Origin: a virus
Direction: 5' to 3' (one strand)
Length of the DNA stretch: 30,100 bases
IMG/VR virus record: IMGVR_UViG_3300021085_000141
Coordinates: 1-30,100 of that record
Shown here: in pieces, positions 1-30,100 of the stretch
How the letters are laid out: every line of letters begins with the position of its first letter
Position numbering within the stretch: position 1 is the stretch's first letter
Program-made: the position numbers and the translations under genes
Notes under the pieces: model-generated
Database searches by the model: none
What the model was told of the DNA's origin: nothing
Seen by the model: the letters and a program-made list of their open reading frames with translations, nothing else

Positions 1-120
1 ACCAAGGGCCGTATTTGTCATATAAATAAGGGGTCCGGTAACAGTTATGGGCACTGCTACGCACCTTATTTTATGGGCGCTGCAGGTGCTGCGACATGCC
101 GCGAAAATGCCGCCAGATCT

Positions 121-186
121 CTATTTATTCCCTACCGTTTTCGCATGGTTTCCCTACCGTTTTCCTACGGTTTCCCTGCAGTTTTC
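121..186. repeat. Six tandem 11-bp imperfect repeats
   Basis: Six consecutive 11-mers can be read: CTATTTATTCC, CTACCGTTTTC, GCATGGTTTCC, CTACCGTTTTC, CTACGGTTTCC and CTGCAGTTTTC. Units 2 and 4 are identical, and the others share the CTACCGTTTYC pattern with a pyrimidine-rich right half. The 11-bp period is close to one helical turn, so a protein binding each unit would lie along one DNA face. Possible roles are an array like the short repeats at T7 ends, a repressor or replication binding site, or arm sites for recombination. The sequence does not decide between them. Confidence 0.75.
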
Positions 187-403
187 GATAGGTCCAGCAA
201 GGCGTGCAAATCACCCTGCAAATCACCTGCAGAAACTGCGAGTAAATCGCGGTTAGACCTTCAAGTATTTTGTGGGTTTATCCCAATTTTCGATAGATCT
301 TATCGTGATTTTAAAATTTTTTATTATTGCATTTTAGCCATATTTTATTGGGGTTATCTATCGTTTTTTTGTGTTCTTTGCTGGTCATGGTGTAAATTTA
401 TTG

Positions 404-432
404 TTGACGGTCTAATCATATGCGAATAGATA
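404..432 (+). promoter_or_regulatory. Possible host-type promoter for early genes
   Basis: TTGACG at 404-409 matches five of six bases of a sigma-70 -35 box. Seventeen bases later lies TAGATA (427-432), a weak -10; GATAAT at 429-434 is closer to consensus but sits 19 bases away. The first gene starts at 463 with a good ribosome binding site. Early genes of T7-like phages are read by host RNA polymerase, so a promoter is expected here. The -10 is poor and this remains a candidate. Confidence 0.4.
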
Positions 433-462
433 ATTGGTCACATTCACGAGAAAGGTGACACA

Positions 463-657
463 ATGAAACAGGTTCTACTCAAGCAAGTTAAGCAAGGCGA
501 AACATTCAAGCGCAAGGCAGACGCCAAGCACGAGTTTGTGCGTAATCACTATAACCGCAAGGACATGTTTGGACCTGCAAATTACTCTTGCACCAATTGG
601 GACACGGGAAACGAGATATTTCTTAAACCCACCACACCAGTATTTATTGACGTTTAA
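463..657 (+). CDS. Small early protein, 64 aa, unknown function
   Basis: This is the first gene of the window. ATG 463 follows GAGAAAGGTG at a good distance. The product is small and basic at its N-terminus (KQVKQGETFKRKADAKHEF), with aromatic residues and one cysteine in the second half and a hydrophobic end (PVFIDV). The arrangement 'K-x-Q-G-E-x-F-K-R-K-A-D-A-K' followed by 'Y-S-C' resembles short uncharacterised proteins I associate with marine phages, but I cannot name a function. As the first gene after the leader and a possible host promoter, it is probably expressed immediately after infection. No membrane segment or signal peptide is seen. Confidence 0.75.
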   Translation: MKQVLLKQVKQGETFKRKADAKHEFVRNHYNRKDMFGPANYSCTNWDTGNEIFLKPTTPVFIDV

Positions 658-681
658 TCTAACCCTGAAAGGTAAATAACC

Positions 682-1452
682 ATGAAAACTCTATCAAAAA
701 CAGAAATTGCAATTGCCAACGCTAAAACAGTTTTCGGCAATCGTGTTAAGCAAGCCAGCCGCGACACAATGGGCAAAACCGAATTGCTTATAAAACGTTC
801 AACAAACGTCAAGCTTGGTAAGACAATCACAAAAGGCAAATTTACAGGCTTTCCGATTTACACCTTGACGCTGGAAGAGCGTGCTACCTGCCCTCGCTCT
901 TGTGCTCATTGGGCTGATTGCTATGGCAATAACATGATGTACGCCTACCGGTATCAAGCAGGCCCTGCCCTTGAAGCAATGCTGGAAACCGAATTGACAG
1001 AATTGCAGCGCAAACACCCTGCAGGTTTCATGGTTCGCTTGCATATTCTAGGCGATTTCTACAGCGTTTCATATGTTGCAAAATGGGCATCTTGGCTTGG
1101 CAAATTCCCAGCCCTTCATATCTATGGTTATACTGCAAACCAGCCCAATGCGGATGACAAGCAAGAACGCGAAATAGGCCAAGCTATCCTATCACTTCGC
1201 AATGCTTGCCCCGATAGGTTTGCAATCCGCTTTTCCGGTAATTTTGACGATGCAACATGGACCGCGAATTCATACGACGATCAGCGCGCCGTTGCTGCAG
1301 TACAAGCCAAGCAAGCGTTCTTGTGCCCTACGCAAATCAGCAAGGCCACAGGCAAATATGCCAAGAAAGACGAGGAAACGCTTGTGCCTGACTGTGGTGC
1401 CTGTGGTCTATGCTGGACCGCGAAGAAACCTGTTGTTTTCATCACTCATTAA
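682..1452 (+). CDS. GP88-like cysteine-rich phage protein
   Basis: The 256-aa product has two cysteine groups: C70-x3-C74-x5-C80 followed by Y81, and C215 with C238-x2-C241-x2-C244. Between them are HILGDF (121-126) and HIYGYT (146-151), giving alternating strand motifs like those of TIM-barrel, radical-SAM-like proteins. This arrangement resembles the phage family named Gene product 88 and is reminiscent of the Gp37/Gp68 group. The cysteines suggest Fe-S or zinc binding, which is inference. The start at 682 is preceded by GAAAGG in a leader (TCTAACCCTGAAAGG) that recurs elsewhere in the window. It is the largest gene of the early cluster. No substrate or partner can be named. Family assignment is moderately sure. 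Confidence 0.65.
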   Translation: MKTLSKTEIAIANAKTVFGNRVKQASRDTMGKTELLIKRSTNVKLGKTITKGKFTGFPIYTLTLEERATCPRSCAHWADCYGNNMMYAYRYQAGPALEAMLETELTELQRKHPAGFMVRLHILGDFYSVSYVAKWASWLGKFPALHIYGYTANQPNADDKQEREIGQAILSLRNACPDRFAIRFSGNFDDATWTANSYDDQRAVAAVQAKQAFLCPTQISKATGKYAKKDEETLVPDCGACGLCWTAKKPVVFITH

Positions 1453-1482
1453 TGTAATCTAACTGATATCGAAAGGTACCCA

Positions 1483-1581
1483 ATGCTGATTTTTATTCGT
1501 GAATTTATAGGGTTTGGACTGTTTACGGTCCTTATCTTTCACCTGCCCCAAATCATTCAAACCATAGGAAGGCTAATCTAA
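1483..1581 (+). CDS. 32-aa single-span membrane peptide
   Basis: A short frame starts at ATG 1483 after GAAAGG (1471-1476) and ends in a TAA whose last A is the A of the next gene's ATG (TAATG at 1579-1583). The peptide begins MLIFIREFIGFG and is hydrophobic over residues 3-27 with a few charges, so one membrane span is likely. The same recurring leader (TCTAAC, short spacer, GAAAGG) precedes it, which supports translation. Small early membrane peptides in phages often affect the host envelope or superinfection, but no specific role can be assigned. Confidence 0.6.
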   Translation: MLIFIREFIGFGLFTVLIFHLPQIIQTIGRLI

Positions 1582-1799
1582 TGATACCGCCAAAAACCCT
1601 AAAGGGCCGCAAGGTCCAATCAATCAAATATCGCGGCGCTGGAAGCCATTGGTGCATACTGTTCAACCCACTACGCGAGGACAAGCAATACTGCTTTGCA
1701 GCTTGGTATGGTGGGCGTGATTTTGACCCAATTGGTCACTACGACACCGCTGCAGAAATCTTTCACATCTATGGTGCTGGGGGATGGCTAAACAGATGA
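1581..1799 (+). CDS. Hypothetical protein, 72 aa
   Basis: This gene is translationally coupled to the membrane peptide upstream (TAATG) and has its own AGGAAGG at 1566-1572 inside that gene. The product has a basic N-terminus (PPKTLKGRKVQSIKYRG), then a tryptophan- and tyrosine-rich core (HWCILFNP, YCFAAWYGGRDFDPIGHY). It looks like a small folded domain of mainly beta character. I do not recognise the family. The end overlaps the start of the next gene (ATGA). Its place in the coupled early cluster suggests a host-takeover or accessory role, which is inference. Confidence 0.65.
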   Translation: MIPPKTLKGRKVQSIKYRGAGSHWCILFNPLREDKQYCFAAWYGGRDFDPIGHYDTAAEIFHIYGAGGWLNR

Positions 1800-2008
1800 C
1801 CATTTATCTTTACGCAGGTTTTGACCGCGCCAAGCCACTCGCAATCTTGTGCAATCTATCACGCCAAAAGCAAATGGCAGAAGCAAGAAAACTGTCACGC
1901 CAGCACGGTCTCATAACGGCGCGTGATTGCTTAGGCGGTCTTCGCTTCGAGGTGCGGCGCGATGCTGCAGAACCCCACAAGGTCAAGGTGACGCCCTATG
2001 GCCGGTAA
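1796..2008 (+). CDS. Hypothetical protein, 70 aa
   Basis: The start is ambiguous. ATG 1796 overlaps the upstream TGA (ATGA) and gives MTIYLYAGFD; ATG 1784, after GGGGG, adds MAKQ. I prefer 1796 because most junctions in this cluster use stop-start overlap. The product is basic (RQKQMAEARKLSRQHG, then FEVRRDAAEPHKVKVTP), beginning with a beta-like strand and then an amphipathic helix. It may bind nucleic acid, but no known motif is visible. Its end overlaps the next small gene by 11 bases. Confidence 0.6.
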   Translation: MTIYLYAGFDRAKPLAILCNLSRQKQMAEARKLSRQHGLITARDCLGGLRFEVRRDAAEPHKVKVTPYGR

Positions 2009-2105
2009 AACTTACTCATATGACCTGACCCATAACCTATGGCTGGACCCAAAAACCGGCGAGCCATTAAACCCACAGCCAACCCATGAGGAGCTAAAAA
2101 AATGA
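1998..2105 (+). CDS. 35-aa hypothetical peptide
   Basis: ATG 1998 lies inside the end of the preceding gene, and the frame ends in TGA 2103-2105, which overlaps the next ATG (2102) as ATGA. The peptide starts MAGKTYSYDLTHNLWLDP and is polar, with several prolines and no hydrophobic segment. The upstream Shine-Dalgarno sequence is weak (AAGGTG at 1985-1990). The main support is the exact filling of the gap between two coupled genes. Function is unknown. Confidence 0.5.
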   Translation: MAGKTYSYDLTHNLWLDPKTGEPLNPQPTHEELKK

Positions 2106-2482
2106 AACTTTACACAAACAATCAAGGCGAGTGGACAGGCACGCAAGCTGATGCCCGAAAGCAGTTTAAAAATGCCATGCGGATTGTAGAGGTGCCAACA
2201 GACAAGCCTAGCTTGCTGGCGTTCCTCAATGATAATGCGGTGGGTTCCTTCGAGGCTCTAGGTCACAAGCCAGAGCCAGAGGAAGAGCCTCTAAGGTTTA
2301 AGATGACACATGGCCCTGATGGGGATGTGCGCCTATCAAGGCAGCTTAACCCTGACTGCAAGCCACACCGCTGGGATACCATCAGGCAGTGCGCAGAACA
2401 GGCATCATTCAAAGATCTTGGCGTTGCTCTGGCAGTACTGATGAACAGGCTCGACGAGGCTGCAGATAAGGAATGCAAATAA
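2102..2482 (+). CDS. Hypothetical protein, 126 aa
   Basis: The start at 2102 is coupled to the upstream peptide by ATGA and preceded by GAGGAGC at 2088-2094, a strong ribosome binding site. The product begins MKLYTNNQGEWTGTQADARK, has an acidic, proline-containing linker (KPEPEEEP, about residues 56-63), then a basic middle and a C-terminal helix rich in Ala and Leu (LGVALAVLMNRLDEA). This could be two small domains joined by a linker. I cannot name the family. It continues the coupled early cluster and joins the next gene through TAATG. Confidence 0.7.
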   Translation: MKLYTNNQGEWTGTQADARKQFKNAMRIVEVPTDKPSLLAFLNDNAVGSFEALGHKPEPEEEPLRFKMTHGPDGDVRLSRQLNPDCKPHRWDTIRQCAEQASFKDLGVALAVLMNRLDEAADKECK

Positions 2483-2634
2483 TGGATATCAATCTACACC
2501 TTGAGTATGACCGCAAGAAAGTCATGTGGACTGTCTGGAATATCACCAACCATTCTGAGTTTATGGTTAAATTTAATGACAGGGATGACGCCATAGAATT
2601 TATGGTCAGGATGATTGCAGAGGTCAAATCCTGA
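2482..2634 (+). CDS. 50-aa hypothetical protein
   Basis: The frame starts at ATG 2482 in a TAATG junction and ends in TGA 2632-2634, which overlaps the next ATG (TGATG). The product begins MDINLHLEYDRKKVMWTVWN and continues with FNDRDDAIEFMVRMIAEV, which looks like beta strands followed by a helix, so a small folded protein is plausible. The upstream sequence GATAAGGAATGC gives a usable AAGGA. I do not recognise the family. Confidence comes from exact stop-start coupling on both sides and a protein-like composition. Confidence 0.6.
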   Translation: MDINLHLEYDRKKVMWTVWNITNHSEFMVKFNDRDDAIEFMVRMIAEVKS

Positions 2635-2789
2635 TGGAGTGGAGCACCCACCTTCAAACCTTTCTGGTCCAGATGTTTGGGCCAGAGAAACCATCACCTC
2701 TGGGCACCAACGAGGCAGAGCAGCGCCCAGATAATAAGCAATCAATTGGCTGGTCACCGTCCTTTGTGGGCGAAGAACCACCATTTTAA
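2634..2789 (+). CDS. 51-aa hypothetical protein, last of early cluster
   Basis: It is coupled to the preceding gene by TGATG at 2632-2636 and ends in TAA at 2787-2789, where the coding density of the early cluster stops. The product starts MEWSTHLQTFLVQMFGPEKP, continues polar and proline-rich and ends in EEPPF. A short amphipathic N-terminal helix is the only visible structure. Function is unknown. The small size and coupling suggest co-translation with the 50-aa protein before it. Confidence 0.5.
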   Translation: MEWSTHLQTFLVQMFGPEKPSPLGTNEAEQRPDNKQSIGWSPSFVGEEPPF

Positions 2790-2871
2790 AAAAAGGTGTT
2801 CCTTTAGGCTTACTTTGAGTTTATTGGGACAGAACACAATAATGGATAATAAAAAAATAAAGGATAATTCT

Positions 2872-3051
2872 ATGCTGAAAAGACTACTAACGACTAAAGT
2901 GAAGATATCGATCAGCGTAGAAAAATTTTGTAAATCTTTGCAGTATCAATTTGATTGCTGGAATGTTACACATTGGTATGGACGATGTGTGCATCTGCAA
3001 TTAGGTAAGCTACATATCTCAATAGATCTTATAGAAAGGTCAAAGCTATGA
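2872..3051 (+). CDS. Possible small basic protein, 59 aa
   Basis: ATG 2872 follows AAGGAT (2861-2866) at a suitable spacing. The product starts MLKRLLTTKVKISISVEKFC and is basic, with four cysteine or histidine-bearing stretches (FDCWNVTHWYGRCVHLQLGKLH). No family is recognised. The AT-rich base composition differs from the dense genes to the left. It may be a small lysogeny or control protein, or it may be a chance frame in a regulatory region. An ATG upstream at 2842 is in the same frame but has no ribosome binding site. Confidence 0.35.
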   Translation: MLKRLLTTKVKISISVEKFCKSLQYQFDCWNVTHWYGRCVHLQLGKLHISIDLIERSKL

Positions 3052-3434
3052 ATATTTTAAACGCTCAAAGAAAAAACCATATGCTTTTCGTATCGCACAC
3101 TTGGTCAATTTCTTATTTAATGAGGAATGCAGGTGCCCACTATCGAAAATTCTTACGGGTATTAAGCAAAAGAATATCACTTACAGGATCGGATTGGGTT
3201 GGTAATGTTATCTGGGGGAGTCCGGTAGTGGCACTGGCCCCACCCTATAAGCGCTGCAACTGGATAAACCGGAATTGCAACTGGATAAACCGGAATTGCA
3301 ACTGGATAAACCGGAATTGCAACTGGATAAACCGAAATCCGAGCGCTCGACTGAGCATTTCTATAGGCGCGGGGGATGCCATGTTAAGCTACCCCACTAT
3401 TAACGAGAAAAAGAATCATGGAAAACCTAGATAA
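3048..3434 (+). CDS. Weak frame running through the 21-bp repeats
   Basis: ATG 3048 overlaps the stop of the preceding weak frame (ATGA) and is preceded by GAAAGG (3035-3040), which is the reason to list it. The 128-aa product has a basic N-terminus and then four copies of the heptapeptide CNWINRN encoded by the 21-bp repeats, with no recognisable domain. Its end overlaps the start of the MarR-like gene by 17 bases. A DNA-level role for the repeats explains the sequence better than this protein does, so I think it is probably not a functional gene. Confidence 0.22.
   Translation: MNILNAQRKNHMLFVSHTWSISYLMRNAGAHYRKFLRVLSKRISLTGSDWVGNVIWGSPVVALAPPYKRCNWINRNCNWINRNCNWINRNCNWINRNPSARLSISIGAGDAMLSYPTINEKKNHGKPR
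3255..3338. repeat. Four tandem 21-bp repeats (iteron- or operator-like)
   Basis: Four head-to-tail copies of a 21-bp unit beginning TGCAACTGGATAAACCGG lie at 3255-3275, 3276-3296, 3297-3317 and 3318-3338. The first three are identical and the fourth differs by one base near its right end (3335, G to A). Twenty-one bases is two helical turns, so copies face the same side of the helix. They end 79 bases before the MarR-like regulator, so operators for that regulator, integrase or excisionase arm sites, or iterons for replication are the main options. There are no spacers, so this is not a CRISPR array. Confidence 0.9.
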
Positions 3435-3750
3435 AATCCAACGATCAATAAGCCTCTTGTCAGAGGTGTACTACAAAGCAACCCTCAACCATGCGCGGAT
3501 CTTTTTGTATATCGCAGCGCGTAACAATAAAATCATAGAAACCCGTGACCTGCCTGATGCGCTTGGTATGACGCAGACAACGATCAACAGGTGCATGAAT
3601 TCAATGGCAGATCGAAGCTACATACATGACGAGGGGTTTGGTATTCTTCGTGTTGAGATAAACCCAGAAGACAATAGACAACGCCTTGTGTCTCTCACTA
3701 CGAGGGGCAAAGCTTTAGCTAATAAAATGATGGAGATAATCTATGACTGA
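3418..3750 (+). CDS. MarR-like winged-helix transcription regulator
   Basis: The 110-aa product has the MarR-type layout: an N-terminal helix (DKIQRSISLLSEVYYKATL), a helix-turn-helix at about 43-65 with LGMTQTTINRCMNSMADRSY, and a wing ending in EDNRQRLVSLTTRGKAL (84-100), which matches the D-x-R...V-x-L-T-x-x-G pattern of the family. A C-terminal dimer helix follows. It is short for MarR (usually about 140 aa). The gene overlaps the integrase by 8 bases, so the two are likely co-transcribed, and the 21-bp repeats lie just upstream. A role in controlling integrase expression or the lysis-lysogeny decision is inference from position. The family call is fairly sure. Confidence 0.75.
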   Translation: MENLDKIQRSISLLSEVYYKATLNHARIFLYIAARNNKIIETRDLPDALGMTQTTINRCMNSMADRSYIHDEGFGILRVEINPEDNRQRLVSLTTRGKALANKMMEIIYD

Positions 3751-4816
3751 TTTACCTAAAGGAATCATAAAGCGCGGTGACAAATACCGCGTGTCCACAA
3801 TGGTGCGCGGGGCGAGGAAGACAGCCACCTGCAGCACCCTAGAAATCGCAACGCAAACCCTAGAGCAGTTCAAGTTAGGGCTGCTCGAACAGGCCAAGGA
3901 GCAGCACAAGACTTGGACCTTGGCGCAAGCTTGGGATGCTTACGTTGACTACAGGCTGGCGAAGACTACAGCCAAGCACACGGTGAACAAGAAGAAGTTC
4001 AAGTGGTACGGCAAGGTTCTCTTCGAGTTCTTTGGACCTAACCTGTCACTGGATGATATCACCCAGCAAAAGACGATGAGCTTTTATGATGAACTAACCC
4101 TAATCAGAAAGTATTCTGCAAGTGTGACTAATTACTTTAGCAGTCTACTCTATGGGATGCAGTTGTTTGCCTTCGAGCGAGGCAGGAAGCTGACCACACC
4201 GCATAGAATGAAGAGCCGTAAGCTGACCAAGGGTCGAGTGCGTTTCTTGACACCAGAGGAAGAGCTACAGGCTATCGAGTGGTACGCCTCAACGGGCCGT
4301 GATGCCCAGCTAGATCTGTTCTGCTTCTACGTTGACACAGGGCTGCGTAAGAGCGAGGCATTCAGGCTCAAGTTTGATGACATCGATATCAAGACAGGTC
4401 GCATCACGATCTGGGAAACCAAGACGAACCAGCCGCGCAGCGTTAAGATGACTGCGAGGGTCAAGCAGATCATACTGCGCCGCTATGCTGCCCGTAGCTC
4501 AATCGGTGAGCGCGTCTTTGGGGATGTGGCAGAGCGTAGGTTCTATCGTGATTGGATAGAGATGCGCGAGGCTATAGGGCTGGGGCATGACCACCAGTTC
4601 GTCATACACATGCTGCGACACACCTGTTGCACTCGACTTCTGAGCGCAGGTGTAGACATCAGAACCACCATGCAGTGGATGGGCCATACATCTATTGAGA
4701 TGACCCAACGCTATGCACATTTCATCCCCAAGAATATGGATGATGCGGCTGGAGCATTGGATTCATTGACACCCACTACTGTTACCAATAACAGTAACGT
4801 CACGAGCTTGTTCTAG
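3743..4816 (+). CDS. int: Tyrosine integrase (site-specific recombinase)
   Basis: This 357-aa protein catalyses integration of phage DNA at a host attachment site through a covalent 3'-phosphotyrosine link. The catalytic set is visible: R202 in GLRKSE, K227 in the beta-hairpin (ETKTNQPR), H289 and R292 in HMLRH, H315 in GHTS and Y324 in QRYAHF. Residues 1-45 look like an arm-binding domain and about 57-150 like the core-binding SAM-like domain. The length is normal for phage integrases. It overlaps the MarR-like gene and is followed at once by phased GTGGTGYA repeats and a terminator. An intact catalytic set means this T7-like phage is probably able to lysogenise. Confidence 0.95.
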   Translation: MTDLPKGIIKRGDKYRVSTMVRGARKTATCSTLEIATQTLEQFKLGLLEQAKEQHKTWTLAQAWDAYVDYRLAKTTAKHTVNKKKFKWYGKVLFEFFGPNLSLDDITQQKTMSFYDELTLIRKYSASVTNYFSSLLYGMQLFAFERGRKLTTPHRMKSRKLTKGRVRFLTPEEELQAIEWYASTGRDAQLDLFCFYVDTGLRKSEAFRLKFDDIDIKTGRITIWETKTNQPRSVKMTARVKQIILRRYAARSSIGERVFGDVAERRFYRDWIEMREAIGLGHDHQFVIHMLRHTCCTRLLSAGVDIRTTMQWMGHTSIEMTQRYAHFIPKNMDDAAGALDSLTPTTVTNNSNVTSLF

Positions 4817-4817
4817 A

Positions 4818-4858
4818 GTGGTGCATTTGTGGTGCATAAGTGGTGTAGACGTACACCA
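4818..4858. repeat. Three 11-bp-phased GTGGTGYA repeats plus an inverted copy
   Basis: Just after the integrase stop, GTGGTGCA occurs at 4818-4825 and 4829-4836 and GTGGTGTA at 4840-4847, each exactly 11 bases apart. An inverted copy, TACACCA (4852-4858), pairs with TGGTGTA (4841-4847) around GACG. Phased direct repeats next to an integrase gene are typical of arm-type binding sites of tyrosine integrases. The function is inference; the repeats are directly visible. Confidence 0.7.
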
Positions 4859-4959
4859 TTCTGCTATAGTTCCTGTTTCTTTTCAGGGGCTTAGGGTATT
4901 GGTAGCAGTAGCCTTCACTGATACCCCCACAAATCATATTAAATCGTTAGCGATTAGAT
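4859..4959. other. Structured non-coding stretch, candidate attP neighbourhood
   Basis: No gene is supported here. GGGTAT (4894-4899) can pair with ATACCC (4921-4926), extended by CAGT/ACTG inside, and AATCG-TTAG-CGATT (4942-4955) is a perfect short inverted repeat. In temperate T7-like marine phages attP usually lies beside the integrase, so the crossover core may be here. I see no tRNA 3' end (no TTCGAATCC-type sequence), so the core cannot be fixed from sequence alone. Confidence 0.35.
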
Positions 4960-5009
4960 CCACCGGACACCTGTTTTTTATAGCCATGTCCGGTGGGTCT
5001 TTTCATTTC
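4960..5009 (+). terminator. Terminator after integrase
   Basis: CCACCGGACA (4960-4969) and TGTCCGGTGG (4987-4996) form a perfect 10-bp stem with a 17-base T-rich loop, followed by GTCTTTTCATTTC. This looks like a Rho-independent terminator that separates the lysogeny module from the phage-promoter-driven RNA polymerase gene. The long loop is slightly unusual. Confidence 0.75.
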
Positions 5010-5086
5010 TACAATTCTAACCCGAATGGCACATTTGTTGTACCGTTTACACCAATCCACCCCGCAACCTTTTGCACCAACGGTCC

Positions 5087-5107
5087 GATTAGGTTGCACC
5101 TTAGTTC
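5087..5107 (+). promoter_or_regulatory. Phage RNA polymerase promoter before gene 1
   Basis: GATTAGGTTGCACCTTAG begins at 5087, 49 bases before the RNA polymerase start. The core TTAGGTTGCACC recurs upstream of the replication block and, with one change each, upstream of the ssDNA-binding protein block and the virion block. It resembles the SP6 promoter ATTTAGGTGACACTATAG in position and base pattern. It would allow the polymerase to amplify its own transcription. Confidence 0.65.
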
Positions 5108-5135
5108 AAACCCTTAGTTTTATAGGAAAAACAGA

Positions 5136-7613
5136 ATGACAAACGATCTGTACCTTACACAAGAAGTCCTTGAAAAAGAGGCACGTTCACTCACCCTTCA
5201 ACGCTTTGAGAATGCAATGACTGACAAGGTTCAAGGCCACGAAGAGAGTGCTACCTACTACGGCGCACCCCTGATGAAGCGAGCTATCGAACCAATGGTT
5301 GAACGAATCAATCAGGTGATGGCTGAAGCGCAGTCTGGAAAGGCTGGGCCTAAGATGGGCGCTGTCACTTACCTGCAGCTATTCGATCCAAAGGTGGTGG
5401 CGTTCTTCACTGCCAAGACAATCATCGACAAGCTGTCGAGCAGGTCCAACAAGATCCAAACGGTTGCCAATTGGATCGGCAAGGCCCTTGAAGATGAGCT
5501 TCGCTATGCCAAGTTTGAGGAGCAGCACCCTTGGCTGTTCGTGAAGCTACTTAATGAGATCGATACAACCCGTAAGCGCAAGCGCATAAACTTGGTCAGT
5601 GCTTACAACCGATACTGTGATGAGTGGGTGTCATGGGGTGACGATCAACGTGTTCACCTTGGCATGTTGCTGATCGAAATCTTTATGTCCACTACTGGCT
5701 TCGTTGAAATCCACACAAAGAAGCTGGACAAGAACAAGACCGTGAAGATCTTGGTGCCATCTGCAGAGGTGATTAATTTCATGGAAAAAAATCGTGATGC
5801 TGCATCGATGTTGAACCCTGTCTACCTGCCAATGGTGGTTCCACCTGTTGATTGGGGTGGACCTCGCGGTGGTGGATATCTAACGCACCATGTGAAACCC
5901 CTGACCTTCATCAAAACTGGAAACAGGAACTACCTCGAAGAACTCGAAGGGATTCCAGAACAGATGGCCCCTGTCTACGAAGCTATCAACCACATCCAAC
6001 GCACCCCTTGGCAGGTGAACCCTTTCGTTCTTGTCACATTCCAGATGGTTCACGATAGAGGTCTGGCTGTAGGTGGACTGCCCAGCGCAGATGATATCCC
6101 CCTGCCCCCATCACCTCTGACTGCAGATCAGGATAGCAGCAAGCTAACTGAAGCTCAGAAGGCAGAGTTTAAGGCTTGGAAATCACGGGCCACTCAGATC
6201 TATGAGGAAAAGATTAGGCTTCGATCAAAACGGTTGATGGCTGCAAAGATCCGACAGATTGCTGAGAAGTTTGTGGTTTATGATGCACTCTACATGCCAC
6301 ACACTCTGGATTTCAGAGGCAGAGCTTATCCCTCACCCATGTACCTGAACCCACAGGGCAACAGCCTTGCTAAGGGCTTGCTCCGGTTCGCTGATGGTAA
6401 ACCTCTGGGAACCAACGAGGCTGCATGTGAACTCGCTATCCACGGGGCAAATTGCTACGGCTATGACAAGGCCAGTATGCAGGAGCGTGTTGATTGGGTG
6501 GTAGAGAACCAAGAGCGTATCCTACAGGCTGGCAGTGACCCGATGGCTGACCTCTGGTGGGCTAAGGAATCTGATGATGCTTGGTCTTTTCTTGCGTTCT
6601 GTGAAGAGTGGTGTGGCTACTGTGAGAACGGGTATGACCATGTGTCCTACATTGCAGTGGCAAAGGATGGCTCATGCTCTGGCTTGCAGCACTTCTCAGC
6701 GCAGCTTGCTGACCCTGTTGGTGGTGCTGCAGTAAACCTCACGCCCTCTGATAGACCTGCAGATATTTACCAAGCTGTCATCGATAAAGTTATCGTAAAA
6801 GTACAGGCAGATCTAACCCGAAACGATTTTAATTTGAAGGGCATGGCACAAAGCTGGTTGGATTATGGGATGACCCGTAAGACTGCCAAGCGTTGTACTA
6901 TGACACGGGTTTATGGTTCGACGTTGTACTCAGCGAGGGCATTTGTACAGGAGTACATCACTGAGACAGATGAGAAGCGTAAGCAAGAAGACCCTGCGTA
7001 TGTCAGCCCCCTGCATGAGCGTGAGTTTCAGGCTTCAATCTACTTAGCCAAGCATGTCTGGGATTCAATCAACGAGACAGTGATTGCTGCCAAGGATGGG
7101 ATGGATTGGCTGCAAGAATGTGCCCGTGAACTAGCCAGCGAAAACCTACCGATTGTATGGACCACCATCGATGGGTTGCCCGTGATGCAAAACTACCCTG
7201 ACATGGCGAAGCGTAGGCTCAAGACCAAGTTTGGCGATAAACTTGTTTACCTCACAGTCCAAGAAGAAATTAAGAACAAGCTGGACCGCCGCCGTGCATC
7301 CAACGGGTGTTCTCCTAATTGGGTGCATGGAAATGATGGGTGTCACCTTCGCATGACTGTGAACCTAGCCCGTCACAATGGAGTCACTCACTTTGCAATG
7401 GTGCATGATAGCTTTGGTTGCCATGCGGCTGACGTTGAGATGCTTGGCGCTTGCTTGAGGGAAACCTTCATCGAACTCTACCATGACAACAATCCCTTCG
7501 AGCGTTTCAAGGCAGAGGGGGAAGCCCTGCTAGGTCGTGAGTTACCACCTTGCCCAGCTAAGGGTGAACTGGATGTCACTGAGGTACGTCATTCGGAATT
7601 CTTCTTTGCTTAA
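5136..7613 (+). CDS. T7-like single-subunit DNA-directed RNA polymerase
   Basis: This 825-aa enzyme transcribes the middle and late phage genes from phage-specific promoters. Family motifs are clear: DFRGRAYP (392-399), the first catalytic Asp in KDGSCSGLQHFSA (D511), K585 and Y593 in TRKTAKRCTMTRVYGS, and the second catalytic Asp in MVHDSFG (D758, with H757). The C-terminus ends in EFFFA, like the FAFA foot of T7 polymerase. The length is close to that of T7 (883 aa). ATG 5136 follows TATAGGAAAA. The gene follows the integrase terminator and a matching promoter, the gene 1 position of T7. Its promoters are probably the TTAGGTTGCACC sites in this window. Confidence 0.98.
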   Translation: MTNDLYLTQEVLEKEARSLTLQRFENAMTDKVQGHEESATYYGAPLMKRAIEPMVERINQVMAEAQSGKAGPKMGAVTYLQLFDPKVVAFFTAKTIIDKLSSRSNKIQTVANWIGKALEDELRYAKFEEQHPWLFVKLLNEIDTTRKRKRINLVSAYNRYCDEWVSWGDDQRVHLGMLLIEIFMSTTGFVEIHTKKLDKNKTVKILVPSAEVINFMEKNRDAASMLNPVYLPMVVPPVDWGGPRGGGYLTHHVKPLTFIKTGNRNYLEELEGIPEQMAPVYEAINHIQRTPWQVNPFVLVTFQMVHDRGLAVGGLPSADDIPLPPSPLTADQDSSKLTEAQKAEFKAWKSRATQIYEEKIRLRSKRLMAAKIRQIAEKFVVYDALYMPHTLDFRGRAYPSPMYLNPQGNSLAKGLLRFADGKPLGTNEAACELAIHGANCYGYDKASMQERVDWVVENQERILQAGSDPMADLWWAKESDDAWSFLAFCEEWCGYCENGYDHVSYIAVAKDGSCSGLQHFSAQLADPVGGAAVNLTPSDRPADIYQAVIDKVIVKVQADLTRNDFNLKGMAQSWLDYGMTRKTAKRCTMTRVYGSTLYSARAFVQEYITETDEKRKQEDPAYVSPLHEREFQASIYLAKHVWDSINETVIAAKDGMDWLQECARELASENLPIVWTTIDGLPVMQNYPDMAKRRLKTKFGDKLVYLTVQEEIKNKLDRRRASNGCSPNWVHGNDGCHLRMTVNLARHNGVTHFAMVHDSFGCHAADVEMLGACLRETFIELYHDNNPFERFKAEGEALLGRELPPCPAKGELDVTEVRHSEFFFA

Positions 7614-7627
7614 TTCTAACCCGAAAC

Positions 7628-7646
7628 GAATAGGTTGCACCTATAG
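7628..7646 (+). promoter_or_regulatory. Phage RNA polymerase promoter before the SSB block
   Basis: GAATAGGTTGCACCTATAG reads from 7628 to 7646, 26 bases before the next gene start. It is the copy closest to SP6 ATTTAGGTGACACTATAG, sharing TAGGT, the CAC and the terminal TATAG. An upstream TTCTAACCCGAA (7614-7625) is also found before the first promoter at 5015-5026, so the surrounding cassette appears duplicated. Confidence 0.7.
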
Positions 7647-7671
7647 TTCTAACAGATCCGAAAGGAAACCA

Positions 7672-7800
7672 ATGGAACAGAAGAGTACCAAAACTTTAAT
7701 AGACACCGCCAATTATCTGAAGCGGTTCGGACACCCCGTGCCTGTAGATATTCTTGCCCGACTTCTGGAACGCGGCGTCGATATTGACCAATGGAAATAG
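7672..7800 (+). CDS. Small conserved-looking protein, 42 aa
   Basis: ATG 7672 follows GAAAGG (7660-7665) in the recurring TCTAAC-spacer-GAAAGG leader, right after a phage promoter. A longer reading of the same frame would start inside the RNA polymerase gene and is rejected. The product (MEQKSTKTLIDTANYLKRFG, then PVDILARLLERGVDIDQW) looks like two short helices. It ends 9 bases before the ssDNA-binding protein start, and its end carries that gene's AGGAG. I recall similar short proteins between RNA polymerase and ssDNA-binding protein in related marine phages, but no function is known to me. Confidence 0.7.
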   Translation: MEQKSTKTLIDTANYLKRFGHPVPVDILARLLERGVDIDQWK

Positions 7801-7808
7801 GAGAAAAC

Positions 7809-8405
7809 ATGACCATTGTAACACCAAAAGGAACCGCCGTTTGGCCCAAGCTGAACACCCCTGACACTAAGTTCAATGCTGATGGTGAGTATACCGTTAA
7901 GCTGAAGCTCACTGTCGAGGATAGCCAGCCTCTCATCAAGCAGCTTGAAGAGCAACGTGACTTCTACAAATCACAAGCTGTGAAGAAAGACCCGAAGGTC
8001 AAGCAGTATGGTGAGGCACCATTGTACGAAGAAGAGACTGACGATCAGGGTGACCTGACAGGTTTCAACATCTTCAAGTTCAAACAGAAAGCTAACATCA
8101 CCCTGCGTGATGGAAGCACCCGCCCCATGACTGTTGCTCTGTTTGATAGCAACAAGACCCCAACGCACCAAGAGGTGACAGGTGGTTCATCCATCAAGGT
8201 GGCCTTCAAGGCTATCGGATATGCAATGCCAAGCACTCGCATGGTTGGTGTATCCCTACGCCCAAGCGCAGTTCAGATCATCGAACTGGCAGCATCAGCA
8301 TCTGCTTCAGAAGCTGTAGACCTCTTCGAGAAAGAGGATGGGTTCGTCGCTGATAGCTTCGAGAACGTAGAGAAGGAAGCAGCCTTTGATGACTCCGACT
8401 TCTAA
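7809..8405 (+). CDS. Single-stranded DNA-binding protein (gp2.5-like)
   Basis: The 198-aa protein fits the T7 gp2.5 role of coating single-stranded DNA and coordinating helicase and polymerase. It starts MTIVTPKGTAVWPKLNTPDT, has a beta-rich body with a charged centre (residues 45-95) and ends in an acidic tail with terminal phenylalanine (AAFDDSDF). That tail type contacts replication partners in T7, and the helicase here has a similar one. I chose ATG 7809 because AGGAGAA lies 6 bases upstream; ATG 7791 lacks a good site. It sits between the RNA polymerase and endonuclease I as in T7 and overlaps the next gene by 17 bases. Confidence 0.88.
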   Translation: MTIVTPKGTAVWPKLNTPDTKFNADGEYTVKLKLTVEDSQPLIKQLEEQRDFYKSQAVKKDPKVKQYGEAPLYEEETDDQGDLTGFNIFKFKQKANITLRDGSTRPMTVALFDSNKTPTHQEVTGGSSIKVAFKAIGYAMPSTRMVGVSLRPSAVQIIELAASASASEAVDLFEKEDGFVADSFENVEKEAAFDDSDF

Positions 8406-8838
8406 GCGCAAGCTTGGCGGTGGTTCATTAACAAGGTCAGATGTCAGAGCAATGGCATTGAAACATGGTTGGCGGTCGGGCTTAGAAGAAAGCCTTGCCG
8501 CCGACTTACGTTCTAAGGGTGTCGAGTTCGAGTACGAGGAACACAAGATTGAATACCTCGTTCCTGAACGTCGAGCAAAGTACACCCCAGATTTCTACGT
8601 TTATACAAGAAGCGGCAAGCTTATCATCATCGAAAGCAAGGGCCGCTTCGTAACTGCCAACCGACAGATGCACCTGTTAGTCAAGCAACAGTACCCAGAC
8701 TTGGACCTGAGGTTTGTGTTCTCAAACCCCAACCAAAAAATCTCAAAACAAAGCAAAACAACTTACGGCATGTGGTGTGAGAAGCACGGCTTTCTCTACG
8801 CAGCCAAGGTTGTGCCACAGGAATGGATAAATGAATAA
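8389..8838 (+). CDS. Endonuclease I, Holliday-junction resolvase (gp3-like)
   Basis: This 149-aa nuclease resolves branched DNA and in T7 also degrades host DNA. The catalytic set matches T7 endonuclease I: E33 in RSGLEESLA, D68 in YTPDFYV, E82 and K84 in IIIESKG. The stretch SKGVEFEYEEHKIEYLVP and the end CEKHGFLYAAKVVPQEWI align closely with the T7 protein from memory. ATG 8389 follows AGAAGGAAG; a TTG just before it is in frame but unnecessary. The start overlaps the ssDNA-binding protein gene and the end overlaps the amidase gene. The protein acts in the cytoplasm as a dimer in the known family. Confidence 0.95.
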   Translation: MTPTSKRKLGGGSLTRSDVRAMALKHGWRSGLEESLAADLRSKGVEFEYEEHKIEYLVPERRAKYTPDFYVYTRSGKLIIIESKGRFVTANRQMHLLVKQQYPDLDLRFVFSNPNQKISKQSKTTYGMWCEKHGFLYAAKVVPQEWINE

Positions 8839-9268
8839 AGATATCAAACATATCGTGGTTCATTGCTCATACACCCCACCTCAGATGGACATAGGCGCGA
8901 AAGACATTGACCGCTGGCATCGAGAAAGGGGGTGGATGGGCATTGGATATCATGGCGTCATCACCCGTAAGGGTAAAGTAGAAATGGGAAGACCTCTCGA
9001 CAAGACAGGTGCCCATGTCCGATCAATCAACCGTACATCACGAGGCATCTGCCTGATCGGTGGTATGACGCGTGATAAATCAGGGGCTGCAGTCAACTAC
9101 TCAGACGAGCAGCTTGATGCCCTTCGAGCACTGATAGACGATTGGAAAGAACATCACTTCCCGCTCGCCAAAGTATCCGGTCATGTCGATTGGGATAAGG
9201 GTAAAACCTGCCCCAACTTTGATGCCGCACATTGGTATAAAACCGGACAGGTTATTAGCAATCTTTAG
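8831..9268 (+). CDS. N-acetylmuramoyl-L-alanine amidase (gp3.5, T7 lysozyme-like)
   Basis: The 145-aa enzyme cuts the amide bond between muramic acid and L-alanine in peptidoglycan. Zinc ligands and catalytic residues of the T7 lysozyme family are present: H11 in VVHCS, Y40 in GIGYHG, H118 in SGHVDW, K125 and C127 in KGKTCPNFD. The length is close to that of T7 gp3.5 (151 aa). In T7 this protein also binds and inhibits the phage RNA polymerase, limiting late transcription; whether that holds here is inference. The stop codon overlaps the next phage promoter, and a terminator follows, so this gene closes a transcription unit. Confidence 0.95.
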   Translation: MNKDIKHIVVHCSYTPPQMDIGAKDIDRWHRERGWMGIGYHGVITRKGKVEMGRPLDKTGAHVRSINRTSRGICLIGGMTRDKSGAAVNYSDEQLDALRALIDDWKEHHFPLAKVSGHVDWDKGKTCPNFDAAHWYKTGQVISNL

Positions 9269-9285
9269 TTAGGTTGCACCAACAC
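9267..9285 (+). promoter_or_regulatory. Phage RNA polymerase promoter before the replication block
   Basis: AGTTAGGTTGCACCAACAC starts at 9267 inside the amidase stop codon. It has the full TTAGGTTGCACC core seen at 5089-5100. It lies upstream of the terminator at 9299, so part of the transcripts would stop early and the rest would read into the replication genes, an arrangement that could meter expression. Confidence 0.6.
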
Positions 9286-9298
9286 TACGACTATCACT

Positions 9299-9331
9299 GG
9301 CTCACCTTAGGGTGGGCCTTTTTCTTTTTAG
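9299..9331 (+). terminator. Terminator after amidase
   Basis: GGCTCACC (9299-9306) pairs with GGTGGGCC (9311-9318), with one G-T pair and a TTAG loop, followed by TTTTTCTTTTTA. It is a compact Rho-independent terminator. It sits only about 20 bases after a phage promoter, so it may act as an attenuator as well as ending read-through from the amidase gene. Confidence 0.8.
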
Positions 9332-9354
9332 AACCCTAACAGCTAGGAGACATC

Positions 9355-9558
9355 ATGTCACAATCAGTCAAAGTAAAAGAACACCTCAAAACCTACGGCT
9401 CCATCAGCGCACTAGAGGCTCAGAGTAACTACCAGATCTGGCGGTTAGCTGCAGTCATCAATCGCCTGAAGAATGCTGGCCTGTCGATCAGCACTGTAAT
9501 GAAGACAGCCCCGAATGGAGCGAAATATGCAGAGTACAGATACAACCTTACTGCATAA
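9355..9558 (+). CDS. Small helix-turn-helix (winged-helix) protein
   Basis: The 67-aa product reads as one winged helix domain: an N-terminal helix (KVKEHLKTYG), then SISALEAQSNYQIWRLAAVINRL as the helix-turn-helix (about 16-38), and a wing (AGLSISTVMKTAPNGAKYAEYRY). The 'G-S-I-S-A-L-E-A' and 'R-L-A-A-V-I-N-R-L' pattern resembles the phage HTH_39-type domain. ATG 9355 follows AGGAGA (9343-9348). The gene overlaps the helicase start by 32 bases. It may regulate transcription or bind DNA near replication proteins; its target is unknown. The leading position in the replication operon suggests early expression within it. Confidence 0.75.
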   Translation: MSQSVKVKEHLKTYGSISALEAQSNYQIWRLAAVINRLKNAGLSISTVMKTAPNGAKYAEYRYNLTA

Positions 9559-11143
9559 AACATCCTGCGAATGTGGATCGTCCGATGCACGGGCGGTCTA
9601 CTCCGATGGCAGTTCATACTGCTTTTCGTGCGAAAAATATTTCAAGGGTGACAGCATGGACACTGAGTATATAGCACCGACCAAAGCTGCAGGTCTCATC
9701 GAATCCGGTGAGGTCCAAGCGTTAGGCAAGCGGCGTATCACAGAAGATACATGCCGCAAGTTTAACTACACCGTCAGCCAGTACCGTGGACAAAAGGTGC
9801 AGGTTGCAAACTACAAGAACCGTGAAGGCCAAGTCGTAGCACAGAAGATCCGCTTCGCTGATAAGACCTTCAAGTTTCTGGGGGATGCAAAGCAAGCTGG
9901 CTTGTATGGTCAACACCTATGGAAAGATGGCGGCAAGAACTCTATGCTGGTCATAACAGAAGGCGAAATCGATGCCCTCTCTATGAGCCAGTTGCAAGGC
10001 AACCGCTTTCCAGTTGTATCCATTAGCCAAGGCGCTGCAGGTGCCAAGCGTGTCATCCAACGTGAGCTAGATTTCGTTGAGAGTTTCGACAAAGTGGTCA
10101 TCATGTTTGACCAAGACGAAGCAGGTCGTGCTGCAAGCATAGACGTTGCTCAACTCTTGACTCCATCTAAGGCTCACATTGCCGCCCTGCCCCTGAAAGA
10201 CCCCAACGAAATGTTGGTACAGGGGCGGGGCAAAGAAGTGATTGATGCTATGTGGCAAGCGAAAGCTTACAGGCCAGACGGTATCATAGCTGGCACTGAC
10301 CTTTGGGAAAGTGTCTCAACTGATGACGAGCAACAGTCCATCCCTTATCCCTTTGACGATCTTAATCAAAAGACCAGAGGCATGAGAAGGGGTGAACTGG
10401 TTACCTTAACGGCTGGAAGTGGCGTTGGTAAATCTCAAGTATGCCGTGAGATTGCTTATCATCTTATCCAACAAGGCGAGAGCCTCGGCTACATAGCCCT
10501 CGAAGAGAACGTGAAACGCACGGCTCTAGGGTTAATGGGTTTGGCAATCGACAAGCCCTTACACTTAACAAAGGAAGGAGTGTCAGATGATACTCTCAAG
10601 TGTGCTTTCAATGACACCGTTGGGTCTGGTCGTGTTTTCCTCTACGATCATTTCGGCTCTTGTTCTACCGACAACCTCATCAGCAAAGTCAGATACCTTG
10701 CCAAGAGTTGTGGGGTTGGCTGGGTTGTGCTCGATCACCTCAGCATTGTTGTATCAGGTGTTGACGATGGCGATGAACGGAAGGCTATAGATGTCATAAT
10801 GACTAAGCTCCGGTCTCTAGTCGAAGAGACAGGGATCGGGCTTATACTTGTGTCTCACCTACGAAGACCATCAGGTGAGAAGGGTTGGGAAGAAGGTCTG
10901 CAGGTCAGTCTCAATTCCCTTCGAGGTTCCGCATCGATAGCCCAGCTATCTGACATGTGCATCTCCATCGAAAGAAACCAACAGGGTGACAACCCTAACA
11001 TCTCAACCATGCGTGTGTTGAAGAACAGGTACACAGGTGAAACTGGTGTAGCTGCTTACCTTCATTACGACCAAGACACAGGCCGCATGGTCAACGTCGA
11101 AGACCCATCAGTCTTTGATGATGACGATAAGCCTGACTTTTAA
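9527..11143 (+). CDS. DNA primase-helicase (gp4-like)
   Basis: This 538-aa protein unwinds DNA as a ring and primes the lagging strand. From the N-terminus it has a zinc-binding primase motif (C14, C16, C32, C35), a TOPRIM domain with TEGEIDA (E145) and FDQDEAG (D195, D197), a linker, then a RecA-like helicase with Walker A AGSGVGKS (K302), a hydrophobic strand ending in Asp (WVVLDHLS, D403) and VSHLRRP (about 442-448). The first zinc pair is C-x-C, where T7 has C-x2-C. The acidic tail DDDDKPDF ends in phenylalanine, as T7 gp4 does for polymerase contact. I chose ATG 9527 after GGAGCG; ATG 9515 would add four residues. Confidence 0.96.
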   Translation: MQSTDTTLLHKTSCECGSSDARAVYSDGSSYCFSCEKYFKGDSMDTEYIAPTKAAGLIESGEVQALGKRRITEDTCRKFNYTVSQYRGQKVQVANYKNREGQVVAQKIRFADKTFKFLGDAKQAGLYGQHLWKDGGKNSMLVITEGEIDALSMSQLQGNRFPVVSISQGAAGAKRVIQRELDFVESFDKVVIMFDQDEAGRAASIDVAQLLTPSKAHIAALPLKDPNEMLVQGRGKEVIDAMWQAKAYRPDGIIAGTDLWESVSTDDEQQSIPYPFDDLNQKTRGMRRGELVTLTAGSGVGKSQVCREIAYHLIQQGESLGYIALEENVKRTALGLMGLAIDKPLHLTKEGVSDDTLKCAFNDTVGSGRVFLYDHFGSCSTDNLISKVRYLAKSCGVGWVVLDHLSIVVSGVDDGDERKAIDVIMTKLRSLVEETGIGLILVSHLRRPSGEKGWEEGLQVSLNSLRGSASIAQLSDMCISIERNQQGDNPNISTMRVLKNRYTGETGVAAYLHYDQDTGRMVNVEDPSVFDDDDKPDF

Positions 11144-11164
11144 CAGCTACTCGAAAGGGAGAGC

Positions 11165-12946
11165 ATGAGACTTCTATTTGATATCGAAACCAACGGCCTG
11201 ATGGATGAGCTAGATACTGTTCACTCACTGGTAATGATAAACATAGACAATGGTGTGGTGTATTCCTGTGCAGATCAGGAAGGTTACATCCCCATAGAGC
11301 TTGGTCTTACCATCATGGATACAGCAACCATGTTGATCGGACACAACATCCAAGACTTTGACCTTCCAGCTTTGGAGAAGGTATATGGATATGTATATAC
11401 GGGCGAGATACATGACACATTAATCATGTCTCGTTTGGTCTGGTCGGACCTGAAGGACAATGACTTCCGGTACATTAAGAAGAACACAGAGTTCCCTCGA
11501 AATCTCATAGGCTCTCATGGTCTAAAGGCTTGGGGCCTACGGCTATCTAACCTCAAGGATGATTACGATGGCGGCTGGACCTCATGGTCTAAGGTCATGC
11601 AAGATTACTGCGAGCAAGACTGCCAAGCTAACTGGACCCTCTACAAAAAGATTATGTCCAAGAAGCCCAGCGCAGAAAGCATCAGCCTTGAGCATGAGTT
11701 TGCTGCAGTCATTCGCAAGCAAGAGAAGATAGGTTTCAACTTCGACATCAGCGCAGCCAATAAGCTTCTATCTACCCTGCAAGGTAGACAGGCAGAGCTT
11801 GAAGCTGAACTGCAGATTTCTTTCCCACCTTGGGAAATCAGAGAACCATTCGTACCTAAAGCAAACAACAAGACCAGAGGGTACGTTAAGGGTGAGCTTA
11901 CCTACAAAGTTAAAGAGGTAGTCTTCAACCCTGCCAGCCGTGACCACATAGCAGACAGATTGCAAAAGCTGCGCGGCTGGAAACCTGAACTGATGACAGA
12001 ACAGGGTAAGCCTAAGGTAGACGAAGCTGTCCTCAAGACACTTGATTATCCTGAGGCTGCACTTCTGAACGAGTACCTTCTAATCAACAAACGTATCGGT
12101 CAGCTTGCTACTGGTGCAAATGGCTGGTTGAAGATGGTCAAGGATGGAAAGATTCATGGTCGTGTTAATACCAACGGGGCTGCGACAGGTCGCTGTACAC
12201 ACAGTAAGCCTAACGTAGCGCAGACCCCCAGCATTGGCGCAGCCTACGGTAAAGAATGCCGTGAGTTATTCCATGCACCTGAGGGTTACTCGTTGGTGGG
12301 TGCAGATCTTTCAGGCTTAGAGCTACGCTGCTTGGCACACTTCATGTCCAAGTATGATGATGGTTCTTATGCTGATGTTGTGGTCAATGGTGACATCCAT
12401 ACCCTCAACCAGAAGGCTGCAGGTTTACCTACTAGGAACAACGCCAAGACATTCATCTATGGATTCTTGTATGGCGCAGGTCCAGCCAAGATCGGTTCGA
12501 TTGTAAATGGTAGTGAGAAGGAAGGGCGTAAGCTTATCGCAAAGTTTATGAAGGCTACCCCTGCTATCAAACTACTACGCGCTGCAGTCGCAGAGGCGGT
12601 AGAGAAACAGGGTTACCTTGCAGGTCTGGACGGTAGGCAACTACCAATCCGGTCAGGTCATGCAGCCCTTAACACCCTACTCCAGTCTGCAGGTGCAGTC
12701 CTATCCAAGAAAGCATCAGTCATCCTGTATGAAAATCTAACCCTTAACGATCTGAAGTGGGGTGAGGATTGGGCACAGGTAGCTCACGTTCACGACGAAG
12801 TTCAACTCATAGCAAGAAAGGAGATAGCTGATTATGTCGGACAACAAGCAGTTAAATCTTTTCAACTCGCTGGAGAATACTACGACTTCCGATGCCCCAT
12901 CACAGGAGAATACAAAGTGGGCAACAATTGGGCAGACACACACTAG
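11165..12946 (+). CDS. DNA polymerase, family A with 3'-5' exonuclease (gp5-like)
   Basis: The 593-aa replicative polymerase has a proofreading domain first: D6 and E8 in LLFDIETNG, an Asp near 64-66 in HNIQDFD and D152 in EQDC. The polymerase part carries TGRCTHSKPNVAQTPS, motif A GADLSGLELR (D381), motif B RNNAKTFIYGFLYGAG (424-439) and motif C VHDEVQ (H543, D544). It is about 110 residues shorter than T7 gp5 (704 aa). The shortening may affect the thumb insertion that binds thioredoxin in T7, which I cannot settle by eye. ATG 11165 follows GAAAGGGAGA. The final 113 bases also encode the start of an HNH gene in another frame. Confidence 0.97.
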   Translation: MRLLFDIETNGLMDELDTVHSLVMINIDNGVVYSCADQEGYIPIELGLTIMDTATMLIGHNIQDFDLPALEKVYGYVYTGEIHDTLIMSRLVWSDLKDNDFRYIKKNTEFPRNLIGSHGLKAWGLRLSNLKDDYDGGWTSWSKVMQDYCEQDCQANWTLYKKIMSKKPSAESISLEHEFAAVIRKQEKIGFNFDISAANKLLSTLQGRQAELEAELQISFPPWEIREPFVPKANNKTRGYVKGELTYKVKEVVFNPASRDHIADRLQKLRGWKPELMTEQGKPKVDEAVLKTLDYPEAALLNEYLLINKRIGQLATGANGWLKMVKDGKIHGRVNTNGAATGRCTHSKPNVAQTPSIGAAYGKECRELFHAPEGYSLVGADLSGLELRCLAHFMSKYDDGSYADVVVNGDIHTLNQKAAGLPTRNNAKTFIYGFLYGAGPAKIGSIVNGSEKEGRKLIAKFMKATPAIKLLRAAVAEAVEKQGYLAGLDGRQLPIRSGHAALNTLLQSAGAVLSKKASVILYENLTLNDLKWGEDWAQVAHVHDEVQLIARKEIADYVGQQAVKSFQLAGEYYDFRCPITGEYKVGNNWADTH

Positions 12947-13247
12947 CAATCCTGTAAGCATCAGGAAGCGCAACAAAGTACAATGGCGCAAACGACAGCT
13001 AGTTGCTTACAAAGGTGGAAAGTGTGAACGATGTGGTGGTGAGTACCATGAGAACGTCTATGACTTTCACCATTACGATCAGAGCTTGAAGAGCTTTGCA
13101 GTTAATCAATCTACCTACCAACGTAAGTGGATAGACTTAGTGGAAGAGGTGGATAAATGTTTCCTTCTTTGCTCCAACTGTCACCGCGAAGTTCACACCC
13201 ACAACGAACCAGCTTTCATTAAATCTAACCCTAAAGGTGTACTATGA
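12834..13247 (+). CDS. HNH endonuclease starting inside the polymerase gene
   Basis: The 137-aa product has a polar N-terminus (residues 1-40), a basic stretch (SIRKRNKVQWRKRQ), and then an HNH nuclease core: C64-x2-C67, DFHHYD (H79, H80), C113-x2-C116, H117 and H121 in CSNCHREVH. The four cysteines would bind structural zinc. ATG 12834 lies 113 bases before the polymerase stop and is preceded by AAAGGAGAT (12818-12826), one of the strongest ribosome binding sites in the window, so the internal start looks real. HNH genes in T7-like phages are often free-standing homing endonucleases. It joins thyX through ATGA. Confidence 0.88.
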   Translation: MSDNKQLNLFNSLENTTTSDAPSQENTKWATIGQTHTSNPVSIRKRNKVQWRKRQLVAYKGGKCERCGGEYHENVYDFHHYDQSLKSFAVNQSTYQRKWIDLVEEVDKCFLLCSNCHREVHTHNEPAFIKSNPKGVL

Positions 13248-13882
13248 CTGACGTACAATACATGACCCACATGGGTGACGATGACCTAGTGTGTGACGCA
13301 GCTAGAGTTTCATTCAACAAACAGGCAGAGAACTATGGACCCAATCAAAACGAAAGGCTCATTAACTTCCTCGCAAGAGAGAAACACTACCACCCATTCT
13401 CCCACCCCGTTGCGACCTTCAGATGCACCACCAGCATATTCGTCGCAAGGCAATTGGCAAAGCATCAGGTCGGTGGAACATGGAACGAGGTCAGTAGACG
13501 GTACGTTAAAACCTCACCCACATTCTGGACTCCGACATTCTTTCGGGATTCCATTAAAGACGTAAAGCAAGGCTCATCATCAGAGGCACACCGTAGGAGC
13601 GAAGAGTTCCTAGAGGTGTACCTAGAGATAATGATTGATGCGATTGCTGCCTACGACAAGATGATTGCCTCAGGTGTTTGTGCTGAACAAGCCAGAGCAA
13701 TCCTACCTCAAGGCGTTAAGACAGAGTGGGTATGGACAGGCAGTCTCCTGTTCTGGTCTCGCGTCTACAGTCTACGCAGCGCATCTGACACCCAACGTGA
13801 AACACAAGAGTTCGCAGATCTACTGGGTGAGCACATGGCATCCCTTTACCCTATTAGCTGGAAGGCTTTGACCGATGATTGA
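13244..13882 (+). CDS. thyX: Flavin-dependent thymidylate synthase ThyX
   Basis: The 212-aa enzyme makes dTMP from dUMP using methylene-tetrahydrofolate and FAD. Recognisable parts are the N-terminal AARVSF, HYHPFSHP (48-55), the signature region FVARQLAKHQVGGTWNEVSRRY (66-87, given here by position with key residues K73, H74, Q75, S84, R85, R86), and ARAILPQG (150-157) with the nucleotide-binding end RVYSLRSASDTQ. The classical ThyX motif is R-H-R-x7-8-S; here the RHR is KHQ, a variant I associate with marine phage ThyX. The length is normal. It overlaps the HNH gene (ATGA) and the following small gene, and works with MazG and RNR to supply nucleotides. Confidence 0.93.
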   Translation: MTDVQYMTHMGDDDLVCDAARVSFNKQAENYGPNQNERLINFLAREKHYHPFSHPVATFRCTTSIFVARQLAKHQVGGTWNEVSRRYVKTSPTFWTPTFFRDSIKDVKQGSSSEAHRRSEEFLEVYLEIMIDAIAAYDKMIASGVCAEQARAILPQGVKTEWVWTGSLLFWSRVYSLRSASDTQRETQEFADLLGEHMASLYPISWKALTDD

Positions 13883-14075
13883 AGAAGAAGAAGTGGATAT
13901 TGAATCCCTATTGATAGCGAAGGCTAAGATCGTTGCTGAAATATGTGCGACTGCAGATAACATCCAAGACAAAGAGCTTCGAGATATAGCTCGTACCTCT
14001 GCAGTAGTTCTTCTCCAATCCTTTATACCCAACAAACCTGCAGACCTGCATGTATTCCAAGGAAGAAAACAATGA
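13875..14075 (+). CDS. Hypothetical acidic helical protein, 66 aa
   Basis: ATG 13875 overlaps the end of thyX by 8 bases, and the stop overlaps the exonuclease start (ATGA). GGAAGG lies about 10 bases upstream of the start. The product begins MIEEEEVDIESLLIAKAKIV and appears almost entirely helical, with an acidic N-terminus and an aliphatic core (AEICATADNI, LRDIARTSAVVLLQSFI). No family is recognised. It is likely co-translated with thyX and the exonuclease and may be a small partner of one of them, which is inference from position only. Confidence 0.65.
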   Translation: MIEEEEVDIESLLIAKAKIVAEICATADNIQDKELRDIARTSAVVLLQSFIPNKPADLHVFQGRKQ

Positions 14076-14806
14076 GACTTTTATTTGACGCAGACATTAT
14101 AGCTTTCAAAGCTGCAGCCGCTACTGAACAGCCTATCAATTGGGGTGATGGTATCTGGACACTGCATGGGTATGAGCAAGATGTAATCGACCATTCTATG
14201 TCATACATGCAGGGCGTAGCTGATAAACTGGATACTCAAGATGTCCTGTTATTTCTCACAGGAGCCAATAACTGGCGTAAGGATATCTTACCTTCCTACA
14301 AGTCTAACAGGAAGGACACGCGCAAGCCTCTCATGCTGCCCTTCATACGTCAGTTCATGGTGGATAGCTTAGGTGCCATCATCGTTGATACGTTTGAAGC
14401 TGATGACCTACTAGGTATCGAAGCAACCTCGACAGATGATTGTATTATTGTGAGTGAGGACAAAGACCTCAAGACGATACCAGCAATGGTCTACAATCCT
14501 CAGAAAGATGATGCGCCTGTTCTCATTCCAGAGTTCACTGCAGCTTGGAACCATATGTTTCAAACACTGACAGGTGATAGCACCGATGGGTATTCAGGTT
14601 GCCCCAAGGTTGGACCAGTAGCAGCCAAAAAAATTTTACAGGACATCGATCAGGTCGAAGACCTGTGGCCTACAGTGGTTGCTGCATTCAAGAAACAGAA
14701 CCTATCGGAAGAGGTAGCTCTCCAACAGGCACAGGTGGCTCGCATCTGTCATGCCTCAGACTTTGATAAAGAAACTGGAAAGGTAATACCTTGGACACCA
14801 TCGTAA
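14072..14806 (+). CDS. 5'-3' exonuclease, FEN/PIN fold (gp6-like)
   Basis: The 244-aa nuclease removes RNA primers and degrades DNA from the 5' end. Metal-binding acids of the FEN family are visible: D6 and D8 in LLFDADII, E109, D111 and D112 in FEADDLLG, D130 and D132 in VSEDKDLKT, and D169 and D172 in TGDSTDGYSG. The helix-hairpin-helix-like CPKVGPVAAKKIL (177-189) follows, as in T7 gp6 and polymerase I exonuclease domains. The length is shorter than T7 gp6 (300 aa) but all key acids are present. It is coupled to the gene before it by ATGA and its end overlaps the DUF3310 gene. Confidence 0.93.
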   Translation: MRLLFDADIIAFKAAAATEQPINWGDGIWTLHGYEQDVIDHSMSYMQGVADKLDTQDVLLFLTGANNWRKDILPSYKSNRKDTRKPLMLPFIRQFMVDSLGAIIVDTFEADDLLGIEATSTDDCIIVSEDKDLKTIPAMVYNPQKDDAPVLIPEFTAAWNHMFQTLTGDSTDGYSGCPKVGPVAAKKILQDIDQVEDLWPTVVAAFKKQNLSEEVALQQAQVARICHASDFDKETGKVIPWTPS

Positions 14807-15030
14807 AAGAACCCCCGCACTACACTCGCTATGCCATAGAACCAATCACTTTCATCATGCAGAACGACCTACCATTTCATCTAGGTAACATCGTTAAGTA
14901 TGCCCTTCGAGCAGGTCATAAGATGTACCCTAACATGGGTGCCATTGAAAGTGAGGTAACAGATCTAAAGAAGGTTATGAGATACTGTGAAATGCGTATC
15001 AACCAGATCAATGGCGAGGAGTTATTGTGA
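14791..15030 (+). CDS. DUF3310 protein (gp1.7-like nucleotide kinase family), TTG start
   Basis: The 79-aa product carries the DUF3310 signature: PPHYTRYAIEPITFIM (9-24), then LGNIVKYALRAGHK and a C-terminal helix DLKKVMRYCEMRI. In T7, gp1.7 of this family is a nucleotide kinase, but this protein is much smaller and may hold only the conserved core. The start must be TTG 14791: GGAAAGG lies 7 bases upstream, and the first in-frame ATG comes after the conserved HY motif. It overlaps the exonuclease end by 16 bases and the MazG start by one base. With MazG, ThyX and RNR it fits nucleotide metabolism. Confidence 0.82.
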   Translation: MDTIVKEPPHYTRYAIEPITFIMQNDLPFHLGNIVKYALRAGHKMYPNMGAIESEVTDLKKVMRYCEMRINQINGEELL

Positions 15031-15380
15031 TGGCTAAATGGCATTTCGATCTAGTTGCACCCCGACTAACTTTTAATCACTACCAAGAAGATGCAGCGAC
15101 AACCGCTATCTACCCAGATGCAAGAGCACTGGAATATCTGAGCCTTGGTCTGGTTGCAGAGGCAGGTGAGGTAGCTGGTAAAGTAGCAAAGTATTATCGC
15201 AAGGACGGTGAGCTTCCTAAGGAAGACCTTATCGATGAGATAGGTGATGTGCTTTGGTTTATCAGCGAGCTTGCTCGTTATCTCGAAACAGACCTCTCAG
15301 TAGTAGCAGATAAGAACAGAAAGAAACTAGCCTCTCGCAAAGAACGAGGGGTCTTAAAGGGCAGTGGGGATACTCGATGA
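15030..15380 (+). CDS. MazG-like nucleotide pyrophosphohydrolase
   Basis: The 116-aa protein belongs to the all-alpha NTP pyrophosphatase group, which removes pyrophosphate from nucleotides and has been linked to clearing dUTP, altered nucleotides or ppGpp-like alarms. The metal-binding pattern is present: EAGEVAGK (44-51, with E44 and E47) and DEIGDVLWFI (69-78, with E70 and D73). ATG 15030 overlaps the upstream TGA (TGATG), and GAGGAG lies 9 bases before it; a GTG at 15027 is an alternative. The end overlaps the RNR start by ATGA. Tight coupling with DUF3310 and RNR supports a nucleotide-pool role. The true substrate is unknown. Confidence 0.9.
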   Translation: MAKWHFDLVAPRLTFNHYQEDAATTAIYPDARALEYLSLGLVAEAGEVAGKVAKYYRKDGELPKEDLIDEIGDVLWFISELARYLETDLSVVADKNRKKLASRKERGVLKGSGDTR

Positions 15381-17341
15381 CAACTGACACAAGAGCGCAG
15401 GTGGTAACACGGCGCACATATAACAGACCCTTAGATACAGAGGGCAAACAATTTGAAACATGGGAACAAACTATTGACCGTGTTATCCAGCACCAGAAAT
15501 GGCTATGGGAAAGAGCTAAACAAGAAGACTTAACACCACAAGATTGGTGTGAGCTAGAGGAACTGAGACAGTTATTCCTCAAGCGTATCGCCTGTCCTTC
15601 TGGGCGCACATTGTGGCTAGGTGGAACTGACGTTGCAAAGCGCAGAGAAGCCTCACAGTTCAACTGTAGCTTTGGCAAGGTGGAGACAGTCCACGATGTG
15701 GTTGATGCTATGTGGCTGCTCCTACAGGGATGCGGTGTAGGCTTCGAGCCTGTGGTTGGAACCCTGAATGGCTTCGCTAAACCTGTAGAGATTGAGGTTG
15801 TACGTTCCACTCGAACCAACCGTGGCGCAGATGGTAACCATGCGTGGCGTCGAGGTAAGGAATGGCACCTAGAGATTGGCGATAGTGCAGAAGCTTGGGC
15901 TAAGTCTATCGGTAAGATACTAGCTCTTAAAGAACCTGTAGATAAGATAGTCTTAGACTTCTCACAGATCCGACCATCCGGTGAACGACTATCCGGTTAC
16001 GGTTGGATTAGTTCCGGTGACAGTACCATCAGTGTAGCCTTCGAGAAGATCTGTGACATCCTCAATAGACGCGCTGGGCAGCTATTAGATCGTATCGACA
16101 TCCTTGATATCATCAATTGGCTAGGCACCACCCTCTCCTCTCGTAGATCTGCAGAGATTGCAGTGATGCCATATGGCGCTAAGGATTGGGAACGCTTTGC
16201 TAAGGCTAAGAAGGACCATTGGATTGATAACCCTCAACGGGCACAGTCTAATAACTCTCTTCTGTTCTGGGATAAGCCTACTCGCTCTGAGTTAGCTGAA
16301 ATATTCCAGCTTATGACAGAGGCAGGTGGATCTGAACCAGCTATCATCAACGCCTCAGAAGCAACACGCAGAGCACCTTGGTTCAAAGGTGTGAATCCAT
16401 GTGCTGAGATACTCTTAGGAAATAAGAGCTTCTGTAATTTATGTGAGTTTGACCTCAATAAAACCAACGGTGTTGATATTCATGTTGTGCGTCATTGGAT
16501 ACGTTTAATCGCGCGCGCAAACTACAGGCAGACTTGCGTGAACTTAGATGATGGTGTGCTGCAGCGTAGCTGGCATGAGCTTAACGAGTTCTTACGACTT
16601 ACAGGTGTAGGGCTGACAGGCATCGTGACATGGGAACACTTAGATAAACCTGAGATGTTTGATTTATTACGAGAAGCTGCAATCACTGGCTCTCACTCAA
16701 TGGCTGACGATCTAAAATTACCCCGCTCGAAAGCTGTAACAACGGTCAAGCCAAGTGGAACCCTCTCAAAAATCATGTCAACTACAGAAGGAGTTCACAA
16801 ACCCCTTGGCAAGTATATCTTCAATAACATCAAGTTCAGTATTCACGACCCCCTCGTTCCTATTCTTCGAGAGGCTGGATACCGTGTCTTTCCTGACCCT
16901 TATGAAGGTCAAGGGGGCGATAGTGTCTTGGCTACCTTCCCCGTATCTTATGAGAGTGTCAGCTTCGATACAGTGGATGGTAAGCATGTCAACTTAGAGA
17001 CAGCTATCACTCAGCTAGATCGATACAAGATGATGATGCAGCACTACGTTGACCACAACTGTTCAGTAACCATTAGTTATGACCAGACAGAGATCGAAGA
17101 GATTATCGAATGGTTCTTAAAGAACTGGAATAACTTTGTTGGTGTATCATTCATTTACCGTAACGATCCAACCAAGACTGCAGAAGACCTTGGGTATCCT
17201 TACCTGCCACAAGAGGTGGTGGATGAGGAAACATTCAAAGCCTACGCAGCCACACTGAAACCCATTGACTTGGAAGCAGCCAACAGCCTCGAAGAGTTAG
17301 AGGATGATGGATGTTCTACAGGTGCATGTCCAATCAGGTAA
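15377..17341 (+). CDS. nrdJ: Adenosylcobalamin-dependent (class II) ribonucleotide reductase
   Basis: This 654-aa enzyme reduces ribonucleotides to deoxyribonucleotides using vitamin B12 to make a radical. Active-site residues match the monomeric Lactobacillus type: C97 in FNCSFG and C353 in SFCNLCE as the redox pair, C342 and E344 in NPCAEIL as thiyl radical site and base, and a C-terminal reducing pair in CSTGACPIR (C646, C651). The spacing from C342 to C353 equals that of the Lactobacillus enzyme as I remember it. It is somewhat shorter than that enzyme (739 aa). No separate small subunit is needed. It closes the nucleotide block and is followed by the virion promoter. The host must have or import cobalamin. 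Confidence 0.95.
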   Translation: MTTDTRAQVVTRRTYNRPLDTEGKQFETWEQTIDRVIQHQKWLWERAKQEDLTPQDWCELEELRQLFLKRIACPSGRTLWLGGTDVAKRREASQFNCSFGKVETVHDVVDAMWLLLQGCGVGFEPVVGTLNGFAKPVEIEVVRSTRTNRGADGNHAWRRGKEWHLEIGDSAEAWAKSIGKILALKEPVDKIVLDFSQIRPSGERLSGYGWISSGDSTISVAFEKICDILNRRAGQLLDRIDILDIINWLGTTLSSRRSAEIAVMPYGAKDWERFAKAKKDHWIDNPQRAQSNNSLLFWDKPTRSELAEIFQLMTEAGGSEPAIINASEATRRAPWFKGVNPCAEILLGNKSFCNLCEFDLNKTNGVDIHVVRHWIRLIARANYRQTCVNLDDGVLQRSWHELNEFLRLTGVGLTGIVTWEHLDKPEMFDLLREAAITGSHSMADDLKLPRSKAVTTVKPSGTLSKIMSTTEGVHKPLGKYIFNNIKFSIHDPLVPILREAGYRVFPDPYEGQGGDSVLATFPVSYESVSFDTVDGKHVNLETAITQLDRYKMMMQHYVDHNCSVTISYDQTEIEEIIEWFLKNWNNFVGVSFIYRNDPTKTAEDLGYPYLPQEVVDEETFKAYAATLKPIDLEAANSLEELEDDGCSTGACPIR

Positions 17342-17348
17342 CCTATTA

Positions 17349-17366
17349 AGTTAGGTTGCCCCCTAA
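17349..17366 (+). promoter_or_regulatory. Phage RNA polymerase promoter before the virion block
   Basis: AGTTAGGTTGCCCCCTAA starts at 17349, 28 bases before the first late gene. It matches the TTAGGTTGCACC core with one change (A to C). Its position exactly between the last nucleotide gene and the first virion gene supports a promoter role. Confidence 0.55.
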
Positions 17367-17376
17367 GGATGACTTA

Positions 17377-17553
17377 ATGTTCCCATATATATCAAAAGAA
17401 CTCGTTCAAGAGTTAGACAAGCGATTCCCTGATAGATCCCCCACATACAATGAGACACACACAGCATTGATGTGGCGAGGTGGTCAGCGGTCTGTCGTGG
17501 AAATGATAAAACAACTTCACGAAGACCAACTGTCTTCAGATTTAGGAGAATAG
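17377..17553 (+). CDS. Small conserved-looking protein, 58 aa, before portal
   Basis: ATG 17377 follows AAGGATGA; a TTG upstream in the same frame lies in the promoter and is rejected. The product starts MFPYISKELVQELDKRFPDR, then has a short middle and an amphipathic helix with WRGGQRSVVEMIKQLHEDQ. I recall proteins with the same MFPYIS start and GGQRSVV-like motif ahead of the portal gene in other T7-like phages, but no function is established to my knowledge. It is the first gene of the late unit and is separated by 3 bases from the next. Confidence 0.75.
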   Translation: MFPYISKELVQELDKRFPDRSPTYNETHTALMWRGGQRSVVEMIKQLHEDQLSSDLGE

Positions 17554-17556
17554 CAC

Positions 17557-17790
17557 ATGTGCTTTTTTAACAGCCCCAAGGCTCCAGAACCTGCACCGCC
17601 CCCAGCGGCACCGCCAGCGGCGGCTCCGGTTATGACAAATATGTATGACCCGTCTGCACCTGAGGCTGGTCTGGCATCTGATAAATTAAATGCAGGTAAC
17701 GCAGCCTCTGGAACTTCGCAGCTTATGGTGGATTTAGATCCAACCGTTGCTAATATGGATTCAGGAACTGGCCTTCAGATAAACCAGTGA
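17557..17790 (+). CDS. Small Pro/Ala-rich protein, gp7.3-like tail assembly candidate
   Basis: The 77-aa product begins MCFFNSPKAPEPAPPPAAPP, a cysteine at position 2 followed by a proline-alanine-rich stretch (about 8-25), and ends SQLMVDLDPTVANMDSGTGL then QINQ. T7 gp7.3, a small tail assembly protein encoded just before the portal, has a similar low-complexity body and an end with SGGGINI. Position and the GTGLQI-like end suggest equivalence, but sequence similarity is slight. AGGAGAA lies 7 bases before ATG 17557. The stop is followed directly by the portal's ribosome binding site. Confidence 0.6.
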   Translation: MCFFNSPKAPEPAPPPAAPPAAAPVMTNMYDPSAPEAGLASDKLNAGNAASGTSQLMVDLDPTVANMDSGTGLQINQ

Positions 17791-17798
17791 GGATTTAA

Positions 17799-19352
17799 AT
17801 GAGCATGGGAACCGCTGAAGCGCGTTACCATCAACTCGAACAAACCAGACAATCATATCTCGACAGAGCTAGAGATTGCTCAGAGCTAACCATTCCATCG
17901 TTAATCCCACAGGATACACATAACGAAACCAGTGACCTCTATACACCCTTTCAGGGTATAGGCGCTCGTGGAGTGAACAACTTAGCATCTAAGCTTTCAC
18001 TAGCTCTCATGCCCCCAAATGCTCCCTTCTTCCGGTTTATGGTAGAGCCTTACACTCTTAAAGAGATGGCTCAAGAACCTGCAGCTAGAACCAATGTTGA
18101 AAAACAATTGGGTGAGTATGAACGGGCAGTGATGAGTGAGATTGAATCGTCCGGTGACAGGGTTGCGGTACACGAGGCGCTCAAACATTTAATCGTCGGT
18201 GGTAACGTACTGTTACATATCGATCCAAAGAAAACTCGTGTGATTCATTTAGACAGCTATGTGGTTTCAAGAGCACCGAATGGTGATGTGCTTGAAGTTG
18301 TCATGGTAGAGAATGTTTCACCAAACGCATTAGACAAAGCAACAGCCGCTAACATCCAAGGTAAACTAGAGGGCGATGAGAAGACCGTCGAGGTCTATAC
18401 TCACGTTGAGAGAAAGAATGCTTTCTTCACAGTTTATCAAGAGGTGAAAGGTAGCGTCATTGCTGGTTCCAAAGGTAAATACAAAGCTGATGCAGTTCCC
18501 TTCTTACCCTTACGTTTCTCCCGTATTGACGGTGAGGACTACGGGCGGGGGTTTGTTGAAGAACTACTAGGTGACCTCAAGTCACTAGAAGGTCTCAGCC
18601 AAGCTATCGTAGAAGGCGCAGCCGCTGCAGCTAAGGTGTTATTCTTAGTGAACCCTAATGGCACTACGAGGATGCGTAGCATTGCTCAAGCTGAGAATAC
18701 AGCAATCATCGAAGGGAACCGTAACGATGTTTCAGTCCTACAAATGGACAAGTTCAATGACTTTCGGGTGGCCTACCAAGCCATGCAAGGAATCGAAGAA
18801 CGACTATCCCAACAGTTTATGCTTCAATCTTCAGTTCAGCGGAATGGAGAACGAGTCACTGCAGAAGAAATCAGATACCTCGCAGGAGAACTAGAGGATA
18901 CCCTATCAGGTATCTACTCAATCCTGTCACAGGAGTTCCAGCTTCCTTACGTCAACCGTAAGATGGAAGTATTAACCCGTGCCAATAAGCTACCTAAGCT
19001 TCCTGAGGACGTTGTTAAGCCTACCATCGTTACAGGTATGGAAGCACTTGGTCGTGGACATGACCTACGCAAGTTAGATCTGTTTATCCAAGGCATGACA
19101 CAAGCATTAGGACCAGAGGTTCTGGCACAGTACGTCAACCTTCAAGATTATATCAAACGTAGAGCGACTGCCTTAGGCATCGACACTGAAGGTCTAATCA
19201 AATCAGAAGAACAAATCGCTCAAGAGATGCAACAGGCACAGATGCAGCAAATGGCTATGCAAGCTGGACCCTCTGCAGTCCAAGAGGGCGTTAAGCAATT
19301 AGGAAATTCATATGTTGAAAGCCAAAGACAGCAAGGAGCCTCAGAAGCCTGA
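17799..19352 (+). CDS. Portal (head-tail connector) protein, gp8-like
   Basis: The 517-aa protein should form the ring through which DNA enters the head. Typical T7-group features are the N-terminal helix (LEQTRQSYLDRARDCSELTIP, shown here as residues 12-32 by position), GARGVNNLASKLSLALMPP (53-71), PLRFSRIDGEDYGRGFVEE near 235 and RVTAEEIRYLAGELEDTL near 350. The Gln/Met-rich C-terminus (EEQIAQEMQQAQMQQMAMQA) is common in these connectors. Length agrees with T7 gp8 (536 aa). ATG 17799 follows AGGAT with a short spacer; ATG 17805 is a possible alternative. It overlaps a small gene at its 3' end. Confidence 0.95.
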   Translation: MSMGTAEARYHQLEQTRQSYLDRARDCSELTIPSLIPQDTHNETSDLYTPFQGIGARGVNNLASKLSLALMPPNAPFFRFMVEPYTLKEMAQEPAARTNVEKQLGEYERAVMSEIESSGDRVAVHEALKHLIVGGNVLLHIDPKKTRVIHLDSYVVSRAPNGDVLEVVMVENVSPNALDKATAANIQGKLEGDEKTVEVYTHVERKNAFFTVYQEVKGSVIAGSKGKYKADAVPFLPLRFSRIDGEDYGRGFVEELLGDLKSLEGLSQAIVEGAAAAAKVLFLVNPNGTTRMRSIAQAENTAIIEGNRNDVSVLQMDKFNDFRVAYQAMQGIEERLSQQFMLQSSVQRNGERVTAEEIRYLAGELEDTLSGIYSILSQEFQLPYVNRKMEVLTRANKLPKLPEDVVKPTIVTGMEALGRGHDLRKLDLFIQGMTQALGPEVLAQYVNLQDYIKRRATALGIDTEGLIKSEEQIAQEMQQAQMQQMAMQAGPSAVQEGVKQLGNSYVESQRQQGASEA

Positions 19353-19422
19353 GGCACCTAAGAAACCCTTGGCAGCACCAGCGGTAGTTAAGAGTAATCC
19401 GATAAAGAGGGAAGATTTTTAA
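19312..19422 (+). CDS. 36-aa Lys/Pro-rich peptide overlapping portal end
   Basis: ATG 19312 sits inside the portal gene, 41 bases before its end, and has AGGAAA (19301-19306) at a good distance. The frame ends in TAA 19420-19422, two bases before the scaffold ATG. The peptide starts MLKAKDSKEPQKPEAPKKPL and ends in PIKREDF; it is basic, disordered-looking and rich in proline. Exact filling of the gap between portal and scaffold supports it. It may be a small head assembly factor, but this is only inferred from position. Confidence 0.6.
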   Translation: MLKAKDSKEPQKPEAPKKPLAAPAVVKSNPIKREDF

Positions 19423-19424
19423 CG

Positions 19425-20135
19425 ATGGCTGAAAGTATTACCATAACAGAAGCAGAGACTGGCCCTGATGCACCCGTTGCAGAACAGGATAACTCGTCTG
19501 CTCGACCTGAATGGTTGCCAGAGAAATTCGCTACAGTAGAGGATATGGCAAAATCCTATGGCGAGCTTGAAAAGAAACTGTCCGGTCCTAGTGAAGAACC
19601 ACAGGAACCAGAGGCAGTCGAAGAGGCTGAAGCACCTAAAAGTGAGGGGCCTAACTTCGACAAGTTTGCTAATCAGTTTGCCAGCGAAGGTTCCCTAACT
19701 GATGAAAGTTTTACAGAACTGGAAGGTATGGGATACCCTCGTGAAATGGTGGAAACGTATATCAAGGGTATGCAATCCACACAGACTGCAGACACAGATG
19801 CAGTTATGTCAGTCGCAGGTGGCTCTGAGGGTTATAAAGAACTCACGGGCTGGGCCAAGGACAACATGGAGACTAATGAATTAGAACTCTATAACAACAT
19901 GGTTAGCACAGGCACTGACAACGCAAAGATGGCAGTGGAGTGGCTTATGTCAAAACGAGAAGCTGCAGGTGGTGTTGAACCTACCCTGCTATCTGGAAAG
20001 TCTGCATCACCAGCTAAAGATGAATTCCGCAGCACTGCAGAAGTAGTAGCTGCCATGAAGGATGCCCGATACGGCAAGGACTCAGCGTACACTAAGGACG
20101 TTGAAGATAAGCTAGGTCGGTCCTCAGTATTTTAA
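19425..20135 (+). CDS. Scaffolding (capsid assembly) protein, gp9-like
   Basis: The 236-aa protein is acidic and appears largely disordered or helical, as expected for T7-group scaffolds that shape the procapsid and leave before maturation. Recognisable stretches are ARPEWLPEKFATVEDMAKSY (26-45) followed by GELEKKL, an acidic linker (EEPQEPEAVEEAEAPKSEG), a central helical part, and the C-terminal RYGKDSAYTKDVEDKL, which I associate with the family. It lies between portal and capsid as in T7. The upstream GAGGGAAG lies about 15 bases from ATG 19425, a slightly long spacing. Confidence 0.92.
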   Translation: MAESITITEAETGPDAPVAEQDNSSARPEWLPEKFATVEDMAKSYGELEKKLSGPSEEPQEPEAVEEAEAPKSEGPNFDKFANQFASEGSLTDESFTELEGMGYPREMVETYIKGMQSTQTADTDAVMSVAGGSEGYKELTGWAKDNMETNELELYNNMVSTGTDNAKMAVEWLMSKREAAGGVEPTLLSGKSASPAKDEFRSTAEVVAAMKDARYGKDSAYTKDVEDKLGRSSVF

Positions 20136-20145
20136 ATGAAGCTCT

Positions 20146-20166
20146 GGTGGGGGTACTGCCCCCATC
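20146..20166 (+). other. Hairpin after scaffold gene
   Basis: GGTGGGGG (20146-20153) pairs with CCCCCATC (20159-20166), with one G-T pair and a TACTG loop. No T-run follows, so it is not a standard terminator. It may be an RNA processing or stability element between scaffold and the next small gene. Confidence 0.5.
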
Positions 20167-20182
20167 AATTTCAGGAGAACCT

Positions 20183-20323
20183 ATGTCTCTTTATAAAAAC
20201 ATTCATGCCAAGCGTAAGCGTATAGCAAACGGTAGCAGTGAAAAGATGCGTAAGGCTGGCTCTAAGGGGGCACCTACAGCAAAGAATTTTAAACGTGCGG
20301 CAAAGACTGCCCGTAAAAAATAA
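20183..20323 (+). CDS. 46-aa very basic conserved-looking protein
   Basis: ATG 20183 follows CAGGAGAA with good spacing. The peptide starts MSLYKNIHAKRKRIANGSSE and continues with MRKAGSKGAPTAKNFKRAAK, ending in KTARKK. It is extremely basic, with no hydrophobic core. The pattern 'Y-K-N-I-H-A-K-R-K-R-I-A-x-G-S-x-E-K-M-R-K-x-G-x-K-G-A-P' is one I recall from small proteins in many marine phages, usually near capsid genes, though their function is unknown to me. DNA or RNA binding or a packaged minor protein would fit the charge. Confidence 0.75.
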   Translation: MSLYKNIHAKRKRIANGSSEKMRKAGSKGAPTAKNFKRAAKTARKK

Positions 20324-20341
20324 TTTAATTAGGGGTAAGTA

Positions 20342-20803
20342 ATGATCGATGTGTTGATGCTGGCGGGAGCCGTGTCGCAGGTGGCTGGTGCCATCAGTTC
20401 TTCAGTACAAGCTGGAAAAGATTTAACATCAATCATGCCCCTAGCAGGTAGATTGGCTAAACTAGATTCAGAGATTCAGTTGGCTGATGCTGGTAAGCAT
20501 AGATCTTTTATCAGTAAACTAGGAGCACCTGCAGAAGAAGCTATGGCTATTGCTCAAGCAAAGGCCAAGCATAAAGAAGCTATGGATGAACTCAGGTCTG
20601 TCTGTAGACTATATGGACCTTCAGGGTTTTGGGATTCCTTTCAGAAGGAACTCACTGCAGCCCGTGTCCGACATAAAGAAGAGTTAGAACGAAAAGCAAA
20701 AGCTAGAGACCAACTGGTCTGGGGTATTAGCCTCACCTTTGGTGTCTTAATATTCTTAGCTGGAACTGCAGCTATGATTTATTTTGCAGCGGAATTAGCT
20801 TGA
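20342..20803 (+). CDS. Membrane-anchored coiled-coil protein, 153 aa
   Basis: The product has a small-residue hydrophobic N-terminus (VLMLAGAVSQVAGAISSSV, 4-22), a long charged helical middle rich in Ala, Lys and Glu (about 60-122, including AQAKAKHKEAMDEL and RHKEELERKAKARDQ), and one clear transmembrane segment (126-149, VWGISLTFGVLIFLAG). It sits between scaffold and capsid, where T7 has no equivalent. ATG 20342 follows AGGGGTAAGTA. Lysis, membrane or virion roles are possible; none can be assigned. The layout is not that of a typical small holin because of the long charged part. Confidence 0.72.
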   Translation: MIDVLMLAGAVSQVAGAISSSVQAGKDLTSIMPLAGRLAKLDSEIQLADAGKHRSFISKLGAPAEEAMAIAQAKAKHKEAMDELRSVCRLYGPSGFWDSFQKELTAARVRHKEELERKAKARDQLVWGISLTFGVLIFLAGTAAMIYFAAELA

Positions 20804-20934
20804 GAGGAAACTGACATGCCTCGTTAGGCAGTCGAACTAGACCGATGAACACTCAGACCGGATGCGTCCGACAATCTTTGTAAGTAAGAGTGAAAGTTAT
20901 TTCCCTTTTAATTTATTCCAAGGATTTGTTTATA
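20804..20934 (+). promoter_or_regulatory. Capsid leader with two hairpins and a possible phage promoter
   Basis: The 131-base gap before the capsid holds TGCCT-CGTT-AGGCA (20817-20830) and CGGA-TGCG-TCCG (20859-20870) as short hairpins. CGTTAGGCAGTCGAACTAG (20822-20840) shares the TTAGG start and the ACTA region with the four promoter copies but not the central TTGCACC, so it is only a weak candidate for a capsid promoter. A three-codon frame with a good ribosome binding site lies at 20816-20827. High capsid expression in T7 depends on a promoter at this position. Confidence 0.35.
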
Positions 20935-21897
20935 ATGGCAAACGCAACAGCATCACGCTTAGGCGTGGTAAATGGAGCAGCGGCAAGTAACTATGCAACA
21001 GCTAACGCTCTATTCCTGAAAGTATTCGCAGGTGAAGTCCTGACTGCTTTCGATGAAACTAACGTAATGAAAGATCTTCATACCTCACGCACAATCGCGT
21101 CTGGTAAATCAGCATCTTTCCCAGTGACAGGTAAAGCTAACGCAGCTTACCACACTGTAGGTACTCCATTGCTGGGTACTCAAGCAATCAAGCACAACGA
21201 AATCGTAATCAACATCGATGACGTACTTATTGCTGACACATTTATCGCGGATATCGATCAAGCTAAGAATCACTATGATGTACGCGCTGAGTATAGCCGC
21301 CTCTTGGGTATGGCTTTGGCGAAGGAATTTGACACTCGTACAATGCGTGTAGGTGTATTAGCCGCTCGTTCAGCCGCAACTATCACAGGTCAGAACGGTG
21401 GTTCTGCTTTGACTGATGCAGACGCTGCAACTAACGGTGCATCATTGGCTGCTTCTATCTTTGAAGCTGCTAAAGTATTGGATGAGAAAGACGTTCCTGA
21501 AAATGAGCGTGTGGCTCTCGTAGCCCCTGCACAATACTACAACTTGGTACAGACTACTGATGTCATTAACCGTGACTTTGGTGGTGCTGGTGTATACGCC
21601 GATGGTACTGTTCTGCGCGTTGCAGGTATTCAGATTGTTAAGACTAACAACCTGCCTTCAAGCAACATTTCAGCCGTGTCTGGCGAGAACAACACCTACT
21701 CAGGTGACTTCTCGAACACAGTAGCACTGGTTATGCAGAAGCAAGCTGTAGGTACTGTGAAGCTCATGGACCTCGCAGTCGAGCGCACTTCAGGTGACTT
21801 TGAAGTCATGTACCAAGGTACACTGATGGCTGCTAAGTATGCGATGGGCCACGGCGTATTGCGTCCAGAATGTGCAGTAGAAATTAAGTCTGCTTAA
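20935..21897 (+). CDS. Major capsid protein, gp10-like
   Basis: The 320-aa product starts MANATASRLGVVNGAAASNY and has the T7-group pattern: ALFLKVFAGEVLTAFDETNV near residue 22-41, GKSASFPVTGKANAAYHTVG, NEIVINIDDVLIADTFIADI and the C-terminal QAVGTVKLMDLAVERTSGDF. It builds the icosahedral head, probably with the HK97 fold. I chose ATG 20935 because AAGGAT lies upstream and the start matches the family; a longer frame beginning near 20890 would add unlike residues. The product is a little shorter than T7 gp10A (345 aa). Codons look more optimised here (many GCT, GTA, GGT) than in neighbours, fitting high expression. A strong terminator follows. Confidence 0.96.
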   Translation: MANATASRLGVVNGAAASNYATANALFLKVFAGEVLTAFDETNVMKDLHTSRTIASGKSASFPVTGKANAAYHTVGTPLLGTQAIKHNEIVINIDDVLIADTFIADIDQAKNHYDVRAEYSRLLGMALAKEFDTRTMRVGVLAARSAATITGQNGGSALTDADAATNGASLAASIFEAAKVLDEKDVPENERVALVAPAQYYNLVQTTDVINRDFGGAGVYADGTVLRVAGIQIVKTNNLPSSNISAVSGENNTYSGDFSNTVALVMQKQAVGTVKLMDLAVERTSGDFEVMYQGTLMAAKYAMGHGVLRPECAVEIKSA

Positions 21898-21906
21898 TTC
21901 TTCTTT

Positions 21907-21945
21907 GGGTCAGTCCTATTTGGGCTGGCCCATTTTTTTCTTTTC
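21907..21945 (+). terminator. Terminator after capsid (T-phi equivalent)
   Basis: A 10-bp stem with G-T pairs, 21907-21916 with 21922-21931, closes a TATTT loop and is followed by ATTTTTTTCTTTTC. Both strength and place match the T7 terminator T-phi, just after the capsid gene. It should lower, not abolish, transcription of the tail and internal protein genes. Confidence 0.88.
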
Positions 21946-21954
21946 GAGGTAACT

Positions 21955-22545
21955 ATGGCAATACCAAGCGCAATGACCGAATTAGAAGCGGTCAACATTC
22001 TTCTAACTACTATTGGTGAAGCTCCTGTTAATACGCTTACTGGTAACCAAGTCACCGATGTAACAATAGCAAATCAAGTAATTAATGAATCGAGTAGAGA
22101 AGTTCAGTCTATGGGCTGGCACTTCAATACAGAATATAGTGTTCCCTTAACTCCAGACATTAGTAATCAAATACCCCTTCCAGCTAATATAGCGAGGATT
22201 GATAGTAGGGATTATGATATTGTCATACGAGAGGGTAAGCTGTTCAACCTGTTAGATCGTACTTACACGTTTAACTCGAAGATACTTGCTGACATTGTAT
22301 ATTTTCAAGATTTCTTAGTTCTCCCAGAGATAGCCAAGAAGTACATAACTGCCCGTGCAGCCCGTATATACGCAGATCGGATGATTAACTCATCAACCAT
22401 AAATCAAATGACATCCCGTGATGAAGAGAAGGCCCTGATGGACCTGAAGGCATACGAGGGTGATACAGCCGATTACAACATGATGGATAATTATTCAGTA
22501 GCTCGTGTTCTTAACCGTGGGTTTAATCAGAGGATACTAATGTAA
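21955..22545 (+). CDS. Tail tubular protein A (gp11-like)
   Basis: The 196-aa protein begins MAIPSAMTELEAVNILLTTI and continues GEAPVNTLTGNQVTDVTIAN, then SREVQSMGWHFNTEYSVPLT, patterns characteristic of T7-group gp11, which forms the adaptor ring between portal and nozzle. Length equals T7 gp11 (196 aa). ATG 21955 follows CGAGGTAA. The last A of its TAA is the A of the next gene's ATG (TAATG at 22543-22547), so the two tail proteins are made together. It is located right after the capsid terminator, as in T7. Confidence 0.95.
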   Translation: MAIPSAMTELEAVNILLTTIGEAPVNTLTGNQVTDVTIANQVINESSREVQSMGWHFNTEYSVPLTPDISNQIPLPANIARIDSRDYDIVIREGKLFNLLDRTYTFNSKILADIVYFQDFLVLPEIAKKYITARAARIYADRMINSSTINQMTSRDEEKALMDLKAYEGDTADYNMMDNYSVARVLNRGFNQRILM

Positions 22546-24905
22546 TGTCTCTCATCAGTTCTGCTATACCAAATTTAGTTCAAGGTGTTTCACAACAGTC
22601 TCCATCTCTACGTCTATCTAGTCAGGCAGAACTACAAGAGAATGCATTCCCCTCATTGGTAGAAGGTCTGCAGAAGAGACCACCTTTAGAACATACATCG
22701 ATCTTGAGTAATACAACTACTGCAGGGTCTTTCATTCACTTGATTAACAGAGATGCCACAGAGCGGTATTTCATGTTCATCAATGCATCGAACCAGATAA
22801 GTATATCGGATCTAGCAGGTAACGCTAAGACAGTTACATATCCTGATGGCACTACTTATCTTGACTCAAGTAATCCTACTGCAGACTTCAGGGCTGTTAC
22901 AGTTGCTGATTACACCTTCATAGTGAACTCAACTAAAACAGTTGCTATGAACACTGCAACAACCCCTCTGTTTCCCTTCACGGGTTTGATTGCTGTTAAG
23001 CAAGGTGACTACAACCAAAGATACTCAGTGTATCTCGATAATGCTTTAGCGGCCAATATCACTACAAGCTCAACAGATCAGACAGAAACTAGAACAACTA
23101 GCATTGCTACTCGTTTAGCTGCAGCTATCAATGGTGTCTCAGGTTTCACTTCGTATGCTGATGGTAGTACGGTTGTTATAACCAAAACTGGGAATGCCTT
23201 ATTTGATATGGCAACCTATGATAGCTTGGGTGACACAGGGTTATCCGCTACATCAGGCACAGTTCAAAGGTTTGACGAATTACCACAACAAGCGCCTCAT
23301 GGGTTTATTGCTCATGTTCAAGGTGACCAGACAAATAACTTTGATGATTACTATGTTAAGTTTGTTGCTGATGACGCCAACAAGGTTTCTAGTGGTACTT
23401 ACATTGAGACAGTAAAGCCTAACATAACCTACGAACTTAACGCTTCTACAATGCCTCACCTGCTAATCAGACAGGCTGATGGTTCATTCACACTAGAGGA
23501 AGCTAATTGGGGTGATAGGGCTGCAGGGGATGAGACATCGATTCCAGAGCCAACCTTCGTTGGTCAAAAGATTTCTGATGTATTTTTCTTTCAGAACCGT
23601 CTAGGTCTTCTATCAGGTGAGAATGTAATTCTATCTCGTACTTCTCAGTATTTTGATTTCTTTGGTAAGACTGCGAGAGCTTTGTTAGATGACGATCCGA
23701 TTGACATAGCTGCGAGTCACACAAAGGTTTCTGTACTAAGACATGCCGTACCTTTTGACCGGAAGCTTTTACTCTTCTCTGACCAGACACAATTCATATT
23801 CAAGGGTGGGGATTTTCTTACTCCTAAGAATACTTCAATTAGCCAGACCACAGAGTATGAGGCAAGTACAACAGCTAAACCTGCAGCCGCTGGTAGTGTT
23901 GTGTATTTCCCTGCAGACCGTGGAGGCTTTACGTCGATCAGAGAATATTACGTTATTGATGATACAGATCGATCAGATGCACAGGACATAACAAGCCATG
24001 TATCTAAATACGTTCCTGATAATGTCTTTGAGATGGCTGCGAGTACATCAGAGAATGCTCTGGTTTGTCTAACATCTACAGAGACCAGTGCGATGTATGT
24101 TTACAAATGGCACTTCTCTGGTCGAGAGAAGATGCAGTCAGCTTGGTTTAAGTATAGTTTTAATGGACTGCAGATACTTAACGCTGAGTTCATTGGTAGT
24201 GCTTTATATGTAGTAGGTAATAAGGATAATAAGACTATCTTATATACCATGAACTTTGACTCAGGTAGGTTTGACACTAATCAAGATTATGTGACCAGAT
24301 TAGACTTCAGGTTAAGTGAAACTGATTGCACTCGTGTTTATGATTCAACGGCAGACACAACTGCTATTACTTTGCCTGTAACCTTAACCACACCAGTTAT
24401 AGTAACTCGTGGAGCTAATCAGGGTAACATCATAACTAACACAGGCTCATCGAATGTACTGACAGTAATAGGTGATAAATCAGCTACAGAATTCTTTATA
24501 GGTGAGAAGTATACAATGACCTATGAGTTCTCTGAGCCAACGATGAAAGAACCTACAGCCAAAGGTGGGCGCGTAGCTATTACAGGTGGACGGTTACAGA
24601 TCAAGCACTGGCTGTTGAGATATCAAGACTCCGGTGATTTCACTGCTAAGGTACTACCTCGACACAGACCCTTACAATCCTACGGGCTTGGCGGTTCGTT
24701 TGATTACACAGGTCGTGTAGTCGGCGGCGGTGCAGGTGTACTTGGTACAACCACACTAGCCTCAGGTGACTTTAGGTTTCCTATTATGTCAAAGGCAGAC
24801 AGGCTGAGTGTAATCATCGAAAGTGATAGCCACCTGCCCTGCCAGTTCCTATCGGCTGAGTGGGAAGGTTCAATGCACATCAGATCAAGAAGAGTAAATG
24901 GATAA
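22545..24905 (+). CDS. Tail tubular protein B (gp12-like nozzle)
   Basis: The 786-aa protein should form the hexameric tail nozzle. The N-terminus has SSAIPNLVQGVSQQSPSLRL (5-24), then ENAFPSLVEGLQKRPP, the classic opening of gp12. FFFQNRLGLLSGENVILSRT (about 347-366) is another family hallmark, and the end carries FRFPIMSKADRLSVIIESDS followed by SAEWEGSMHIRSRRV. Length agrees with T7 gp12 (794 aa). It is coupled to tail tubular protein A and overlaps the next gene by 8 bases. No frameshift or truncation is seen. Confidence 0.96.
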   Translation: MSLISSAIPNLVQGVSQQSPSLRLSSQAELQENAFPSLVEGLQKRPPLEHTSILSNTTTAGSFIHLINRDATERYFMFINASNQISISDLAGNAKTVTYPDGTTYLDSSNPTADFRAVTVADYTFIVNSTKTVAMNTATTPLFPFTGLIAVKQGDYNQRYSVYLDNALAANITTSSTDQTETRTTSIATRLAAAINGVSGFTSYADGSTVVITKTGNALFDMATYDSLGDTGLSATSGTVQRFDELPQQAPHGFIAHVQGDQTNNFDDYYVKFVADDANKVSSGTYIETVKPNITYELNASTMPHLLIRQADGSFTLEEANWGDRAAGDETSIPEPTFVGQKISDVFFFQNRLGLLSGENVILSRTSQYFDFFGKTARALLDDDPIDIAASHTKVSVLRHAVPFDRKLLLFSDQTQFIFKGGDFLTPKNTSISQTTEYEASTTAKPAAAGSVVYFPADRGGFTSIREYYVIDDTDRSDAQDITSHVSKYVPDNVFEMAASTSENALVCLTSTETSAMYVYKWHFSGREKMQSAWFKYSFNGLQILNAEFIGSALYVVGNKDNKTILYTMNFDSGRFDTNQDYVTRLDFRLSETDCTRVYDSTADTTAITLPVTLTTPVIVTRGANQGNIITNTGSSNVLTVIGDKSATEFFIGEKYTMTYEFSEPTMKEPTAKGGRVAITGGRLQIKHWLLRYQDSGDFTAKVLPRHRPLQSYGLGGSFDYTGRVVGGGAGVLGTTTLASGDFRFPIMSKADRLSVIIESDSHLPCQFLSAEWEGSMHIRSRRVNG

Positions 24906-25368
24906 ATATCTAACACCTACAACGGTTGAAGATATCGATTACCTTTCCCCTAGACTAAGACAAGCAGATATAGATGAGTGTTCCGCTGCAACAGGTAAGC
25001 CTGTGCGGGATGCTCTCTACACTGGTCTGTTAGCTGGAGACATCACCCTGACCCTTAGAACCTCAACAGGTCTGAGGGTGGGTGTATGCGGTGTCGTACC
25101 TTCACCAACAATGGACGCAGGGGTTGTCTGGATGACAGCAACAGATGACATCTATCAACATCAGATGACCTTTCTGCGTAAAAGTAAGGCAGCACTGGAG
25201 TACCTATCAGATGGGTACTTGGCGCTGTTTAACTGCGTCGATGCTCGAAATCACCTACACATAAAGTGGCTGAAATGGATGGGCTTCACGTTCATTCAAA
25301 AGCACGAAAAGTATGGGGCTGAACAGAGGCCCTTCTACGAATTTCTAAGGATAAGCAAAAATGTGTGA
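24898..25368 (+). CDS. Internal virion protein A (gp13-like, DUF2833)
   Basis: The 156-aa product has a GNAT-like layout: PTTVEDIDYLSPRLRQADID at the N-terminus, strands around LTLRTSTGLRVGVCGVVPSP and GVVWMTATDDIY, a helix with FLRKSKAALEYLSDGY, then LFNCVDARNHLHIKWLKWMG and FTFIQK, close to the acetyltransferase end pattern. T7 gp13 and the phage DUF2833 family share this fold and place. In T7, gp13 is needed for virion maturation although it is not a major part of the particle. Acetyltransferase activity is unproven. It overlaps genes on both sides by 8 bases. Confidence 0.85.
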   Translation: MDKYLTPTTVEDIDYLSPRLRQADIDECSAATGKPVRDALYTGLLAGDITLTLRTSTGLRVGVCGVVPSPTMDAGVVWMTATDDIYQHQMTFLRKSKAALEYLSDGYLALFNCVDARNHLHIKWLKWMGFTFIQKHEKYGAEQRPFYEFLRISKNV

Positions 25369-25972
25369 ACCAGTAACAATGGCATTGGCTACGGCTGGCG
25401 CAGGTATGACAGGCGCTACTGTAGGTGCAGTAGGGTCAGCGGCTGCAGCCTCTCAGGCAGCACTAGCAATTCAAGGTATTAGTGCAGCAACTGGAGTATT
25501 AGGTGCTATAGATGCCTCTAATAAGCAGAACGCTGCAGTAGCTCAAAACGCCCAATCAGCTAAGGATGCCTATTTCCTAAAATCAAAACAATCAAACCTA
25601 CAGATCCTACAAGAACAAAAACAAGCATCTCAACAGAAGCAAGACGCTGACCTCAAAGCTATGAAGGCACAGGGTACTGCAAGCGCAGCGGCGGCTGGTG
25701 CTGGTGTTCAAGGCGTGGACGTAGCTAGATTAATTAATGACTTCGAGCGGTCTGAGGGTGTCCTAGCAGATAGGATTTCTCAGCGCCTAGAAGGTATGCA
25801 AGCTCAGAACGAAATGAACAAGCTGGCATATCAGACAGAAGCAACAAACAGAGTTAATTCAATGCAGCCCGTAGGGTTCGCTGAAACCTTATTCAATGTC
25901 GTGGAACCCATAGCAGGTTTCGGACTTAATTATATGGATGAGTCAAACAGACTAGCAAGCTTGGAGGCGTGA
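25361..25972 (+). CDS. Internal virion protein B (gp14-like)
   Basis: The 203-aa protein is Ala/Gln-rich. After MCEPVTM it has a small-residue hydrophobic stretch (about 8-50) that may insert in membrane, then a long helical or coiled-coil region (60-105, NLQILQEQKQASQQKQDADL), a short Gly/Ala segment (GTASAAAAGAGVQGVD) and a second helical part. T7 gp14 (196 aa) has the same size, composition and place; it is ejected into the outer membrane as part of the DNA channel. The start overlaps the previous gene by 8 bases. Identification rests on order and composition. Confidence 0.85.
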   Translation: MCEPVTMALATAGAGMTGATVGAVGSAAAASQAALAIQGISAATGVLGAIDASNKQNAAVAQNAQSAKDAYFLKSKQSNLQILQEQKQASQQKQDADLKAMKAQGTASAAAAGAGVQGVDVARLINDFERSEGVLADRISQRLEGMQAQNEMNKLAYQTEATNRVNSMQPVGFAETLFNVVEPIAGFGLNYMDESNRLASLEA

Positions 25973-25973
25973 T

Positions 25974-27773
25974 ATGGCTAGAGCAGTAGTCGGTAACCCC
26001 TTCGAGAACCAAATACCAACTGTAAGCCCTACGGCTCAACCAGTGGATATATACCAACGGGGTGTCGTTAAGAATAGCACCTTCGCATCACTAGCTGAGA
26101 ACCTCTCACGGTTAAGCCAGAAAGCTGACAGAGCTTTCGGTAACGTAGAGAAGCGAGCGGCTGAACGTGAGTTCGCTGAAGGACAAGAATTATATAACAA
26201 GACCCGTCTGTCTATCGGGGATGCAGTACGAGAAGGTATCATCGATGAAGGTGAAAGCCCCTACCTGAGAAAAGGTTATCGTGTATCCCAGCTAAACGTA
26301 CTGGCAAACAAGTATGCTACAGATCTAAACGTAGCTCTGGAAGCTCAACAGCTTTACAAGAATGGTAACCCTGCAGCGGCTGCAAAGTTCTCTCAGAATT
26401 TCTACGACAAGTTTGTGGAAGCTAACGATCTGTCAGCCTTTGCTCCTACAGAACTGGCTGAGTTCCTTACGCCAACCACACAGAAGGCTAATGCAGCTTT
26501 CATATCTTCTTGGAAAACTAAGAATATCAGTTGGCAGCGGGAACAGAATTACATCCAGCTACAAGAAGAGATCGGTGTATATACTAATAGTTTATATGAT
26601 GGCACACCAACTTCTGAAGACAAGAAGACAGCTTTAAGCACATGGATACAAAGTAAACTAGATGGTGCTGAAGCTAATGGGATGGACCGCCAGAAGGTCA
26701 ATAAAGCTATCGTAGATGCTGTTATAATTACAGCACTTGAAAACAATGATTTAGATCGACTTAAAGTCTTAGATACTATCAAGGCTGGAACTGGTTTTCT
26801 TGGTGATAGGGTTGATGTTCGTAAGGCCATGCTGAGTGCGGAGAATACTATTCAATCAGCTAAGGCGGCTAAATCAGCTTTAGAACTTAAACAGGAAGCT
26901 GCGGATCTTAAAAAGAAACGTGGTGTATATGTCACTGGAGCACTGGCCGCTGCTATTGATGTTAGGAATGCAGGAACTGAAGAAGAGCGACAGAACGCCC
27001 AAGACGTACTTGATAAATCTCTTCTTCAGCTTGGAGCGTTAGGTTTAAACGGTGACCAAGAGGCTGCTAATCAGGCAAGAATTGCAATTAACTTTTTCGA
27101 CACTATGGAAAAATATGCAGACTCTGAAACTAAGAGAGATGAATTAGCATCAGCACAAGCATTCAATGAAATTATAAGATCAAAATCTTATGAAGAGGCT
27201 TTATTAGCTGGAGTAAAGGCTATGCAGAATGGCGATTTGACAGTCAATGAAGCCAGTAGTCTGGTTGATAGGGTAAATAGAAGATTGAAAGCTGGTTTTA
27301 TTGCTGAAGATATGGATACTCCAAGGCACCCAGCAAAAATAAACTTAGATCTTTTAATAAATACTGCAACATCCAAGATTACTGAGAGCCTTTTAAGTTT
27401 CAATGCACAAATGTCAGATGAGGCTACAGCGTCAATTATAGCACCTTTAAAAGAGAAGATTTATGATGAGTATTCTCAAGTGTACATGGATTGGAAATAC
27501 GATTTTAAAGATAAAGAAGGTAGATTGCCTAATGCTGGGGAAGCTAGAAAGCAGTCTACTATTATTAAAACCGAATTAGCTCAAGTGTTTGTGGAACCTG
27601 CAATCCAGAAGTCACTACAGGATTATCTTAATAAAATTGAAACAGACAGATTTACTCCGGAACAATTAGCTAAACGAGCAATAGATGCAGCTTTAGCTGG
27701 GGGTGAGGAGTTTGATAGGGGATTAGAAGAATCCTTAGACCCTTCACGCGATATAAACCAACAAGATTTTTAA
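25974..27773 (+). CDS. Internal virion protein C (gp15-like)
   Basis: The 599-aa product starts MARAVVGNPFENQIPTVSPT, has LSRLSQKADRAFGNVEKRAA near residue 43, and is then almost wholly helical and charged, as expected for T7 gp15 (747 aa), which forms the periplasmic part of the ejection channel. Order between gp14-like and gp16-like genes supports the call; direct similarity is hard to judge by eye. It is shorter than T7 gp15. From about 26880 to 27770 the DNA is more AT-rich than the neighbouring genes. ATG 25974 starts one base after the previous stop. Confidence 0.85.
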   Translation: MARAVVGNPFENQIPTVSPTAQPVDIYQRGVVKNSTFASLAENLSRLSQKADRAFGNVEKRAAEREFAEGQELYNKTRLSIGDAVREGIIDEGESPYLRKGYRVSQLNVLANKYATDLNVALEAQQLYKNGNPAAAAKFSQNFYDKFVEANDLSAFAPTELAEFLTPTTQKANAAFISSWKTKNISWQREQNYIQLQEEIGVYTNSLYDGTPTSEDKKTALSTWIQSKLDGAEANGMDRQKVNKAIVDAVIITALENNDLDRLKVLDTIKAGTGFLGDRVDVRKAMLSAENTIQSAKAAKSALELKQEAADLKKKRGVYVTGALAAAIDVRNAGTEEERQNAQDVLDKSLLQLGALGLNGDQEAANQARIAINFFDTMEKYADSETKRDELASAQAFNEIIRSKSYEEALLAGVKAMQNGDLTVNEASSLVDRVNRRLKAGFIAEDMDTPRHPAKINLDLLINTATSKITESLLSFNAQMSDEATASIIAPLKEKIYDEYSQVYMDWKYDFKDKEGRLPNAGEARKQSTIIKTELAQVFVEPAIQKSLQDYLNKIETDRFTPEQLAKRAIDAALAGGEEFDRGLEESLDPSRDINQQDF

Positions 27774-27785
27774 TAGGAAGCTATC

Positions 27786-30100
27786 ATGGTAGATGTGATT
27801 AAAGACACAGAAAAAGCCAGAGCATGGCTTCTAAAAAATAGGGATCTGGTTTCAGATTTTGATAGTAGGTATGGTGAGGGCAGCGCGTTAGCTGTTCTTA
27901 AAGGTACATACCAGCCCCCCGTAACAACACCAGATGTAAAACCGGAATCCGATGAAGACGGTATGTTTAAAGACGTACTAAAGTCTATCCCTGCAGGTAT
28001 AACAAACGCTGTAAGAGAAACCACACAGTTCGTTGGTGATTTAATGGAAGGTGCGTCCGACTTAGTTGGCGATGAAACCATTATACACCGTGTTGATCGG
28101 GATGGTGTTGGTGGGTTAGACCTTCTACCGATGATTGGTAACAAAGAGACCTACGCCAAGTATTTAGCAGAGAACTTTGAAGAGGGTAATAGACCCGCAA
28201 ACCTACAGGAAATTGCAGAAGTCATAACACCAGAGAACGTATCAATGGGTCTTATCCCTAATGAACGATCTACAATGGTTGGTGGTTTCACTGAAGGTAT
28301 TACACAGTTTCTCGCTGGTATGGTTGGTGCTGGTAAGCTTACTGGACTGAAGCCATTCAAGTCTATTGGTGGTGGTATGGCAACTGGTGCTATTGCTGAT
28401 GCAGTAGCATTTGACCCTGACACAGCAAACCTAGTTAGAATGCTTGATGAGCAATTCGGGATTAGCCATGAGATAACTACAGAAATCTTAGCTAACGACG
28501 ATGAAAACGATTGGATGAACAGACTGAAGAATGCTGGAACTGGCACTCTGATAGGTATGCCATTCGATGCTGCAGCTATACTGATCCGGTTTGCTAAGGT
28601 TAAAACCAAGGCTCAACAGGAGTTAAATACTAATGGCGAAATATCCAAAGAAACCCTCGACGAAGCGCAGGGGATCGAAGCGGAAGCAAAAGAACTAACT
28701 AAATTAGAACAAGAAGCCGCAGCATTTCAGAAGGCCAATAACAAACCTGAGATAAGTGCAGAGGAAGTCTTTCAGCCTAAACCTAAACTTTCACTGGAAG
28801 AAGAAGCTGCTCAATTTAGCAAGCAGAACAACCCACCAGATATAAATCCAGACGATGCGTTCAAAGCTCCCAGCAAGGCTCCTACAGCGCCTAAAGCTAC
28901 TGCAGACTCCCCTACATCCCCAGAGATACCTTCCGCTCCTGTAGTGGCCTCTGTGGACTCTGTAGGCACTACTCAGCCTAAGCTACCCAAGAGACCTTCT
29001 CAGATAATACAGGCTAAGAAATTCTCTGATGCTGCAGTAGCAGCTAGGGCAGCTAAAACTCCACTAACTCCAGCCACGTTAGATGACATTTCATCTGATG
29101 CTTTCAACTGGAGTAAGATGGATGGTCCTATGGACGCTGTTAAGCTCATGGATGAGATGGACAACGTATTAGAAAAGTCAGGCGTTAAGAAACGTATGGG
29201 CTTGGATAAACCACAGACCTTGAAGGAAGTAGAGACTAAAGCTTTTGAGGGTCTTTCTGAATTTGTAGATGACCCGATAGCGGTGAGAAACAACCTGCAG
29301 AAACTAGAACTTAATTCTAGGAATATGGCTGTTGAAGTTGTTAAGGGTAAAATGGTTCTGCAATCTGTAACTAGAGAGATTGCTAATGTAGCTGAACAGA
29401 TATCAAACCTTAAAGCTAGTGGAAACGTAGACACAATCCTTGAGCGTAAGCTGTTGGATCTGTCAGACCTACACATGGACCTTCAAGCAAGTGTGAAGGG
29501 TGTTCAGACTGCAGGTGCTAGAGCTACATCAGCGGGTAGAATTAGAACTGCAGATGCGGTTGATGATATCACCCTTGATAGACTAGAGGCATTCGGTGGT
29601 TCCAAGAAAGTTCAGGAACTTGCTCTAAGACTTAAAGCTACTAAGGGTAACAATAGAGGAACTGCAGAGATTATTCGTCAGGCAGGTGCTCGTAAATGGA
29701 TGGGTATTGTCAACGAAGTGTGGTTAAACTCTATTCTCTCAGGCCCTAGAACACACCTGATGAACCTTGGTTCCAACTCTATCAATATGTTCTTACGCCC
29801 AGCGCAGCGGATGGTTGGTGGTGCTATTACAGGTAACCCCCAACAGATGGAAGAAGGCTTCAGGCAGTATGTCTATATGACATCAGAGCTATTCGACAGC
29901 CTTAGGTATCTAGCTTCAGTTTCCAGATATGGAAAAGGTAGCTCGTTAGCAGATGCTGTTCGCTCGTTTAAGAATGAGGATGGTATTTTAGATACTGCAT
30001 CTAAGTTTGACTTCAATCAATCTGGTGCAAGTAGAACCATTGGTGGGATGGCAGGTAAGTTTGTTCGGGGTGCTGGTCGATTCCTTCAGGCAGAAGATGA
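27786..30100 (+). CDS. Large internal virion protein (gp16-like), cut by window edge
   Basis: An open frame runs from ATG 27786, after AGGA (27775-27778), to the right edge, 771 codons without a stop. It starts MVDVIKDTEKARAWLLKNRD. Features by residue: a small-residue, membrane-like segment at about 174-210 (FTEGITQFLAGMVGAGKLTG), an acidic helical part, a proline-rich linker at about 365-405, and a helical domain with NEVWLNSILSGPRTHLMNLG at about 644-663, a motif shared by large phage proteins often grouped with polyvalent or internal virion proteins. Position after gp15 fits T7 gp16, but I see no N-terminal transglycosylase motif like that of T7. The true end lies beyond the window. Confidence 0.82.
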   Translation, partial: MVDVIKDTEKARAWLLKNRDLVSDFDSRYGEGSALAVLKGTYQPPVTTPDVKPESDEDGMFKDVLKSIPAGITNAVRETTQFVGDLMEGASDLVGDETIIHRVDRDGVGGLDLLPMIGNKETYAKYLAENFEEGNRPANLQEIAEVITPENVSMGLIPNERSTMVGGFTEGITQFLAGMVGAGKLTGLKPFKSIGGGMATGAIADAVAFDPDTANLVRMLDEQFGISHEITTEILANDDENDWMNRLKNAGTGTLIGMPFDAAAILIRFAKVKTKAQQELNTNGEISKETLDEAQGIEAEAKELTKLEQEAAAFQKANNKPEISAEEVFQPKPKLSLEEEAAQFSKQNNPPDINPDDAFKAPSKAPTAPKATADSPTSPEIPSAPVVASVDSVGTTQPKLPKRPSQIIQAKKFSDAAVAARAAKTPLTPATLDDISSDAFNWSKMDGPMDAVKLMDEMDNVLEKSGVKKRMGLDKPQTLKEVETKAFEGLSEFVDDPIAVRNNLQKLELNSRNMAVEVVKGKMVLQSVTREIANVAEQISNLKASGNVDTILERKLLDLSDLHMDLQASVKGVQTAGARATSAGRIRTADAVDDITLDRLEAFGGSKKVQELALRLKATKGNNRGTAEIIRQAGARKWMGIVNEVWLNSILSGPRTHLMNLGSNSINMFLRPAQRMVGGAITGNPQQMEEGFRQYVYMTSELFDSLRYLASVSRYGKGSSLADAVRSFKNEDGILDTASKFDFNQSGASRTIGGMAGKFVRGAGRFLQAED

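Follow-up and report, generated by a model that had tools for sequence, protein, structure and literature searches.

The window analysed here, a virus fragment of 30,100 bases, is part of the genome of a marine, integrase-bearing T7-like Roseobacter phage. Its gene set is T7-like and comprises a MarR-like regulator (3418–3750, recognized by a weak Pfam match), a tyrosine integrase, a single-subunit RNA polymerase, a T7-type primase/helicase, endonuclease I, portal and capsid, and its nearest isolates are the Roseobacter phages CRP-361, -114, -125, -227, -171 and -113, with ∼67–72% DNA identity over parts. In an attempt to separate the array described below from the integrase, 14 contigs and three further CRP phages were examined: an integrase match was found in eight of the 14 contigs, the six without one all being partial contigs, and CRP-804, -403 and -118 each carry an annotated integrase (3/3). 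The first early gene (463–657, + strand, 64 aa) is supported by 15 loci with relatives in viral contigs and gave no match in a Pfam search. Upstream of it lies a probable host-type early promoter, TTGACG-17-TAGATA (404–432, + strand), which was read from the sequence and is kept in the aligned relatives; a generic promoter scan did not report it. A probable promoter of the phage RNA polymerase, TTAGGTTGCACCTTAG, precedes the RNA polymerase gene (5089–5104, + strand); its motif recurs in relatives and has three matches with at most three mismatches in the window versus 0.6 expected. By eye, a TCTAA(C/T)-type sequence was seen in early gene gaps, including those of relatives, and in the spacer of the early promoter (window 410–417, 655–664 and 1455–1462).

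Before the early promoter, the window carries a tandem array on the + strand. TRF detects a repeat at 128–187 with a period of 22, 2.7 copies, 84% matches and a score of 85. The 11-mers starting at 121, 132, 143, 154, 165, 176 and 187 match CTACCGTTTTC at 6, 11, 6, 11, 9, 9 and 2 of 11 positions, respectively. The five at 132–186 alternate between strong and weak, beginning and ending with a strong one, and 22 bp is the better unit. The original prediction of six uninterrupted 11-mers at 121–186 thus holds for the repeat itself but not for its count: five units at 132–186 are defensible (CTACCGTTTTC, GCATGGTTTCC, CTACCGTTTTC, CTACGGTTTCC and CTGCAGTTTTC, or a 22-bp repeat in 2.5 copies), and the 11-mer at 121 is weak with its 6/11 matches. 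The 12-bp-spaced copies that had been predicted behind the 11-mers were found as two copies of TGCAAATCACC, 12 bp apart (205–215 and 217–227), followed by a partial third copy, TGCAG, at 228 (205–232 in total, + strand); the aligned relatives retain them, their lengths there differing by 1 bp. A second CTATCGTTTT (358–367, + strand) closes the repeat zone; it is kept in the aligned relatives, and many array-bearing relatives have one likewise.

The copies are regularly spaced on one strand, with lags of 22 and 11. Within window positions 1–470, the self-match reaches 35/44 at lag 22 and 29/44 at lag 11, and none of 2000 dinucleotide shuffles reached either value. Elsewhere in the 30.1 kb, a self-match of at least 33/44 at any lag from 7 to 30 occurs just once, in a coding repeat of 21 bp (3242–3330). 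The single 11-mer pattern with at most two mismatches is only modestly enriched window-wide (30 found versus 18 expected), so that the significance lies in clustering and spacing. An open frame (73–429) spans the array, but a coding reading was rejected, since the sequences of relatives differ across it by indels of 1 bp, and a search over 1–5200 revealed no known RNA family. The 21-bp coding repeat itself has four copies at 3255–3338 inside the frame 3048–3434; it was not found in L010, and at least three copies are present at 12–74 of L008, whose sequence starts nearby.

Among the first-fetched loci, BLAST searches located the array region on three contigs (L010/L011/L030, L026/L012 and L027), and the terminase search added two further carriers, L055 and L056. 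The array is present at the same place in all five aligned relatives, each of which aligns with the window across it. One locus, L058, from the same contig as L026, has exactly one 11-bp unit fewer; other length differences nearby are mostly 1 bp. L010 extends leftward beyond the window and shows the large terminase gene up to 1439, three small frames up to 2240 and then a non-coding stretch with the array from 2466. Thus, the left neighbour is phage and not host, the possibility that the left flank is host chromosome is rejected, and the array sits between the late and early genome ends. This is the place of the T7-type short repeats, between the end of the terminase gene and the first early promoter and gene, and in line with the T7 comparison made in the original prediction, place, order and landmark sequences agree with T7. 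Neither of the two outcomes named there as refuting, relatives without the array at this place or a left flank of host chromosome, was observed. Small proteins encoded behind the terminase gene (L010 1650–1844 and L006 38377–38580) have a DUF1127-like end, in matches (E values of 1.9e-4 and 2.5e-4) that fall short of the Pfam curated cut-off; DUF1127 is a domain of alphaproteobacterial small proteins.

The landmarks to the left of the array resemble those of a T7 direct terminal repeat (DTR). The T7 DTR starts at AAAAATCTGAGTGACTA^TCTCACAG with a gap of 29 nt from CTGAG to TTCCCCC, and by direct count the same gap separates GTGAG from TTCCCCCC in L010, where the left-cut block is at 2237–2248, and GCGAG from TTCCCCCC in LUZ100. 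An automatic search detected this left-cut anchor in five of seven reference phages (T7, T3, gh-1, LUZ100 and BB8; not SP6 and RHEph01) and in 64 of 82 marine junctions, which comprise six CRP genomes and 76 of 80 terminase loci, leaving out L110, L118, L119 and L120 as they end in or at the gene. When the T7 cut positions are applied to L010, a DTR of 220 bp (2248–2467) is predicted; the annotated LUZ100 DTR starts 12 nt to the right of the T7-spaced position, so the exact cut need not match T7. Base 1 of the window aligns to L010 2334 and therefore falls inside the predicted DTR. Together with the left-cut block, the T7 cut positions and the right-edge element described below, this alignment assigns window positions 1–133 (+ strand) to the predicted right part of the repeat (∼133 of 220 bp), the left part being outside the window. 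Hence, the window probably begins near a phage genome end as originally suggested, but most likely ∼86 bp inside the predicted DTR and not at its outer end. For CRP-361, CRP-114 or CRP-125, we predict from sequence a DTR of ∼220 bp whose left end would lie immediately after the AAAAATCTGAGG block and whose right end would be CTACCGTTTT (or CTGCCGTTTT). The ends of the CRP genome records were considered as physical ends and rejected, as no shared terminal sequence was found in any of the six (6/6).

Several other short sequences recur around the predicted DTR. In 13 of 22 junctions, the predicted DTR of relatives contains two TGCACCA-type copies ∼11–12 bp apart, which follow the left-cut anchor on its right at a near-fixed offset of 78–102 nt, and nine of 22 have an inverted copy of the TGGTGCAA type to the right of the junction element; the TGCACCA heptamer is also part of the phage promoter and of repeats behind the integrase gene. 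A dyad, AACAGTT-5-AACTGTT, occurs in the predicted DTRs of L095, L101 and L105 and in degenerate form at 40–59 of the window. It could be a hairpin or a terminase site, and is also a possible rival place for the junction element.

At the right edge, the known DTRs end in CCCT^ATCTGTT in T7 and T3, CCCCTATCTGTC^ in gh-1 and GGGCTA^TCTGTT in SP6, so that four of the seven reference phages have a CTATCTGTT-like right end; the DTR ends of LUZ100, BB8 and RHEph01 are without such an element. An equivalent was searched for in 60 of the 82 junctions, 18 being without the anchor and four too short. The pattern CTRYYGTTTT (searched as CT[AG][CTG][CT]GTTTT) lies 212–263 nt right of the left-cut anchor, with a median of 228, in 44 of these 60 junctions, many of which are closely related and form 23 groups including the window. 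Shuffled segments gave a mean of 0.42 per 60 and a maximum of 3, a comparison to be read with the fact that anchor and element patterns were chosen after some of these sequences had been looked at. The 16 junctions without the strict element include four with other YGTTTT forms (L068, L081, L085 and L089), four with CCTATCGTGT, CCTATTGATTT or CCTATTGCGTTT at that place (L072, L078, L079 and L087), and eight in which no convincing form was found. CRP-804, -403 and -118 have no CTRYYGTTTT (0/3), though their junction has spaced repeats. A pyrimidine-rich lead often precedes the element, as in T7 (TCTCTCTGTGTCC).

The element takes the form CTACCGTTTTC in the window (132–142, + strand) and CTATCGTTTT, CTATTGTTTT or CTACTGTTTT in relatives, and in the window clade it coincides with the first array unit. 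In L010 it lies at 2466. Its resemblance to CTATCTGTT suggests that the array starts with a diverged version of the T7-group junction element. PMC11617373 describes ATCTGTT as the class II signal of the T7 concatemer junction; CTACCGTTTTC is similar, not identical, to this signal of ATCTGTT with a downstream T run.

To the right of the element, Roseobacter-type relatives likewise carry short single-strand-oriented repeats, and a spacing of 10–12 bp recurs there in many marine relatives. Each lineage has its own unit: the window clade has CTRCMGTTTTC, whereas CCTGCCG is found in CRP-114, -227 and -361, CCAACAGG or CCAACAG in L062–L065 and L069, ACCACCAGC in L123, and CCACGCG in CRP-403 and -118. 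In 110 nt from each of 23 non-redundant junctions, Stouffer z values were 8.1 for lag 10, 6.6 for lag 11, 4.6 for lag 20 and 4.0 for lag 21, and without the window 7.7 (lag 10) and 5.8 (lag 11); these values are not independent, as the phages are related. We use the figures for all 23 since the 11-member "array" and 9-member "single-element" groups were picked by eye, the latter nine junctions showing no strong period. As controls, the 110 nt left of the element gave a lag-10 signal about as strong (z 7.6, n = 22), and the stretch 300–410 nt right of the element (n = 22) did not show such a signal. The left-side signal weakens the period test as proof of an array restricted to the right side, and we do not use it as such. 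Period-∼10 repeats of the CTATAGGTA type, with a unit different from that of the array, were seen behind the terminase gene in CRP-227, -361, -171 and -113. Those at L005 38902–38951, L002 38624–38663 and L006 38310–38346 come after a phage promoter-like motif, and may correspond to the repeats that T7 has on the left side of its DTR.

Among phages with exactly known DTRs, T7 shows lag 13 with z 9.3, SP6 lag 12 with z 5.7 and T3, weakly, lag 13 with z 2.1; no clear period was found right of the DTR in gh-1 (only weak values), LUZ100 and BB8. In T7, these are the CCTAAAG copies 13 bp apart at 175–338, between the 160-bp DTR on their left and promoter A1 (498) on their right. Repeats spaced by 10–13 bp thus recur in this region without being universal, and their spacing is not always helical. 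The 11-bp spacing that had originally suggested a row of protein-binding sites is real, yet the argument from helical phasing is weakened by the 13-bp and 12-bp spacing of the T7 and SP6 counterparts.

Based on the repeat, its place, its conservation and the left-cut and right-edge landmarks, we consider it probable that the array marks the concatemer-junction region of a T7-like phage, its first unit forming the right edge of the DTR and the later units together with the TGCAAATCACC copies representing the T7-type short repeats of this lineage. There is good support for the place and class of the array; what we infer beyond this is a bound protein, a function in packaging, the exact cut sites and the pause. 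On our best reading, the array would help the terminase, perhaps together with a paused phage RNA polymerase, to process concatemers. Late in infection, the phage RNA polymerase would start at a promoter that follows the terminase gene and transcribe rightward across the point where two genomes are joined, which is plausible as the TTAGGTTGCACCTTAG motif lies directly behind the terminase gene in relatives, as does the annotated phiOR in T7. The polymerase may then slow at the CTACCGTTTTC element or elements, and a maturation protein, most likely the small terminase subunit, would sit in a row on the regularly spaced repeats. Polymerase and maturation protein could together keep the large terminase subunit in place there, at the junction, where two staggered cuts would be made and the DTR would be duplicated. 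This scheme also draws on the junction mechanism set out in PMC9624206, which is the reason for reading the first unit as junction element and the later units as putative maturation-protein sites. Counting against it are the 16 of 60 junctions and the three further CRP phages without the strict element, the DTR ends of LUZ100, BB8 and RHEph01, which do not have it either, and the lag-10 signal on the left side of the element. Pausing by the polymerase of this phage is not to be assumed, as class II signals have no effect on the RNA polymerase of VSW-3, another T7-like phage.

An unlikely alternative is that the array serves as operator, bound through its phased repeats by the MarR-like protein, another phage regulator or a host protein that controls the early promoter in a temperate phage. 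In line with this, the phage has both a MarR-like gene and an integrase, and one 22-bp pair holds a partial dyad, ACCGT-6-ACGGT; however, this dyad is not conserved in the aligned relatives, and the repeats lie more than 200 bp upstream of the promoter instead of forming dyad-symmetric sites that overlap it. Moreover, T7 and SP6, which are lytic and for which we know of no MarR-type lysis/lysogeny switch, have spaced repeats at the same place. In favour of the operator reading, a MarR-based lysis/lysogeny switch has been proposed for the integrase-bearing T7-like phage LUZ100 (PMC10134795).

We regard it as rather improbable that in this clade the array is the junction pause signal itself multiplied in tandem (CTACCGTTTTC at 132 and 154 and CTGCAGTTTTC at 176, 22 bp apart), at which polymerases would queue or stall repeatedly. 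If true, such a pause-site array would be a device that times terminase cutting and licenses packaging.

It is also improbable, and slightly more so in our estimate, that the repeats are fast-turnover tandem DNA between two useful sites, formed by slippage and bound by no protein, which would persist because it spaces the two sites or is mildly curved. The free variation of unit sequences between lineages, the relative that lost exactly one unit and the nine junctions without an array, as grouped by eye, would all agree with this, as would the TTT/TTTT runs that lie 11 bp apart in the window. However, free slippage would not favour the 10–11 bp spacing that recurs with unrelated units, and arrays of the CCTGCCG and CCAACAGG units do not have the T-run pattern, so that curvature is not a common property.

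Recombination sites, the other option raised originally, are disfavoured: adjacent 11-bp repeats could be integrase arm-type sites of attP in a phage with an integrase, and in some phages the arm sites typically are short repeats next to each other, but we consider this very unlikely. The array is 3.6 kb away from the integrase gene, spaced-repeat counterparts exist in T7 and SP6, for which we know of no integrase, and no prophage or att junction was found among 22 candidate stretches (0/22). Moreover, other 11-bp direct repeats, which contain TGGTGCA, lie directly behind the integrase gene at 4817–4845 of the window and in the corresponding position of CRP-361, -114 and -227, and are themselves candidate arm sites near attP; in T7-like cyanophages, attP is located downstream of the integrase gene (PMC8776855). 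In the three CRP phages, these repeats are at L002 4271–4293, L003 4006–4028 and L005 3992–4014. An iteron-like replication origin near the left end is just as hard to sustain, for although the direct repeats are beside an A/T-rich stretch (∼300–350), no iteron-type initiator was found among ten proteins tested, and T7-like phages are known to start replication at phage promoters.

No description of the ends or repeats of these roseophages was found in the open-licence literature, and the main text of PMC11092137, which describes CRP isolates, has no mention of terminal, repeat, attP or promoter. Among the known systems, the junction regions of the CRP phages -114, -227, -361, -125, -171 and -113 share gene order, left-cut anchor, junction element and place of the repeat zone with that of the window, whereas the CRP units are of the CCTGCCG type or the zones are very short. 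LUZ100 resembles it in left-cut anchor spacing, MarR-like gene and integrase and has an annotated DTR of 244 bp, but has neither such a form of the junction element nor, on the right side of the DTR, any spaced repeats. SP6 has fixed-spacing repeats (lag 12) right of its 174-bp DTR, beside TATCTGTT, with a CCTTAGT-like unit and another spacing, and no left-cut anchor was found in SP6 by pattern.

The short repeats of T7 were reportedly described by Dunn and Studier in 1983, and their role is, to our knowledge, unsettled. As in T7, the array is a series of numerous short copies, all on the same strand and evenly spaced, directly right of the here predicted DTR and before the first host-type promoter, with the terminase gene upstream and a CTAT(C)TGTT-like junction element at the edge. 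In contrast to T7, the spacing is 11 (22) instead of 13 bp, the unit is CTRCMGTTTTC instead of CCTAAAG, the phage bears an integrase, and the array begins with units that resemble duplicates of the junction element. Thus, the array would do what the T7 repeats do, although its unit is not CCTAAAG, and is best read as the T7-type short-repeat feature in a new form with variant unit and spacing. That place and a narrow spacing of 10–13 bp persist while the units change freely between lineages points to spacing as the selected property, and the landmarks give testable genome ends for marine integrase-bearing T7-like phages.
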